Shown: positions 1 through 64,000 of the stretch, piece after piece
How the letters are laid out: the number at the start of each line of letters is the position of its first letter
How positions within the stretch are numbered: position 1 is the stretch's first letter
From: an uncultured Actinomycetes bacterium
GTDB lineage: Bacteria; Actinomycetota; Actinomycetes; Mycobacteriales; Nakamurellaceae
Length of the DNA: 64,000 nucleotides
Assembly (NCBI GenBank): GCA_937926105.1
Contig: CALANS010000211.1
Location: 124,001 to 188,000, forward strand
Direction: 5' to 3'
The notes under the pieces: model-generated
The model's database searches: none
What the model was told of the DNA's origin: nothing
What the model saw: the letters and a program-made list of their open reading frames with translations, nothing else
Translations under genes and position numbers: made by a program

Positions 1-1904
1 CGGGCTGAGCCCGACCGGTCCAGGACCGCGGCGCTCCACGGGGGCAACGTCACCGAGGCGCCGTCACCGCCGACCTGCACACCGGTCCGCGTGGCCACCA
101 GGATCACGACCGACCCCGAGCCGGCCCGATCGGCTCCGGGCCGGGGGAGCGGAGCGGTGCGGGATTCGTCGGACACATTCACGGCGGTGACGATCCCGCC
201 GCGATCGACCACGATCCACCGCTGGGCGTCGTCGCAGACGGCGGACGTCCGGTCGAACCGGGGATCCGTCAGCTCCGGTCGGGAGCGGCGCAGCGCCACC
301 AGCTTCCGGTACAGCGCCATCATGTCCGCGTGGATCCCGGAGTCCAGTTCGGCCCAGTCCAGCCGGGACCTGACGAAGGTCTGCACGTCCTGCGGATCGG
401 GCACCACCGACGGATCCCAGCCGTGCCGGGCGAATTCCTCTAGCCGGGCCGCGGCCGTCGTCGCGCCGAGATCCGGCTCCGGGTGCGAGGTGAAGAACTG
501 CCAGGGCGTGGACGCTGCCCATTCCTCACCCATGAAGAGCATCGGAGTGAAGGGCCCGGTGAGCAGCAGTACCGCGAGGATCGCCAACTGCTCCGGGGTC
601 AGCTGCGCGGTGAGCCGGTCGCCGGCGGCCCGGTTGCCGATCTGGTCGTGATCCTGGCCGAAGGCCACCAGCCGCCAGGTCTCGGTGGTGCGGGTGTCGA
701 TGGGCCGGCCATGCACCCGGCCGCGGAAGCTGGAGAAGGTCCCGTCGTGGAAGTAGCCCTGTGTCAGCACCTTCGCGATCGCCGACATCGATCCGAAATC
801 GGCATAGTAGCCAGCTGTTTCGCCGGTCAGCGCGACGTGCAGCACGTGGTGGACATCGTCGTTCCAGGCGGCCGTCAGGCCGTAACCGCCGGCCGCTCGA
901 GGCGCGTAGAGCCGGGGATCGTTCAGATCCGATTCGGCGATCAGGCTCAACGGTCGTCGAAGGTGCGCCGACAGCGCGCTCACCTCGGCGGCCAGATCTT
1001 CCAGCAGGTGCACCGCGCGGGTGTCGGCGAGGGCGTGCACCGCGTCCAACCGCAGCCCGTCGACGTGATTGTCCCGCAGCCACATCAGGGCGTTGTCAAC
1101 GATGTAGCGGCGCACCTCGTCCGAGTCCGGGCCGTCCAGGTTCACGCTGGCACCCCAGGTATTCGCCCGGTCCTTGCGCAGGTACGGGCCGAACTCCGGG
1201 AGGTAGTTCCCGGATGGTCCGAGATGGTTGTACACCACGTCCTGCAGGACGCCCAGCCCGCGCGAGTGACAGGCATCCACGAACCGCTGGTAGGCCGCCG
1301 GTCCGCCGTAGGGCTCGTGCACGGCGTACCAGAGCACCCCGTCGTAGCCCCAGCCGCGGGTGCCGTTGAAGGCATTGACCGGCAGCAGTTCGACGAGGTC
1401 CACGCCCAGGTCCACCAGGTGGTCGAGCCGGGCGATGGCCGAGTCCAGGGTGCCGTCCGGGGTGAAGGTGCCGATATGCAGTTCGTAGATCACCGACCCG
1501 GCGAGTTGCCGTCCGGTCCAGGCGTCGTCGTTCCACTGGTGCGCGGTCGGGTCAAACGTCCGGGACGGGCGGTGTACCCCGTCGGGTTGCCGGCGGGACC
1601 GGGGGTCGGGCCGGACCGGGCCGCCGTCCAGGCGGAACCCATAGTCGAGTTCCCCGGGTGCTTCGACAGTGGTGGCCCACCACCCGCCGTCGCGGCGGTC
1701 CATCGGATGCTCGTCACCCCCCGGCCAGGCCCACTCCGGGCCTTCGTCACCGCCCGGCCAGGCCCTCTCCGGACCCTCGACACCCCCCGGCCGAGCAGTC
1801 TCCGATGCCCCGTCACCCCCGGACCCCGCGGACCGCAGGACCACCGTCACCGCCGATGACGTCGGCGCCCACACCCGGAACTCCCGTACCCCAGTCACCG
1901 TCAT
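1..1904 (-). CDS. treZ: Malto-oligosyltrehalose trehalohydrolase (3' end beyond window)
   Basis: TreZ releases free trehalose from maltooligosyl-trehalose, the last step of the cytoplasmic TreXYZ route. The protein opens [14 protein letters not shown], the usual N-terminal CBM48-like strand. It then shows GH13 motifs: [24 protein letters not shown] (nucleophile Asp), [11 protein letters not shown] (acid Glu) and [12 protein letters not shown]. An in-frame TAG sits just upstream, so the start is ATG 1904 or the adjacent GTG 1907. The frame stays open to base 1, where SAAVLDRSG suggests only the last few residues are missing. About 634 codons are visible, longer than a typical TreZ of about 580-600, partly because of an in-frame tandem repeat near residues 35-64. 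It is the last gene of the treX-treY-treZ operon, 125 bp after treY. Confidence 0.93.
1713..1811 (-). repeat. 33-bp tandem repeat (three copies) inside treZ
   Basis: Three consecutive 33-bp units start at 1713, 1746 and 1779; the third is diverged. On the minus strand they encode two near copies of an 11-residue Gly/Pro/Trp-rich unit (for example [11 protein letters not shown]) between the first beta-strand of TreZ and the conserved DGGWW segment. Because 33 is a multiple of three, copy-number change would keep the frame. The segment probably forms a surface loop in the N-terminal domain. Confidence 0.85.
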
Positions 1905-2029
1905 CACCTACCCATTCCGCATGGATCACAGTGCCCCGTATGCCTGAAGTTCGCCCCATCAGGCTCACCAGTCCCAAAGGCGCCACGATCATGCATGCCA
2001 GGCAAGATGATCCACGCGGGGCCATGCGC

Positions 2030-4486
2030 TCAGGACGAGCGGGTCAGCAGGGCGACCGGGTAGCGGTCCAGGACGCCGGCCACCCGGACTCCGATGGAGC
2101 CCGTCGCCCCGGACGGGGCGCTGACGGAGCCCCGCGCGGCGCCCAGCTCCGGGATCGAGCGCCCGGTCAGGAGGTCCGTCCACCCGGCGCCGGGCAACTG
2201 GACCACGGTGTCTGCCCAGCCACCGCCGGCGGCCAGCCCGACCGGCAGCCGGGTCGCCAGCGTGATGGCCCCGCCCCGATCGAAGGCCACCAGGTGGTCG
2301 GCCGCCGTACCGGACGCCGCCACCGGCCGGTATGTGGTGAACAGCGCCGGCCGATCTCGGCGAGCGCGCAGCGCGCGGGAGGTGACCAGCAGCTTCGCCG
2401 CGCCGGACCCGTCGACGGGCGGCAGCCAGCCGCCGTCCAGCCGGTCCAGCAGTTCGGCGGCACCCCGGGCGACCAGCGGGTCGAAGGGTCGGCGGTTGTC
2501 CGGGTCGACCAGCGAGTTCTGCCACAGCTCGGTGCCCCGGTACACGTCCGGCACGCCGGGCAGGGTGAGCTGGATGAGCTTGGCGGACAACGAGTTGGAC
2601 CACCCGAAGGGCCGGATCCGGTCGGCGAAGGCAGCGAACTCCCGGGCGGTGACGGGGTCGTCGTAGCAGGCATCCACCAGGGCGTGCAGGCGTGCCTCGA
2701 ATGCCGCGTCGGGGTCCGTCCAGCCGGTGGAATTGCCCGCCTCGCGGGCGGCCTTCTCGGCGTATCCGTGCAGCCGGTCCCGTTCGATGGGCCAGCAGCC
2801 GACCGCGGTCTGCAGCAGCAGGTTGCCGAGCACCCGGTCCGGGAAGCCCGACGCCGCGGTAGCCACTTGCCCGGTCTCGCCGGGCAAGTACAAGGGCCGG
2901 TCCAACCACCGCGTCACGGCCGACGCCCAGTCGCCGGGTACCTCAGACAGCACATCGATCCGGGCGCGCACGTCCTCGCCGCGCTTGGTGTCGTGGGTGG
3001 ACAGCGTCGTCATGCCGTCGGGCCAGGTCGCCATCCGGCGCAGCTGCGCGGCATGGAACTCCTCGGAGGACACCGCGAAGACGGAGGGGTCGCCGCCGAC
3101 CTCGGTCAGCGAGGTCAGGCGTGGATAGCGGTAGAAGGCGCAGTCCTCGACGCCCTTGGCCATCACGGAGCCGGACGTCTGTACCAGGCGCGTCGCGAAC
3201 TCGCTGCCGGGCACCCCGGCGGCTGCCCGGACCGCATCCAGTGCGGCCGCCAGGTCCGGCCGGTGGCGTCGGGCGAGTGCCGCTGCGCGGCTGCGTACGG
3301 CGGCACCGGAGCCCGCATAGGTTCGATAGACCGGAAACCACGCGAGCAGCTCCGCGATGGCGTCCGCGACGACCTCGTCCTCCGGTCGCATGCTCGGGTC
3401 GTCGGCCGGCCGGGGAGCGCCCGGTTCGGGGGTGCAGCCGGCCAGGAATACCCGAGCGAGGCGGCGCACCTCGGAGCCGAGGATGCCGTCGGCGACCGCA
3501 CGCTTGGTGGTGTGCACCAGATCCGGCCACGAGCACGCCGATCCCCGCAGCGACGCGTCGAGGCCATCGAGCGCCGGCTGCCCAGCGGGGTCCACCAGCA
3601 ACCGATCGATCAGCGCCAGCGTGTCGTAGCCGGTGGTGCCGGCGCACGCCCAGTCGGCGGGCAGCTCCTCGCCGGGTTCCAGGATCTTCTCCACCACGGT
3701 GTACCGGCCCTCGGCCATCGAAGCCACGTCCCGCAGGTAGCCACCGGGATCGGCCAGCCCGTCGGGATGATCAACCCGCAACCCGTCCACCCAGCCGGCC
3801 GCCATCCAGTGGACGATCTCGGTGTGCGAGGCGTGCAGCACCTCGGGGCGCTCGACCCGGATCCCGGCCAGCGTGCTGACCGCGAAGAACCGCCGGTAGT
3901 TCAGGTCGGTGTCGGCCCGCCGGAATCCGATCAGCTCGTAATGCTGGCGGTCGTGCACCTCGCGCGGCGCGCCGCCCAGCGTGCCCTCGGCGAGCGGGAA
4001 GGCGTGCTCGTAGTAGTGCAGCCGCCCGTCCCGAACCTGCAGGGCGTCCAGTTCGCCGGGCCGGTCTCCGAGGACCGGGATCCGGACCCGGCCGCCGCTG
4101 GCCGCCCAGTCGATGTCGAACGCCGCCGCGTGCACCGACTCACGGCCGCGCGCCAGCACGTCCCACCACCACACCGACACCTCCGGCGTGGCGACGCCAA
4201 CGTGGTTGGGCACGATGTCGACCAGCACCCCGAGCCCAGCGCCGTGCGCGGCCTCCGCCAGCGACGCCAGGCCTGCCCGGCCGCCGCGGGGCTCGTCGGT
4301 GCGGGAGTGGTCCACCACGTCGTAGCCGTGATCGGAGCCCGGCTCGGCCTGCAGCAGGGGAGAGCAGTACACCCAGTCCGCCCCGATCCGGCGCAGGTAC
4401 CCCACCATCCGGGCGGCATCGTGCAGGGTGAACGCCGCGTTGATCTGCAGCCGGTAGGTGGACCGTGGCGTCGCCGACCCCGTCAC
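2030..4486 (-). CDS. treY: (1->4)-alpha-D-glucan 1-alpha-D-glucosylmutase (maltooligosyl trehalose synthase)
   Basis: TreY is an intramolecular transglucosidase that turns the reducing end of an alpha-1,4-glucan into an alpha,alpha-1,1 linkage, giving maltooligosyl-trehalose for TreZ. The 818-residue protein starts with STYRLQINAAFTL and shows GADWVYCSPLL, DIVPNHVG, the nucleophile motif DGLRVDHPDGLADP and VVEKILEPGEELP with the acid/base Glu. The C-terminal part has GVPDVYRGTELW and the usual LVDPDNRRP stretch. Length is in the family range. It starts 5 bp after the treX stop, so the two are co-transcribed and probably translationally linked. Confidence 0.96.
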   Translation of the reverse strand: MTGSATPRSTYRLQINAAFTLHDAARMVGYLRRIGADWVYCSPLLQAEPGSDHGYDVVDHSRTDEPRGGRAGLASLAEAAHGAGLGVLVDIVPNHVGVATPEVSVWWWDVLARGRESVHAAAFDIDWAASGGRVRIPVLGDRPGELDALQVRDGRLHYYEHAFPLAEGTLGGAPREVHDRQHYELIGFRRADTDLNYRRFFAVSTLAGIRVERPEVLHASHTEIVHWMAAGWVDGLRVDHPDGLADPGGYLRDVASMAEGRYTVVEKILEPGEELPADWACAGTTGYDTLALIDRLLVDPAGQPALDGLDASLRGSACSWPDLVHTTKRAVADGILGSEVRRLARVFLAGCTPEPGAPRPADDPSMRPEDEVVADAIAELLAWFPVYRTYAGSGAAVRSRAAALARRHRPDLAAALDAVRAAAGVPGSEFATRLVQTSGSVMAKGVEDCAFYRYPRLTSLTEVGGDPSVFAVSSEEFHAAQLRRMATWPDGMTTLSTHDTKRGEDVRARIDVLSEVPGDWASAVTRWLDRPLYLPGETGQVATAASGFPDRVLGNLLLQTAVGCWPIERDRLHGYAEKAAREAGNSTGWTDPDAAFEARLHALVDACYDDPVTAREFAAFADRIRPFGWSNSLSAKLIQLTLPGVPDVYRGTELWQNSLVDPDNRRPFDPLVARGAAELLDRLDGGWLPPVDGSGAAKLLVTSRALRARRDRPALFTTYRPVAASGTAADHLVAFDRGGAITLATRLPVGLAAGGGWADTVVQLPGAGWTDLLTGRSIPELGAARGSVSAPSGATGSIGVRVAGVLDRYPVALLTRSS

Positions 4487-4491
4487 CGCCC

Positions 4492-6723
4492 CTACCGTCC
4501 GGCCCCGAAGCCACCCACCACCGGGATGCCGGCCGTCACCGGTCCACTGACCTCCGGAACCGCCGCAGCGGGGGCCACCGCCGGGGCGTCCGGCGGGGTG
4601 CCGTCGGTGCCCATGAGTACCACGGTGCCGCGGGCGGTCACCGTCACCGATCCGCCCGCGGGCAGCGCAGCGCCGTCACCGCGGATGCCGGAGGTGTCGA
4701 TCACCACCTGCCAGGCCGGGCCGAACTCGTCCGGCGGCAGCGCGAACTCCAGGTCCGCATCGTGCGCGTTGATCAGCAGCAGGAACGAGTCGTCCACCAC
4801 CGGCCGGCCGCGCTCGTCGGTGCCCCGGATGCCGTTGCCGTTCAGGTACACCGCCACCGACCGGCCGAACCCGGCGTCCCAGTCCTGCTGCGTCATCACC
4901 TCGCCAGACGGGGTCATCCAGACAATGTCCGGCAGCGGCTCCCCCTCGCCGCGCGCGACCGGGCGGCCGTCGAAGAACCGCCGGCGCCGGAACGTGGGAT
5001 GCTGCCGACGCAGCCGGGCCACGGCGGCGGTGAACTCCAGCAGCGCGGTATCGGCGTGCTCCCAGTCGATCCAGGTGAGCGGAGAGTCCTGGCAGTAGGC
5101 ATTGTTGTTGCCCTGCTGGGTGCGCCCGAGCTCGTCCCCGTGCGCGATCATGGGCACGCCCTGGCTCAGCAGCAGGGTGGTCAGGAAGTTGCGTTGCTGC
5201 CGGGCCCGCAGCACCAGCACGGCCTCGTCGTCGGTCGGGCCTTCCACGCCGCAGTTCCACGATCGGTTGTCCGATGCGCCGTCTCGGCCGTCCTCCCCGT
5301 TGGCCTCGTTGTGCTTGTCGTTGTAGGAGACCAGGTCGGCCAGGGTGAAGCCGTCGTGGGCGGTGACGAAATTGATCGAGGCGACCGGTCGCCGGCCGGA
5401 TTCCTCGTACAGGTCGGCGGAACCGGTCAGCCGGGCGGCGAACTCGCCCAGGGTCGCCGGCTCGCCGCGCCAGAAGTCCCGCACGGTGTCCCGGTACTTC
5501 CCGTTCCACTCGGTCCAGCGTGGCGGGAAGTTTCCCACCTGGTAGCCGCCGGGTCCGATGTCCCACGGCTCGGCGATCAGCTTGACCTGGCTGACCACCG
5601 GATCCTGCTGCACCAGCTCGAAGAAGCTGGACAGCCGGTCCACGTCGTAGAACTCCCGGGCCAACGTGGCCGCCAGGTCGAAGCGGAACCCGTCGACATG
5701 CATCTCGGTGATCCAGTACCGCAGCGAGTCCATGATCAGCTGCAGGGCGTGCGGGGAGCGAGCATTGAGCGAGTTGCCGGTGCCGGTGTAGTCCATGTAA
5801 TAGCGCGGGTCGTCGTCCACCAGCCGGTAGTAGGCGGGGTTGTCGATGCCTTTGAACGACAGCGTCGGGCCGAGCTCATTGCCCTCGGCGGTGTGGTTGT
5901 AGACCACGTCCAGGATGACCTCGATGCCCGCGGCGTGCAGCGCCTTGACCATCGTCTTGAACTCCTGCACCTGCCCGCCGAGCGTGCCGGCCGCCGAGTA
6001 CGCGTGGTGCGGGGCGAAGAAGCCGATGGTGTTGTAGCCCCAGTAGTTGGACAGGCCACGGTCGCGCAGGTGCGAGTCCTGCACAAACTGGTGCACCGGC
6101 ATCAGTTCCAGGGCGGTGACGCCGATCCGGGACAGGTGCTCGATGATCGCCGGGTGGGCCAGGCCGGCGTAGCTGCCGCGAACATCCTCGGGCAGATCCG
6201 GGTGCGCCGCCGTCATCCCCTTCACGTGCGCCTCGTAGATGACGGTGTCGTGGTACATGGTGCGCGGCCGGGACTCGTCGGACCAGTCGAAGTAGGGGTT
6301 GATGACCACTGCCTTGGCCATGTGCGCAGCCGAGTCGGCCTCATCCCGCCGGGTGGGATCGTTGGCCGCGTCGGCGTCGCCCAGGGGGTAGCCGAACAGT
6401 GACGGGTCCCAGTCGATGTCGCCGTCCACGGCCTTGGCGTACGGGTCCAGCAGCAGCTTCGCCGGGTTGCAGCGCAACCCTCGGGCGGGGTCGTACGGGC
6501 CGTGCACCCGGTACCCGTAGCGCTGGCCGGGTTGGATGGACGGCAGGTAGCAGTGCCAGACGTACCCGTCCTGTTCGGGCAGCCTGATCCGGGTTTCGGC
6601 GCCCGCCTCGTCGAACAGGCACAGCTCGACGGACTCTGCGACCTCGCTGAACAGCGAGAAGTTGGTGCCCGACCCGTCGTAGGTGGCTCCCAGGGGGTAG
6701 GCGTTGCCTGGCCAGATCTCCAT
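4492..6723 (-). CDS. glgX: Glycogen debranching enzyme GlgX/TreX
   Basis: This isoamylase-type GH13 enzyme hydrolyses alpha-1,6 branches of glycogen or limit dextrins, supplying linear maltodextrins to TreY. The 743-residue protein has an N-terminal CBM48 region (PLGATYDGSGTNFSLFSE) and then DVVYNHTAEGN, DGFRFDLAATLA (nucleophile), LIAEPWDIGPGGYQVG (acid/base Glu) and NFVTAHDGFTL (transition-state Asp). It also carries QGNNNAYCQDSPLTWIDW, typical of GlgX/TreX. It is the first gene of the minus-strand trehalose operon. The start ATG at 6723 leads directly into MEIWPGNAYPLG, the usual N-terminus. The 130 bp to divergent uvrC must hold both promoters. Confidence 0.96.
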   Translation of the reverse strand: MEIWPGNAYPLGATYDGSGTNFSLFSEVAESVELCLFDEAGAETRIRLPEQDGYVWHCYLPSIQPGQRYGYRVHGPYDPARGLRCNPAKLLLDPYAKAVDGDIDWDPSLFGYPLGDADAANDPTRRDEADSAAHMAKAVVINPYFDWSDESRPRTMYHDTVIYEAHVKGMTAAHPDLPEDVRGSYAGLAHPAIIEHLSRIGVTALELMPVHQFVQDSHLRDRGLSNYWGYNTIGFFAPHHAYSAAGTLGGQVQEFKTMVKALHAAGIEVILDVVYNHTAEGNELGPTLSFKGIDNPAYYRLVDDDPRYYMDYTGTGNSLNARSPHALQLIMDSLRYWITEMHVDGFRFDLAATLAREFYDVDRLSSFFELVQQDPVVSQVKLIAEPWDIGPGGYQVGNFPPRWTEWNGKYRDTVRDFWRGEPATLGEFAARLTGSADLYEESGRRPVASINFVTAHDGFTLADLVSYNDKHNEANGEDGRDGASDNRSWNCGVEGPTDDEAVLVLRARQQRNFLTTLLLSQGVPMIAHGDELGRTQQGNNNAYCQDSPLTWIDWEHADTALLEFTAAVARLRRQHPTFRRRRFFDGRPVARGEGEPLPDIVWMTPSGEVMTQQDWDAGFGRSVAVYLNGNGIRGTDERGRPVVDDSFLLLINAHDADLEFALPPDEFGPAWQVVIDTSGIRGDGAALPAGGSVTVTARGTVVLMGTDGTPPDAPAVAPAAAVPEVSGPVTAGIPVVGGFGAGR

Positions 6724-6853
6724 CGATGCTCCCGTCGGTGCCGCCCCGGGGCATCAGCCGCGGGCCTTCCGAGGGTAATGCGTCCCGCAGAGCGGTCGGT
6801 GGGACGAGTGCATGGCCCGGGCACCGTCACCGCCCTGAACTACCCTCGACGAC

Positions 6854-9115
6854 GTGTCCGACCCGACCACCTACCGACCCGCCCCGGGCACCATCCCGGA
6901 ATCGCCCGGGGTCTACAAATTCCGCGATCCGGACGGCCGGGTGATCTACGTCGGCAAGGCTAAAAGCCTGCGGCAACGGTTGAACTCCTACTTCGCCGAC
7001 GTGGCCGGGCTGCACCCGCGCACCGCCCAGATGGTCACCACCGCCGGGTCGGTGGAGTGGACGGTCGTGTCGACCGAGGTCGAGGCGCTGCAGCTGGAGT
7101 ACAACTGGATCAAGGAGTTCGACCCGCGGTTCAACGTCCGATATAAGGACGACAAGTCCTATCCCGAGCTGGCGGTGACGGTGGGGGAGCAGTTCCCCCG
7201 GCTGCAGGTGATGCGGGGCCCGCACCGCAAGGGCGTACGGTATTTCGGCCCGTACGCACACGCCTGGGCGATCCGCGAGATGCTGGATCTGCTGTTGCGC
7301 GTGTTCCCGGCGCGCACCTGCTCGGCCGGCGTGTTCAAGCGCAGCGCGCAGATCGGCCGGCCCTGCCTGCTGGGCTACATCGGCAAATGCTCCGCGCCCT
7401 GCGTGGGGCGGGTCAGCGAGGCCGAGCACCGAGAGATCGTGGAAGGATTCTGCGATTTCATGTCCGGCAGGGCGGACCCGCTGATCCGCCGGCTGGAACG
7501 AGAGATGGCGGCGGCCGCCGGCGACCTGGACTTCGAACGGGCCGCCCGGTTGCGGGACGATCTGTCGGCGGTGCGCCGAGCGGTGGAGAAGCAGGCGGTG
7601 GTGTTGGGCGGCGGCACCGACGCGGACGTGATCGGCATCTCCGGCGACGACCTGCAGGCCGCGGTGCAGGTGTTCCACGTGCGGGGCGGCCGGGTGCGCG
7701 GCCAGCGCGGCTGGATCGTGGACATCGATGCGGACACGGCCGCCGACAGCGCCAGTGATGCCGCCGAGGATCAGGCGGGCGCCGAGGATCAGCCCGGCCC
7801 CAGCGATTCTGTTGAAACCTCGCACCGTACCGAAACCCAGCATTCCGCCGAAACACCGGATTCCACCGAGGCCCCGGGGTCGGGCGCGGCACCGCATTCC
7901 ACCGACTCATCCGATTCCGCGGACCAGCGTCGCGCGGCCGCCCTGGTCGGCACGTTCCTGCTGCAGTTCTACGGGGGCCGCGCGGCCGACGACGGGGCCA
8001 CCGCCGTGCCCAGGGAAATCCTGGTGCCCGCGCTGCCCGCCCAGTCCGACGACGTGGCCGACTGGTTGACCGGCCTGCGCGGATCCACCGTGTCCCTGCG
8101 GGTCCCCAAGCGCGGGGACAAGCGCGCCCTGGCCGAGACGGTCACCCGCAATGCCGCCGAGGCGCTGGCCCAGCACCGGCTCAAGCGGGCCTCCGACCTG
8201 ACCGCGCGGTCCGCCTCGCTCAGCGAACTGGCGGCCACCCTGGGCATGGATGCCGCGCCGCTGCGCATCGAGTGCATCGACATCTCTCACGTGCAGGGCA
8301 CCAACGTGGTGGCGTCGCTGGTCGTCTTCGAGGACGCGCTGGCCAAACGCAGCGACTACCGCCGCTTCGCCATTCGCGAACACCCCGGCGACGACGTCGC
8401 CTCCATCGCCGAGGTGGTGCGGCGCCGGTTCTCCCACCAGGGGCATCCTGCGGGCCCGCTCGGCGAGGGCGACGGGGCCGAAATCCCCACGGCTTCGTCG
8501 CCTCCGGACGCCGACCACCCGCACACCGACCAACCAGACACCGGCCACCCAGAGGCCGACCACCCGCTGGGCGGTGGCGGTGCCGCGGGGACGGTACCCC
8601 GGGCCGGCGAGGATCCCGCCGCCGGGCCTCGCCCGGGCATCGACCCGCTGACCGGGCGGCCGCGCCGGTTTGCGTACCCACCGCAACTGCTGGTGGTGGA
8701 CGGCGGAGCGCCCCAGGTCAACGCCGCCGCCGCCGTGCTGACCGATCTGGGCATCGCCGACATCACCGTCTGTGGCCTGGCCAAGCGACTGGAGGAGGTG
8801 TGGATGCCCGGCCAGGATGACCCGGTGATCTTTCCGCGCACCAGCGAGGCGCTCTACCTGTTGCAGCGGCTGCGGGACGAGGCGCACCGGTTCGCGATCA
8901 CCTACCACCGGTCGAAGCGGTCCAAGTCCATGGTGACCTCGGCACTGGACGACGTCCCGGGGCTGGGCAAGGTGCGGCGTACCGCACTGCTCAAGCACTT
9001 CGGCTCGGTGACCAAGCTGCGCGCGGCCAGCGCCGAGCAGATCGCCGAGGTCCCCGGTGTCGGCCCGGCCACGGCATCCGCCATCGTTGCGACGCTCGCC
9101 CGCCGGCCTCGCTGA
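6854..9115 (+). CDS. uvrC: UvrABC system protein C (excinuclease subunit)
   Basis: UvrC makes the dual incisions of nucleotide excision repair. Residues about 15-95 form the GIY-YIG nuclease ([20 protein letters not shown]). A UVR motif follows near 212-243, then the RNase H-like 5'-incision domain ([21 protein letters not shown] and [16 protein letters not shown]) and C-terminal HhH motifs ([36 protein letters not shown]). At 753 residues it is clearly longer than the common 600-650. The excess is an acidic Ser/Thr/Asp/Glu-rich insert at about 295-358 and a second low-complexity insert at about 530-600. GTG 6854 is preceded at 7 bp by TACCCT, which would suit a leaderless transcript. Confidence 0.97.
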
Positions 9116-9216
9116 GCGACCGGCCCCGGCTGGCGCCGACACCGAGGCGACAATCCGTGCGGCGCACCGATTATCCGCCGGCGGGTAGCGCGAGCGGCCG
9201 GTCTGCTGGCAGGATC

Positions 9217-10131
9217 ATGCCGGTGAGTCCCGATTCGATCCCCGACCCCGCCGCCGGGCCCGCCGAGACACCCAATGGGATCGAAGTCGCAGTGGTCTCG
9301 GGCCTGTCCGGCGCCGGCCGATCCACCGCCGCGAAGTACCTGGAGGACCTCGGCTGGTTCGTGGTGGACAACCTTCCCGCGGAGCTCATCGGGACCATGG
9401 TCGATCTCGGGGCGCGCTCCGGCGGGGCCGTCAATCGAATCGCGGTCGTGCTCGATGTCCGATCCCGGGTGTTCACCGCCGATCTGGCGGGAGTGATCAA
9501 GGGCCTGGACGCGCGCGGCTACCGCCCGCGGGTGCTGTTCCTGGACGCCACGGACGCCGCCCTGATCCGACGCTACGAGGCGAACCGGCGAGCGCATCCA
9601 CTGCAGGGCGAGGGCCGGCTGTCCGACGGCCTGGCCGCCGAGCGCGAGCTGCTCGGCCCGCTGCGCGACGAGGCCGACTTGGTGATCGACACCAGCGAGC
9701 TGTCCGTGCACGAGCTGCGGGCCCGGCTGGCAGAGGCCTTCCCGCAGGCCCGCGCGGCGGCCACCATGACGATCCTGTCCTTCGGCTACAAGTACGGGTT
9801 GCCGCTGGACGCGGATCTGGTGGTGGATATGCGGTTTCTTCCGAACCCGTTTTGGGTGCCGGACCTGCGGCCGCTGGACGGCACCGACCGCGCGGTGGCC
9901 GAGTACGTGCTGTCCCAGCCGGGCGCGCGGGAGTTCATCGAGGGCTACCTGGAGTTGCTCGACCTCGCGGGCGCCGGGTACCGGCGGGAGGGCAAGCGGT
10001 ACCTCACGGTCGCCGTCGGATGCACCGGCGGCAAGCACCGCAGCGTCGCCGTCGCCGAGGAGTTGGGGCGCCGGCTCGCCGAGCGCGGGCTGGCCGTACA
10101 GGTGGCCCATCGGGACCTGGGCCGCGAGTGA
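9217..10131 (+). CDS. rapZ: RapZ/YvcJ family nucleotide-binding protein (RNase adapter type)
   Basis: The family binds ATP/GTP; in E. coli RapZ steers glmZ sRNA decay, while in actinobacteria the role is not settled. The P-loop is GLSGAGRST with Arg in place of the usual Lys, as I recall for actinobacterial members. It is followed by YLEDLGWFVVDNLP. The C-terminal half has FGYKYGLPLDADLVVDMRFLPNPFW and VAVGCTGGKHRSVAVAEELG, the conserved RapZ signature. I chose ATG 9217 because the family start lies close to the P-loop; an upstream in-frame start at 9157 is possible. It is followed 7 bp later by yvcK, forming the conserved uvrC-rapZ-yvcK-whiA cluster. Confidence 0.93.
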   Translation: MPVSPDSIPDPAAGPAETPNGIEVAVVSGLSGAGRSTAAKYLEDLGWFVVDNLPAELIGTMVDLGARSGGAVNRIAVVLDVRSRVFTADLAGVIKGLDARGYRPRVLFLDATDAALIRRYEANRRAHPLQGEGRLSDGLAAERELLGPLRDEADLVIDTSELSVHELRARLAEAFPQARAAATMTILSFGYKYGLPLDADLVVDMRFLPNPFWVPDLRPLDGTDRAVAEYVLSQPGAREFIEGYLELLDLAGAGYRREGKRYLTVAVGCTGGKHRSVAVAEELGRRLAERGLAVQVAHRDLGRE

Positions 10132-10138
10132 CCCTCGA

Positions 10139-11197
10139 ATGAAGGCAGCGGCTTCCGGCGCCGGCGGACGGCGCCCCTCGGTGGTCACCCTGGGTGGCGG
10201 GCACGGACTGCACGTGATGCTCTCCGCGTTGCGTCGGCTAGATGTGGACATCACCGCGGTGGTCACCGTCGCCGACGACGGCGGATCCTCGGGCCGGTTG
10301 CGCCGTGACGTGCCGGGGATCCTGCCGCCCGGTGACCTGCGCATGGCGCTGGCCGCGCTGGCCGCCGACGGCGGTGACGGAGATCTGCTGGGGCGCACCT
10401 TCCAGCACCGCTTCACCGGCGAGGGCGCGCTCACCGGCCACCCGGTGGGCAACATCGTGCTGGTGGGGCTGGCCCAGGTGCTGGGCGACCCGGTGGCCGC
10501 ACTGGATGCCGCCGGTCGGCTGCTCGGCGCCCGGGGTCGGGTGCTACCGATGGCGTGCCAGCCGCTGGACATCATCGCCGACGTCACGGGTCTGGATGAG
10601 GACCCGACCGCAGTCAGGCAGATCCGCGGCCAGGTGGCGGTCGCGGCCACCCCCGGCGACGTCCGGGCCGTGCGGCTGAGCCCACCCGGCCCGGCGGCCT
10701 GCCCCCAGGCGGTCGCGGCGATCGAGGAGGCCGACCTGATCACCCTGGGGCCCGGTTCGTGGTTCACCAGCGTGCTGCCGCACCTGCTGGTTCCCGAGCT
10801 CGCGACGGCGATCGCCCGGTCCACTGCGCACCGGCTCGTGGTGCTCAATCTCGCGCCGCAACCCGGGGAGACGGAAGGATTCTCGCCGGAGCAGCACTTG
10901 GACGTACTCTCAGCGCACGCGCCCGGGCTGCGCATCGACACGGTGCTGGCGGACCGGCACGCCGTGCCGTTGCCCGGCCGGCTCTCGACCGCCGCCGGAC
11001 GGCTCGGGGCGACGGTGCAGATGGACGACATCGGCGACGGCGAGCGCCCGCGGCACGACCCGCAGGCGCTTTCCGCGGCGTTGGGCACGGTATTGGCCCG
11101 GCTGGTTCGGCCGGGTGACGGGGGAACAGGGTCGGACCGTCGGGCAGTCGCCGGCGGGTCGGCGGAGGGCAGGAGTGGGGCAGATCGATGGCGATGA
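10139..11197 (+). CDS. yvcK: YvcK/CofD-like protein (gluconeogenesis factor family)
   Basis: YvcK proteins bind UDP-sugars and influence gluconeogenic growth and cell-wall homeostasis in Firmicutes and mycobacteria; the fold is that of the LPPG transferase CofD. Visible signatures are [47 protein letters not shown] and [17 protein letters not shown]. The 352-residue length is normal, with a short Gly/Ser-rich tail. The start follows rapZ by 7 bp and the 3' end overlaps whiA by 10 bp, indicating tight coupling within this three-gene unit. Confidence 0.93.
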
Positions 11198-12168
11198 CCG
11201 CCGACGTCAAGGACGAACTGTGCCGGATCTCGGTGCCGAAGGCATCCGCCCGCAAGGCCGAGGTGTCGACCATTCTGCGGTTCGCCGGCGGCCTGCACAT
11301 CGTGGCCGGCCGGGTGGTGGTCGAGGCGGAGCTGGATACCGCGGCCGTGGCTCGCCGGGTGCGCCGCGAGATCGGCGAGCTCTACGGGCAAGTGGCGGGG
11401 TTGCAGGTGCTGGCGCCGGGGGGGCTGCGCAAGACCACGCGGTACATCGTGCGGGTGGTCGCCGGCGGTGACGCGTTGGCCCGGCAGACCGGCCTGCTGG
11501 ACCAGCGCGGCCGGCCGGTGCGCGGTCTGCCGCCGCAGATCGTGGCGGGATCGGTCGCCGACGCCGAGGCAGCCTGGCGTGGCGCCTTCCTGGCGCACGG
11601 TTCGCTCACCGAACCGGGCCGGTCGGCGTCCATGGAAGTCACCTGCCCCGGACCGGAGGCGGCGCTGGCGCTGGTCGGTGCCGCGCGCCGGATCGGCGTG
11701 CAGGCCAAGGCCCGCGAGGTGCGCGGGGCCGATCGGGTGGTGGTGCGGGACGGCGACGCGATCGCGGCGCTGCTGACCCGGATCGGCGCGCACCGCTCGG
11801 TGCTGACCTGGGAGGAACGCCGGATGCGCCGCGAGGTGCGGGCCACCGCCAACCGGCTGGCGAACTTCGACGATGCCAACCTGCGCCGCTCGGCACGGGC
11901 GGCGGTGGCGGCGTCGGCCCGGGTGTCCCGGGCGCTGGACATCCTGGGCGACCAGGCCCCGGAACACCTGGCCACGGCCGGGCGGCTGCGCATCGAGCAT
12001 GGCCAGGCGTCGCTGGAGGAGTTGGGCCAGCTCGCTGACCCACCGATGACCAAGGACGCGATCGCCGGCCGGATCCGCCGGCTGCTGACCATGGCGGACC
12101 GCCGGGCCCGGGAGGATGGCATCCCGGATACCGAGTCAGCGGTGACGCCTGACATGCTGGACGCGTGA
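11188..12168 (+). CDS. whiA: DNA-binding protein WhiA
   Basis: WhiA is a conserved Gram-positive factor; in Streptomyces it works with WhiB to start sporulation septation, and in others it influences division. The 326-residue protein begins [20 protein letters not shown]. It has a degenerate LAGLIDADG homing-endonuclease-like N-terminal domain and a C-terminal HTH ([19 protein letters not shown], followed by [17 protein letters not shown]). Its start overlaps the yvcK end. A short GC-rich stem overlaps the stop codon. Confidence 0.96.
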
Positions 12169-12182
12169 TCGCCCCGGCGATC
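12167..12182 (+). terminator. Possible hairpin at the end of the rapZ-yvcK-whiA unit
   Basis: GATCGC and GCGATC form a perfect 6-bp stem around a CCCG loop, overlapping the whiA stop codon. There is no U-tract, so it may be only a weak or Rho-assisted terminator, or chance. Confidence 0.3.
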
Positions 12183-12187
12183 CTTGA

Positions 12188-13294
<1,107 letters not shown>

Positions 13295-13326
13295 GCCGCC
13301 GGCGCCCGGAGAGGAACCCCACCGAC

Positions 13327-14589
13327 GTGCAGACCCTCGACGACCTACTCGCGACCGGCGTGGCCGGCCGGACCGTGGTGGTCCGCGCCGACCTGAACGT
13401 GCCCCTGGATGCGTCCGGCAGCACGACCACCCCGGCCCCGGTGATCACCGATGACGGCCGGATCCGTGCCAGCGTGCCCACGCTCACGGCGCTGGCCCAG
13501 GCGGGCGCCCGCGTGGTGGTGACGGCGCACCTGGGCCGGCCGAAGGGCGCACCGGATCCCGCGCTGTCGCTGGCCCCGGTGGCCGCCCGGCTGTCCGAGG
13601 TGCTCGGCGCCCCGGTGCCGTTCGCGACCGACCTGGTCGGTCCGTCCGCCCGGTCCACCGTGGCGGGCCTGTCCGACGGGCAGGTCGCGTTGCTGGAGAA
13701 CGTCCGGTTCGACCCGCGGGAGACCAGCAAGGACGATGCCGAGCGGGCGGCCCTGGCCGCCGAGCTGGTGGACCTGGTGGGCCCCGAGTCGCAGTCCAGC
13801 GCGGCGTTTGTTTCCGACGGCTTCGGGGTGGTGCATCGCAAGCAGGCCTCGGTCTACGACATCGCCGTGCTGCTGCCGCACTACGCCGGATACCTCGTCA
13901 CCGCCGAGACCGCCGTGCTGCGCAGGCTCACCGGCGATCCGGAGCGGCCGTATGTGGTCGTGCTCGGTGGCGCCAAGGTGTCCGACAAGCTCGGCGTGAT
14001 CACCGCGCTGCTGGCCCAGGCGGATACCCTGCTGATCGGCGGCGGGATGGCGTACACCTTCCTGGCCGCGCAGGGTTACGGAGTGGGGGATTCGCTGCTG
14101 CAGGCCGACCAGGTGGACACCTGTCGGGAGCTGCTGGCCTCCCACCCGGGTCGCATCGTGCTGCCCGACGACGTGGTGATCGCGGACTCGTTCTCCGCGG
14201 ACGCCCGCACCCGGGTGGTGCCGGTCGACGCCATCGACGACGGCTGGCAGGGCCTGGATATCGGCCCCGCCACCCGGGAGAAGTTCGCCGAGGTCATTGG
14301 TGGCGCCCGGACGGTGTTCTGGAACGGCCCGGCCGGCGTGTTCGAGATGGCGCCGTTCGCCGCCGGAACCCGCGCGGTGGCCGAGGCCATCGCCGCCTCC
14401 AGCTCGTTCTCCGTGGTCGGCGGCGGCGACTCGGCCGCCGCGGTGCGCCGGCTCGGCATCGACGAGTCCGGATTCAGCCACATCTCGACCGGCGGCGGCG
14501 CCTCGTTGGAGTACCTAGAAAGCGCAGCGCGCGCGCCCGGTGCACCCGGTGGTGCCGAGCTGCCCGGCATCGCGGTCCTGGAGAGCTGA
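13327..14589 (+). CDS. pgk: Phosphoglycerate kinase
   Basis: It transfers the acyl phosphate of 1,3-bisphosphoglycerate to ADP. Motifs include [53 protein letters not shown] and [15 protein letters not shown] near the nucleotide site. The 420-residue length fits the family. GTG 13327 (VQTLDDLLA) is preceded by a purine-rich GGAGAGG. Longer in-frame extensions into the gap end exist but would not match the family N-terminus. Only one base separates its stop from the tpiA ATG. Confidence 0.97.
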
Positions 14590-14590
14590 C

Positions 14591-15400
14591 ATGGCACGCA
14601 AGGGCGCCGCGAGCCAGGGCCGCACCCTGCTCATCGCCGGCAATTGGAAGATGAATCTCAACCACCTGGAGGCCATCGCCCTGGTGCAGAAGATCGCCTT
14701 CACGCTGCCGGAGAAGTACCTGTCCCGGCTCGAGGTGGCGGTGCTGCCCCCGTTCACCGACCTGCGGTCGGTGCAAACCCTGGTGGACGGCGACAAGCTG
14801 GGCCTGGTCTACGGCGCGCAGGACCTGTCGCAACACGACTCGGGCGCCTACACCGGCGAGATCTCCGGGTCGATGCTGGCCAAACTGGGCTGCACCTACG
14901 TGGTGGTGGGTCACTCGGAGCGGCGCCAGTACCACGACGAGACCGACGAGGTGGTGGCCAGCAAGGTCGCCGCCGCGCTCCGGCACGGGCTGCGCCCGAT
15001 CCTGTGCGTGGGCGAGGGGCTGGAAATCCGCGAGGAGCGGCGACACTGCGCACACACCACCGAGCAGCTGCGGGCCGCGCTGCAGGGAATCACCCCGGAG
15101 CAGGCCGCCGACCTGGTGCTCGCCTATGAGCCGGTGTGGGCGATCGGCACCGGCCGGGTGGCGACTCCGGCCGATGCCCAGGAGGTGTGCGCCGCGTTGC
15201 GTGGCACCCTGGCCGAGCTCTACCCGCCGGAGGTGGCAGCCGGCGTGCGGATTTTGTACGGCGGATCGGTCAAGGCGGCCAACGTCGCCGAGATCACGGC
15301 CCAGCCGGACGTGGACGGCGCCCTGGTCGGCGGGGCATCCCTCGACGGCACCGAGTTCGCGACGCTGGCCGCCAACGCCGTGGGCTTTTCCGGCTTGTGA
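14591..15400 (+). CDS. tpiA: Triosephosphate isomerase
   Basis: It interconverts dihydroxyacetone phosphate and GAP. Signatures are [15 protein letters not shown] (Lys), [14 protein letters not shown] (catalytic His), [16 protein letters not shown] (catalytic Glu and mobile loop) and [15 protein letters not shown] (phosphate grip). It is 269 residues long. ATG 14591 lies one base after the pgk stop, so it is surely co-translated. A hairpin at the stop codon probably ends the glycolytic transcript. Confidence 0.98.
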
Positions 15401-15434
15401 GTCCGCCGTGGCGCTCTGGCGCCACCTGGGACTC
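15399..15434 (+). terminator. Hairpin terminator after tpiA
   Basis: The inner stem GTGGCGC/GCGCCAC (15408-15414 with 15419-15425, TCTG loop) is perfect. A further outer stem GAGTCC/GGACTC (15399-15404 with 15429-15434) encloses it. The structure begins inside the tpiA stop codon. No T-tract follows, as is common for actinobacterial terminators. Confidence 0.6.
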
Positions 15435-15522
15435 ACAAGCCGCGGAAAGCACACAAGCCGCGGGGAGCGCCGGGCACCCGGTAGACTGCCCGGCGGACCC
15501 ACCGACGACACCCTAGGCAGAC

Positions 15523-15756
15523 ATGAAACTGTTTCTGGACATCCTGCTGGTGCTGACCAGCCTGGCGCTGATGGCGCTGATCCTGCTGCACAAGGGCAAG
15601 GGTGGGGGACTGTCCTCGCTGTTCGGCGGTGGCATGCAGTCGTCGCTGTCGGGTTCCAGTGTGGTGGAGAAGAACCTGGACCGGATTACCCTCTTCGTGG
15701 CGCTGATCTGGCTGATCGCCGTCATCGGCGTCGGGCTGCTGATCAAGGTCAGCTAG
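15523..15756 (+). CDS. secG: Preprotein translocase subunit SecG
   Basis: SecG is a small two-helix subunit of the SecYEG channel that aids SecA cycling. The 77-residue protein has TM1 at about residues 3-22 (LFLDILLVLTSLALMALILL), then HKGKGGGLSSLFGGG, the conserved SecG cytosolic segment. TM2 is at about 53-74. It sits downstream of tpiA, its usual actinobacterial position, separated by the hairpin above. Confidence 0.95.
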   Translation: MKLFLDILLVLTSLALMALILLHKGKGGGLSSLFGGGMQSSLSGSSVVEKNLDRITLFVALIWLIAVIGVGLLIKVS

Positions 15757-15806
15757 GAGGAGCCCGCCCCGGTCCTGCGCCGCGCGAGCGCCGTCACCTC
15801 TCCCGG

Positions 15807-16328
15807 TCACAAATTGGTGAGCATCCGGGTGTTGCCCAGGGTGTTGGGTTTGACGTACGGCAGGTCCAGGAACTCGGCGACGCCTGCGTCGTAGGAGCTG
15901 CGGAGCTGCGCGAAGCCCTCCGCCGACAGGTCCAGCTCCGAGATCGGCTCGAACCCGAGACCGGCGAAGAAGCCCACCTCGAAGGTCAGCACGAACAGCC
16001 GGGACACCCCGATCCAGCGCGCCTGCGCCATGATCTCCCGGCAGATGGCCCCGCCGATACCTCGCCCGCGCAGCTCCGGATTGGTCGCCACGGTGCGAAT
16101 CTCGCCCAGGTCCTCCCACAGCACATGCAACGCGCCGCAGCCCTGCACCACCCCGTCGACCTCGCACACCCAGAACTCGGTGACGTCCTCGAACAGGTTG
16201 ACCAGCGACTTCTCCAGCAGAATCGGCCCGGCGTAGCAGTCCACCAGCTCCTTGATCCGGCGCACGTCCGCGACCCGCGCACGACGCACATGAAGGTTCG
16301 AGTGCTGCGCATGGACCGGGGTCGTCAC
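15807..16328 (-). CDS. GNAT amino-acid N-acetyltransferase (actinobacterial ArgA-like)
   Basis: The 173-residue protein is a single GNAT domain: [15 protein letters not shown] at the N-terminus, acetyl-CoA loop [16 protein letters not shown], then [20 protein letters not shown]. The pattern and length match the short actinobacterial glutamate N-acetyltransferase (Mycobacterium Rv2747 type), which makes N-acetylglutamate for arginine synthesis. Proximity to pgsA, cinA and clgR also recalls that mycobacterial neighbourhood. It converges with secG and is divergent from rimO. Substrate is inferred from the family. Confidence 0.8.
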
Positions 16329-16402
16329 GAACCCAGAGCCTAGTGATGGTGCCGGCGGCCCGACCGGCCGGTGTGCCCGCCGGCCCCGACTACGCTGGGC
16401 GG

Positions 16403-17899
16403 GTGCCCCACCAGCCGCGAGTGTCTTTGATCAGCCTGGGCTGCGCACGCAACGAGGTGGATTCCTCGGAGATCGCCGGGCGGTTGGCCGCCGGGGGCTA
16501 CCAGCTGGTCGACCAGGCGGACCCGGACGGGCGCCCGGCACCGCGCGCGGACATCGTGGTGGTGAACACCTGCGCGTTCGTTGCCAGCGCGAAGAAGGAC
16601 TCCATCGACACCCTGCTGGCGGCCGCCGATACCGGGGCCAAGGTCGTCGCCGTCGGTTGCCTGGCCCAGCGGTACGGGTCCGAACTGGCCCAGGCGCTGC
16701 CAGAGGCAGACGCGGTGCTGGGCTTCGACGCCTACCCCGATCTACCCGCGTTGCTGGGCGAGGTGCTCTCCGGCCACCGCCCACCGTCGCACACCCCGGT
16801 GGACCGACGGACCCTGCTGCCGATCACCCCGGTAGACCGGCCGGGTGCCGCGGCGCACGTGACGGTGCCCGGCCACACGGCGGTGACGGTGCGGGCGGGT
16901 GCGGCCGCGACGACGGCGGTGACGGATCCGTCGAGGCGCGCCGCGTCCGGCGGCATCGCGGCCGGGCCAGTGCTGATGCGCCGGCTGCTGCGCTCCGGCC
17001 CGGTCGCCCCGCTGAAGATCGCCTCCGGCTGCGACCGGCGCTGCACGTTCTGCGCCATCCCGTCGTTCCGGGGCGCGTTCGTGTCCCGACCCGCACCCGA
17101 CATCGTCACCGAGGCCGGCTGGCTCGCCGGGCAGGGCGTGCGGGAGATCGTGCTGGTCAGCGAGAACACCACCTCCTACGGCAAGGACCTTCCGGGCCGC
17201 GACCACCTGGAGCGGCTGTTGGGCGAGCTGGCGGCGGTGCCGGGCATCGACCGGGTCAGGCTCTCCTACCTGCAGCCGGCCGAGACCCGGAACGCGCTGA
17301 TCCGGGCGATCGCGCAGACCCCCGGGGTGGCCGACTACTTCGACATGTCCTTCCAGCACGCCTCCGCGCCGGTGCTGCGCCGGATGCGCCGGTTCGGATC
17401 CAGAGCGTCGTTCCTGGCGCTGGTCGACCAGATCCGCAGCCTGGCACCGGAGGCCGGGATCCGGACCAACGTCATCGTCGGTTTCCCCGGCGAGACGGCG
17501 GACGACCTGGCCGAGCTGGAGGCTTTCCTGATCGGCGCACGGTTGGACGCGGTGGGGGTGTTCGGCTACTCCGACGAGGACGGCACCACCGCAGCCGACC
17601 TCACGGACAAGATCGATGAGGACGAGATCGCCGAGCGGGTCGAGCGGATCGCCACGCTGGTCGACGAGTTGACCGCACAGCGGGCCGAGGATCGCATCGG
17701 ACAGGCGGTGACGGTGCTGGTGGACGACACCACCGACGGCATCGGGGGGCGCGCCGAGCACCAGGCACCGGAGGTGGACGGTGCCACGACCCTCGTCGAC
17801 GCCGACGGGGTGGCGCCGGGCGACCTGGTGCGGGCCGAGGTGGTCGGCACCGACGGAATCGACCTGGTGGCGCGGGCGCTCGAGGTGTTGCGGCGATGA
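16403..17899 (+). CDS. rimO: Ribosomal protein S12 methylthiotransferase RimO
   Basis: This radical-SAM enzyme adds a methylthio group to an Asp of ribosomal protein S12. The N-terminal UPF0004 domain shows [18 protein letters not shown] and VVNTCAFV. The radical-SAM cluster is CDRRCTFC within [37 protein letters not shown] and a C-terminal TRAM-like segment follow. The 498-residue length includes the Gly/Pro/Thr-rich linker common in actinobacteria. GTG 16403 is 7 bp after TACGCT, suggesting a leaderless transcript; an in-frame ATG at 16343 is the alternative. Its TGA overlaps the first ATG of the 32-bp mini-ORF array. Confidence 0.94.
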
Positions 17900-18055
17900 G
17901 CGCTTGCGCGAAGAGCGGTAGGCACCGATGAGCGCTTGCGCGAAGAGCGGTAGGCACCGATGAGCGCTTGCGCGAAGAGCGGTAGGCACCGATGAGCGCC
18001 GGCGGGACGAGCGGCGGGCACCGATGAGCGCCGGCGGGACGAGCGGCGGGCACCG
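17896..18055 (+). repeat. MIRU-like array: five 32-bp units, each a coupled mini-ORF
   Basis: Five head-to-tail 32-bp units start at 17896, 17928, 17960, 17992 and 18024. Units 1-3 are identical; units 4-5 are identical to each other and differ from 1-3 at several bases. Each unit reads ATG-9 codons-CGA-TGA ([11 protein letters not shown] in units 1-3), and its TGA overlaps the next ATG as ATGA. The first ATG overlaps the rimO stop and the last stop overlaps the pgsA ATG. Ribosomes could thus pass from rimO to pgsA by repeated termination-reinitiation. Mycobacterial interspersed repetitive units show the same logic. Confidence 0.88.
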
Positions 18056-18664
18056 ATGACCGAGCAGCAACGGGTGTCGCTGGTGAACCTGCCGAACCTG
18101 CTCACGGTGCTGCGGTTGATCCTGGTGCCGGTGTTTCTGCTGGCGCTGTTTGCGGCTGGCGGACACAACACGGCGGCGCGCTGGGTGGCCGGCGGCATCT
18201 TCGCGGTGGCTGCCATCACCGACCGATACGACGGGCACATCGCTCGCAAACGGGGCCAGGTCACCGACTTCGGCAAGATCGCCGACCCGATCGCGGACAA
18301 GGCGCTGATCGGCTCGGCGCTGATCGGCCTGGCGCTGCTGGACGACCTGCCGTGGTGGATCACCGCGGTGATCATGCTCCGGGAGATCGGCATCACGTTG
18401 CTGCGGCTCGCAGTGTTGCGTTACGGGGTGATCGCCGCCAGCCCCGGGGGGAAGGCCAAGACGCTGGTGCAGATCGTGGCCATCGGGCTGTACGTGCTGC
18501 CGCTGTATTCGCTGGGTGTGCCGGTGCCGGTGATCGACTGGGTGCGCGGAATCCTGATGGGCGTGGCGATCCTGCTGACCGTCGCTACCGGCCTGGACTA
18601 TCTGGTGCGCGCCGGATCGCTGGTGGGCCGCTCCCGCGGGACGCAGAAGACCGGACCCGCGTGA
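18056..18664 (+). CDS. pgsA: CDP-diacylglycerol-glycerol-3-phosphate 3-phosphatidyltransferase family
   Basis: It is a membrane CDP-alcohol phosphatidyltransferase forming phosphatidylglycerol phosphate or a related head group. The metal/CDP motif is DRYDGHIARKRGQVTDFGK followed by IADPIADK, matching D-x2-DG-x2-AR-x8-G-x3-D-x3-D. The 202 residues hold about five to six TM helices and start SLVNLPNLLTVLRLILVP, typical of PgsA. ATG 18056 is the terminal ATGA of the 32-bp array. Its TGA overlaps the GTG of the cinA-like gene, so rimO-pgsA-cinA are coupled. Confidence 0.93.
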   Translation: MTEQQRVSLVNLPNLLTVLRLILVPVFLLALFAAGGHNTAARWVAGGIFAVAAITDRYDGHIARKRGQVTDFGKIADPIADKALIGSALIGLALLDDLPWWITAVIMLREIGITLLRLAVLRYGVIAASPGGKAKTLVQIVAIGLYVLPLYSLGVPVPVIDWVRGILMGVAILLTVATGLDYLVRAGSLVGRSRGTQKTGPA

Positions 18665-19230
18665 GCGACTTGTGCGCACTGCTCGGGCTGGACCGGAGCC
18701 GGGTGGCGGACCTGGTCGCGACCCTGGCCGCCGCGGGGAAGACGATCGCCGCGGCCGAATCCCTCACCGCGGGGCTGTTCACCGCGGCGCTGACCGAGAT
18801 CCCCGGCTCATCGGCGGTGCTGCGAGGCGGCATCGTGTGCTACGCCACCGATCTCAAGCACTCACTGGTCGGGGTGGACCCCGACCTGCTGGCCCGGGTG
18901 GGGCCGGTGGACGCGGATGTTGCGGTGCAGCTGGCCGGGGGAGCGCGGGCCCGGTGCGGGGCGACCATCGGAGTGGGCCTGACCGGAGTGGCCGGCCCGG
19001 AGGCGCAGGACGGGGTCGCGCCCGGCACGGTATTCGTGGCTGCCGCGACCGACCAACTGTCCCGGGTCCGCGCCCTGCCCGGCCAGCACGCACCCACCGA
19101 CCGCTGGCAGGTCAGGGCGCGCGCGGTACGGACGGCCCTGGAGCTCGTCCGGGAGCTGTCCGCCGCGCCGCGGGACGCCCCGTCGCCGGGGTCGGGAACA
19201 TCTGCCGGGCCGCGGTCGTTTCGCCCATAG
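18661..19230 (+). CDS. CinA C-terminal domain / nicotinamide-nucleotide amidase
   Basis: The 189-residue protein is a stand-alone CinA C-terminal (PncC) domain, which deamidates NMN to nicotinic acid mononucleotide in NAD salvage. Motifs are KTIAAAESLTAGLFTAALT with the catalytic Ser, GSSAVLRGGIVCYATDLK, GVGLTGVAGPEAQDGVAPGT and GTVFVAAA. The N-terminal MoCF-like domain of full CinA is absent, as usual in actinobacteria. GTG 18661 overlaps the pgsA stop by four bases. It lies directly upstream of the clgR-like gene. Confidence 0.9.
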   Translation: MSDLCALLGLDRSRVADLVATLAAAGKTIAAAESLTAGLFTAALTEIPGSSAVLRGGIVCYATDLKHSLVGVDPDLLARVGPVDADVAVQLAGGARARCGATIGVGLTGVAGPEAQDGVAPGTVFVAAATDQLSRVRALPGQHAPTDRWQVRARAVRTALELVRELSAAPRDAPSPGSGTSAGPRSFRP

Positions 19231-19315
19231 CGGAACGGCATCGAGCCCTCGCGCACGGAGCGAGAGGGTAGCGTGGTCAGCACCCTGGTAAGACTGTTCC
19301 GGGAGGAGGGGCGAC

Positions 19316-19672
19316 ATGCTGTTGCGGGACGCACTGGGTGAGACTCTGCGTGACGCGCGAACTCGGCAGAGCCGCACGCTGCGCGATGTCTCTACCGCCG
19401 CGAACGTGTCGCTCGGATACCTCTCGGAGGTCGAGCGAGGCCGCAAGGAGGCGTCCAGCGAGTTGCTGGCGTCCATCTGCGATGCGCTGGACCTGGAACT
19501 GTCCGACGTGCTGGACACAGCGAGTACCGCGCTGCGCAGCATTCCGGCTCCCGCCAAGGCCTCCGTCACCGCCAACTCCACCAAGCCGGGCGCGGGCCGC
19601 GGGCAGGCTGCCAGCAGCATCCGCATCGTGCTGCCCTACCGCCCCACGCCGTCTGCACCGTCCATCGCCTGA
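19316..19672 (+). CDS. clgR: ClgR-like XRE-family transcriptional regulator
   Basis: A single Cro/C1 HTH spans about residues 6-65 ([20 protein letters not shown], then [21 protein letters not shown] and [11 protein letters not shown]). This matches ClgR, the activator of clp protease and stress genes in actinobacteria. The 118-residue length and the position after pgsA and cinA also fit. The C-terminus is Ala/Pro-rich without the Ala-Ala degron that some ClgR proteins carry. A GGGAGGAGGGG ribosome site lies upstream of ATG 19316. Confidence 0.85.
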
Positions 19673-19690
19673 CGGGGCGCGGACGGCCCC

Positions 19691-20293
19691 ATGCATCCGG
19701 CAGTCGAGAATCAGCTGGGCGCGCTCGATCTCTTCCGATCGGTGCTCGTCGCCGTCGGACCGGCGGATCTCGGGCGACCGACTCCGTGTGGCACCTGGCG
19801 AGTGCGCGAACTGCTAGCCCACGAACTCGGCCAGGACACGGCCTTCACGGTCGCGCTGGCGGGCGGTGCGAGCGAACTCGCCCCGTGGGCACCGAAACCC
19901 GTGGGTAACGACGTGCCCGGGCCGTCGCTGGCCGCCCTGGCCGAGCAGCGCGCCGCCCTCGACGGCTACGGCGATCCGGGCGGGCGCGTCATCTGGATGC
20001 CGGAGATCCTGCCGAATACCCCGCTGCCGGCCGAGCGAGCGCTCGGCGCCCGCCTGATCGACCTGGTGGTGCACGCCTGGGACCTGGCCGTCGGCATCGG
20101 CGCCCCGCTGCAGGTTCCCGACGCGCTGACCGAGCCGTGCCTGCGAATCGCGCGGGCCATTCCCGACACCGACCAGACCCGGGGAGCGGGCCGCGCGTTC
20201 GCACGCGGGCTGGATGTCCCCGCCGATTCGGCGCCGTTCGACGAGGTGCTGCGCCTGCTCGGCCGCGATCCGCGCTGGGCCCCGCCCGCCTAG
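19691..20293 (+). CDS. TIGR03086-type DinB-fold metal-binding protein
   Basis: The 200-residue protein starts QLGALDLFRSVLVAVGPADL and has GRPTPCGTWRVRELLAHELGQ, the first metal-site His region. RLIDLVVHAWDLAVGIG carries the HxWD motif. This pattern belongs to the actinobacterial maleylpyruvate-isomerase-like, DinB-fold group, many of which are thought to be thiol-dependent transferases. The substrate is unknown. Its TAG shares the CTAG at 20290-20293 with the convergent folA stop. Confidence 0.8.
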   Translation: MHPAVENQLGALDLFRSVLVAVGPADLGRPTPCGTWRVRELLAHELGQDTAFTVALAGGASELAPWAPKPVGNDVPGPSLAALAEQRAALDGYGDPGGRVIWMPEILPNTPLPAERALGARLIDLVVHAWDLAVGIGAPLQVPDALTEPCLRIARAIPDTDQTRGAGRAFARGLDVPADSAPFDEVLRLLGRDPRWAPPA

Positions 20294-20778
20294 CTCGCCC
20301 GGACGTACCGCACCCAGGCGAAGCCGTCCCGTCGCTCGCGGGACACCTCGCGCCACACCGTCGGATCCACCGCCGGGAAGTACACGTCGCCGTCCACCTC
20401 ACCGTCGATCTCGGTGAGTTCGAGCGCGTCGGCCCGATCCAGCAACTGCGCATAGATCTCGGCACCGCCGAAGACGAAAACCGTGTCGTCACCGGTGTCT
20501 GCAGCGATCGCGCGCAACGCGGCGTCCAGGGCCGGCCCCGCGTCGTGCACCACCGTCACGCCCTCGGCCGACCAGCCGGCCTGGCGGGTGAGCACGACGG
20601 TGCGCCGACCGGGTAGCGGGCGACCGATGGACTCGTAGTTGCGCCGGCCCATCACCAGGGTGTGGCCCATCGTCATGGCCTTGAGCCGACGCAGATCATC
20701 GGAGTTCCGCCAGGCCAGATCCCCGTCCCGGCCGATCACACCGTTGGCCGCCACCGACGCCACCACGATCAGCGGCAT
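20290..20778 (-). CDS. folA: Dihydrofolate reductase
   Basis: DHFR reduces dihydrofolate with NADPH, regenerating the cofactor consumed by ThyA next door. The protein (162 residues from ATG 20778) starts PLIVVASVAANGVIGRDGDL and shows AWRNSDDLRRLK with the catalytic acid. LVMGRRNYESIGRPLPGR and VFVFGGAEIYAQLL follow. The longer upstream extension is Arg/Ser-rich noise and is rejected. It follows thyA by 82 bp on the same strand; thyA-folA is a standard pair. Confidence 0.96.
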   Translation of the reverse strand: MPLIVVASVAANGVIGRDGDLAWRNSDDLRRLKAMTMGHTLVMGRRNYESIGRPLPGRRTVVLTRQAGWSAEGVTVVHDAGPALDAALRAIAADTGDDTVFVFGGAEIYAQLLDRADALELTEIDGEVDGDVYFPAVDPTVWREVSRERRDGFAWVRYVRAS

Positions 20779-20860
20779 GCCGTCATCACCGCCGCCGGGC
20801 ACGCATCCTGACAGTGGCGGCCACCGACCACGGTCGGCCGCCCACACTCCTGGGCGTCCG

Positions 20861-21655
20861 TCATACCGCGATCGGCGCCCTGATCGCCGGATGCGGGTCG
20901 TAGCCCAGAAGTTCGAAGTCCTCGTACTCGAACGCGTCGAGCTGCGTGATGCCATCGGCGATGCGCATCCGCGGGAGCGGCCGGGGCGCGCGGGTCAACT
21001 GCAGCCGGGCCTGCTCCAGGTGGTTCGCGTACAGGTGCGCGTCGCCCAGGGTGTGCACGAACTCGCCGGGCCGAAGGCCCGTCACCCGGGCCACCATCAT
21101 GGTGAGCAGCGCATAGGAGGCGATGTTGAACGGCACCCCGAGAAACACGTCGGCGCTGCGCTGATACAGCTGGCAGGACAGCGCTCCGTCGGCGACGTAG
21201 AACTGGAACAGGGTGTGGCACGGCGGCAGCGCCATGTCGTCCACCTCCGCCACGTTCCAGGCGGACACGATGTGCCGGCGGGAGTCCGGATTGCTCCGGA
21301 TGGACTCGACGACCCTGGCGATCTGGTCGATGTGCCGGCCGTCCGGCGTCGGCCAGGAGCGCCACTGGTGGCCGTAGACCGGGCCGAGTTCGCCCTCGGC
21401 GTCGGCCCACTCGTCCCAGATGGACACGCCGCGTTCCTGCAGCCAGCGCACGTTGGTCGAGCCCCGCAGAAACCACAGCAACTCGACGATCACCGAGCGC
21501 ATGTGCACCTTCTTGGTGGTCACCACCGGGAAGCCGTCGGCCAGATCGAAACGCATCTGGTGGCCGAAGATCGACAGGGTCCCGGTGCCGGTGCGGTCGG
21601 ACTTGCGATGCCCCTCGCGCAGGATGCGGTCCATCAGGTCCAGGTACTGCTGCAT
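20861..21655 (-). CDS. thyA: Thymidylate synthase
   Basis: ThyA methylates dUMP to dTMP using methylene-tetrahydrofolate. The 264-residue protein begins [20 protein letters not shown], then [18 protein letters not shown]. The catalytic cysteine is C146 in [13 protein letters not shown], at the same number as in E. coli. [19 protein letters not shown] and [13 protein letters not shown] follow. Length and all signature blocks are normal. It is upstream of folA on the minus strand and divergent from the SRPBCC gene. Confidence 0.98.
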
Positions 21656-21754
21656 ACTGCGAGCCTAGAAGCCGCGGCCTGATCGGCGCTCGGTGACCCG
21701 CCGCTCGGCGGGTCGAGTCGGCACCGTACTGCGGTGTTCGGAAGGGGGCGTTGC

Positions 21755-22171
21755 GTGCGGATTCACGCCAGCGAGGCATCCGGGACGGCGTCGAGTGCGC
21801 TGTGGGACATGCTGGCGGACCTGCCCGCCTGGCCGCGGTGGTGCCCGACCGTCACGGTGCTGCAGCCGGACGGCCCGCTGCGGGTCGGCACCACGGCACG
21901 CGTGGTGCAGCCGGGGCTGCGACCGGCGGTGTGGACCATCGATGACGTAGTGCCCGGGCGGTCGTTCCGCTGGAGCAGCCGTGGTCCGGGTTTCGTCGTC
22001 ACCGAAGATCATCTGTTGCTGCCGCGCGGCCCGGGCACCGGCATCGAGGTGCGCCTGCAGATCACCGGTCTGATGGCGTGGGCGGTGGCATTGATCGCGG
22101 GCCGGGCGTTGCGGGATTCCCTGCCCCGGTGGGCGCGGGCGCTGGCGGCGCAGCCGCACCCGACGGCCTGA
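21755..22171 (+). CDS. SRPBCC-family (polyketide cyclase/START-like) protein
   Basis: The 138-residue protein matches the START-like helix-grip fold: ASEASGTASSALWDMLADLP, then WPRWCPTVTVLQPDGPLRVG, TTARVVQPGLRPAVWTIDDV and RSFRWSSRGPGFVVTEDHLL. A C-terminal helix follows. Such proteins bind hydrophobic ligands; no ligand can be named here. GTG 21755 is favoured by an upstream GGAAGGGGG at proper spacing. Convergent with the GGDEF gene. Confidence 0.75.
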   Translation: MRIHASEASGTASSALWDMLADLPAWPRWCPTVTVLQPDGPLRVGTTARVVQPGLRPAVWTIDDVVPGRSFRWSSRGPGFVVTEDHLLLPRGPGTGIEVRLQITGLMAWAVALIAGRALRDSLPRWARALAAQPHPTA

Positions 22172-22208
22172 CGCCGGCGATGCCCTGACGCCGACAGCAT
22201 GGCCGCGG

Positions 22209-23585
22209 TCAGGCGGGCCGGGTCCCATCGGGCTCTGCGGGGTCGCCGGTCCACAGTCGGCAGCAGTCCCGCCCGGACCGCTTGGCCACGTACAGCGCCT
22301 CGTCGGCTCGGGCGACGGCGGTCGGCACGCTGGTCCGCGGATCGCCGGCGGGCACGCCCGCCACCCCGATGCTCACGGTGATCTGCTCCGGGATCGCCGG
22401 CGGCCGCATCCCGCTGACCCGCAGCCGCACCCGTTCGGCGGCGGCCAGTGCGGTCGCGTCCACGGCACCGGGCAGCAACGCGCAGAACTCCTCGCCGCCG
22501 AATCGACCGATCATCGTGCCGGGCGGCAGGGCATCCCGAGTGGCGTCGGCGGCGGCGGCCAGCGCCCGGTCGCCGCCCAGATGCCCGTGCGCCTGGTTGA
22601 ACCGGTGGAAGTGGTCGATGTCGGTGAACAGGATCGCCCAGGGGCGGCGCTCGGCGGTGAGCCGCGCCACCTCCGCCGTCGCAGCACGGAGCCACACCCG
22701 ATAGTGCAGGGCACCGGTCTTGGCGTCGATGTCGGCCCGCTCCTGCAACGGCCGATGCAGCACGGCCTGCTGCATCAACAGGAACAGTGGCGCAACCAGC
22801 AGGACGTACCAGCCGGCGATGTCGGCGACCAGCCCGGTCAGCGCCCCCAGACTCAGCACACCGAACTCGGTGGCGAAAAACAGCGGGTCTGTCAGCGTGC
22901 GCCGCAGCCACAGCTCCGCATGGGTCCGGTTGAGCATCACGAAGGTGATCAGCAGCCCGGATTCCACCGTCATGAAGGCCAGGCAGCTGGCCACCACCAG
23001 CGCCATCCCGACGACGCTCGGGCCGACGTCCAGCCCGATGCCGCTCGCCGGGGCATGCTGGACGGCCCGCGCCACCAGGGCCGCGAGCACCATGTAGCTG
23101 GCCGATCCGAGCCACTTCCAGCGCGGCAGATGTCGATCCCGCCACCAGGCGTGTGCATAGGTCAGAGTGATCACCGGCAGCAGGTACCAGGCCGGCAGCA
23201 GCACCACGGTGGCCATTGCCCAGGCGGACAATCCCTTGTGCGGGCGCTGCTGCTCCCGGGCGGCCCGATCGAGCAGCCGGCCCAGTTCGATGTTCGCCGC
23301 GCTGGCCAGGACCAGCACCCCAGCGGTGACGAGGTCGGACCCGGTGAGTCCGAACCCGTCGAACACCGACACGACGATCGGAGCCGCGAGCGCCGCCAGC
23401 CCGATGATCAGCACCCAGAGTTGCACGACAGGCGAGGCGTCGCGGAAGGTCTGCTCGTCCAGGGTGGTGCGCACCCCGACGGGATAGGGTCCGCCGTCAC
23501 CTGCCGTCAGGGCAGCGCGGTTCGATCCCCCGTCACGCATGTCCCACCCGCCTGCCTCGAACGCGCTCTCCCGTGCGAAAACCAT
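22209..23585 (-). CDS. Membrane-bound diguanylate cyclase (GGDEF)
   Basis: It probably makes cyclic di-GMP from two GTP. The 458-residue protein has six or seven TM segments between about residues 55 and 275 forming an uncharacterised membrane sensor. A GGDEF domain follows (DAKTGALHYRVWL, FTDIDHFHRFNQAHGH, IGRFGGEEFCALLPG with GGEEF at 363-367, ISIGVAG-like VSIGVAGVP). The metal and base residues are intact. No RxxD inhibitory site is present before GGEEF, so product feedback through an I-site is unlikely. No EAL domain. The exact start is uncertain. Confidence 0.88.
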   Translation of the reverse strand: MVFARESAFEAGGWDMRDGGSNRAALTAGDGGPYPVGVRTTLDEQTFRDASPVVQLWVLIIGLAALAAPIVVSVFDGFGLTGSDLVTAGVLVLASAANIELGRLLDRAAREQQRPHKGLSAWAMATVVLLPAWYLLPVITLTYAHAWWRDRHLPRWKWLGSASYMVLAALVARAVQHAPASGIGLDVGPSVVGMALVVASCLAFMTVESGLLITFVMLNRTHAELWLRRTLTDPLFFATEFGVLSLGALTGLVADIAGWYVLLVAPLFLLMQQAVLHRPLQERADIDAKTGALHYRVWLRAATAEVARLTAERRPWAILFTDIDHFHRFNQAHGHLGGDRALAAAADATRDALPPGTMIGRFGGEEFCALLPGAVDATALAAAERVRLRVSGMRPPAIPEQITVSIGVAGVPAGDPRTSVPTAVARADEALYVAKRSGRDCCRLWTGDPAEPDGTRPA

Positions 23586-23704
23586 TGAATCACCGGGTCG
23601 GCGCAGTCACGGCGCGATGGGGCCGCACCGGGTGTCTCCGGCCGGCGGAAGTACGGGTGGCAACGTGGGTGATGCCGCGCGGACCAGCCGGTGCCGCCAC
23701 CCGG

Positions 23705-24577
23705 TCACCGCGTCCAGGGTCGCCGACCGATGACCACGGTGGCGTCGCGGTCGTCGTCGCGGTGAACACCCGCCAACAGGCCCGCCGCGGTGACCAGGTC
23801 GGCCAGCGCACCGGACTGGTGCGCGGCGCACTCGATCAGCACGGTGCCGGACGGCGCGAGCCACTCGGCGGCTCCGGCCACCACCCGGCCGAGGATCACC
23901 AGGCCGTCGGGCCCGCCGTCCAGCGCCGCCGGGCGCTCGAAATCGCGCGCCTCGGTAGGCATGAACGCGATCTCGCCGGTGGGCACGTAGGGCGCGTTGA
24001 CCACCAGCACGTCGAGATGACCCCGCAGCCGGTCGGGCAGCGCGGCGTACAGGTCGCCGACATAGACCCGTCCCGCGAACGGGGCGGTGGCGCGGCGGGC
24101 GCAGTCGATGGCAGCCGGGTCGATGTCGGCCGAGTGCAACTCGACGCCGGGTACGGCATTCGCGACGGCGGCACCTAGGGCGCCCGCCCCGCAGCACAGG
24201 TCGGCGACCACCGGCGCCCGCCCGGCCGCGGCGCCGTCCCGCGCCGCGTCGCCGGCCAGCCGCGCGAGCAGTTCGCTGCGCCGCCGGGGGACGAAAACGC
24301 CGTCGGTGACGGGGATCCGCAGCCCGGCGAACTCCGCCCAGCCGAGCACGTATTCCAGCGGCCGCCCCGCGACCCGCTGTGCCACCAGGTGCTCCAGTGC
24401 CGTCCCGGAGCGACCCGCTGCCAGCAGCAGGTCGGCCTCCCGCTCGGCAAACACGCATCCCGCCGCGCGGAGCCGGGCGACAACCGCGGCGGGGTCCAGC
24501 TTCGCGACCCGGCCCGGCGCCGGACCGTCGTCGCCGGTTGCTGCCCCGAGCCCGTGACGGGCACCGGACGGTCTCAT
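23705..24577 (-). CDS. Putative protein N5-glutamine methyltransferase (PrmC-like)
   Basis: A class I SAM methyltransferase of the HemK/PrmC type. The N-terminal helical part includes LVAQRVAGRPLEYVLGWAEF and VFVPRRRSELLARL. The SAM site is VVADLCCGAGALGAAVANA, and the glutamine-binding motif reads NAPYVP instead of NPPY. The NAPY form is characteristic of an actinobacterial paralogue group distinct from true PrmC, so release factor is not a certain substrate. At 290 residues the length is normal. Its ATG overlaps the DUF5701 stop by four bases. Confidence 0.82.
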   Translation of the reverse strand: MRPSGARHGLGAATGDDGPAPGRVAKLDPAAVVARLRAAGCVFAEREADLLLAAGRSGTALEHLVAQRVAGRPLEYVLGWAEFAGLRIPVTDGVFVPRRRSELLARLAGDAARDGAAAGRAPVVADLCCGAGALGAAVANAVPGVELHSADIDPAAIDCARRATAPFAGRVYVGDLYAALPDRLRGHLDVLVVNAPYVPTGEIAFMPTEARDFERPAALDGGPDGLVILGRVVAGAAEWLAPSGTVLIECAAHQSGALADLVTAAGLLAGVHRDDDRDATVVIGRRPWTR

Positions 24578-25239
24578 GCGCGATCAGCCGGTGCGGGCGC
24601 GCCGACCCGCCCCGCGCCGGACGCGAAACCCAGCCAGGTGTGCCGGTTTCCCGCCCAGCACCAGCCCACCTTCGGCGCACCGCGGCGCGCGACGCCGTCC
24701 CGTCCGGTGCCGCCGGAGATCCAGAGCGCCGGGGTGCGGGCGTCGAGTCGCCCGCCCGGTCGGCGCAGCCGGGAGCCAATCGTCATGAAGCAGGTTCCGG
24801 GCTGGAGGATCTCGGGCTGCTGCAGCACCCAGGTGATGCCCTCGGTGAGCAGCAACGGGGTACGGCCCGCGGCGAGGATCGCGGGCAGCGCCTCGTGGGG
24901 GCTCCAGTTCGCCATCTCGTCGCCGCGGTCCGGGCTCCGCACCAGGTACACGGGCGACTCCGGGACGGCGACGGTATCAAGGGGCGCGAACTCGTCCACG
25001 TCGGTCATGTCGACCACGATGAATCCCGGTCGCGCGGCCCGGCTCATCAGCGGGGCCAGCACGGAGGCGGGCGCCAGGGCCGGATCGAGCGCCAGCACGG
25101 ACCGCTCGTCACCGCCTGTCGACAGCGCGGCGGCGGCGCCTCGAAGCTCCTGCGCCGACAGTCCCGCCCGCTCGTGCACACCCAGCGCGACCAGTCGTTC
25201 CACTTGCCGCAGGACAGGGGACAGGCTCACCCGCGCCAC
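24574..25239 (-). CDS. DUF5701-family protein
   Basis: No function is known for this family. The 221-residue protein shows [20 protein letters not shown], a central [36 protein letters not shown], and a C-terminal ALWISGG, then [20 protein letters not shown] typical of the family as I recall it. No signal peptide or TM helix is present. It overlaps the nadE 3' end by 13 bp and the PrmC-like start by 4 bp, so nadE-DUF5701-prmC-like form one coupled operon. Confidence 0.7.
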
Positions 25240-26078
25240 CAGTCGTCGGCGGGTGTCACCGGCAGCGCCCGCTTGTGCCGGGTGGCCGTGTACCAGCGCT
25301 CGATGCGCGCGGCCGCCTCGGCGTCGACGGGCAGGCCCTGCAGGTAGTCGTCGATGTCGGCGTAGCGCACCCCGAGCGCCTCCTCGTCGGGCAGCGCGGG
25401 CCGGTCGTCCTCCAGGTCCGCGGTCGGCACCTTGCGCCAGGTGCCCTCCGGCGCCCCCAGGTGCCGCAGCAGTGCGGCGCCCTGGCGCTTGGTCAATCCG
25501 GACAGCGGGGTGACGTCGGCGGCGCCGTCACCGAATTTGGTGAAGAAGCCGGTCACGGCCTCGGCAGCATGGTCGGTCCCCACCACCAGCAGGCCGAGCT
25601 GCCCGGCGATGGCGAACTGCGCCACCATCCGCGCTCGCGCCTTCACGTTGCCGCGCACAAAGTCTCGCAGCGGCTCGACACCGCCGGCGGAATCCGCCCG
25701 CTGGGCCAACGCCGCTGCGGTGTCGACGCAAAGCGCATCGGTGCCCGCCTTGATGTTCACCGTCACCACCCGGTCCGCGCGGATGAACTCCAAGGCCTGC
25801 TGCGCGTCGTCCTCATCGGTCTGCTCGCCGTAGGGCAGGCGCACGGCCACGAATACCGCGTCCGTGGCACCGGCCGCCCGACGACGCTGGACGGCCAGCT
25901 GGGTGAGGCGGCCGGCCAGCGTGCTGTCCTGGCCGCCGCTGATGCCCAGGGCGTAGCCGCGCGCCGGCGTGGCGGCCAGGTAGTCGGCCAGAAACCGCAC
26001 CCGACGATCGATTTCGGCGGCCGGGTCGATGTCCGGGCGCACCCCCAACTCGGCGATGATCCGGTTCTGCAGCTGCAC
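25227..26078 (-). CDS. nadE: Ammonia-dependent NAD(+) synthetase
   Basis: It amidates nicotinic acid adenine dinucleotide to NAD+ using ammonia. The 283-residue protein lacks a glutaminase domain. The ATP-pyrophosphatase P-loop is SGGQDST at residues 47-53. It also shows [54 protein letters not shown] and [14 protein letters not shown]. First gene of the minus-strand trio with DUF5701 and the PrmC-like gene. Confidence 0.96.
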
Positions 26079-26153
26079 GGACGCACTGTACCCGCGGCCA
26101 CCGTGCCGCCCGGGTGGTTGCCGCAGACCCCGGCGCAGGCCCGTCAGGCCCCG

Positions 26154-28256
26154 TCAGGTCCGATACGGGGCGGGAGCCGGGGCGGCGTCCAGATCGCCGG
26201 TGCGCCGCAGCTTGTGCCAGCGCAGCCGCATACCCCCGAGCGCGCTGATCATCGACTGCACCACCACCAGATACATCAGCTGCCGGTACACCACCTGTTG
26301 GGTCAGCACCACCCAGACCGGCCGCGTCGGCTCGCGATCCAGCCGGAACGCGAACAGCGTGCACAGCAGCTGCAGCGCCAGGAACGACACCCAGGCGACG
26401 ATCACGACGGGGGAGGAGCGCACCACCAGCTGGTAGACGAGCAGCAGGTCCATCAGCGGTGCGAACAGTGGCAGCACCACCTGGAACAACAGCAGGTAGG
26501 GCAGTCCTCGGCGGCCGAGCTTGCCCGCCTGTCCGCGCTGCAGCACCGCCCGACGATGCTTCCACATCGCCTGCAGCGTCCCGAAACACCAGCGATACCG
26601 CTGGCGCCACAGCTCACCCAGGGTGGCGGGCGCCTCGGTCCAGGCGATCGCGTCCGGGTCGTACCGGACCAGGTATCCGGCGCGGCACACCGCCATCGTC
26701 AGGTCGGTGTCCTCGGCCAGCGTGTCCGCCGGAACGCCGCCCACGGCCGATAGCGCGGAGCGGCGGAACGCACCGATCGCACCGGGAACCGTCGGCATGC
26801 ACTGCAGCACGTCGAACATCCGGCGGTCCAGATTGAAGCCGAGCACGTACTCCACGTGCTGCCACTTGCCGATCAGGCCGCGCCGGTTGCCGACCTTGGT
26901 GTTCCCGGCGACCGCCCCGACCTGCGGGTCAGCCATCCCGCGCACCAGGCGCCGGATGGTGTCCGGAGCGAACACGGTGTCCCCGTCAACCAGCACCAGG
27001 ATCTCGCCGCGGGCGGCGGCGATCCCGGCATTGAGGGCGGCCGGCTTGCCCCGATTCGGTTGCCGAATCACGCGCACGCCCGGCAGGCTCATCGAGCGCA
27101 CCACCTCACCGGTGCCGTCGGTGGAGCCGTCGTCCACCACCACGATCTCCAGGTCGGGATAGTCGCAGGCCACCACCGACCGCACGGATGCGGCAATGCC
27201 GATCGCCTCGTTGTAGGCCGGGATCACCACGCTGACCGATGGCGTGTAGTCCTCGTCCACCGGGTGCCGGTGGCGGTGGTGCCGCCCGGCGAACGGCACC
27301 ACCAGCACGACGCGCAACAGACATAGCACCGTCATGGCGATGGTCAACCAGGTCAGCGCCGGCACCAGCAGGTGGCTGGCCTGCACGGCACCGACGGTGA
27401 TCCACCCGCGCGCTCGGTCGCCGAAGTCGGCCGGTTGTAGCGCGTCCGGCACGCCGATCGCATCGGTGACGGTGGTGAGGGTGTAGCCGGCGTCGCGGAG
27501 CGTCGGGATGATCGTGGTCAGGGCCTGCGCCGCCGCCGGGTCGGCGCGCAGTTGGACGATCGTGCCGGTTCCTGCCGGCGTCGTGATGGCGGCCGCGATG
27601 ACGCCGGCCCGCGCGGGCGTCGCGTCCCGGGCATCGACATCGGCGAAGACCACCCGGTAGTTGCCCGCGCGGCGCATCGCCGTGACGTCGGCCGGATCGA
27701 TCCGAGCGGTGGTCGACGCGTATGGCAGCCGCAGCAGGTTGCTCGTTCGACCGGTGGCGGCGGCGAGCACGTACTGCGCCTGGTCCAGCTCAAGCCGCTC
27801 CTGCCAACCCGGCATGGTGCCCAGATCCCGGTGGGTGAAGCCAGCCAGGCCGATCTCGCCGTCTGCTGCCACGATGTGGCGCAGCATGGCCGGATGCTGC
27901 GCCGCATCCGCGCCGGCCACGAAGAACGTGCCCGGGGCGTGCAGGCGGCGCAGCACATTCAGCACGGCGTCGGTTCCGGTGATCGTTCGGACGTCGAAGG
28001 TCAGGGCGATGGTGTGCGGCCCGGGGCGGGCGGTGCTGGCGAGTCGGTCGCCGGCATCGACCACCGGTCCGGCATGCGGCAGCGCGGAGGGTGTGGCGTC
28101 CGGAGTTGCCGGGCCGGCCGCGACCACTTCGCCTGGTTTGCCGTCGGTCAGCGAGTACACCGCGAGCAGCAGGCCGAGCAGCAGTAGGCACAGAACCAGC
28201 AGGATCCAGTGCGAGCGAACGGTGGCCGGCCGGCCATGTCGGGACACCGGGGCCAC
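26154..28256 (-). CDS. Polysaccharide-deacetylase-fold / family 2 glycosyltransferase fusion
   Basis: A 700-residue membrane protein. Residues about 16-35 are an N-terminal anchor, and about 80-270 form a NodB-like extracytoplasmic domain. A TM pair flanks 290-322, and a processive GT2 domain runs from about 340 (VSVVIPAYNEAIGIAAS, VVVDDGSTDGTGEV, LVDGDTVF, AEDTDLTM, QRYRW). The C-terminal helices complete a synthase-like membrane domain. The GT2 motifs (DxD, ED, QxxRW) are intact, suggesting a beta-glycan synthase. In the NodB part TFDDGP is replaced by TFDVRT at 86-91 and the metal His motif by THRDL, so deacetylase activity is doubtful. GTG 28256 lies one base after the stop of the upstream Ser/Thr-rich gene. 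Confidence 0.85.
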   Translation of the reverse strand: MAPVSRHGRPATVRSHWILLVLCLLLLGLLLAVYSLTDGKPGEVVAAGPATPDATPSALPHAGPVVDAGDRLASTARPGPHTIALTFDVRTITGTDAVLNVLRRLHAPGTFFVAGADAAQHPAMLRHIVAADGEIGLAGFTHRDLGTMPGWQERLELDQAQYVLAAATGRTSNLLRLPYASTTARIDPADVTAMRRAGNYRVVFADVDARDATPARAGVIAAAITTPAGTGTIVQLRADPAAAQALTTIIPTLRDAGYTLTTVTDAIGVPDALQPADFGDRARGWITVGAVQASHLLVPALTWLTIAMTVLCLLRVVLVVPFAGRHHRHRHPVDEDYTPSVSVVIPAYNEAIGIAASVRSVVACDYPDLEIVVVDDGSTDGTGEVVRSMSLPGVRVIRQPNRGKPAALNAGIAAARGEILVLVDGDTVFAPDTIRRLVRGMADPQVGAVAGNTKVGNRRGLIGKWQHVEYVLGFNLDRRMFDVLQCMPTVPGAIGAFRRSALSAVGGVPADTLAEDTDLTMAVCRAGYLVRYDPDAIAWTEAPATLGELWRQRYRWCFGTLQAMWKHRRAVLQRGQAGKLGRRGLPYLLLFQVVLPLFAPLMDLLLVYQLVVRSSPVVIVAWVSFLALQLLCTLFAFRLDREPTRPVWVVLTQQVVYRQLMYLVVVQSMISALGGMRLRWHKLRRTGDLDAAPAPAPYRT

Positions 28257-28257
28257 A

Positions 28258-29070
28258 TCAGCCGCCAGAGTCGGGACGACCGGTGGGGACGGGGGGCGCG
28301 GGAGTGGTGTGCCGGGAGGGACGCGTCTTCGTGGTCGGGTCGGCCGCCTGGGTGGGCGTGGTCTGCCGGGCCGTGGGCGCGCTCGTCGACGTCGTGCTGG
28401 GCGTGGTGCTGGCTGCGGCGGAGGACGCGGTCGTCGGCGCGGTGCTGCCCGGGGCGGAGGTACCGGACGCGGTGCTGCCGGGGACGGAGCCGTCCGGCGG
28501 CGTCGAGGTCGTGGGGGAGGGCGCACTCACCGCGGTCGACGTGGTCACCCCGGCGGTGGTCGGCGTGGCGGTGCTCGGGCCCGCGGCGGAGCCGGTCGTG
28601 CGGGTGGTGGGCGATCCCGTCGTCGGCGCGTCGGCGGGGCCGGGAGTGGTTGTGGGCGTGACCGTGAGGGCGGCGGGCACGAATCCGATCGGCGCACCAT
28701 CCGGCACGAGTCCGCGCGACGTGTCGGGCGCGCTGGTGCTTGACGGGGTGCGGGGATCCGTTCGTCCGGGCGCGTCCCGGAGTGGAGTGGACCGGTCGGA
28801 CGGCTGACCGGTGGCGGCCGCGGTCCGCGTCTGCGGGTCGCTTGGGGCCCCGGCGGACGACGATGCGGTGCTGCCGGCGGGGGCGGCGAGCGGCGGCAGC
28901 CCGACGCCGCCGACCACCGTCACCACCATCGCCAGCACGGCCACGACGGCGATCGTGACGAGAATCCGCACACCCGCGGTCACGGCCACCGGCCTGGTCA
29001 CGGAATGCGCCAGGAACACCGGCCGGTCGGGCGGATGCGTGGTGTGCGGGTCTGGACCACTGTCGGTCAC
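28258..29070 (-). CDS. Ser/Thr/Pro-rich single-pass membrane protein
   Basis: I do not recognise a family. The 270-residue protein has a short cytoplasmic N-terminus, one TM helix at about 35-57 (ILVTIAVVAVLAMVVTVVGG) and then about 200 residues dominated by Ser, Thr, Pro, Ala and Gly. No globular motif is visible. The tail should lie outside the membrane and looks like a flexible, possibly O-mannosylated, wall-spanning stalk. Its stop is one base before the GTG of the GT2 fusion, so the two are co-translated and likely work together at the envelope. Confidence 0.75.
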   Translation of the reverse strand: MTDSGPDPHTTHPPDRPVFLAHSVTRPVAVTAGVRILVTIAVVAVLAMVVTVVGGVGLPPLAAPAGSTASSSAGAPSDPQTRTAAATGQPSDRSTPLRDAPGRTDPRTPSSTSAPDTSRGLVPDGAPIGFVPAALTVTPTTTPGPADAPTTGSPTTRTTGSAAGPSTATPTTAGVTTSTAVSAPSPTTSTPPDGSVPGSTASGTSAPGSTAPTTASSAAASTTPSTTSTSAPTARQTTPTQAADPTTKTRPSRHTTPAPPVPTGRPDSGG

Positions 29071-29309
29071 GGTTCGTCACGATAGCAACCGTCGCCGGCG
29101 CGGGCCTCGCCGAAGGCGTCGGCGCGAGTTCGCGGCCACACCGCTGCGATGCGCCGTCATTCCGGTCCGCGTCGACCGACGAATGTTCGATCGCGGTGTA
29201 TTCCGGGCACCCTATGGACAGCCCGTGAATATTCCGGTTGGCTGGTCCGAAACGTGCGGCAGAGCCCGGCCGATTCCGTTGCCGGTGGCCTACTCCGAGG
29301 GAGAACACC

Positions 29310-30422
29310 ATGAGTGGAGTGCGAGTACTGGTGGGCACCCGCAAGGGTGCATTCGTACTGACCGCCGACGGCGCCCGGCTGGACTGGAAGGTCGACGGGC
29401 CGTTCTTCCCGGGCTGGGAGATGTATCACGTCTCGGGATCGGCCGTGGACCCGAGCCGGCTGTGGGCCTCCCAGTCGAACGGCTGGTTCGGACAGCAGAT
29501 CCAGCGGTCCGACGACGGCGGCGCGAGCTGGCAGCCGGTAGGCAACGAATTCGGCTACGACGGCGACCCGGGCGACCACCAGTGGTACGACGGCACGCCC
29601 CGTCCGTGGAAGTTCTCCCGGGTGTGGCACCTGGAGCCGTCGGCGACCGACCCCGATGTCGTCTGGGCCGGGGTGGAGGACGCGGCCCTGTTCCGCTCGT
29701 CGGACGCCGGCGCCAGCTGGCAGGAACTGCCCGCCCTGCGCGCCTACAAGGGGTCGCAGTGGGCGCCCGGCGCCGGCGGGATGTGCCTGCACACCATCAA
29801 GCTCGACCCGGCCGATCCGGACCGGATGTTCGTGGCAATCTCCGCAGCAGGGGCGTTTCGGACCGACGATGGCGCGCAGAGTTGGAAGCCGATCAACAAT
29901 GGACTCAACTCCGGCCACCTGCCGGACCAGGACGCGGAGATCGGACACTGCGTGCACCGGCTGGCGCTGCACCCCGCCAAACCGTCCACGCTGTACATGC
30001 AAAAGCACTGGGACGTGATGCGCAGCGACGACGCCGGCGACAATTGGTACGAGATCAGCGGCGACCTGCCCACCGACTTCGGCTTCGTCATCGACGTGCA
30101 CGCGCACGAGCCGGACACGGTATACGTCGTGCCGATCACCAGCGACGAGTTCCACGTTCCGATGGACGGCAAGCTGCGGGTCTACCGCAGCCGAACCGGG
30201 GGCGGGGAGTGGGAGGCGCTGACCACCGGCCTGCCGCAACGGGATTGCTATGTCAACGTGCTGCGCGACGCAATGGCGGTGGACTCGCTGGACGACTGCG
30301 GCATCTACTTCGGTACCACCGGCGGGCAGGTGTACGCCTCCGCGGACGCCGGGGACAACTGGTCACCGATCGTGCGAGACCTGCCGGCGGTGCTGTCGGT
30401 CGAGGTCCAGACCCTCGCCTGA
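29310..30422 (+). CDS. BNR/sialidase-like beta-propeller protein
   Basis: The 370-residue protein repeats BNR-type Asp boxes: [48 protein letters not shown] and [12 protein letters not shown]. This predicts a six- or seven-bladed propeller. No signal peptide is present, so it is probably cytoplasmic despite annotations such as exo-sialidase. An Arg triad cannot be assigned. ATG 29310 ([17 protein letters not shown]) has a GAGGGAGA site upstream. It is followed 15 bp later by a MoaD/ThiS-like gene. Confidence 0.82.
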
Positions 30423-30437
30423 CGGCGGTGACGAAAG

Positions 30438-30764
30438 GTGCCATCGGTGACGGAGATTCGGGTGATCCTGCCCGGCCACCTGCGCAGCCTGGCCAGGGTG
30501 GCCGGCGAGGTGCGGGTGGATGTCCCGGCCGCCGGCGCAGCCCAGCAGGTGACGATCGGTGCCGTGCTGGACGCGATCGAGGATCGGTTCCCGGTGCTCC
30601 GCGGCGCCATCCGGGATCACGGCGGCGGACCGCGACGCCCGTTCGTGCGGTTCTTCGCCTGCGAGCAGGACCTGTCCCACGACCCGGTGGACACGCCGGT
30701 GCCGGGGCCGGTCGCGGCGGGCACCGAGCCATTCCTGGTGGTGGGGTCGATCTCCGGGGGCTGA
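30438..30764 (+). CDS. MoaD/ThiS-like ubiquitin-fold protein
   Basis: The 108-residue protein starts VTEIRVILPGHLRSLARVAG and contains TIGAVLDAIEDRFPVLRGAI, the MoaD-type helix. It ends VVGSISGG with the terminal Gly-Gly that is adenylated or conjugated in sulfur carriers. It is longer than the usual 80-90 residues because of an insert around PRRPFVRFFACEQDLSHDPV. No moeB, moaE or thi gene is nearby; the only partner is the BNR propeller gene 15 bp upstream. GTG 30438 or GTG 30447 may start it. Confidence 0.75.
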   Translation: MPSVTEIRVILPGHLRSLARVAGEVRVDVPAAGAAQQVTIGAVLDAIEDRFPVLRGAIRDHGGGPRRPFVRFFACEQDLSHDPVDTPVPGPVAAGTEPFLVVGSISGG

Positions 30765-30815
30765 GTCACGGCTCGGCGACGGGCGCACACAACCAGACCT
30801 CGCGCACCACGTCGG

Positions 30816-31844
30816 CTACCTCCCCCTGGGACGCGGGGTCGTCGCCGGAGGCCGTGTTACCGGATCGTGGTCGGTCTGTGCGGCCCGTGCCAGCCGCTCG
30901 GCCACCTCCGTCACCGCCTGCCGTAGCTCGTCCCCGCCCACCACATGAAACTCGAACGGCACCGCGGCCAGCCGCTCGCCGGCGTACATCGCCGGATTGC
31001 GGGTGCTGCCGAGCAGCACGCACCGGGCACCGTCGTCGGACGGCGTCAACCGGCCCATGGTGGCCGACACCCACGGCTGCACCTCCGCCAGCGGCGCGTC
31101 GAAAATGACCTCGGTGCGCAGCGCCCAGCCGCTGCCCAGATGCTCCTCCAGGGACGCCGCCGGATCCAGGTCCGCCGGCGGCCGGAACGAGCCGGCAAGC
31201 ACCTCGACCGAGGTGACCCGGTCGATGCGCAGCGTCCGCACCTCACCCGGCCCGTGCGCGAAGCACAGCAGATACCAGCGGCCGTAGCGCACCACGACAG
31301 CCCAGGGGTCGACCTCCAGGTCTGCCGCGTGTCCGGAGGCGCTGCGGTAGCCCACGCGGGCGCGGCGACGGGCGGCCACCGCGCCGACGAGTGCGCTGGT
31401 GACGTCGGGATCGGGGCGCCCGGTGTCGCGACGCGGCGCGGCCAGCGCGTGCTCGCGCAGGGTGCGGGCCGGGACAGCCACCCCGTCGGGCAGCGCGCGG
31501 ATCAATTTGCCCAGCGCCGCACCCACCGGTTCGGTCGGATCGTCGGCGGCGTGCTGACCGTCCAGCACCGCCATCACCAGCCCTAAGGCCTCGGCGGCGG
31601 TGAACACCATGGGCGGCAGCCGAAGTCCCCGACCGATCCGGTAGCCGCCGTACCGGCCGGGGGTGGACTGCACTTCGATGCCCGCCTCGCGCAGGATCGC
31701 GACGTACCGCCGCGCGGCACGGTCGGTGACGCCGAGCCGGACGGCCAGTTCATCGGCGGTGACACCGGGCCGCTGCTGCAGCGTCTCCAGCGCAAGCAGC
31801 GCCCGGGCCGTGGGGCTGATCTCGGCCGGCGCCATGAGATTCAT
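30816..31844 (-). CDS. WYL-domain HTH transcriptional regulator
   Basis: The 342-residue protein has an N-terminal HTH (ALLALETLQQRPGVTADELA, VRLGVTDRAARRYVAILREA and GRYGGYRIGRGLRLPPMVF). A WYL ligand-binding domain follows (DPWAVVVRYGRWYLLCFAHG) and then a WCX region. Such DeoR/YafY-type regulators usually control a divergent neighbour, here the mycothiol-type enzyme starting at 31892. The 47-bp divergent spacer contains a palindrome. ATG 31844 and the ATG three codons inside are both possible starts. Confidence 0.88.
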   Translation of the reverse strand: MNLMAPAEISPTARALLALETLQQRPGVTADELAVRLGVTDRAARRYVAILREAGIEVQSTPGRYGGYRIGRGLRLPPMVFTAAEALGLVMAVLDGQHAADDPTEPVGAALGKLIRALPDGVAVPARTLREHALAAPRRDTGRPDPDVTSALVGAVAARRRARVGYRSASGHAADLEVDPWAVVVRYGRWYLLCFAHGPGEVRTLRIDRVTSVEVLAGSFRPPADLDPAASLEEHLGSGWALRTEVIFDAPLAEVQPWVSATMGRLTPSDDGARCVLLGSTRNPAMYAGERLAAVPFEFHVVGGDELRQAVTEVAERLARAAQTDHDPVTRPPATTPRPRGR

Positions 31845-31849
31845 CGTAA

Positions 31850-31870
31850 CCAGGAAGTGGTCTGTCCTGG
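31850..31870. promoter_or_regulatory. Palindrome in the WYL regulator/mycothiol-enzyme divergent promoter
   Basis: CCAGGA at 31850-31855 and TCCTGG at 31865-31870 form a perfect inverted repeat with a 9-bp spacer, exactly between the two divergent starts. TACGGT at 31879-31884 may be the -10 of the plus-strand gene, giving a near-leaderless mRNA. The site is the likely operator of the WYL regulator; this is inference from position. Confidence 0.5.
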
Positions 31871-31891
31871 ATTGCCTCTACGGTGGGCCGC

Positions 31892-32695
31892 ATGACGAAC
31901 ACCGAGACCATCGACCGCATCGCCGTCATCCGGGCGGAGGCCCAGCGCTTCGCCGACGTCCTGGCCGACGCACCACCGGAGGCCCGCTGCCCCACCTGCC
32001 CCGATTGGAACGCCGCTGACCTGCTGTGGCACCTGACCGAGGTACACGCCTTCTGGGCGAAGATCCTGGGCGACGACCTACGCACCGACGACCAGGCGGA
32101 GGCCGCCGAGCAGAGCAAGCCCGAGCGACCCGAGACGGTGGCCGGCATGCTGCCGGTGCGAGCACGGGCCACCGCCGATCTGCTCGAGCAGCTCTCCTCG
32201 CTGGACGACGCCGATCCCCGCTGGACGTGGTGGGAGGCCGACCAGACCGTCGGGTTCACCCGGCGCATGCAGACCTACGAGGCGACCATGCACCGGGTGG
32301 ACGCGGAACTGACCGCCGGCGTGGGCCTCTCGTCCATCTCGCCCGCGGTGGCGGCCGGCGCCGTCGATCATTGCGTCGACGTGATGTGGGGCTGGATGCC
32401 GGAGTGGGCGGTGCGGGAATCGCTCGCCACAGTAGAGCTGGTCGCCTCCGACACCGGGCAGCAGTGGCTGGTCGACGTCGGCCACTGGGCGGGCACGGGG
32501 CCGCAGTCCGGCAAGGCCTTCGACGAGCCGCACGGCACCCGCGCCGATCCCAGCGCAACGCCGACGGTGACGGTCACCGGGCCGGCGCAGGACCTGGCGC
32601 TCTGGGCGTGGACCCGCGGCGGCAGCGTGACCATCTCCGGTGACGAGTCCGGCCGGGCGGCGCTGGGCGGCCTGATCGACCGCGGGATCCCGTAG
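31892..32695 (+). CDS. Mycothiol-dependent maleylpyruvate-isomerase-family enzyme
   Basis: The 267-residue protein has an N-terminal DinB-fold domain: IRAEAQRFADVLADAPPEAR, CPTCPDWNAADLLWHLTEVH and MQTYEATMHRVDAELTAG supply the three metal-binding His. A C-terminal MDMPI/SCP2-like domain follows (VTVTGPAQDLALWAWTRGGS). This is the TIGR03083-type family, named after mycothiol-dependent maleylpyruvate isomerase but with diverse, mostly unknown substrates. It is divergent from the WYL regulator. Confidence 0.85.
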   Translation: MTNTETIDRIAVIRAEAQRFADVLADAPPEARCPTCPDWNAADLLWHLTEVHAFWAKILGDDLRTDDQAEAAEQSKPERPETVAGMLPVRARATADLLEQLSSLDDADPRWTWWEADQTVGFTRRMQTYEATMHRVDAELTAGVGLSSISPAVAAGAVDHCVDVMWGWMPEWAVRESLATVELVASDTGQQWLVDVGHWAGTGPQSGKAFDEPHGTRADPSATPTVTVTGPAQDLALWAWTRGGSVTISGDESGRAALGGLIDRGIP

Positions 32696-32745
32696 TCCGA
32701 TCGGTTCGTTCACCTCCGGTGCGCCGCCATCGCATCGGCAGCTGG

Positions 32746-33615
32746 TTACCGGCGCCACACCTGGACGGCGATCTCCCGCATCCGTTCGCTGAACAGGCCG
32801 TCCGGGCTGGCCCGTCGGAGCATCGCCCGCAGCTCCCGCTCGAAGTCGGCCAGGCGATCGCCGAAGAGATGCGGCGTCGCATAGGAGAGCGAGAACACAC
32901 TGGCCACCACCTCGTCGGCGGTGCGATCGACGGTCCAGCCGGGAACGACGTGAGCTGTCGGTCCGGACCATCCCGCCGCGGTGAACATCGCGGCCTCGGT
33001 CCGGTGCCGATCTTCCTCGCTGATCCGGTCCAATGGGCGGTGACCGCGACCCGCGCGGCGCCGGGGCCCCAGGTATGCGGCGATCAGCGCGTCCATCTCC
33101 CGTCGCGGCGGGCGGGGATTGGCCAGCGGCAGCGTGCCGTCCATGCCTTCATGAGTGGTCGCGTGAACGTAGCCGAGCGCGCCGCCTGGCTGCACCAGCT
33201 GGTGCAGCAGGGCGGCGACGCGACGTCGATCCATCCAGTGGAAGGACTGCGCCATGGTCACGGCGCCAAACGGTCCGAGATCGGGTGACAGGTCCTCCGC
33301 CTGCCGGTTCAGCCAGGTGGCATTTCGGATGCCGACGGCGGTGGCGCGGCGCCGGGCTTCGGCCAACATGCCGGCATCGGCGTCCGCACCGACGACGTGT
33401 TCCACGTGGCCCGCCAGCGGCAGGGTCAGTGTTCCGGGCCCGCAGCCGATATCGAGCAGCCGGCCGCGCCCGTCCAGTCCGAGTTCACCGACCAACAGAT
33501 CGATCAGGCCGGTCGGGTAGGGCACCCGGCCGCGAACGTAGTGGCCGGCGCTGCCCTGGTACAGCGTGGGGTCCCACTGCCAGGACTCCGTCGGGGGCTC
33601 GCCCATGGGTGACAT
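32746..33615 (-). CDS. Class I SAM-dependent methyltransferase
   Basis: The 289-residue protein carries a SAM-binding motif GRLLDIGCGPGTLTLPLAGH, an acidic loop VVGADADAGMLAEARRRA and MAQSFHWMDRRRVAALLHQL, as in trans-aconitate/UbiE-like methyltransferases. The C-terminal part (DEVVASVFSLSYATPHLFGD) is a substrate cap. Substrate is unknown. It follows the UvrA-like gene by 46 bp on the same strand and may be co-transcribed. Confidence 0.82.
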   Translation of the reverse strand: MSPMGEPPTESWQWDPTLYQGSAGHYVRGRVPYPTGLIDLLVGELGLDGRGRLLDIGCGPGTLTLPLAGHVEHVVGADADAGMLAEARRRATAVGIRNATWLNRQAEDLSPDLGPFGAVTMAQSFHWMDRRRVAALLHQLVQPGGALGYVHATTHEGMDGTLPLANPRPPRREMDALIAAYLGPRRRAGRGHRPLDRISEEDRHRTEAAMFTAAGWSGPTAHVVPGWTVDRTADEVVASVFSLSYATPHLFGDRLADFERELRAMLRRASPDGLFSERMREIAVQVWRR

Positions 33616-33661
33616 CCTCCCCGCGGGAGTCCGGGACGCGGCCGTCGGGTCCGGTGCGGCG

Positions 33662-36079
<2,418 letters not shown>

Positions 36080-36182
36080 GGCGCCTCATTCCTGGTCGCG
36101 CGCTGGTCGTGGATGTGGTCCGTTCCGGGTCGAATGTACAAGGCGGCAAGGGATCGGCCGTGGCTGTCGGTATCGGCGGGTG

Positions 36183-36202
36183 CTGGGGGTACACTGGGGG
36201 TA
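36183..36202 (+). promoter_or_regulatory. vapBC promoter with an 11-bp-spaced direct repeat
   Basis: CTGGGGGTA occurs at 36183-36191 and 36194-36202, one helical turn apart, and flanks or overlaps TACACT (36190-36195), a plausible -10. With the -10 only six bases before ATG 36202 the transcript may be leaderless. The repeat could be the autoregulatory VapBC site (inference). Confidence 0.45.
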
Positions 36203-36420
36203 TGCCTAAGGTGAGCATTTACATCCCGGACGCCCTCTACGATGAGATCAAGCGCCGGGCGCTGCCCATGTCGCAGGTCGCGCAGCGCGCCTTCGTCGCC
36301 GCCCTGAGCAATGATCGAAACGCGGCCTGGGTCGCTGCAGCACGCAAGCGGCCGATCCGCACGTCTGCGCTGACGACCGAGGCGATCATGACGGCGGTCG
36401 ACGAGGAGTTCGAAGCGTGA
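36202..36420 (+). CDS. vapB: VapB-type antitoxin
   Basis: A 72-residue ribbon-helix-helix-like antitoxin: PKVSIYIPDALYDEIKRRAL, PMSQVAQRAFVAALSNDRNA, then an acidic C-terminal tail (TTEAIMTAVDEEFEA) that would thread into the toxin. The first strand and helix match the RHH DNA-binding fold. Its stop overlaps the vapC GTG by four bases. Family assignment rests on the toxin partner and the fold-like pattern. Confidence 0.8.
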   Translation: MPKVSIYIPDALYDEIKRRALPMSQVAQRAFVAALSNDRNAAWVAAARKRPIRTSALTTEAIMTAVDEEFEA

Positions 36421-36815
36421 TCGTCCTCGATGCCTCGGCGTTGGTCGACGTCGTCGCCGATCGTGGCGCCAAGGAGGCGGTGCTGGCGCACATCGACCGG
36501 GAGGACATCGTCGCGCCGGGACATCAGCTGGCCGAGGTGAGTTCCGCGGTGATCCACCTGCTGCGAGCGGGGGAGTTGGATGCCGCCGAAGCCGGGCGAG
36601 CACTCGAGGACGCCGCCGCGCTGGTCCAAGAAGTCGTTCCGGTGAACCGGGACCACCTGATGCGAGCATTTACCTTGCGGGACAGCATCCGCATTTTGGA
36701 CGGGCTCTACGTTGCCTTGGCAGAGGCACGACAGTGTCCGCTGGTCACGACGGATGGCCGGTTGTCTCGGTCGAACCCGCCGTGCGCAGTCATCTTCGCC
36801 GGCGCTTCGGTCTGA
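36417..36815 (+). CDS. vapC: VapC-type PIN-domain ribonuclease toxin
   Basis: The 132-residue PIN domain shows the acidic active-site residues: Asp in MIVLDASALVDVVAD, Glu in GHQLAEVSSAVIHLL, Asp in DSIRILDGLYVALAE and Asp in LVTTDGRLSRS. VapC toxins cleave tRNA or rRNA when not bound by VapB. GTG 36417 overlaps the antitoxin stop, the usual coupled layout. Confidence 0.9.
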   Translation: MIVLDASALVDVVADRGAKEAVLAHIDREDIVAPGHQLAEVSSAVIHLLRAGELDAAEAGRALEDAAALVQEVVPVNRDHLMRAFTLRDSIRILDGLYVALAEARQCPLVTTDGRLSRSNPPCAVIFAGASV

Positions 36816-36969
36816 CAGCAGCGGACAGCTTCCGGGGCGTCTGCCACACGTGACTCGGGCCCGTCGCGATTTCGACCAGTTCGAGCACGAACGACCCGCG
36901 CATCGCGTGACATCTGGGACACCATGAGCAACACTGGCAGTCCGTTTTGCCATCCTTCGTGGAGGGTTC

Positions 36970-37851
36970 GTGACAACACCGGCGCCATGGAAGCGAATGC
37001 GGCTGCGCTACGCGGGCGTGTGTCGCGAATGCGGGACCTGCATCGGTCAGGGCGATGCGGCGATCTACGACAAGTCGGCGCGCAACGTGATCTGCCTGCC
37101 GTGCGGCGAAGGGGTGCTGCGGGCCGGCCAGACGGTGTCCACGGAGTCGCGCACTGCCGGGGAGCCGCACCCGAGTGGACCTTCATCGGCACCGCCCACC
37201 CCGGTCGAGATCGGCACCGCCGGCGCTTCTGCTCGGCGTGAGTTCGAACGCCGCGCAGCCCAGCGAGAACAGCGAATCCGTGCCCGTCACCCCAAGCTGG
37301 GAGGGCTGATCCTGGCGCTGTCGGACGACCCACAAAGCACCACGGCGTGGCGCACCGGGGCGAGGGGAGAGGAGGTACTGGGCAGCCGCCTGAACGACCT
37401 GGCGGCCGATGGTGTTCGCGTCCTGCACGATCGGCGAATACCGAAGAGCCGCGCCAATATCGACCATATCGCGATCAGTGGATCGGGCGTGTATGTGCCG
37501 GACGCCAAGCGGTACCAGGGACGGCCGACGTTGCGCGTCGAGGGTGGTCTACTCCGACCCCGAACCGAAACCCTCATGGTCGGCGGCCGCCGGTGCAACC
37601 CGCTCGTCGAAGGCATGCACAAGCAGTTGGGCCTGGTCCAGGCCATCATCGGTCACGACGTCCCGCTGGCGGGCATGCTGGTCTTCATCGAGGCAGACTG
37701 GCCGCTCATCGGCGGAGACTTCGTGACGCGGCAGGTCCGAGTGCTCTGGGTCAAGAAGGCGATCGAACACATCCTCCTGCCAGGACCGCTGACCGCCGAT
37801 CAGGTGGATGGGCTGCACCGGAAGCTGGCTGCCGCGTTACCCAGCGCGTGA
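36970..37851 (+). CDS. NERD-domain nuclease-related protein with an N-terminal zinc ribbon
   Basis: The 293-residue protein begins with a four-Cys knuckle (YAGVCRECGTCIGQG with VICLPCGEGVL, residues about 15-45). A basic linker follows, and then a NERD domain from about 120: TGARGEEVLGSRLNDLAADG, RIPKSRANIDHIAISGSGVY and VPDAKRYQGRP. The D-x-AK pattern is the restriction-endonuclease-like core, suggesting a DNA-binding or cleaving role. GTG 36970 has GGAGG nine bases upstream. Neighbouring vapBC and the dif-integrated element mark this as accessory DNA. Confidence 0.82.
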   Translation: MTTPAPWKRMRLRYAGVCRECGTCIGQGDAAIYDKSARNVICLPCGEGVLRAGQTVSTESRTAGEPHPSGPSSAPPTPVEIGTAGASARREFERRAAQREQRIRARHPKLGGLILALSDDPQSTTAWRTGARGEEVLGSRLNDLAADGVRVLHDRRIPKSRANIDHIAISGSGVYVPDAKRYQGRPTLRVEGGLLRPRTETLMVGGRRCNPLVEGMHKQLGLVQAIIGHDVPLAGMLVFIEADWPLIGGDFVTRQVRVLWVKKAIEHILLPGPLTADQVDGLHRKLAAALPSA

Positions 37852-37949
37852 GCCGAGCCACGGCCCGGGTGTGCTGAATGGCGTCCTTTCGGGGAGCGAC
37901 CGGACGGGAGCTCCGCCGGCCTACCGGTCGGCCCCACTCCCAGGCCGGA

Positions 37950-38591
37950 TCAGGCTGCCAGGTGGAACGTATTCGCGAATCGGTCCAGGAGCTCGACCCG
38001 ACCGCCCAGGACTTCGACAACGCCCGTCGCGATCGCGCGATCAGCGTCGAGGTGCCCGGAAATGAGGTCGCGAATCCTCGGCCCCGCAGCGAACGTCAGG
38101 TCGGCCGGCCCGTCGCCGCGCCCCACGTCCAGCACGGCATGGTCCACTCGAATGAACAGGTCGGCGGGCCCCAAGCGAGCCGCGTAGGCGGTGGTAGGCA
38201 ATGTTGCCGCTACGAGCGGTTGGAACGCCGTGCGCAGCGCCATGGTCATCGAGTCCGCGGTGATGACCTGGTCCTCTCGCGGTGCGCCCATTGCCTTGAA
38301 ACCCCAGGCGCCGAGGGCCAGCACGATGGGTTCGAGTTCGTGGCCGTATGGAGTCAATTCGTAGACGATGATGCGCGAACGTGGTACGCGGCGGATGATG
38401 CCGGCGGCCTGCAATTCCTTAAGTCGCGCCGCCAGAACGTTGCTGGGGATGCGGGGGAGACCCGCCGCGAGTTCCCCGTAGCGCCGCGGCCCGACGAGCA
38501 GGTCTCGGACGATCAGCAGTGCCCAGCGCTCGCCCACCAGCTCCAGGGCGCGCGTGACACCGCAGTACTGCCCGTACTCACGCGCGCCCAC
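37950..38591 (-). CDS. HxlR-family winged-helix regulator with a C-terminal SCP2-like domain
   Basis: Residues about 8-95 are an HxlR/MarR-type winged helix (YCGVTRALELVGERWALLIV, RDLLVGPRRYGELAAGLPRI, VLAARLKELQAAGIIRR). The remaining ~110 residues resemble a small ligand-binding SCP2-like domain (GPADLTFAAGPRIRDLISGH). GTG 38591 lies 16 bases after the VOC stop, so it is the second gene of a VOC-regulator operon; the 213-residue length follows from that start. Confidence 0.82.
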   Translation of the reverse strand: MGAREYGQYCGVTRALELVGERWALLIVRDLLVGPRRYGELAAGLPRIPSNVLAARLKELQAAGIIRRVPRSRIIVYELTPYGHELEPIVLALGAWGFKAMGAPREDQVITADSMTMALRTAFQPLVAATLPTTAYAARLGPADLFIRVDHAVLDVGRGDGPADLTFAAGPRIRDLISGHLDADRAIATGVVEVLGGRVELLDRFANTFHLAA

Positions 38592-38607
38592 CGACTGCCG
38601 ACTGCCC

Positions 38608-39042
38608 TCAGGCCTGCTGGGCCATGAACGCCTCCGGCCCTTGCTCGGCGGCAACGGGGTCCATGTAGCCGAACTCCAGGATGTTGCCGTCCGGATCGGT
38701 CAGTTGCCTCTGGTACATGAAGCCGAGATCCGTCGGCGGCTGGGCCTCCGAGCCGCCGGCCGCAAGGCCGTCGGACATGGTCGCGTCCACTGCCTCTCGA
38801 CTGTCCAGGAAGATGGCGGTCGCGCACGACACGGACGAGGTCGGGTCTCCGATCGGGAGTGTGGTGAACGTCTGGAAGAACTCGCGGACCAAGATCATGA
38901 AGTAGTTGTGGCCCTCATCGACCACGACGCACGCGGCATTGTGATCGGTGAAGACCGGGTTGATCCGAAAGCCGACAGCTGTGTAAAACGCCTTGGCGCG
39001 GTCCAGATCGGTCACCGGCAGGTTGACGAACATGGGGCCCAT
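38608..39042 (-). CDS. VOC-superfamily (glyoxalase/bleomycin-resistance-like) protein
   Basis: The 144-residue protein shows two beta-alpha-beta-beta-beta modules: MFVNLPVTDLDRAKAFYTAV with FRINPVFTDHNAACVVVDEG, then LGFMYQRQLTDPDGNILEFG with the terminal metal Glu. It may be a metal-dependent lyase, dioxygenase or binding protein. ATG 39042 follows a GGAGA site at good spacing; upstream in-frame codons are rejected. First gene of the operon with the HxlR regulator. Confidence 0.85.
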   Translation of the reverse strand: MGPMFVNLPVTDLDRAKAFYTAVGFRINPVFTDHNAACVVVDEGHNYFMILVREFFQTFTTLPIGDPTSSVSCATAIFLDSREAVDATMSDGLAAGGSEAQPPTDLGFMYQRQLTDPDGNILEFGYMDPVAAEQGPEAFMAQQA

Positions 39043-39083
39043 GATGAGTCTCCATTTCGGGTTGGGGTGCGGTCGGACTGACA

Positions 39084-39109
39084 CTTGCAAAAAACAAGCA
39101 GACTGTCAA
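39084..39109 (-). promoter_or_regulatory. Promoter/operator region of the VOC-HxlR operon
   Basis: On the minus strand a perfect -35 TTGACA (39104-39109) is followed by an A/T-rich segment. There CTTG and CAAG arms (39084-39087, 39095-39098) flank a run of six A/T, which stands out in this GC-rich genome. An HxlR regulator could bind it. The -10 is weak. Confidence 0.45.
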
Positions 39110-39240
39110 GCACTCATCGGTGCTGGGCGGCCGGAGACTCCCGGAGCACGCCGGGTCCGCACCCGAGCGGACGACTCGGCCACGAGCTGGGGAGGAGGTG
39201 CTTCACGGACGTGCCGGGGTAGGCATGATCGCTGCGCATG

Positions 39241-39268
39241 GAATGACATAATGTACATTATCGGCTAA
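39241..39268 (-). other. dif-like XerCD site; left junction of the tandem element
   Basis: Read on the minus strand, the site has a left arm TTAGCCGATAA, a 6-bp centre TGTACA and a right arm TTATGTCATTC. This closely resembles the actinobacterial dif consensus, and the E. coli dif layout XerC arm-centre-XerD arm. The right arm (39241-39251) is chromosomal. The left arm (39258-39268) belongs to the inserted element and contains its rep stop codon. Core 39251-39264 recurs at 42506 and 45761. This is the only one of the three junctions with two good arms, so it is probably the functional dif of this chromosome. Confidence 0.85.
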
Positions 39269-40407
39269 CGCGGAAGCGCCGACAACTCACCAGATGACGA
39301 CGGAGACCGAGCACCCACCATCGACAGAACCTCGGTGCCCTCCTCAAAGTCCAAGCGCCCCACCGCTTGCCGCGAAAGGTCGTTGTTCCACAAGGCCGGC
39401 GCGGTAACACCGAGCTCGTCCATCACATCGCGGTGACGGCGTTCGCTCCGCCCGGCCTGACGGCCGAACCCAAACGACTCCAACATCAGCTCGCCCAACA
39501 ATTTCGCTCCCACAGCTCGGGTCACACGACCCTCAACCATGGCCCGCTGTACAACCTGAACGGCGTTAACCGGGCCCGTCACCTCAGTGCCCATAGCTGA
39601 CCACTTCCAACGATCCAGCGCGAGCCTGTCCACGGCCACTGGGTCCAAATCCGTCACGTGACGAATACCTGCGCGCTGCAACCAACCTTTCCGGACCTCG
39701 GCCTCCCACCGCAACGAACCCTCGGGCGCTCCCTTGTCGGCGTAGGCCTGGTGCTGGTCGTACAAGCGCACGCCCCCAGCACCGGAACCGACGAACAGCG
39801 TTTGCGCGTCACCCCGGCCCGGATCGTTATAGGTGAACGAGCGCCGAGCCCACGGCCGACGCAGAGGCCCCAGACCCTCGACGTAAAGCGCCGGCGACGT
39901 GACCGCCCGGAAATCGCGAGCCACGTCTAACCGAGTTACCCGCGCCTGCTCCAACGACTCAGCCGGCCGCACCAGCTCGCCGACCGCCAGCCACATCACC
40001 GTGACCGCCGCCGGCAGCATCCGCGGGTCGAGCAGCTCGCACCCGTACGGGTCCGCAAACCTCGCAGGGTTGCACTCGGCCTTCCCCCACGGCCTTCCGT
40101 TGATCGTCGTCACGCCGACCATTACCGCCGGGCCATCACCGTCGGAGACCGGCACCCGCTTCGAGTACGCGTGCTGGCCGCTCTCATACCGGTACGTGTG
40201 GCTATCCCAGGCACCCGGCGGCGCGTGCTCAGCAACCGGGAACGACATCGACAGGCGGTCGATCCCCACCCCCGGCAGGCCCACGGGCCGTGGCCAATTT
40301 GGCCAAGTTTCCCCTTCTGTTAGATAGGGGAAACCCCCGCCGGCCCCCGCCGGCAACTCGCGCGATCGCGCACCACTGCTACTAGCAGAAGCCGCGAGTA
40401 GGTCCAC
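39265..40407 (-). CDS. Replication-initiator-like protein of the element, copy 1
   Basis: A 380-residue protein that resembles the Rep_trans-type replication initiation factors of filamentous phages and plasmids. The pattern seen is GIDRLSMSFPV near 48, ARVTRLDVARDF at 155-166, TLFVGS then GVRLYDQHQAYA at 203-222, and SLRWEAEVRK at 231-240. It would open or nick an origin for rolling-circle-type replication. The first ~45 residues are low-complexity and overlie an inverted-repeat cluster, so the true start may be GTG 40284 or 40269 instead of GTG 40407. Its TAG lies inside the attachment site. Family assignment is by eye. Confidence 0.7.
   Translation of the reverse strand: MDLLAASASSSGARSRELPAGAGGGFPYLTEGETWPNWPRPVGLPGVGIDRLSMSFPVAEHAPPGAWDSHTYRYESGQHAYSKRVPVSDGDGPAVMVGVTTINGRPWGKAECNPARFADPYGCELLDPRMLPAAVTVMWLAVGELVRPAESLEQARVTRLDVARDFRAVTSPALYVEGLGPLRRPWARRSFTYNDPGRGDAQTLFVGSGAGGVRLYDQHQAYADKGAPEGSLRWEAEVRKGWLQRAGIRHVTDLDPVAVDRLALDRWKWSAMGTEVTGPVNAVQVVQRAMVEGRVTRAVGAKLLGELMLESFGFGRQAGRSERRHRDVMDELGVTAPALWNNDLSRQAVGRLDFEEGTEVLSMVGARSPSSSGELSALPR
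40292..40388. repeat. Inverted-repeat cluster at the rep start, copy 1 (candidate origin/operator)
   Basis: In about 100 bp there are GGCCAA-T-TTGGCC (40292-40304) and GTTTCCCC/GGGGAAAC with a 12-nt loop (40307-40334). A perfect tandem of CCCCCGCCGG (40334-40353), the palindrome GCGCGATCGCGC (40360-40371) and CTGCTA-C-TAGCAG (40376-40388) follow. Such density suggests a replication origin or copy-control site rather than coding constraint. A second copy lies 3255 bp downstream (43547-43643). Confidence 0.65.
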
Positions 40408-40446
40408 ACGGCAAAGCTACCAGGCAACTCTCACATTCTGCGACAA

Positions 40447-40875
40447 TCAGCCGGTGTGTCCGCGCAACCTCGCCGGACCGTTGACCGCGTTCTTGATAAC
40501 CAGCGGCACTCGGACGTCATCGGACCGAATAGCGCGGGCGTACTCGCCAACATCCACACTCACACCCGGGAAGCTGTAGTCATCCGGGTGGGCGCCGAAG
40601 CTCTCGCGGAAGCCCTTGATCTTGCGGTAGATGGTGGCGTCCGAGTAGCCCAGCCTGCGCAAACCGTCGAAGCCGCCTTCAAGTTTCCACACCAGCCAGA
40701 AGCCGACCCGATCCATCACGACCTGGAGAGCGGCACGCCGAGCCCCAGTCTCGATGCCATCCCAGAGCGACTCGATACGGGCCGCGCCAGCCAACGAACT
40801 CGCCATGCCGTACCCATCACGCGTGGGCATCTTCTTCGACCGGAAATCGACCGGCTCCACCAATTCGGACGTCAT
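40447..40875 (-). CDS. Putative HTH DNA-binding protein of the element, copy 1
   Basis: The 142-residue protein is unrecognised at family level. Residues about 45-95 look like a helix-turn-helix: VVMDRVGFWLVWKLEGGFDG followed by LRRLGYSDATIYRKIKGFRE, with the turn and an Arg/Lys-rich recognition helix. The C-terminal YSFPGVSVDVGEYARAI is of unknown role. It precedes rep by 39 bp on the same strand and so may be its repressor or copy-number regulator. TAGTCT six bases before ATG 40875 could be a -10 for a leaderless transcript. Confidence 0.6.
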   Translation of the reverse strand: MTSELVEPVDFRSKKMPTRDGYGMASSLAGAARIESLWDGIETGARRAALQVVMDRVGFWLVWKLEGGFDGLRRLGYSDATIYRKIKGFRESFGAHPDDYSFPGVSVDVGEYARAIRSDDVRVPLVIKNAVNGPARLRGHTG

Positions 40876-40974
40876 AGCCTGAGACTACCCCGAGCAGCCG
40901 ACGAGACCCTGGACCCCGTTTCGCGTTTCCGCAGGTCCCAGCCGTCTGCTGGTGTTTGCACCCCCGTGTTACAA

Positions 40975-41008
40975 GCCCGGCGGTGCCGCAGCGGGACGCC
41001 CGCCGGGC
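40975..41008. repeat. 9-bp-stem inverted repeat in the 40876-41259 gap, copy 1
   Basis: GCCCGGCGG (40975-40983) pairs with CCGCCGGGC (41000-41008) across 16 nt. It lies in a 384-bp non-coding stretch between the HTH gene (minus) and the small HTH gene (plus), which also holds several other short GC-rich stems before the ribosome site at 41248. It could be a bidirectional regulatory or terminator structure. The same occurs at 44230-44263. Confidence 0.45.
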
Positions 41009-41259
41009 ATCCGTAGCTACTCGCCGACGCACTCACCTCGCCGTCCCGTACCACCGGCCGACCCACCGTCAAGGCCGCTCCGGGCCGAGCCCTCCGGGTG
41101 AATCCGGCCACCGACCCCGGCCGGGCGGCCGTGAGCATCCCGGATCCACCCGCAGCGCTGACCCTGCGGGCCTTGACCGCGGGCCCCGCGGCCGGAGGTA
41201 CGGGTGCCCCGCCGAGGAGGGCATCCGCCCCCCTCGCGGGACCCAACCAAGGAGGCATC

Positions 41260-41511
41260 GTGAACGACGCACTACGCCGAGCTCACAAGCACGCCAACAT
41301 CGCGGCGGCCGCACTCCGGCAGGCTGTTCGGGAGGCGAGAGCCGCCGGCGACAGCTGGACGGAGATCGCCGGCGCGCTGGGCATCCCGAGCCTGCTCGCC
41401 CAACAGCGGTTCGGCACCGGCGAGGAACGCGACCAGGCCCACGAGCTGCGCCTAGCGCGCAAGCTCCGCCGACGCCGCGCTACCAGCCGGCCATCGGGCG
41501 CAACGGGCTAG
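41260..41511 (+). CDS. Small HTH protein of the element, copy 1
   Basis: An 83-residue basic protein (VNDALRRAHKHANIAAAALR) with a helix-turn-helix at about 30-52: AGDSWTEIAGALGIPSLLAQ, QRFG. The W-x-EI-x-ALG-x-xxxx-QQRF pattern is common in short actinobacterial DNA-binding proteins of plasmids and chromosomes. A strong AAGGAGG at 41248-41254 sets GTG 41260. Its stop shares the CTAG at 41508-41511 with the convergent zinc-ribbon gene. Confidence 0.75.
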   Translation: MNDALRRAHKHANIAAAALRQAVREARAAGDSWTEIAGALGIPSLLAQQRFGTGEERDQAHELRLARKLRRRRATSRPSGATG

Positions 41512-41699
41512 CCACGACCGGGCAACGGCGACAGGCCCAAAGCCGGACGGCCGAGCGCCATTCGTCGCGCACACTCCGAGCACACCTTGCGTGTCTGCCA
41601 GAGACGCAGGCCGGCGAAGTAGCACCGCTCGCACTGCAACCGGTTCCACCGGCCGCGCCAATACAGCGGATAGTCATCGCTCACTCGTCTGGTCACCAT
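41508..41699 (-). CDS. Small zinc-ribbon protein B of the element, copy 1
   Basis: The 63-residue product has two Cys pairs, LQCERCYFAG and KVCSECARRM, spaced as a zinc ribbon. Function is unknown; such proteins often bind DNA or RNA. ATG 41699 is the likely start (MVTRRVSDDYPLYWRGRWNR), with GTG 41684 as an alternative and a further ATG at 41714. It overlaps the upstream zinc-ribbon gene by about 26 bp and meets the small HTH gene stop-to-stop. Confidence 0.6.
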   Translation of the reverse strand: MVTRRVSDDYPLYWRGRWNRLQCERCYFAGLRLWQTRKVCSECARRMALGRPALGLSPLPGRG

Positions 41700-41901
41700 C
41701 GCCAACCACCTCAATCACAGACCACTCGAGGCCGCAGCCGGCGCAGCGCCAACCCCGAACCACCGCGTTCAACCCGGCCGGGCCGCCCGCCACCACGCAC
41801 GGAACCGGCTCCGAGACCCACCAACTACTCCCCCCACACGACGCGCAGACGCCCGAGCCGGCAGGAGCCGGACCGGGACCAGCAACCGCATCAACCGTCA
41901 C
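41674..41901 (-). CDS. Small zinc-ribbon protein A of the element, copy 1
   Basis: A 75-residue protein with Cys pairs VCASCGG and WRCAGCGLEW, about 28 residues apart, predicting a zinc ribbon with a beta-hairpin between. It is the first gene of a two-gene minus-strand unit with zinc-ribbon B. No family is recognised. The 129-bp spacer to the divergent plus-strand gene at 42031 holds the large hairpin. Confidence 0.6.
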   Translation of the reverse strand: MTVDAVAGPGPAPAGSGVCASCGGSSWWVSEPVPCVVAGGPAGLNAVVRGWRCAGCGLEWSVIEVVGDGDQTSER

Positions 41902-41935
41902 ACCCCGAAGCTACGGACCCGCTCCGACGGCGCCC

Positions 41936-41987
41936 GCCAGTCCGAGGGGCGGGCCCGCTCCGCTTTCGGCCCGGCCCTCGGACTGGC
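41936..41987. repeat. 20-bp-stem hairpin of the element, copy 1
   Basis: Arm 41936-41955 and arm 41968-41987 are complementary at 19 of 20 positions and enclose a 12-nt loop. In this compact element it is the longest inverted repeat, lying between divergent genes. In ssDNA replicons such hairpins serve as a single-strand origin, a packaging signal or a folded attachment site. It is present identically at 45191-45242. Confidence 0.75.
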
Positions 41988-42030
41988 GACCACCCAGCGG
42001 GACCGGGCCCCCCAGCACGCCGGAGAAGCC

Positions 42031-42552
42031 ATGCCAGCAGAACTGCGACCCATCGAGCCGCCCAGCAACCACCCGACAGCCCTACGAGCATTCGCGGTCA
42101 CTCAGGACGGGCAATCCATCGGCACCATTGCGCACGTCCACTCGAAACGACCGAACGGCGCCAGCCACCGCAACGACTGGTACGCGGACCTGCCCGCCGA
42201 AGACACCTCCCCACCGTTCAAACGGCCGTGGGACACCAGACGCGCCGCCGTCGAGGCCCTGCAATTCCGCTACCACAAACGGATGACACCACCACCCGCG
42301 CCGGCCCCAGACCACACCCTGACCAGCATCCAGGCCGCCCGAGAGGAAGCCGGCGCCGCCGCCGCCCTATGGCTAGCAGCAGCCGTCACCGTCCACCACC
42401 TGACCGAGCTGGAAGCCGCCCGCCGCGTCAACCCGGCATCCCTCTGGAACGAGATACACCGCATCATCCAGTGGCTCGACGCCGCCACAAAGGACAAACC
42501 AGACGATGTACATTATCGGCTAACGCGGAAGCGCCGACAACTCACCAGATGA
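42031..42552 (+). CDS. Unknown protein of the element whose 3' end crosses attP, copy 1
   Basis: The 173-residue product is not recognised. The N-terminal half (TALRAFAVTQDGQSIGTIAH, NDWYADLPAEDTSPPFKRPW) looks like a small beta domain. The C-terminal half is helical (LWLAAAVTVHHLTELEAARR, NEIHRIIQWLDAATK). ATG 42031 has GGAG nine bases upstream. The frame runs through the core at 42506 into the next element, ending LTRKRRQLTR, and overlaps the convergent rep of copy 2 by 33 bp. This is the C-terminus expected in the circular form. Confidence 0.65.
   Translation: MPAELRPIEPPSNHPTALRAFAVTQDGQSIGTIAHVHSKRPNGASHRNDWYADLPAEDTSPPFKRPWDTRRAAVEALQFRYHKRMTPPPAPAPDHTLTSIQAAREEAGAAAALWLAAAVTVHHLTELEAARRVNPASLWNEIHRIIQWLDAATKDKPDDVHYRLTRKRRQLTR
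42496..42523 (-). other. Element-element junction (attP-equivalent)
   Basis: Minus-strand reading gives the same good XerC-like arm TTAGCCGATAA and centre TGTACA, but the other arm (42496-42506) is degenerate, TCGTCTGGTTT instead of TTATGTCA. This junction equals the attachment site of the circular element. It therefore carries one good Xer arm and one poor one, a pattern reminiscent of TLC-phi of Vibrio. Confidence 0.75.
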
Positions 42553-43662
42553 CGACGGAGACCGAGCACCCACCATCGACAGAACCTCGGTGCCCTCCTC
42601 AAAGTCCAAGCGCCCCACCGCTTGCCGCGAAAGGTCGTTGTTCCACAAGGCCGGCGCGGTAACACCGAGCTCGTCCATCACATCGCGGTGACGGCGTTCG
42701 CTCCGCCCGGCCTGACGGCCGAACCCAAACGACTCCAACATCAGCTCGCCCAACAATTTCGCTCCCACAGCTCGGGTCACACGACCCTCAACCATGGCCC
42801 GCTGTACAACCTGAACGGCGTTAACCGGGCCCGTCACCTCAGTGCCCATAGCTGACCACTTCCAACGATCCAGCGCGAGCCTGTCCACGGCCACTGGGTC
42901 CAAATCCGTCACGTGACGAATACCTGCGCGCTGCAACCAACCTTTCCGGACCTCGGCCTCCCACCGCAACGAACCCTCGGGCGCTCCCTTGTCGGCGTAG
43001 GCCTGGTGCTGGTCGTACAAGCGCACGCCCCCAGCACCGGAACCGACGAACAGCGTTTGCGCGTCACCCCGGCCCGGATCGTTATAGGTGAACGAGCGCC
43101 GAGCCCACGGCCGACGCAGAGGCCCCAGACCCTCGACGTAAAGCGCCGGCGACGTGACCGCCCGGAAATCGCGAGCCACGTCTAACCGAGTTACCCGCGC
43201 CTGCTCCAACGACTCAGCCGGCCGCACCAGCTCGCCGACCGCCAGCCACATCACCGTGACCGCCGCCGGCAGCATCCGCGGGTCGAGCAGCTCGCACCCG
43301 TACGGGTCCGCAAACCTCGCAGGGTTGCACTCGGCCTTCCCCCACGGCCTTCCGTTGATCGTCGTCACGCCGACCATTACCGCCGGGCCATCACCGTCGG
43401 AGACCGGCACCCGCTTCGAGTACGCGTGCTGGCCGCTCTCATACCGGTACGTGTGGCTATCCCAGGCACCCGGCGGCGCGTGCTCAGCAACCGGGAACGA
43501 CATCGACAGGCGGTCGATCCCCACCCCCGGCAGGCCCACGGGCCGTGGCCAATTTGGCCAAGTTTCCCCTTCTGTTAGATAGGGGAAACCCCCGCCGGCC
43601 CCCGCCGGCAACTCGCGCGATCGCGCACCACTGCTACTAGCAGAAGCCGCGAGTAGGTCCAC
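42520..43662 (-). CDS. Replication-initiator-like protein of the element, copy 2
   Basis: The 380-residue product is identical to that of copy 1 (39265-40407), including the ARVTRLDVARDF, GVRLYDQHQAYA and SLRWEAEVRK motifs. The start has the same uncertainty; internal alternatives are GTG 43539 and 43524. Its TAG lies in the middle attachment site and its 3' end overlaps the convergent plus-strand gene of copy 1. Having two intact initiators and two origin-like regions in tandem would let replication begin in one unit and end in the next. Confidence 0.7.
   Translation of the reverse strand: MDLLAASASSSGARSRELPAGAGGGFPYLTEGETWPNWPRPVGLPGVGIDRLSMSFPVAEHAPPGAWDSHTYRYESGQHAYSKRVPVSDGDGPAVMVGVTTINGRPWGKAECNPARFADPYGCELLDPRMLPAAVTVMWLAVGELVRPAESLEQARVTRLDVARDFRAVTSPALYVEGLGPLRRPWARRSFTYNDPGRGDAQTLFVGSGAGGVRLYDQHQAYADKGAPEGSLRWEAEVRKGWLQRAGIRHVTDLDPVAVDRLALDRWKWSAMGTEVTGPVNAVQVVQRAMVEGRVTRAVGAKLLGELMLESFGFGRQAGRSERRHRDVMDELGVTAPALWNNDLSRQAVGRLDFEEGTEVLSMVGARSPSSSGELSALPR
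43547..43643. repeat. Inverted-repeat cluster at the rep start, copy 2
   Basis: Same set of inverted repeats as 40292-40388, offset by 3255 bp, overlying the low-complexity N-terminal codons of the second rep. Confidence 0.65.
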
Positions 43663-43701
43663 ACGGCAAAGCTACCAGGCAACTCTCACATTCTGCGACA
43701 A

Positions 43702-44130
43702 TCAGCCGGTGTGTCCGCGCAACCTCGCCGGACCGTTGACCGCGTTCTTGATAACCAGCGGCACTCGGACGTCATCGGACCGAATAGCGCGGGCGTACTC
43801 GCCAACATCCACACTCACACCCGGGAAGCTGTAGTCATCCGGGTGGGCGCCGAAGCTCTCGCGGAAGCCCTTGATCTTGCGGTAGATGGTGGCGTCCGAG
43901 TAGCCCAGCCTGCGCAAACCGTCGAAGCCGCCTTCAAGTTTCCACACCAGCCAGAAGCCGACCCGATCCATCACGACCTGGAGAGCGGCACGCCGAGCCC
44001 CAGTCTCGATGCCATCCCAGAGCGACTCGATACGGGCCGCGCCAGCCAACGAACTCGCCATGCCGTACCCATCACGCGTGGGCATCTTCTTCGACCGGAA
44101 ATCGACCGGCTCCACCAATTCGGACGTCAT
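43702..44130 (-). CDS. Putative HTH DNA-binding protein of the element, copy 2
   Basis: Identical in sequence to the 142-residue protein at 40447-40875, with the same HTH-like stretch LRRLGYSDATIYRKIKGFRE. It lies 39 bp upstream of the second rep gene, conserving the regulator-initiator pair. No independent evidence beyond copy 1. Confidence 0.6.
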   Translation of the reverse strand: MTSELVEPVDFRSKKMPTRDGYGMASSLAGAARIESLWDGIETGARRAALQVVMDRVGFWLVWKLEGGFDGLRRLGYSDATIYRKIKGFRESFGAHPDDYSFPGVSVDVGEYARAIRSDDVRVPLVIKNAVNGPARLRGHTG

Positions 44131-44229
44131 AGCCTGAGACTACCCCGAGCAGCCGACGAGACCCTGGACCCCGTTTCGCGTTTCCGCAGGTCCCAGCCGT
44201 CTGCTGGTGTTTGCACCCCCGTGTTACAA

Positions 44230-44263
44230 GCCCGGCGGTGCCGCAGCGGGACGCCCGCCGGGC
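44230..44263. repeat. 9-bp-stem inverted repeat, copy 2
   Basis: Counterpart of 40975-41008 in the 44131-44514 non-coding stretch of copy 2. Confidence 0.45.
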
Positions 44264-44514
44264 ATCCGTAGCTACTCGCCGACGCACTCACCTCGCCGTC
44301 CCGTACCACCGGCCGACCCACCGTCAAGGCCGCTCCGGGCCGAGCCCTCCGGGTGAATCCGGCCACCGACCCCGGCCGGGCGGCCGTGAGCATCCCGGAT
44401 CCACCCGCAGCGCTGACCCTGCGGGCCTTGACCGCGGGCCCCGCGGCCGGAGGTACGGGTGCCCCGCCGAGGAGGGCATCCGCCCCCCTCGCGGGACCCA
44501 ACCAAGGAGGCATC

Positions 44515-44766
44515 GTGAACGACGCACTACGCCGAGCTCACAAGCACGCCAACATCGCGGCGGCCGCACTCCGGCAGGCTGTTCGGGAGGCGAGAGCCGC
44601 CGGCGACAGCTGGACGGAGATCGCCGGCGCGCTGGGCATCCCGAGCCTGCTCGCCCAACAGCGGTTCGGCACCGGCGAGGAACGCGACCAGGCCCACGAG
44701 CTGCGCCTAGCGCGCAAGCTCCGCCGACGCCGCGCTACCAGCCGGCCATCGGGCGCAACGGGCTAG
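44515..44766 (+). CDS. Small HTH protein of the element, copy 2
   Basis: Identical to the 83-residue protein at 41260-41511, with its strong ribosome site at 44503-44509. Its stop overlaps the convergent zinc-ribbon gene through the CTAG at 44763-44766. Confidence 0.75.
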   Translation: MNDALRRAHKHANIAAAALRQAVREARAAGDSWTEIAGALGIPSLLAQQRFGTGEERDQAHELRLARKLRRRRATSRPSGATG

Positions 44767-44954
44767 CCACGACCGGGCAACGGCGACAGGCCCAAAGCCG
44801 GACGGCCGAGCGCCATTCGTCGCGCACACTCCGAGCACACCTTGCGTGTCTGCCAGAGACGCAGGCCGGCGAAGTAGCACCGCTCGCACTGCAACCGGTT
44901 CCACCGGCCGCGCCAATACAGCGGATAGTCATCGCTCACTCGTCTGGTCACCAT
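44763..44954 (-). CDS. Small zinc-ribbon protein B of the element, copy 2
   Basis: Identical to 41508-41699: two Cys pairs (LQCERCYFAG, KVCSECARRM) in a 63-residue protein. Alternative starts are GTG 44939 and ATG 44969. Confidence 0.6.
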   Translation of the reverse strand: MVTRRVSDDYPLYWRGRWNRLQCERCYFAGLRLWQTRKVCSECARRMALGRPALGLSPLPGRG

Positions 44955-45156
44955 CGCCAACCACCTCAATCACAGACCACTCGAGGCCGCAGCCGGCGCA
45001 GCGCCAACCCCGAACCACCGCGTTCAACCCGGCCGGGCCGCCCGCCACCACGCACGGAACCGGCTCCGAGACCCACCAACTACTCCCCCCACACGACGCG
45101 CAGACGCCCGAGCCGGCAGGAGCCGGACCGGGACCAGCAACCGCATCAACCGTCAC
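44929..45156 (-). CDS. Small zinc-ribbon protein A of the element, copy 2
   Basis: Identical to 41674-41901: 75 residues with Cys pairs VCASCGG and WRCAGCGLEW. Overlaps zinc-ribbon B as in copy 1. Confidence 0.6.
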   Translation of the reverse strand: MTVDAVAGPGPAPAGSGVCASCGGSSWWVSEPVPCVVAGGPAGLNAVVRGWRCAGCGLEWSVIEVVGDGDQTSER

Positions 45157-45190
45157 ACCCCGAAGCTACGGACCCGCTCCGACGGCGCCC

Positions 45191-45242
45191 GCCAGTCCGA
45201 GGGGCGGGCCCGCTCCGCTTTCGGCCCGGCCCTCGGACTGGC
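45191..45242. repeat. 20-bp-stem hairpin of the element, copy 2
   Basis: Counterpart of 41936-41987: 19 of 20 paired positions with a 12-nt loop, between the divergent genes at 45156 and 45286. Confidence 0.75.
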
Positions 45243-45285
45243 GACCACCCAGCGGGACCGGGCCCCCCAGCACGCCGGAGAAGCC

Positions 45286-45852
45286 ATGCCAGCAGAACTG
45301 CGACCCATCGAGCCGCCCAGCAACCACCCGACAGCCCTACGAGCATTCGCGGTCACTCAGGACGGGCAATCCATCGGCACCATTGCGCACGTCCACTCGA
45401 AACGACCGAACGGCGCCAGCCACCGCAACGACTGGTACGCGGACCTGCCCGCCGAAGACACCTCCCCACCGTTCAAACGGCCGTGGGACACCAGACGCGC
45501 CGCCGTCGAGGCCCTGCAATTCCGCTACCACAAACGGATGACACCACCACCCGCGCCGGCCCCAGACCACACCCTGACCAGCATCCAGGCCGCCCGAGAG
45601 GAAGCCGGCGCCGCCGCCGCCCTATGGCTAGCAGCAGCCGTCACCGTCCACCACCTGACCGAGCTGGAAGCCGCCCGCCGCGTCAACCCGGCATCCCTCT
45701 GGAACGAGATACACCGCATCATCCAGTGGCTCGACGCCGCCACAAAGGACAAACCAGACGATGTACATTATCGGATCGTCAGCAGGGCACGGCGAGCCGC
45801 GATGGCACCCCAATCTGCCCCATCCCGAATCGACACCCGAATCGGCACTTGA
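45286..45852 (+). CDS. Unknown element protein with a chromosomally encoded C-terminus, copy 2
   Basis: The first 163 codons are identical to 42031-42552. After the core at 45761 the frame continues into chromosomal DNA, replacing the native tail LTRKRRQLTR by a 25-residue tail beginning IVSRARRAAMAPQ (188 residues in total). Integration thus creates an element-host fusion at the right end. Whether the tail is tolerated is unknown. Confidence 0.6.
   Translation: MPAELRPIEPPSNHPTALRAFAVTQDGQSIGTIAHVHSKRPNGASHRNDWYADLPAEDTSPPFKRPWDTRRAAVEALQFRYHKRMTPPPAPAPDHTLTSIQAAREEAGAAAALWLAAAVTVHHLTELEAARRVNPASLWNEIHRIIQWLDAATKDKPDDVHYRIVSRARRAAMAPQSAPSRIDTRIGT
45751..45778 (-). other. Right junction of the element with the chromosome
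   Basis: On the minus strand the XerC-like arm is now chromosomal, CGATCCGATAA, the centre is TGTACA, and the other arm is the element's degenerate TCGTCTGGTTT. Joining this arm to the left chromosomal half (39241-39257) predicts the empty site: arms CGATCCGATAA and TTATGTCATTC around TGTACA. That is a plausible ancestral dif. Confidence 0.75.
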
Positions 45853-46067
45853 GTCGGCGCCGACGACTCTGCCTCACCGGGCCCGGGACGGTAAGCCAAG
45901 GACGGCCGCGCCTCCGCGCGCGCACCCGAACATCGACCTGTCGCGCCCACGGAGGCAGCGCAGCCGGTGACGGACGAAGGCCGGCGGGCGCACCGGGGCT
46001 TGCGCCGACGGACCTCGCTCGGGCGATCCTCCGGGCACCCACCCCGGGCGGCGGCATCCGCCTCACA

Positions 46068-46100
46068 CCGGACAAAACGTCACTGTGACGTATTGTCCGG
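46068..46100. promoter_or_regulatory. 16-bp-arm inverted repeat between convergent genes
   Basis: The 288-bp gap 45853-46140 holds no gene I can support. Near its right end CCGGACAAAACGTCAC (46068-46083) and GTGACGTATTGTCCGG (46085-46100) match at 15 of 16 positions around one base. It lies downstream of osmC-like (minus) and of the element gene (plus), so a bidirectional terminator is possible. Its symmetry also suits a TetR-type operator. Confidence 0.5.
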
Positions 46101-46140
46101 GACGGACCCGGGCGCCGGCATGACCGTCTGGCTCGCCGGA

Positions 46141-46578
46141 TCACTCCTTGATCGACACCGACACCGGCGTCGCAAGCTCCACCGTCCGGGACACCGTGCA
46201 CAGCCGGTCGTGTGATCGTTGCACGGCATCGGGCAGCACCGCTCGCGCGGCGTCACCGCCTTCCCCTGCCGGGAACGTCACCGCGAAGGTCAGCTCGACG
46301 TTCGCGAGATGGCTGCCGTTCTCGTCGCGGACCTTATCGGCCTGGACCGTCATCGAGAAGGCGTCTGGCTGGGCACGCCGGCCGGTGATCAGGTCGACGT
46401 CGATTCCGCTGCATCCGCCGATCGCCGTCAGCAGCAACTCGACCGGCGTGAAGTCGGCGTCGTCACCGCTGCCGAACTCGAGCGCGCCGCCCCGCGCGTT
46501 GACGGCGCGGAACCGCCCGGGTGCCGTCCGGGTGATGGTGACCGATCGGTGGGCATCTGCTGTCGTCATGACGTTCAC
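46141..46578 (-). CDS. OsmC-family protein
   Basis: The 145-residue protein shows the OsmC/Ohr pattern: FGSGDDADFTPVELLLTAIG with GGCSGIDVDLITGRRA carrying the first redox Cys, and RSHDRLCTVSRTVELATPVS with the second. These cysteines would reduce organic hydroperoxides. An atypical position of the first Cys (GGCS) places it in the general OsmC group rather than canonical Ohr. It is the last gene before the mobile element on this side. Confidence 0.88.
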   Translation of the reverse strand: MNVMTTADAHRSVTITRTAPGRFRAVNARGGALEFGSGDDADFTPVELLLTAIGGCSGIDVDLITGRRAQPDAFSMTVQADKVRDENGSHLANVELTFAVTFPAGEGGDAARAVLPDAVQRSHDRLCTVSRTVELATPVSVSIKE

Positions 46579-46658
46579 TCTGCCATGACCGGCACCCGAC
46601 CCTCTGCGGACCGCTCCGGAGTCACCGTGCCGGCGGATCTCGTTACCGCCGCCTCACA

Positions 46659-47360
46659 TCACCTGCCCAAGCTGCCCAACGCGGCGACCACCTCGCCTAC
46701 CGGCAACACGTCACCAAGGTCGATATCGATGTCCAGCAGGTTCACCTCGTGGAACAGTTCGCAGCGCTCACCGACCGCCTCCCGCGGCACGATCACCCGG
46801 AAGCTGTCGGTGGCATCCCGGCAGGTCGCGTACACACAGTGGCTGGTGCTGATTCCGGTGACGATCACCGTGTCGATGCCCTGCGCGGTGAGCATCTCGT
46901 GGAAGTTGGTGCCCTTGAACGCCGATGCATAGCGCTTGCGGATGATCTTCTCGTCGGCCCGACGCGCCAGTCGGGGGTCCAGCTCGAACAGCTGCTCGTC
47001 GCCCGGCTCGTCGCGCCGGACCAGCTTCCGGTCGTGCGGGCTCGGCGGATGCGCGGGATCAACGGCATAGGTGGTGAAGTACACCGGAACTCCCGCTGCC
47101 CTGGCCGCCGCCAACACGATCAGGCACCCATCCAGCACCGACTGGACATCCGAGCCGAGCGCGGTGTCCGGCCGGGTCCAGTAGCCGGCCATGTCGATCA
47201 CCACCAGGGCGGGCCGCTGCCCGAAGCCCACCCGACCGGCCCAGCCGCGCTGCTGGTACTGCCGGCGCAGGTGGTCGAGATGCTCTCGCAGCGGCCCGCG
47301 CAACTGCTCGGGCATGCGGAGATCAGGAGATCCGAAGGACGGTTCACGCTGTCTGGCCAT
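46659..47360 (-). CDS. Isochorismatase-fold cysteine hydrolase
   Basis: The 233-residue protein shows the catalytic triad of the family: Asp56 in ALVVIDMAGYW, Lys142 in EKIIRKRYASAF and Cys175 in VTGISTSHCVYATCRDA. Members hydrolyse C-N bonds of nicotinamide, biuret, N-carbamoylsarcosine and similar amides. The nearby creatininase-family gene and peptide-type transporter make a carbamoyl-amino-acid or amide substrate attractive, but this is inference. It follows the substrate-binding protein gene by 27 bp in the same operon. Confidence 0.82.
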   Translation of the reverse strand: MARQREPSFGSPDLRMPEQLRGPLREHLDHLRRQYQQRGWAGRVGFGQRPALVVIDMAGYWTRPDTALGSDVQSVLDGCLIVLAAARAAGVPVYFTTYAVDPAHPPSPHDRKLVRRDEPGDEQLFELDPRLARRADEKIIRKRYASAFKGTNFHEMLTAQGIDTVIVTGISTSHCVYATCRDATDSFRVIVPREAVGERCELFHEVNLLDIDIDLGDVLPVGEVVAALGSLGR

Positions 47361-47387
47361 CGTGCGACCCTTCCTCAGTCGGCCCGG

Positions 47388-49079
47388 TCAGGCCACGTAC
47401 ACCTCGGTGAAGACCGGGTGGTCGGCCGGCGAGCGCGTAAAGCCCTTGATCTTGCTGTCCATCGCGCTGAGGTTGACCTGGGTGTACATGCCGATCGCCC
47501 ACGACTCGTCGGTCAACACGGTGTTCAGCTGGGCGGTGGCTGCCTGCACCGCCTCGGGAGTGGCCGCCGCGGTCAGCGCCGCGATGGCGTCCTGGTAGTC
47601 CTGGGGGATCTGGTCCTTCCACAGCGCGTTGTTGGCCAGCCGGAAGCCCGAGTCCTGGGTGATTCCGGTCGGGCTGCTGTAGGCGTTGGACGACGCCCTG
47701 ATCACGCACTGCTCCGAGCCCTCCAGGTACTTGGCGTTGACAGTGGTGGCGTCCATCGGGTCCAGGGTCAGCTCGAAGCCGATCTTCGCGAGATCCTCCT
47801 TGATGATCAGCAGCGCGCTGGTCGTCGCCTGGTCGGCGGAGTCGACGATCACCTTCGCGCTCTTGCCACCGCCCGACTGCTCCAGCAGTGCCTTCGCCGC
47901 GTCCAGGTCGAATCCGTACTTCTGCAACAGCGCGGCATCGAACCCGGCCGAGTTCGGCGGGAAGCTGGTGTAGACCGGCTGTCCGAGCCCACCCTGCACC
48001 TCCTTGATCAACCGCTCGCGATCGATCGACCGGGCGACCGCCTGCCGCACCAGCTTGTTGTCAAACGGCGCCTGCAACGGGTTGAGTCGGAATAGCGTGA
48101 TCAGCGCGCCGGGCGCCCCCTGCACGACCGTGTACTGATCCTTGAGCTGGTTGTTATACCGGGCATCCACGGCGAGCGCGCCGTCCACGCTGCCGCCGCG
48201 CAGTGCGGAAACCAAGGCGTCCTTGGTGTCGAAGAAGCGAAATTGCAACTCGTCCAGATACGGCTTGGGGCTGTCGTAGTAGTGCGGGTTCTTCTTCAGT
48301 ACCAGGCTGTCTCCCGGCGAGTAGGAGTCCAGCATGAACGGCCCGGATCCGGCTCCGGTCTGCTTGAGCTGCTCCGGGGTGTTCTTGGACGCCTGAACCA
48401 CCGGGAACCAGTACATGAAGTCCAGAATGCGCGACTCGGCGGTCGGTCCGGTGAACTCCAGCTTGACCGTGTGCTCGTCGGGGGCGGTCGCGGTCTTGAT
48501 GATGGACGCGGTGGCCGCCTCGCTCAGACCCAGCTTCGGGTCGAGCGCCCTGGTGATCCCCGCGACCACGTCCTGGCCGGTGACGGGGGAACCGTCGTGG
48601 AACACGGTGTCGCGCAAGGTGATGGTCGCGGACAGGTGGTCGTCGGCGATGGTCCACTTCGTGGCCAGGTCGGGGTGGGGCTGGTAGTCGTCGTCGTAGG
48701 TGATCAGGTACGAGTACAACGTCGCCATCATCGGGAAGTTCACCGCGAGATGGTTGTAGGGGTCGAAATCGGCCAGGCTGGACGCGATGCCGATGGTCAG
48801 CTTGCCCCCCATCGTCGGCGTGCCGCCGGCGGGAGCGCTGGCGCCGCCACTCGTCCCTCCGGTGCCCGCCGGTGGGGTGCTGGCGCCACCCGTCCCGCCC
48901 GGGGAGGAACTGCCGCTCGGGGCGCCCGCGGCATCGCTGGAGCAGCCGATCAGGCTGGCGCCCAACGCCAGTGACCCACCGCCGAGCGCCAGCGCCCTGA
49001 TCAGCGTCCGCCGGCCGATGCTCCTACCCAGCACTGCACCCGACGTCTCATTCCCCTCGGGTCCAACGTGATTGCTCAT
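47388..49079 (-). CDS. ABC transporter substrate-binding lipoprotein (family 5, Dpp/Opp-like)
   Basis: The 563-residue protein has a Tat-type signal (RSIGRRTLIRALALGGGSLA) ending in a lipobox LIGC with the lipidated Cys at about 46. A Ser/Gly/Ala linker follows, then an SBP_bac_5 fold (YSYLITYDDDYQPHPDLATK, DTVFHDGSPVTGQDVVAGIT, QAVARSIDRERLIKEV). It captures peptides, or other small amides, outside the membrane. ATG 49079 has AAGGAGAA at good spacing; upstream in-frame codons are rejected. Encoded after the two permeases and the ATPase. Confidence 0.93.
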   Translation of the reverse strand: MSNHVGPEGNETSGAVLGRSIGRRTLIRALALGGGSLALGASLIGCSSDAAGAPSGSSSPGGTGGASTPPAGTGGTSGGASAPAGGTPTMGGKLTIGIASSLADFDPYNHLAVNFPMMATLYSYLITYDDDYQPHPDLATKWTIADDHLSATITLRDTVFHDGSPVTGQDVVAGITRALDPKLGLSEAATASIIKTATAPDEHTVKLEFTGPTAESRILDFMYWFPVVQASKNTPEQLKQTGAGSGPFMLDSYSPGDSLVLKKNPHYYDSPKPYLDELQFRFFDTKDALVSALRGGSVDGALAVDARYNNQLKDQYTVVQGAPGALITLFRLNPLQAPFDNKLVRQAVARSIDRERLIKEVQGGLGQPVYTSFPPNSAGFDAALLQKYGFDLDAAKALLEQSGGGKSAKVIVDSADQATTSALLIIKEDLAKIGFELTLDPMDATTVNAKYLEGSEQCVIRASSNAYSSPTGITQDSGFRLANNALWKDQIPQDYQDAIAALTAAATPEAVQAATAQLNTVLTDESWAIGMYTQVNLSAMDSKIKGFTRSPADHPVFTEVYVA

Positions 49080-49146
49080 GATGTTCTCCTTTGTGTGCGG
49101 TGGATGCGGCCGTCGGTAACGTGGCGCGGCCGTGACGGGCGTAGCG

Positions 49147-50094
49147 CTAGCCCATGCGGATGCGGGGATCGAGATAGGCATACAGAATGTCGATGGCCAT
49201 GTTCAGCACCAAGAAGATCAGCACCGCCAGCAGCACGATGCCCTGGATCAGCGCGTAGTCGCGCGAGCTGAGGGCGGAGTACAGCAGTCGCCCCAGCCCG
49301 GGATAGGTGAAGACCACCTCGACAACGATGGCTCCGCCCAGCAGGTGCCCGAGCTGGACGCCGGTCATGGTCACCGCCGGAAGCAGCGCGTTGCGCAGGG
49401 CATGCCGCACCACCACCACTCGCTCGCTGGCGCCCTTGGCCCTGGCAGTGCGGACGAAATCCCGCTCCATCACGTCCGACATCGACGCCGCCACGAAGCG
49501 GGCCGTGATGGTCGCCGGCGGAATGCCGAGGGCGAGGGCCGGCAGCACCGTGTTCTGCAGCGCTGCGAACGGGTCCTGCCAGATCGGCACGAACACCGAC
49601 GCGGCTGGCAGCAGATTGAATTGGATGCTGAGCGCCAGGATGAGCAGGATGCCGAGCCAGAACGTGGGCACCGCCAGGCCGAAGGCCAGCACCACGTTGA
49701 CCAGTCTGCCCAGCCAGCTCCGCGGGGCCAGCGCGGCGGCCATGCCCAGCGGCACCCCGACCAGGATCACCACCACCATCGCGAGCACCGCAAGCTGGAC
49801 CGTCGCGGGCAATCGATCGGCGATCAGGGAGGTGACGGAGCGTCCGGAGATGAACGACGAACCCATGTCACCGCGAACGGCATGACCGAGCCAGGTGGCG
49901 AACTGGGCGGGCAGTGGCCGGTCCAGGCCCATTCTGGCAGTGATCGCGGCGAGCTGTTCCGGGGTCGCGTCGGTTCCCCCGACCACCAGCGCAGGATTGC
50001 CGGGCAGCGCGTAGATCATCGCCCAGATCACTACGGTCGCCAGTGCCAGCACCGGGACGAACTGCACGAGGCGTCGCAGCAGGTAGGCGCGCAT
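49147..50094 (-). CDS. ABC transporter permease (DppB-like)
   Basis: A 315-residue inner-membrane permease starting YLLRRLVQFVPVLALATVVI, with GNPALVVGGTDATPEQLAAI and the EAA-type loop RTARAKGASERVVVVRHALR, N-A-LLPAVTM. Six TM segments are visible. It pairs with the DppC-like permease, whose stop overlaps its ATG as TGATG. Confidence 0.94.
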   Translation of the reverse strand: MRAYLLRRLVQFVPVLALATVVIWAMIYALPGNPALVVGGTDATPEQLAAITARMGLDRPLPAQFATWLGHAVRGDMGSSFISGRSVTSLIADRLPATVQLAVLAMVVVILVGVPLGMAAALAPRSWLGRLVNVVLAFGLAVPTFWLGILLILALSIQFNLLPAASVFVPIWQDPFAALQNTVLPALALGIPPATITARFVAASMSDVMERDFVRTARAKGASERVVVVRHALRNALLPAVTMTGVQLGHLLGGAIVVEVVFTYPGLGRLLYSALSSRDYALIQGIVLLAVLIFLVLNMAIDILYAYLDPRIRMG

Positions 50095-51005
50095 CAGCTG
50101 CTCCCCGCCATCGCGTCCAGCGCTCCCCTGGTGCCGAACGCGCGCTCCAGACCCTTACCGATCCGATCCAGCAGCAGCACGGTGATGGCCAACGCAATAC
50201 CGGGAAAGACGCCGTACCAAGGGTTGTCGAACAGGAACGATTGTGCCTGGTGCAGCATCGCGCCCCAGGTCGGTGCGGGCGGAGGCACCCCGAGACCCAG
50301 GAAGCTGAGGCTCGCGGCGACCACCACCGCGCTCGCCGATGTCACCACGAACTGCACGATGATCGGACCGACGATGTTCGGCAGGATGGTCTTGACCATC
50401 ACGTCCGGGCTGCCGGCTCCCATCGCCTTGGCGGCGGCGACGTAGTCCCGCTCCCTGACCTCCAGCACGCTGGCGCGGGCCAGCCTGGCGAACAGCGGCA
50501 CGCTGGCCACCCCGATCGCCACCACCACGTTGATGCTGCTCGGCCCGAGCATCACCACCACCACCAACGCGACCAGCAGCATCGGCACCGCCAGCAGCAG
50601 GTCCATCATCCGCATGAACACCGCGTCGATCCAGCGGCCGAAGTAGCCACCGACCAGCCCGACCGCCACCCCGATGAGCAAGCCGAACAGGGCGGAGCCG
50701 AAGGCGACCTCCAGCGAGGACCGCGCCCCCACGAGCAGCCGGAGTCCGAGGTCGCGTCCCAGCTCGTCGGTGCCGAGCAGATGATCGAAGCTGGGAGCGC
50801 GCAGCAGGTCTGCGCTGGTCTGGGTGGCGGACTGCGGCCGTAACCACTCGAGCAGGCCGGACGCGACCAGCAGCACCAGCAGGATCACCAGGCTGCCCAG
50901 CGCGACCCGATCCCCGGCAAACCGGCGCGCCCGGGCGACTACTCCCCCGTCCCTGCGGACCCTTTCGGCCGCCACGGTTGCCGGTTCGGTGCTCGGCGTA
51001 CTCAT
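50094..51005 (-). CDS. ABC transporter permease (DppC-like)
   Basis: The 303-residue protein has the DppC pattern: N-terminal TM, HLLGTDELGRDLGLRLLVGA, RSSLEVAFGSALFGLLIGVA and the EAA loop YVAAAKAMGAGSPDVMVKTI. ATG 51005 overlaps the ATPase stop as ATGA; longer upstream frames run inside the ATPase gene and are rejected. Overlaps on both sides show strict coupling of the transporter genes. Confidence 0.94.
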   Translation of the reverse strand: MSTPSTEPATVAAERVRRDGGVVARARRFAGDRVALGSLVILLVLLVASGLLEWLRPQSATQTSADLLRAPSFDHLLGTDELGRDLGLRLLVGARSSLEVAFGSALFGLLIGVAVGLVGGYFGRWIDAVFMRMMDLLLAVPMLLVALVVVVMLGPSSINVVVAIGVASVPLFARLARASVLEVRERDYVAAAKAMGAGSPDVMVKTILPNIVGPIIVQFVVTSASAVVVAASLSFLGLGVPPPAPTWGAMLHQAQSFLFDNPWYGVFPGIALAITVLLLDRIGKGLERAFGTRGALDAMAGSS

Positions 51006-53251
51006 CGGCCCAGCACCGGCGCGCCCGCGAAGTGACAGGCGACCATGGCGGTTCGTCCGTGCTCCACTCCGTCCGCCGGACGGACCATCAGGGCCGGCTC
51101 CTGCGTGGCGCAGATCTCGGCCGCCAGCGGGCACCTGGTGCGGAACCGGCAGCCCGAGGGCGGGTCGGCCGGACTGGGCACCTCACCGCGCAGCGGCGCG
51201 CGATAGTCCTGCCCCGGCTCCCGCGGACGCGGCTGCGGAACCGACGCCAGCAGCGCGCGGGTGTACGGATGCGCCGGGGCGCCGAATACCTCGGCAGCAG
51301 GCCCGATCTCCACGATCTTTCCCAGATACATCACTGCGACCCGGTCGCTCATGTACCTGACCACCGACAGGTCGTGGCTCACCAGCAGGTACGCCAGGCC
51401 GAACTCCGCCTTCAGCTCGTTGAGCAGGTTGAGCACCTGCGCCTGCACCGATACGTCCAAGGCGGACACCGGCTCGTCGAGCAGCAGCAGGTCCGGGCGC
51501 AGCGCGAGCGCCCGGGCGATCGCCACGCGTTGGCGCTGTCCACCGGACAGCTCATGCGGGTATCGCGCGGCATGACCGGCGTTCAGGCCGACTCGACCCA
51601 GCAGCTCGTCCGCCCGGGCGGCGCGACGCGCGCGAGTGACGCCGCCCGCCACCCGCAGCGGCTCTGCCACGTTGTCCCCCACGGTCAGCGTCGGATTGAG
51701 CGACCCGTACGGATCTTGGAAGACCATCTGGACCCGTTGCCGGACCCGGCGGAGCGCGGACCGCCCGGCAGCCGCGACATCCGTGCCACCGACCATGACG
51801 GTGCCTGCGGTCGGATCGTCCAACCGGATCAGCAGCCGCGCCGTGGTCGACTTGCCACATCCGGACTCCCCCACCAGGCCGAGCGTCTGGCCGGCCGGGA
51901 TCGAGAACGAGACGTCGTCGACGGCGTGCACCCATCCGCGGGTGGCGGACAGCACACCCTTGCGAATGGGAAACTGCTTGACGAGCCCACGCACCGACAG
52001 CATCGCCGAACCGTCGCCAGCATGCGGATCGGCGGGCGCGAGATCGCCGGCTGGAACCGTCAAGGCGGCGCCGTGCCGCTCGCCCGCATCAGGATCCACC
52101 AACTGCGGCAGCTCATCCGCGAAGTGGCAAGCACTGCGCCGCCCGCCTTGCGACCATTCGGCCGGACCTGGTCGTCGTTCGACACACGCAGGCCGCCCCG
52201 CCGCCAGGGCGCACCTCGGGTGGAACGCGCACCCCGCCGGCAGCCTGGCCGGATCCGGGGGTTGACCCGGAATGGGTTCCAGGCTGGACACCTCCCGGTC
52301 CAGTCGGGGGATGCAGGACAGCAGGCCGATCGTGTACGGGTGGCGCGGGCGGGCGAACACCTCGGGCACCGTGCCGCTTTCCACCACCCGACCGGCGTAC
52401 ATCACGCACAGCCGGTCGGCCGTCTCGGCGATGACGCCCAGGTCGTGCGAGATCAGCACGATGGCGGCTCCGGTCTCGCGCTGGGCCACCCGCAGCACCT
52501 CGAGCAGCTGAGCCTGCACGCTCACGTCCACGGCAGTCGTCGGTTCGTCCGCGATCAGGACCTTGGGCCGGTTCGCGATGGCCATGGCGATCATCGCGCG
52601 CTGGCACATCCCCCCGGAGAACTGGTGCGGGAACTGGTCCGCGCGCAGTGCCGGTTGCGGGACACCGACCAGGCCGAGCAACTCAACCGCCCGGCTACGG
52701 GCCGCCCTGCTGCCCACCCGCTCGTGCAGCTCGACCGCCTCGGCGATCTGGTCGCCGATGCGCTGAACCGGGTTCAGCGCGGAGATTGGATCCTGGAAGA
52801 CCATGGCAATGTCGCTGCCCCGCACCGCCCGGAGCTGCTCGGCCGGCATGGACAGCAGGTCATCGCCGTCGTAGATCACCTGGCCGCGCACCGCGTGCAG
52901 CCGGCGGCGCGGCAGCAGCCCCATGGCCGCCAGCACGGTCACCGTCTTGCCACTGCCACTTTCTCCCACCACGCCGAGGGTCTCGCCGGCGAAGACGTCG
53001 TAGCTGACCTCGTCGACGACCCGGACGACGCCGCCGGGCGTCGAGAATTCGACGACCAGGTCCCGAATGGACAGCAGAGGGCGGTCCGACGACCGGCCAG
53101 TACCGGCCGACGGCTGGGTCTCCGCGACCGGCACGGCGCTGCTCGTCGTCTCGGGCGCGCGCGCAATCACTATCCTGGCCCTCGTTTCGTCATCCGATGG
53201 GAGACCGAGCCACCGCGGCGCCCGGTTCCGGCCGCGATGGACGTGTGCCAC
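51002..53251 (-). CDS. Fused double ATP-binding subunit of the peptide ABC transporter (DppD-DppF-like)
   Basis: The 749-residue protein contains two complete ABC ATPases. The first has GESGSGKTVTVL, MVFQDPISALNP, signature FSGGMCQRA and LIADEPTTAVDV. The second, from about 420, has GESGCGKSTTAR, MVFQDPYGSLNP, LSGGQRQRV and LLLDEPVSALDV. Each ends with an oligopeptide-type C-terminal extension with Cys/His residues. The first signature has Cys where Arg is usual. GTG 53251 has TAGATT seven bases upstream, suggesting a leaderless start. First gene of the operon. Confidence 0.93.
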   Translation of the reverse strand: MAHVHRGRNRAPRWLGLPSDDETRARIVIARAPETTSSAVPVAETQPSAGTGRSSDRPLLSIRDLVVEFSTPGGVVRVVDEVSYDVFAGETLGVVGESGSGKTVTVLAAMGLLPRRRLHAVRGQVIYDGDDLLSMPAEQLRAVRGSDIAMVFQDPISALNPVQRIGDQIAEAVELHERVGSRAARSRAVELLGLVGVPQPALRADQFPHQFSGGMCQRAMIAMAIANRPKVLIADEPTTAVDVSVQAQLLEVLRVAQRETGAAIVLISHDLGVIAETADRLCVMYAGRVVESGTVPEVFARPRHPYTIGLLSCIPRLDREVSSLEPIPGQPPDPARLPAGCAFHPRCALAAGRPACVERRPGPAEWSQGGRRSACHFADELPQLVDPDAGERHGAALTVPAGDLAPADPHAGDGSAMLSVRGLVKQFPIRKGVLSATRGWVHAVDDVSFSIPAGQTLGLVGESGCGKSTTARLLIRLDDPTAGTVMVGGTDVAAAGRSALRRVRQRVQMVFQDPYGSLNPTLTVGDNVAEPLRVAGGVTRARRAARADELLGRVGLNAGHAARYPHELSGGQRQRVAIARALALRPDLLLLDEPVSALDVSVQAQVLNLLNELKAEFGLAYLLVSHDLSVVRYMSDRVAVMYLGKIVEIGPAAEVFGAPAHPYTRALLASVPQPRPREPGQDYRAPLRGEVPSPADPPSGCRFRTRCPLAAEICATQEPALMVRPADGVEHGRTAMVACHFAGAPVLGR

Positions 53252-53277
53252 CTGATGGAATCTAGGATCTGCTGGCT

Positions 53278-53311
53278 GACAAGACTGTAGGGACGTCTAC
53301 AGGGCCTTGTC
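53278..53311. promoter_or_regulatory. Nested palindrome in the transporter/creatininase divergent promoter
   Basis: CTGTAG (53285-53290) and CTACAG (53297-53302) form an inner inverted repeat, enclosed by GACAAG (53278-53283) and CTTGTC (53306-53311). It lies just upstream of the leaderless-looking ATPase start. TGTAG-N6-CTACA resembles FCD/GntR-type operators, and a GntR gene is encoded at 54363. Between here and the creatininase start at 53510 I see no further gene. Confidence 0.55.
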
Positions 53312-53509
53312 AATGGATTCCGATTGGACATTCTGCATAACGCGTGATGTCAGATCGATAGGCGACCGGCCGGGCGGCGCGGGGTGTATGGTCCCTCTCA
53401 GACGTCAGCGCCGCGGTGTCAGCTCCACGGAAATGCAGGCGTTGGTCCAGGGTGACGTGAGCGAGACATTCGGCGCCACCGTCAATATCGACTCCGGATT
53501 GGCCCATCG

Positions 53510-54271
53510 ATGATTCGCTTCGACGAACTGACACGCGACGACCTCCGCCGCCTTGCACCGGATGCGACCGCCATCGTTCCACTGGGGTCGACCGAGCAGC
53601 ACGGCCCGCACCTTCCGGTATGTGTCGACACCGCCGTCGTGTGTCACCTGGCGGACCGCTCGGCGCAAATTGCGTCTGAGCGAGTCCCCGTGGTGGTCAC
53701 CCCGGCGCTGCCGTTCGGCTTCGCGCACCATCACCTGCCCTTCGGCGGCACCATCAGCATCGACCTGCCGGTGTATCTCGACGTGCTGACCGGAATCGGT
53801 CGCAGCCTGGCGCTGGACGGATTCCGCCGGATCCTGTTCCTCAACGGGCACGGCGGCAACGACGGGCCGGTCCGCGAGGTTGGTGATCGGCTGGTGTTCG
53901 GGCTCGGGCTCGATGTGCTGGCGGGCGGGACCTCCTATTGGACGTGCGCGGCGGACGCCCTGCGCGGGCTGAACCTGGACGTAGGACCGGTACCAGGGCA
54001 CGCGGGCGGCTTCGAGACCTCGTGTCTGATGGCGCTGCGGCCGGACCTGGTCCGAACCGACCGGCTGCCGGAGGCTGAGCAGAAGCTGCAGCCGCTGGCG
54101 GAGATCGCCATCCCCGGTGCGGCGGTCCGGCGCGGCGGTGTCTGGGAACTCAGCGACGGTCGAACCGACGACGCCCGCCGGGCCGATCCGGCGATCGGGG
54201 AACGCGTGCTGGCCGCCGTCGCGGAGCGCTTGGCCGAGTTCGTGGTCGAGTTCCACCACGCGGCTCGATGA
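53510..54271 (+). CDS. Creatininase-family amidohydrolase
   Basis: The 253-residue protein shows the metal and active-site motifs of the family: VPLGSTEQHGPHLPVCVDTA, FGFAHHHLPFGGTISIDLPV, RRILFLNGHGGNDGPVREVG and GHAGGFETSCLMALRP. Members open cyclic amides such as creatinine or act in cofactor biosynthesis; no mycofactocin genes are near. With the isochorismatase-like enzyme and the Dpp-type importer it suggests catabolism of an imported cyclic or carbamoyl amide. Followed 91 bp later by a GntR gene. Confidence 0.88.
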   Translation: MIRFDELTRDDLRRLAPDATAIVPLGSTEQHGPHLPVCVDTAVVCHLADRSAQIASERVPVVVTPALPFGFAHHHLPFGGTISIDLPVYLDVLTGIGRSLALDGFRRILFLNGHGGNDGPVREVGDRLVFGLGLDVLAGGTSYWTCAADALRGLNLDVGPVPGHAGGFETSCLMALRPDLVRTDRLPEAEQKLQPLAEIAIPGAAVRRGGVWELSDGRTDDARRADPAIGERVLAAVAERLAEFVVEFHHAAR

Positions 54272-54362
54272 CCACGCCACGCCCGACGCCCGCCCTCCTG
54301 ACCGACGCCGTGCGGACCGACCACCGCCGGCCGACGGGACGCGCGCTGTGCACAATACCCAG

Positions 54363-55100
54363 ATGAGCGACCTCTCCGTGTTGGGCCCAGCGATCCCCGC
54401 CGCCGCTACGTCGCTGGTGGACGGGATCCACAGCTCGCTCGGCACCGCGATCGCCAGCGGGGCGCTGCCAGCCGGTTTCCGATTGCGCGAGATCCCACTC
54501 GCCGCGCACTTCGGCTGCTCGACCACGCCGGTCCGGGAGGCCATCCGCAAGCTCGAGCACGACGGTCTGGTCAAGGTGTACCCGCGGCGCGGCGCCGAGG
54601 TCGTCTCCATCTCCTCGAACGAGGTCGCCCAGTTGTACGAGACCCGCACCGTCTTGGAGTGCTATGCGGTCCGCAAGGCCGCCGAGCAGCGCCCAGCCAA
54701 GGCGGCCCTGGGGACCGTCCGGGAGATCGTCCGCCGGCAGCAGCAGGCGCTTGCCCACGGCCGTCCGGCGCATGAGCCGCCGATGGACGCGGACTTCCAC
54801 CGTGAGATCACGGCGCTCGCCGGCAATCCGGTGATCGCCGAGCTGGTGGAGCGCACCGTCCGGCAGATCGAGGCGGTCCAGGCGCGCTCCTCCGCGGTCG
54901 TCCAGGGCGAGAGTTCCCGCACCTGCAGGGCGCACGCCTCAATCGTCACCGCAGTCTCCAAGGGCGACGCCGATCGGGCAGAAGCCGTGATGCGCGAGCA
55001 CCTCGGGCGCGCACAGCGGGCCGTCATGGCAGCACTGACCAGTCAGGACAGCCCAGCACGTCAGGACGGCCCGGCGGCCCGGACGCGCGACGCGCTCTGA
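54363..55100 (+). CDS. GntR-family (FCD-type) transcriptional regulator
   Basis: The 245-residue protein has an N-terminal winged helix (LGTAIASGALPAGFRLREIP, LAAHFGCSTTPVREAIRKLE, HDGLVKVYPRRGAEVV). An FCD ligand domain follows (EVAQLYETRTVLECYAVRKA, DADFHREITALAGNPVIAEL, EHLGRAQRAV). FCD domains often bind organic acids through a metal. ATG 54363 is the start consistent with the family; longer frames overlap the creatininase gene. It is the natural candidate to bind the palindrome at 53278-53311. Confidence 0.9.
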   Translation: MSDLSVLGPAIPAAATSLVDGIHSSLGTAIASGALPAGFRLREIPLAAHFGCSTTPVREAIRKLEHDGLVKVYPRRGAEVVSISSNEVAQLYETRTVLECYAVRKAAEQRPAKAALGTVREIVRRQQQALAHGRPAHEPPMDADFHREITALAGNPVIAELVERTVRQIEAVQARSSAVVQGESSRTCRAHASIVTAVSKGDADRAEAVMREHLGRAQRAVMAALTSQDSPARQDGPAARTRDAL

Positions 55101-55163
55101 TCCGACACCGGATCATCCGGCGGGCCGCGGTTGCCTGACCGCCGAATCGGCGCTACTCTGACA

Positions 55164-55257
55164 TTGGTCATTCGCCCAAGCTGATTGTCCAAGCTGCCTG
55201 CCCAAGCTGTTTGTCCAAGCTGGCTGCCCTAGGCATTCACCTCAGTCGAATGACCAA
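55164..55257. repeat. Four 13-bp direct repeats inside an 11-bp inverted repeat upstream of tetR
   Basis: Four contiguous 13-bp units, each starting CCAAGCTG followed by five variable bases, occupy 55176-55188, 55189-55201, 55202-55214 and 55215-55227. They sit between TTGGTCATTCG (55164-55174) and its exact complement CGAATGACCAA (55247-55257). TACTCT at 55154-55159 is a plausible -10. The arrangement resembles a multi-site operator for the downstream TetR protein. Confidence 0.75.
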
Positions 55258-55312
55258 GCCAACCAGCCACGACGCTCGGCCGAGACACGGCCACGACATC
55301 CAAGGAGCTGCC

Positions 55313-55909
55313 ATGCCCGGACACACCCGCAGCACTCCCGGCCCGGACTCGCGCAGCGCCGACGTACGCGCACGACTGCTGCAGGCCGCCGCTGAGCTCA
55401 TCCCCCGGCATGGCTGGGGGGCAGTCAGCACCCGGATGATCGCCGAACAGGCCGGCGTCACACCGGGTTTGGTGCACTATCACTTCGGTTCCGTGCAGGC
55501 GCTGCTGTCCCGCGCCGCGCTGGATGCGATCCGGGCCGTCATCGGCGGTATGGGAGCCCAGTTGCACGATGCCCGCACCGCTCGTCAGGTGCTGAACCAG
55601 CTGTTCTCGGCGCTGGACAGTTACAGCGGCCGGGATCCGTTCTCCCTCCTGATGGTCGAGACGTACCTGGCCGCCGGCCGGGACGACACGCTCCGCGAGG
55701 GCCTCATGGCGGTGGTAGCCGACTTCCGGGATGAGCTGGCCGCGGTGCTGCGCGACCGGCAGGTGCCCGACCCTGCAGGCACCGCCGGGGTGCTGGCCGC
55801 CGCGCTCGACGGCGTGGTGCTGCACCGCGCGCTCGGGCTGGCGCTGCCGGCGGCCACCGTCAGCCGGGTGCTTGGCCGAGCGCTCCAACACGAGGAGAAC
55901 CAGGAATGA
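55313..55909 (+). CDS. TetR-family transcriptional regulator
   Basis: The 198-residue protein has an N-terminal HTH (VRARLLQAAAELIPRHGWGA, VSTRMIAEQAGVTPGLVHYH, FGSVQALLSRAALDAIR) and a helical ligand domain. ATG 55313 has AAGGAG at the right distance; upstream in-frame codons run through the direct repeats and are rejected. Its ATGA overlap with the FAD-enzyme gene means the two are co-translated, so it likely senses a substrate of that enzyme and represses the unit through the upstream repeats. Confidence 0.9.
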   Translation: MPGHTRSTPGPDSRSADVRARLLQAAAELIPRHGWGAVSTRMIAEQAGVTPGLVHYHFGSVQALLSRAALDAIRAVIGGMGAQLHDARTARQVLNQLFSALDSYSGRDPFSLLMVETYLAAGRDDTLREGLMAVVADFRDELAAVLRDRQVPDPAGTAGVLAAALDGVVLHRALGLALPAATVSRVLGRALQHEENQE

Positions 55910-57615
55910 ACGTCATCGTCTGTGGAGCCGGAATCGCTGGCCTGGCAACGGCACTGCGGCTGAGCGCGCTGGATGTACGGGTGACGGTGCTCGAACGGGC
56001 GGCCGCGCCGCGCGATCAGGGCTACATGATCGACTTATTCGGGCCGGGCCTCGAGGTGTTGCGCGCGGGCGGCTTGCTGCCCATGCTGCGAGAGCGTGGC
56101 TACCAGGTCACGTCGGCACGCTACCGCGACGCCCGGGGCCGGGAGCGGGCGCGGATCTCCTACGACTCGGTGGGCGCCGCGCTCGGCGATGGCCTGGTGA
56201 GCATCATGCGACCCGACCTGGAATCCGTGCTGCGCGAGGCACTTCCGCCGACGGTGCAGATCCGGTACGGCAGCAGGCTGCAGGGCATCGACCGGAGCGG
56301 TGACGGTGTCACCGTCACCACAGCCGACGGCGACATCCTGCGCGCCGACCTGCTGATCGGCGCGGATGGTATCCACTCCACGGTGCGCGAGCTGATCTTC
56401 GGGCCGGAGCGAGACTTCCTGCACTACCTCGGATACCACACCGCCGCGTACACGTTTGCCGATCCGGAGTTGAGCCGGCAACTGTCCGCGGAGTTCGCCC
56501 TGACCGACAGTGTGAACCGCATGCTGGGCTGCTACGGACTGCGGGATGATCGGGTGGCCGTCTTCGCGGTGCACCGCACCCCCGATCCGACGATGCCCGG
56601 CGACGCCCGCGCCGCGATCCGCCAGACCTACGCCGGGCTCGGCTGGGTGACGCCGCAACTGCTCCTGGCCTGCCCGCCCGCATCGGCGGTCTACTACGAC
56701 CAGGTGGCACAGGTCCGGATGCCGCATTGGATCAACGGTCGGGTGGCGCTGGTCGGTGATGCCTGCTACGCGGTGTCCTTGCTCGCCGGCCAGGGCGCCT
56801 CCATGGCCATCGCCGGGGGCCAGGTGCTGGCCGAGCGCATCGCGAGCGCCGCCGGTTCGGGTGATCTGCAGGCCGCGTTGCATGACTATCAGAACACCCT
56901 GCGCCCGATGATCGAGGATCGGCAGCGTTCCGGCCGCCGCACCGCCCGGTGGTTCGTGCCCGCCTCCCGGTCCGCCCTCGCGGTGCGTCGGGTGATGCTG
57001 GCCGGTGCGCGGCTGCCCGGCATCAACCAGATCGTCACCCGCCGGCTGACCGGGAAGCCGAGCGCGATCCTGGCCGAGGCTCGCGCCGTCGGTGCGGCCA
57101 CCGCGAAGCCGTCCGGCGGAAAGGCGCCGGTCACCAGCAAGCGTCCCACCGGGCTGCTGCGTTGGGCGCTTCGGCTGCCGATCTGGCTCTACCGTGCCCA
57201 CCTGGGCTGGATTCTCGGCCACCGGCTGGTGTACCTGGCGCACCGCGGCCGGACCAGCGGCCAACGGCGTGAGGTGGTGGTCGAGGCGGTCCGGTTCGAC
57301 CCCGCGACCCACGAGGTCACGGTCATCGCGGCCTGGGGCGGAATCCCCCAGTGGTACCGGAATCTGCGAGCCGCTCCGGCGATCGAGGTTCGCACCGGCC
57401 GAAACCACTGGGTGGCGCCACACCAGCGGTTCCTGGACGCCGGCGAAACCCTGCGCGTGCTCAAGGAATACCAGCGCGCGCACCCGGCGGCGTTCCGGCA
57501 GATCGGCCCGCGGCTGGGCTTCCCCGCGGATCCGGGCGACCCGGCCTGGCCCGCGGTGGCCGCACGGGTGCATGCCGTCGCCTTCGGGCCACCGGCGGTC
57601 GCCGCCCCCTTGTGA
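55906..57615 (+). CDS. FAD-dependent monooxygenase fused to a deazaflavin (F420)-type nitroreductase-family domain
   Basis: A 569-residue fusion. Residues 1-~385 form a PHBH-type flavoprotein: NVIVCGAGIAGLATALRLSA, RPDLESVLREALP, LLIGADGIHSTVRELIF and GRVALVGDACYAVSLLAGQG. Residues ~425-569 match the Ddn-type family (WILGHRLVYLAHRGRTSGQR, RREVVVEAVRFDP, VIAAWGGIPQWYRNLRAAPA, EVRTGRNHWVAPHQRFLDAG). The linker is Ala/Lys/Pro-rich. Typical members are separate proteins; the fusion suggests sequential oxidation and F420H2-dependent reduction, perhaps in detoxification. Coupled to tetR. Confidence 0.87.
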   Translation: MNVIVCGAGIAGLATALRLSALDVRVTVLERAAAPRDQGYMIDLFGPGLEVLRAGGLLPMLRERGYQVTSARYRDARGRERARISYDSVGAALGDGLVSIMRPDLESVLREALPPTVQIRYGSRLQGIDRSGDGVTVTTADGDILRADLLIGADGIHSTVRELIFGPERDFLHYLGYHTAAYTFADPELSRQLSAEFALTDSVNRMLGCYGLRDDRVAVFAVHRTPDPTMPGDARAAIRQTYAGLGWVTPQLLLACPPASAVYYDQVAQVRMPHWINGRVALVGDACYAVSLLAGQGASMAIAGGQVLAERIASAAGSGDLQAALHDYQNTLRPMIEDRQRSGRRTARWFVPASRSALAVRRVMLAGARLPGINQIVTRRLTGKPSAILAEARAVGAATAKPSGGKAPVTSKRPTGLLRWALRLPIWLYRAHLGWILGHRLVYLAHRGRTSGQRREVVVEAVRFDPATHEVTVIAAWGGIPQWYRNLRAAPAIEVRTGRNHWVAPHQRFLDAGETLRVLKEYQRAHPAAFRQIGPRLGFPADPGDPAWPAVAARVHAVAFGPPAVAAPL

Positions 57616-57644
57616 TCCGGGCCGCCACGGGTGAAGGTTGAATC

Positions 57645-59798
57645 ATGAGCCCGAAAGCTGCCTCCGCCGCCCCCGCTCCGATCGCCGCCTCGCCGGACAG
57701 GCTGCGCAACGTGGTCCTCATCGGGCGCAGCGGAGCCGGCAAGAGCGCCCTGTTCGACTACCTGATCGCCGCCACCACCCCGGACTACCGCCCCCGCCCG
57801 CCGGGCATCGAGCGATCCACCCAACTGTCCATCGCCGCAATCGCCGTCGGCTCCGGCACCGATCCCGGCGCCGACCACACCGTCCCCGGCCCCGACCCCA
57901 TCACCATCAATCTGATCGACACACCCGGCTACCCCGACTTCGTCGGCGAACTGCGGGCGGGGCTGCGCGCCGCCGACGCCGCGTTGTTCGTCATCTCCGC
58001 CGCCGACGGGTTGGATACCGCGACCACCATGCTCTGGCAGGAGTGCGCCGCCGTCGGCATGCCGCGTGCCATCGCGCTGACCCGGCTGGACGCCGCCCGC
58101 TCCGCGGTCGCCGAGACCATGGCCGCCTGCCGGGAGACCTTCGGATCCGGAGTGGCCCCGATGTATCTACCGATCACCGGCGTCGACGGCACCATCACCG
58201 CCACCATCGGCCTGCTGTCGGAGAATGTCTACGACTACGCCAGCGGCGCCCGCGTGGTCCGGGACGCGCAGGCGGGCGAGCGGGACGATCTGGAGGTTGG
58301 CCGCGCCGCGCTGCTGGAGACGATCATCACCGAGTCCGAGGACGACTCGCTGCTGGAGCGCTACCTGGGCGGCGAGCAGATCGAACTGGACGTGTTGATA
58401 GCCGACCTGCTCACCGCCGTCTCGCACGCGAGCTTCTTCCCCCTGGTACCGGTCTCGACCGACACCAAGGTCGGCACGGTCGAACTGCTGCACCTGCTCT
58501 CCGCCGGCTTTCCGCCCCCGACGTTGCACCCGCTGCCCGCGGTGTACTCGCCCGCCGGGGTGCTGCAGCCGCCGCTGACCTGCGACCCCGCCGGTCCGTT
58601 GGTCGCCGAGGTGGTGCGTACCGCCTCCGACCCGTACGTCGGCCGGCTCTCGGTGGTGCGGGTGTTTTCCGGCACGCTGCGCCCGGAGGAACCGGTGCAC
58701 ATCTCCGGTCACTGGGGCGACTTCTCCGGTCAGGAGATGGCCGGCCACCCCGACCACGACGACGACGAGCGGATCGGTCCGATGTCCTCGCCGCTGGGCG
58801 ACGCCCTGCGACCACGCCCCGAGGCGATCGCCGGGGACGTCTGTGTCATCGCCAAGCTGGTCCAGGCCGAGACCGGAGATACTTTGTCGGGCAAGGAGAC
58901 TCCGCTGCTGCTGGAACCCTGGCAGCTGCCGGACGCACTGCTGCCGGTCGCCATCGTGGCGCACTCCAAGTCCGACGAGGACAAGCTCGGAGGCGCGCTG
59001 GCCCGACTGGTCGCCGAGGACCCGACCCTGCGCCTGGAGCACAACGGGCAAACACACCAGGAAGTGTTGTGGACCATGGGCCAGGCGCACGTGGAGATGC
59101 TGATCGCCCGGCTGGCCGACCGGTTCGGCGTCACCGTGGACACCGAGTCTGTCAAGGTGGCGCTGCGAGAAACGTTCACCACCACCGCGAACGGGCACGG
59201 CCGGCACGTCAAGCAGTCCGGTGGGCACGGCCAGTACGCCGTCTGCGACATCACCGTGGAGCCGCTGCCCCGGGGCGGCGGATTCGAGTTCGTGGACAAG
59301 GTGGTCGGTGGCGCCGTGCCGCGCCAGTTCATCCCGAGCGTCGAGAAGGGGGTACGTGCCCAGCTGGAGAAGGGGGTGTTGGCCGGCCACCCCATGGTCG
59401 ACGTGCGGGTGACGCTGCACGACGGAAAGGCGCACTCGGTGGACTCCTCGGATATGGCCTTCCAAACGGCGGGGGCGCTGGCGCTCAAGGATGCCGCCTC
59501 CGACAAGACCGTCACCCTGCTGGAACCGATCGACCGGATCGACGTCACCGTCGACGACGAATTCGTCGGGCCGGTGCTGGGTGACCTGCAGTCCCGGCGG
59601 GCCCGAGTCGGCGGCACCGAGCCCGCCGGCGAGGGCCGAACCGTCGTGCACGCCGAGATTCCCACCAGCGAGATCCTGCGCTACGCCATCGATTTGCGCT
59701 CCATCTCGCGCGGCACCGGGATATTCAGCCGGGAACCGCACAGTTACGAGGCCATGCCCGCGAACCTCGCCCGCGAGCACCTGGCTGCCGCCGGATGA
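57645..59798 (+). CDS. Elongation factor G-like protein EF-G2
   Basis: The 717-residue protein has the five-domain EF-G architecture but is divergent. G1 is GRSGAGKSALFDYLI, G3 is LIDTPGYPDFVGELRAG, and the base-specificity NKxD is replaced by LTRLD. Domain IV carries KQSGGHGQYAVCDITVEP, and domain V RSISRGTGIFSREPHSYEAM. This fits the actinobacterial EF-G2 group, whose members lack clear translocase function. It stands alone, 29 bp after the FAD fusion gene. Confidence 0.92.
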   Translation: MSPKAASAAPAPIAASPDRLRNVVLIGRSGAGKSALFDYLIAATTPDYRPRPPGIERSTQLSIAAIAVGSGTDPGADHTVPGPDPITINLIDTPGYPDFVGELRAGLRAADAALFVISAADGLDTATTMLWQECAAVGMPRAIALTRLDAARSAVAETMAACRETFGSGVAPMYLPITGVDGTITATIGLLSENVYDYASGARVVRDAQAGERDDLEVGRAALLETIITESEDDSLLERYLGGEQIELDVLIADLLTAVSHASFFPLVPVSTDTKVGTVELLHLLSAGFPPPTLHPLPAVYSPAGVLQPPLTCDPAGPLVAEVVRTASDPYVGRLSVVRVFSGTLRPEEPVHISGHWGDFSGQEMAGHPDHDDDERIGPMSSPLGDALRPRPEAIAGDVCVIAKLVQAETGDTLSGKETPLLLEPWQLPDALLPVAIVAHSKSDEDKLGGALARLVAEDPTLRLEHNGQTHQEVLWTMGQAHVEMLIARLADRFGVTVDTESVKVALRETFTTTANGHGRHVKQSGGHGQYAVCDITVEPLPRGGGFEFVDKVVGGAVPRQFIPSVEKGVRAQLEKGVLAGHPMVDVRVTLHDGKAHSVDSSDMAFQTAGALALKDAASDKTVTLLEPIDRIDVTVDDEFVGPVLGDLQSRRARVGGTEPAGEGRTVVHAEIPTSEILRYAIDLRSISRGTGIFSREPHSYEAMPANLAREHLAAAG

Positions 59799-59974
59799 TC
59801 ACACCATCGACCTGGGTCCCGTGTGGTCGCGTCGATTCGTCATCGCCCGCTGCCGAGTGGGGGTCCCGGGTCGCCCGCTTGGTGCCTTGACCTCGGCACG
59901 CCAGGAGAGTGCCCTCAAATGGTGACGACAGGGTCCCTGACGTGGGGGCCCGCGGCCCATCGAAGGCGATGAGA

Positions 59975-61099
59975 ATGAGCAGAGCGGTATTCAGGCAATG
60001 GGGTCTTATGGCCGGTGGCGTGGTACTCGCCGCAGGCATGATGACGGCGAGCGTCGGGGTGGCCGCGGCCGCTCCGGATGAAGGCTGCTTGACGGCGGGC
60101 ACCTCCGGGTTCACCGCCAAGGTGGTGGCCGCCGCCGGGGAAACCATCAGCCGGCAGAACATCGACGCCACGGGCTGCGACGTGGGCATCTACGTGGCAG
60201 ACGGCGCCGTCGACGTCACGATCGACCGCGTGACGGTGACGGGTGCGAACGGCGCCGGAATCCTGGCGGAGAACACCTCACACCTCACCGTCCAGCGCTC
60301 GACCGTGCACGACAATGGCATGCACACCCAGATGCCCGCCTCCCACGACAGCTACGAACTCGGCGACCTGCCCCAGGCGTTCGGCATCAGCCTGTTCGGG
60401 GTGTCGGACGCGGTCGTTACCCGCAACACCGTTTATCACAACGGCCGCGGCGGAATCGGCATCATGGACACCGGTCCATTCGACCCGGGACACGTGGTCG
60501 GCCAGGGCATCCCGCTCAACGGGCCGGTCGCGGTCTCGAACGTCGAGGTCTCCCGCAACACCCTGTGGGCCAACTTCAACGGCTGCGCCATTGTGGTGTC
60601 AGCGTTCAACACCGACAACCGGGTCAGCGACGTGTCGATCACCCGCAACACCATCACCGGCACGCAGTTCAATCTGGGCGGTGCCGATGTTGGTGGCATC
60701 GTCGCGCAGAGCAACGGTGTCGGCAGCACGGTCGCCGACATCACCATCAGCCGGAACACCGTGACCGACTCGCTGGAGGCCGGGGTCATCGTGCACGCGG
60801 CCGCCCCGGACTCGCACACCGAGAACGTGATGGTCACCCGCAACACGGTGTCCGGAAACAACCTCGGCTACGCCCAGCCCGGCAGCGAGGTCGACAACAC
60901 CGTCGGCGTGGTCGTCAGCTCCTGGCTTGCGCACGCCGACCTCGGCCAGTCCACCCTGCACACCGTCGTGTCACGGAACACCATCACCGGCCAGTTCTAC
61001 GGCATCTGGACCCAGGGCCCGGACGCCCCGACGGTGGACCGCAACACGATCGCCGTCACCGATGGCGGGTCCGCCTACGTCCAGGCGCCCACCGGCTGA
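59975..61099 (+). CDS. Secreted right-handed parallel beta-helix protein
   Basis: The 374-residue protein starts with a Sec-type signal peptide (MAGGVVLAAGMMTASVGVAA, cleavage after AAA). A repeated beta-helix rung pattern built on V-x-x-SRNT/ITRNTITG follows (VTRNTVYHNGRGGIGIMDTG, ITRNTITGTQFNLG, VTRNTVSGNNLGYAQ, VSRNTITGQFYGIWTQGP). This is the pectate-lyase/right-handed parallel beta-helix fold with no recognisable catalytic set. GAAGG at 59962 favours ATG 59975. The 176-bp gap before it holds no other gene. Confidence 0.82.
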   Translation: MSRAVFRQWGLMAGGVVLAAGMMTASVGVAAAAPDEGCLTAGTSGFTAKVVAAAGETISRQNIDATGCDVGIYVADGAVDVTIDRVTVTGANGAGILAENTSHLTVQRSTVHDNGMHTQMPASHDSYELGDLPQAFGISLFGVSDAVVTRNTVYHNGRGGIGIMDTGPFDPGHVVGQGIPLNGPVAVSNVEVSRNTLWANFNGCAIVVSAFNTDNRVSDVSITRNTITGTQFNLGGADVGGIVAQSNGVGSTVADITISRNTVTDSLEAGVIVHAAAPDSHTENVMVTRNTVSGNNLGYAQPGSEVDNTVGVVVSSWLAHADLGQSTLHTVVSRNTITGQFYGIWTQGPDAPTVDRNTIAVTDGGSAYVQAPTG

Positions 61100-61154
61100 A
61101 TGCTCCAGGCCCCCGCCGCGGGCGCGGGTCGCCGGGACGTGGCAGGCTTGCCCC

Positions 61155-62138
61155 GTGCGCGACATCGCCGTCTTCTCCGGTAGTGCCCATCCCGAGCTGG
61201 CCGCCGAGGTGTGCTCCGAACTCGGGGTGCCGCTGCTCCCGGTGCACCTGCAACGCTTCGCCAACGACTGCCTCGAGGTGCAGCTGCAGGCCAATTGCCG
61301 GGAGCGGGACGTGTTCCTCATCCAGCCGCTGGTCAAGCCGGTGCAGGAGCACCTGGTCGAGTTGCTGCTGATGCTGGACGCCGCCCGTGGTGCCTCCGCC
61401 GCCCGGACCACCGTGGTGCTCCCCCACTACGCCTACGCGCGCAGCGACAAGAAGGACGCTCCGCGGATCTCCATCGGTGGCCGGCTGATGGCCGACCTGA
61501 TGGTCACCGCCGGGGCGAGCCGGGTGCTGGCCATGACGATGCACTCCCCGCAGGTGCACGGCTTCTTTTCGGTGCCAGTGGATCACCTGCACGCGCTGCG
61601 GGAGCTGGCCGCGCACTTCGCGGCGCAGTCGGACTCGAACGACCTGTCCAACACCACGGTGGTCTCCCCCGACCTGGGCAACGCCAAGCAGGCGGCGGCG
61701 TTCGCCAAGATGCTGGGCGTCCCGGTGGCGGCCGGCGCCAAAGAGCGGGTGGCCGGCGACACGGTCACCATCACCTCCATCATCGGCGACGTGGCCGGCC
61801 GGGACGTGATCGTGCTGGACGACGAAATCGCCAAGGGCAGCACCACTCTCGAACTCATCCGGGTGCTACGACACCAGGGCGTCCGGCGCATCCGGGTCGC
61901 CTGCACGCACGGACTGTTCGCCGACGGGGCGCTGGAACGCATCGGGTCGCAGCCGGAGGTGACGGAGATCGTGTGCACCAACACGGTGCCGATTCCGCAG
62001 GCCGAGCGCACCGAGACGCTCACCGTGCTGTCGGTGGCTCCCGCGTTGGCCGAGGCGATGCGCCGGATCCACGACGGCGAGTCGGTCAGCGCGCTGTTCG
62101 CCTCGCCCGAGCCGGTCAGCGGGCCGGGGCTGTTCTAG
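61155..62138 (+). CDS. prs: Ribose-phosphate pyrophosphokinase
   Basis: It makes PRPP from ribose-5-phosphate and ATP. The 327-residue protein shows VFSGSAHPELAAEVCSELGV, RERDVFLIQPLVKPVQEHLV, VVLPHYAYARSDKKDAPRIS, MTMHSPQVHGFFSVPVDHLH and the PRPP loop IVLDDEIAKGSTTLELI. The loop DDEIAKGST differs from the common DDMIDTGGT, and the protein resembles a divergent Prs class. GTG 61155 gives the family N-terminus. Eight bases separate it from the phosphoesterase gene. Confidence 0.92.
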   Translation: MRDIAVFSGSAHPELAAEVCSELGVPLLPVHLQRFANDCLEVQLQANCRERDVFLIQPLVKPVQEHLVELLLMLDAARGASAARTTVVLPHYAYARSDKKDAPRISIGGRLMADLMVTAGASRVLAMTMHSPQVHGFFSVPVDHLHALRELAAHFAAQSDSNDLSNTTVVSPDLGNAKQAAAFAKMLGVPVAAGAKERVAGDTVTITSIIGDVAGRDVIVLDDEIAKGSTTLELIRVLRHQGVRRIRVACTHGLFADGALERIGSQPEVTEIVCTNTVPIPQAERTETLTVLSVAPALAEAMRRIHDGESVSALFASPEPVSGPGLF

Positions 62139-62146
62139 CGCCGGCT

Positions 62147-63340
62147 GTGTTGCGTCGCTTGGGGTTCGCCGTCGCGCTGGTCGCCGTGCTCGCGTTGCTG
62201 CATGGGCTGCCGTGGTGGCTGCTGGTGTGGGCCCCGGGCTGGCCGACCGCGACGACGACGGTGGTCACGGCGGTGACGGTGCTGGCGGTGTTGGGCTTCC
62301 CGCTGGCGATGGTGCTCGGCCACGGACCGGCCCAGCGGGACGCCGCGGCGGTGGCGGGCGACACCTGGTTGGGCATCGTCTGGCAGCTGTTCGCCTGGGC
62401 AGTGCCCGGGGCGGCGGCGCTCGGCATCGCGGTGGCGGCCGGCGCGGATGCCGTCACCGCAGCACGCGTCGTCGCCGTCGTCGTGCTGGTAGGGGTGACG
62501 GGGCTGTGTTGCTGGGGCCTCGTGGAGGCGATGCGCACCCCGCGGGTGCGGCGGCTCGACGTGCCCCTCGCACGATTGGGTCCCCGGCTGGACGGGCTGC
62601 GGCTGGTGCTGATCGCCGACACCCATTACGGACCGATCGACCGGACCGGCTGGTCGCGGCGGCTGGCCGACCTGGTGAACACCCTGGACGCCGATGTGCT
62701 GGCACATGCCGGGGACATCGCCGACGGGACGGTGCGCCGGCGACGCGATCAAGCGGCTCCGCTGGCGGACATGAGAGCCGCCCTGGCCAGGGTCTACGTG
62801 ACCGGCAATCACGAGTACTTTTCCGACGCACCCGGCTGGGTCGAGCACCTGGCGGCTTCCGGATGGACCGTGCTGCACAACCGACACACCGTCGTCCGGC
62901 GCGGCGGCGACGCGTTGGTGTTGGCGGGGGTCGACGACGCCACGGCGAGCCGATCCGGCATCCAAGGGCACGGTGCCGACCTGGCCGCGGCGCTGGCCGG
63001 CATTCCCGACAACGCTCCGGTCGTGCTGCTGTCCCACCAGCCGAAAACGGTGCCCGCCGCGGTCGCCGCGGGAGTGGACCTGCAGCTATCAGGTCACACC
63101 CACGGCGGCCAGATCTGGCCATTCCACCTGCTCGTGCGGGCCGACCAGAAGACCCTGCACGGCCTGACCCTGCCCGACGAGCGCACCTGGCTGTACACCA
63201 CGCGGGGCAGCGGCTTCTGGGGCCCGCCGTTCCGGGTGTTCGCACCGAGCGAGGTCACGGTGCTGACGCTGCGCCGCCGACCGAGAGACTCTGAAAATCT
63301 GCCCCTAGATTCGCGGGCCGATCCGGGCACAAGCACCTGA
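62147..63340 (+). CDS. Membrane-anchored metallophosphoesterase
   Basis: The 397-residue protein has about four N-terminal TM helices (residues ~5-125). A calcineurin-like domain follows with all metal motifs: LIADTHYGPID, AGDIADGTV, TGNHEYFSDA, LLSHQPKT and LSGHTHGGQIWPFH. It resembles YkuE/YaeI-type membrane phosphoesterases. GTG 62147 gives the hydrophobic N-terminus; longer frames overlap prs. The C-terminal codons lie within an inverted repeat. Substrate is unknown. Confidence 0.9.
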   Translation: MLRRLGFAVALVAVLALLHGLPWWLLVWAPGWPTATTTVVTAVTVLAVLGFPLAMVLGHGPAQRDAAAVAGDTWLGIVWQLFAWAVPGAAALGIAVAAGADAVTAARVVAVVVLVGVTGLCCWGLVEAMRTPRVRRLDVPLARLGPRLDGLRLVLIADTHYGPIDRTGWSRRLADLVNTLDADVLAHAGDIADGTVRRRRDQAAPLADMRAALARVYVTGNHEYFSDAPGWVEHLAASGWTVLHNRHTVVRRGGDALVLAGVDDATASRSGIQGHGADLAAALAGIPDNAPVVLLSHQPKTVPAAVAAGVDLQLSGHTHGGQIWPFHLLVRADQKTLHGLTLPDERTWLYTTRGSGFWGPPFRVFAPSEVTVLTLRRRPRDSENLPLDSRADPGTST

Positions 63341-63401
63341 CCTGCAGCAATGCACCGGGCGGGGAGATCGCGGCGCCATCCGGGGGCAAGTTTTCAGACT
63401 C
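63287..63401. repeat. Imperfect 24-bp inverted repeat around the phosphoesterase stop
   Basis: Segments 63287-63310 and 63378-63401 are complementary at 19 of 24 positions, both centred on CTGAAAA/TTTTCAG. The first arm is inside the last codons of the phosphoesterase gene. It may be a relic of a short inserted repeat that altered the C-terminus, or a transcription-ending structure. Confidence 0.4.
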
Positions 63402-63480
63402 GACCGCTGCCTTGGCACCCGGCCGGATCCGGGGGCTAGACCTACTGTGTGGGCGCGGCCCGAGCAGCCACAATGGAGCG

Positions 63481-64000
63481 GTGAGTGCACCCCAGCCTGC
63501 CGCCGCGACGACCCCGATGCCGTGGGTGGATGACGTCATGCCGCAGGCTGCCGTTCCGGCCGGATCCGCCTCCAGCAGTCGCCGCCCCGCCGGCCGGCCG
63601 AAGCTGTTCCTCTCTTCCTGGCTCCTGGTGCTGCTCGTGGTCCCCGCCTGGGTGGGGTTCGGGTTGTTGATCGCCTCGGTGGCCTCCGCCGTGGTGTGGG
63701 TCGGGCTGGTGGGCTGGCTGGTCACCATGGGCGTGCTGCACCTGGTCTCCGGGGCCTATCGCTCGATCGCCGGGTGCGTGCTGGGCGAGCACATCCGTTC
63801 CGCGTATCGGCCCACCCGAGGGAATCTGTTCGCAAGGCTGCGGGTCGTTCTGGCCGATCCCGCCCGCTGGCGGGATGTCGCCTACGTCTTCTTCGCCGTC
63901 TCGCTCGGGTTCGCGATGTCCCTGTCGGCGCTGATCGCGTTCCTCATCTTCCCCGTCGGGTACTGGCTCTCGCCGCTGCTGCTGCGCATCTGGGCCGGCA
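63481..64000 (+). CDS. Putative sensor-domain protein, probable histidine kinase (5' part)
   Basis: Only 173 codons are visible. After a Pro/Ala/Ser-rich cytoplasmic stretch there are paired TM helices (FLSSWLLVLLVVPAWVGFGL, LIASVASAVVWVGLVGWLVT), a loop with RLRVVLADPARWRDVAYVFF, and further helices ending PVGYWLSPLLLRIW. This is the layout of the actinobacterial putative sensor domain that precedes histidine kinase modules. The kinase part would lie beyond the window, so this is inference. GTG 63481 is the start. Confidence 0.6.
   Translation, partial: MSAPQPAAATTPMPWVDDVMPQAAVPAGSASSSRRPAGRPKLFLSSWLLVLLVVPAWVGFGLLIASVASAVVWVGLVGWLVTMGVLHLVSGAYRSIAGCVLGEHIRSAYRPTRGNLFARLRVVLADPARWRDVAYVFFAVSLGFAMSLSALIAFLIFPVGYWLSPLLLRIWAG

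What the first reader, a model, noticed from the sequence alone, without database searches (positions are those of the whole stretch)
39241..45778. Two identical 3255-bp elements in tandem inside a dif-like site: a candidate actinobacterial IMEX without integrase or virion genes
Seen: a 14-bp core occurs at 39251, 42506 and 45761, exactly 3255 bp apart, and every gene between is duplicated identically. The core sits in a sequence with the XerC arm-6-bp-centre-XerD arm layout of dif. Known: filamentous phages and satellites such as CTX-phi, RS1 and TLC-phi integrate at dif using host XerC/XerD and form tandem arrays. Inferred: this is a compact replicon that does the same in an actinobacterium, with a Rep-like initiator, putative regulators and small zinc-ribbon proteins but no recognisable coat, Zot or integrase gene. 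A virion-less or satellite lifestyle in this phylum would be little described.
Basis: partly seen in the sequence, partly recalled or inferred. Interest (0 to 1): 0.95.

Follow-up and report, generated by a model that had tools for sequence, protein, structure and literature searches.

The report
Tandem integrase-free element at actinobacterial dif
Two head-to-tail copies of a tiny 3.3-kb DNA element, carrying a rolling-circle-type replication gene but no recognisable integrase or virus-coat genes, sit exactly in the site where an actinobacterium (kin of Nakamurella) untangles its chromosomes; the junctions look like those left by cholera-type satellite phages that borrow the host's own recombinases.

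Summary
In detail: units 39251-42505 and 42506-45760 are identical over 3255 bp, and a 14-bp core recurs at 45761. The site is the host's dif. Its arms (CCGATAA...TTATGTCA) occur once in 13 of 16 other genomes of the Nakamurella family, match the published Frankia dif, and window flank genes lie on both sides of dif in element-free G015. The internal junction (attP) keeps the XerC arm and centre but has no XerD arm, the layout described for TLCphi; one junction rebuilds a complete dif. The initiator is a remote member of the Rep_trans/pT181/inovirus superfamily with a conserved two-hairpin origin. A 5.9-kb environmental contig with a Zot-like gene related to filamentous phage B5 shares initiator family and origin. 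Two Nakamurella contigs carry other members ending at dif. No integrase, Zot or membrane protein was found in the unit. Best reading: a TLCphi-type IMEX, probably a satellite or a virion-less replicon. Not universal: one distant relative uses a tRNA and its own integrase. Copy number and mobility are untested.

The parts
39241..39268 (-). Complete dif rebuilt at the XerD-side end of the array: XerC arm TTAGCCGATAA (element), centre TGTACA, XerD arm TTATGTCATTC (host)
   Evidence: Frankia dif in PMC3025954
39251..42505 (.). Unit 1 of the element (3255 bp)
   Evidence: identical to unit 2
42506..45760 (.). Unit 2 of the element (3255 bp)
   Evidence: identical to unit 1
42496..42523 (-). Internal junction = inferred attP: XerC arm TTAGCCGATAA, centre TGTACA, then TCGTCTGGTTT in place of a XerD arm
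45751..45778 (-). XerC-side end of the array: host XerC arm CGATCCGATAA, centre TGTACA, element's TCGTCTGGTTT
39265..40407 (-). Replication initiator, Rep_trans/pT181/inovirus G2P superfamily (380-aa ORF; a 339-aa form from 40284 is on record as P0001); stop codon abuts the XerC arm. Second copy 42520-43662
40285..40345 (-). Candidate double-strand origin: two adjacent hairpins, first loop holds TCTAACAGA (nick region inferred). Second copy +3255
40447..40875 (-). 142-aa conserved protein, helical, HTH-like core (putative regulator). Second copy +3255
   Evidence: 7 database entries including itself; alignment; weak model
41262..41511 (+). 83-aa ORF with an HTH-like stretch (by eye). Second copy +3255
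   Evidence: no family
41508..41714 (-). 68-aa ORF with two CxxC pairs (zinc-ribbon-like, by eye). Second copy +3255
   Evidence: no family
41674..41901 (-). 75-aa ORF with two CxxC pairs (zinc-ribbon-like, by eye). Second copy +3255
   Evidence: no family
41935..41988 (.). 21-bp inverted repeat, very stable hairpin; terminator, single-strand origin or packaging signal, not resolved. Second copy +3255
42031..42552 (+). 173-aa ORF reading across the core; last copy 45286-45852 (188 aa) ends in host DNA
   Evidence: only its own entry found
38608..39090 (-). Host flank on the XerD side: glyoxalase-like gene (named by eye), 89% identical gene beside dif in Nakamurella contig C133
46141..46578 (-). 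Host flank on the XerC side: OsmC-like gene (named by eye), 67% identical gene on the XerC side of dif in element-free G015

Best explanation
This is an IMEX (integrative mobile element exploiting Xer) of the TLCphi type in an actinobacterium in or near the Nakamurella family. The 3255-bp circle carries an attP made of a XerC arm and a dif centre without a XerD arm. Host XerC/XerD recombine it with chromosomal dif. One junction then holds a complete dif (element XerC arm + host XerD arm), the other a half site; a further copy can enter the rebuilt dif, giving a head-to-tail array with attP-type internal junctions, as seen. Rep is inferred to nick the TCTAACAGA loop of a two-hairpin origin and to release monomer circles by rolling-circle replication from one origin copy to the next. 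With no Zot, coat or membrane protein it should not make virions alone; it most likely spreads as a satellite of a filamentous phage of the L003/B5 kind, or else stays a virion-less replicon. Shown by sequence: anatomy, dif identity, Rep fold (model), shared origin. Inferred: recombination, nicking, helper.
Against: No circle, expression or recombination is shown. Copy number may be an assembly product. Of nine element-free kin read around dif (L097-L105) only G015 shows window genes on both sides; G018 and G007 show prs alone, G010 a 36% UvrA-like gene, five none; and the UvrA-like gene is on opposite sides of dif in G015 and the window. No XerC-arm-plus-centre site was found in L003, B5 or Philemon, so the proposed helper lineage is not shown to use dif; B5's and Philemon's Reps are not in this family; Pfam's Zot model hits L003 only below cut-off (0.0054). 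No Zot match in 17 family genomes (no positive control, so weak). The XerD profile also rings in all 14 control genomes, archaea included, so it is unspecific. Distant relatives: L002 sits at tRNA-Ala with its own integrase; six loci in five genomes show no dif in the stretches read. The family is rare in genomes: 1 of 17 (family), 2 of 397 (order), 5 of 394 (class), G001 counted each time; in the last two at most 5 candidates a genome were scored.
Confidence: 0.88

Rival explanations
1. Virion-less integrating plasmid: a small rolling-circle replicon that uses dif only as a parking place and spreads by mobilisation, transformation or vertical descent, without any phage helper.
For: No virion gene and no membrane protein in the unit; 25 of 69 relatives have a longest contig of 2-4 kb (20 more are under 2 kb), the size of small replicons, though short contigs are common in metagenomes anyway; a distant relative sits in an integrase-bearing tRNA element in which the L003 Zot finds no match (L002).
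Against: No match among 72,556 plasmid records by protein or DNA; no relaxase recognised; initiator family and origin are shared with a Zot-bearing contig, and the viral fold library returns inovirus initiators.
Confidence: 0.4
2. Decayed filamentous prophage: a former inovirus that lost Zot and coat genes and is now immobile.
For: Shares initiator family and origin with a Zot-bearing contig.
Against: Two letter-for-letter identical copies, an open Rep frame of 380 aa, an attP-type junction; a second pair of Rep and 142-aa relatives (P0010 and P0075) both have 3401 bp as their longest contig, which suggests, without proving it is one contig, a standing compact form.
Confidence: 0.08
3. Assembly artefact: one integrated copy plus reads of a circular form (or a collapsed longer array) written as two copies.
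For: Exact identity is what an assembler would write; own reads and genome are not available.
Against: The protein database lists the 142-aa protein on 7 contigs, the 173-aa junction-crossing cluster as 2 sequences on 4 contigs (longest 656,438 bp) and the 339-aa Rep as 2 sequences on 2 contigs (longest 85,541 bp); these may come from one sample. Even so both host junctions and the attP-type junction are in the sequence, and the IMEX reading survives.
Confidence: 0.2
4. Chance resemblance to dif at the border of an ordinary tandem duplication.
For: The core is short (14 bp).
Against: Mean 0.00 in 100 shuffles; window genes flank dif on both sides in G015; two further Rep ends lie beside dif in G001.
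Confidence: 0.01

Closest known systems
TLCphi (satellite filamentous phage of Vibrio cholerae; IMEX)
   Same: attP with XerC arm and centre like dif and a divergent XerD side; own replication module; no morphogenesis or structural genes; sits at dif (as described in PMC4246890 sections 5 part 1 and 9 and passages of PMC5357621)
   Different: Actinobacterial host; its sequences were not compared directly with the window; no XafT-like activator identified; helper unknown; found here in tandem
RS1 / CTXphi arrays
   Same: Tandem head-to-tail units at dif (recalled for RS1), rolling-circle initiator, no integrase
   Different: CTXphi attP is a folded single strand with two inverted dif-like sites; within 300 bp of the core only one further half site with one mismatch was found, about the number expected by chance, and no paired site
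Bifilivirus B5 (Paulinoviridae; Propionibacterium freudenreichii) and the L003 contig
   Same: Filamentous phage lineage of an actinobacterium (B5); L003 shares Rep family and origin with the window; L003 Zot-like gene 40.5-44.3% to the B5 group
   Different: They carry pI/Zot and, in B5, structural genes; B5 Rep not in this family and no dif-like site found
LME-1, GGI and other IMEX
   Same: Integration at dif by host Xer with one intact and one altered dif (passages of PMC9765430)
   Different: Larger in the GGI case (57 kb); other hosts; no tandem array mentioned in the passages seen
pT181-type plasmid initiators (RepDE)
   Different: 14% identity; different host

Membership tests
IMEX | Inserted at the host's dif | tested here: met
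   arms, single copy in most kin that match, flank genes on both sides in element-free G015
IMEX | Carries a dif mimic (attP) | tested here: met
   internal junction CCGATAATGTACAT + TCGTCTGG
IMEX | No integrase of its own | tested here: met
   no integrase hit in Pfam for 11 ORFs of the unit; PHROGs and NCBIfam for 7
IMEX | Recombination depends on host XerC/XerD | not testable with these tools
   XerD-profile matches in 17 of 17 family genomes, permissive only and unspecific
TLCphi-type IMEX | attP like dif in XerC arm and centre, divergent in XerD arm | tested here: met
TLCphi-type IMEX | XerD-first, FtsK-independent, reversible | not testable with these tools
   needs biochemistry
Filamentous phage (Inoviridae/Paulinoviridae) | pI/Zot morphogenesis ATPase | tested here: not met
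   no Zot hit in the unit
Filamentous phage (Inoviridae/Paulinoviridae) | Small membrane coat proteins | tested here: not met
   0 of 46 ORFs of 30 aa or more with a 19-residue mean hydropathy above 1.6; comparison L003 4 of 76, L106:1-2200 4 of 21
Satellite of a filamentous phage | Packaged by a helper's proteins | not testable with these tools
   shared initiator family and origin with L003 only
Rep_trans (pT181/RstA-like) initiators | Profile match | tested here: inconclusive
   window protein 0 hits at E up to 1; 16 of 61 relatives hit PF02486 at E up to 1, best 1.4e-4; unrelated families reach 0.004-0.01 with 1-2 members
Rep_trans (pT181/RstA-like) initiators | Shared fold | tested here: met

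The most novel reading that the evidence does not exclude
The dif of Nakamurella-family bacteria is a docking site for an undescribed guild of 3-kb satellites of actinobacterial filamentous phages, built on a new initiator family and a two-hairpin origin shared with the helper; because attP lacks a XerD arm, the element also encodes its own activator of XerD, with the 173-aa protein that reads across attP or the 142-aa protein as candidates, parallel to TLCphi's XafT.
Probability: 0.27. Interest if true: 0.85.

Novelty: new variant of a known kind. Interest (0 to 1): 0.62.

Why it matters
The IMEX named in the passages I read come from Vibrio, Neisseria, Enterobacter and Legionella hosts, with Yersinia and Xanthomonas phages among the related members (the host names of those related members are recalled). 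Two searches of the open library for such an element in Actinobacteria returned 0 papers, and two wider ones (25 of 90 listed, 20 of 32 listed) showed none by title or start of abstract; two of the latter that I opened had no dif. If real, it extends Xer hijacking of the TLCphi type to high-GC Gram-positives, offers an actinobacterial dif that can be tested (Kono et al. 2011 wrote that none was confirmed then), and points to a helper-satellite pair built on an initiator family that Pfam does not recognise in the window protein.

Tried and rejected
Own-genome search: not held. Pfam, PHROGs, NCBIfam and PADLOC scans of the element's proteins gave no usable hit; the Cas3_HD, FhuF and phrog_9801 hits to the 173-aa ORF are weak (E 0.017-0.099; the first two are below their cut-offs) and rejected. 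PDB by sequence: nothing sensible. The 173-aa ORF found only its own entry. The HTH ORFs of window and L003 did not align by BLASTP. A scan of IMG/VR for the XerC-arm-plus-centre 15-mer gave 23 stretches and for the origin 16-mer 45 stretches; apart from L003 none of the stretches held carried this Rep family by profile, so neither pattern alone is a marker. L003's Zot, as a single sequence, found only itself in IMG/VR. The model of the 142-aa protein is weak (pLDDT 63) and was not searched. The 142-aa family found nothing in 17 family genomes (no positive control). The CTXphi-type folded attP was considered; my first look was not fit to see it (repeat length and distance limits), so I scanned 300 bp either side of the core: one further XerC-like half site with one mismatch (42534, +), 1.06 hits expected in shuffles, no paired site in the unit; not supported, not strictly excluded. 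The absence of dif near L107-L112 covers only the stretches read (up to 19,901 bp each).
Full report
OBSERVATION. The two units (39251-42505, 42506-45760) are identical over all 3255 bases; after the second unit identity continues for 14 bases (ATGTACATTATCGG, 45761-45774) and there is none to the left of the first. The palindromic motif at the core is found only at these three places with up to 2 mismatches. Unit G+C is 68.1%, window 70.3%.

THE SITE IS dif. Read on the minus strand the three junctions are GTTAGCCGATAA-TGTACA-TTATGTCATTCC (window left), GTTAGCCGATAA-TGTACA-TCGTCTGGTTT (between units) and GACGATCCGATAA-TGTACA-TCGTCTGGTTT (window right); joining the flanks gives GACGATCCGATAA-TGTACA-TTATGTCATTCC. 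Kono et al. 2011 (PMC3025954, passages read) give CACGCCGATAATGCACATTATGTCAAGT as the suggested dif of Frankia alni. Among 17 genomes of the family of the Nakamurella MAG G001, 14 match CCGATAATGTACATTATGTCA with up to 2 mismatches: 13 once, G001 twice, 3 not at all; 9 of the 10 mismatches lie in the 6-bp centre. In 200 genomes of the order 115 match and 85 do not; G001 and G046 show two matches.

FLANKS. In the element-free G015, homologues of prs and osmC lie on the XerC side and of the TIGR03083 and xylan genes on the XerD side of dif, the same sides as in the window; the UvrA-like gene, however, lies on the XerC side in G015 and on the XerD side in the window (gene labels are by eye). Of the nine element-free kin read (L097-L105) G018 and G007 show only prs (XerC side), G010 only a 36% UvrA-like gene, five none of the window genes tested. 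The RapZ-like protein of the window (named by eye) is 79% identical to those of G001 and G015 and 68-75% to the other 15, so the host belongs in or near this family.

OTHER COPIES AT dif. G001 has two dif matches, each just after a Rep end: contig C130 (Rep 56% identical to the window's over residues 22-366, dif about 350 bp beyond) and contig C133, whose terminal 17 codons, taken on the minus strand, read RLDWESGTERVEEADG-stop by eye, the family's C-terminal motif. C133 continues into the same glyoxalase-like (89%), HxlR-type (84%) and UvrA-like (77% over 104 residues) genes as the window's left flank. Orientation relative to dif is the same in all three. Both G001 contigs show the XerD side, so they come from two strains in the bin or from a chromosome with two dif sites; this I could not decide.

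THE ORIGIN. Upstream of Rep lies TTTCCCC-TATCTAACAGAA-GGGGAAA followed by a second small hairpin. The same pair with partly different stems and the same TCTAACAGA loop is in L106 (the C130 contig), L003 and L002. Folded as DNA the four give z -4.1, -4.2, -4.6 and -2.3 (8 of 200 shuffles fold as well for L002, 0 for the others). In L003 it lies outside the rep gene, so its conservation is not a by-product of coding for Rep. An isolated CTAACAGA also occurs in L110 without this setting. That the loop is the nick site is inference by analogy with rolling-circle origins (recalled).

VIRION GENES. No ORF tested of the unit hits an integrase, Zot or coat family (7 ORFs, 4 more), and 0 of 46 ORFs of at least 30 aa has a membrane-like stretch, against 4 of 76 in L003. 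L003, a 5862-bp IMG/VR contig with a 52% identical Rep, has a Zot-like gene (phrog_20922 1.9e-35, phrog_197 9.3e-9; Pfam Zot 0.0054, below cut-off) related to B5 Orf8 (40.5-44.3% over 75%, 13 phage records). So the window's initiator belongs to a family that also serves a filamentous-phage-like genome; the window unit lacks the rest.

MECHANISM. The published account of TLCphi (PMC4246890, section 5 part 1 and section 9 read; PMC5357621, passages) is an attP with XerC arm and centre almost identical to dif and a degenerate XerD arm, integration by host XerD then XerC without FtsK, and no virion genes. The window's attP and gene content fit this class; a CTXphi-type second inverted site is not supported. 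The rebuilt dif should keep chromosome dimer resolution and can receive the next copy, which explains the tandem array (inference). XacF1 offers a parallel for an attP inside a gene that is altered on integration (start of the abstract of PMC5666396, listing); here the 173-aa ORF behaves so.

AGAINST. No experiment or read data; copy number unproven. The family is rare in genomes: 1 of 17, 2 of 397 and 5 of 394, G001 counted each time, with at most 5 candidates a genome scored in the last two. L002 (Rep 32%) is a 6-kb element between 60-bp repeats (90% alike), one overlapping tRNA-Ala, with its own integrase (PF00589, 3.7e-31) and an HTH_17 excisionase-like gene. Six distant loci in five genomes had no dif in the stretches fetched. 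L003, B5 and Philemon lack a recognisable XerC-arm-plus-centre. No match to L003's Zot in 17 family genomes, without a positive control.

LITERATURE. Ten searches of the open library, seen as listings with starts of abstracts. Inovirus hosts among Gram-positives reported before that paper are given as two in PMC10061712 (passage), one of them the actinobacterium Propionibacterium freudenreichii. In PMC6813254 the terms Xer, Actinobact and satellite do not occur in the main text. IMEX + Xer + Actinobacteria: 0 papers; filamentous phage + satellite + Actinobacteria + rolling circle: 0 papers. Two actinobacterial papers were checked and have no dif. Subscription papers are not covered, so novelty is stated with that limit. 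XafT is known to me from recall and from a passage in PMC9765430.

CHANGES MADE ON CHECKING. The test for a CTXphi-type attP was redone because the first one could not have seen it.

Noticed in passing
L002 4904-11144: Acidimicrobiaceae element with a 32% identical Rep and the same origin loop, its own tyrosine integrase and HTH_17 protein, between 60-bp repeats at tRNA-Ala: the same replication module with another way of integrating.
   Followed up: partly
L097 6801-9131 versus window 33662-36079: The UvrA-like gene lies on the XerC side of dif in G015 but on the XerD side in the window and in G001 C133; material may have crossed dif, perhaps through paired dif sites.
   Followed up: no
L106 1850-2086: Small protein with one membrane-like span between Rep and dif in the Nakamurella C130 element (only weak, implausible Pfam hits); that element may be a fuller phage than the window's.
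   Followed up: partly
window 41935-41988: 21-bp inverted repeat with 12-nt loop, DNA fold z -5.8; terminator, single-strand origin or packaging signal.
   Followed up: partly
L003 1-5862: Environmental B5-like contig with Zot-like gene and Rep in the same order as B5 Orf8 and Orf9, but its Rep family's profile does not find B5's Rep.
   Followed up: partly
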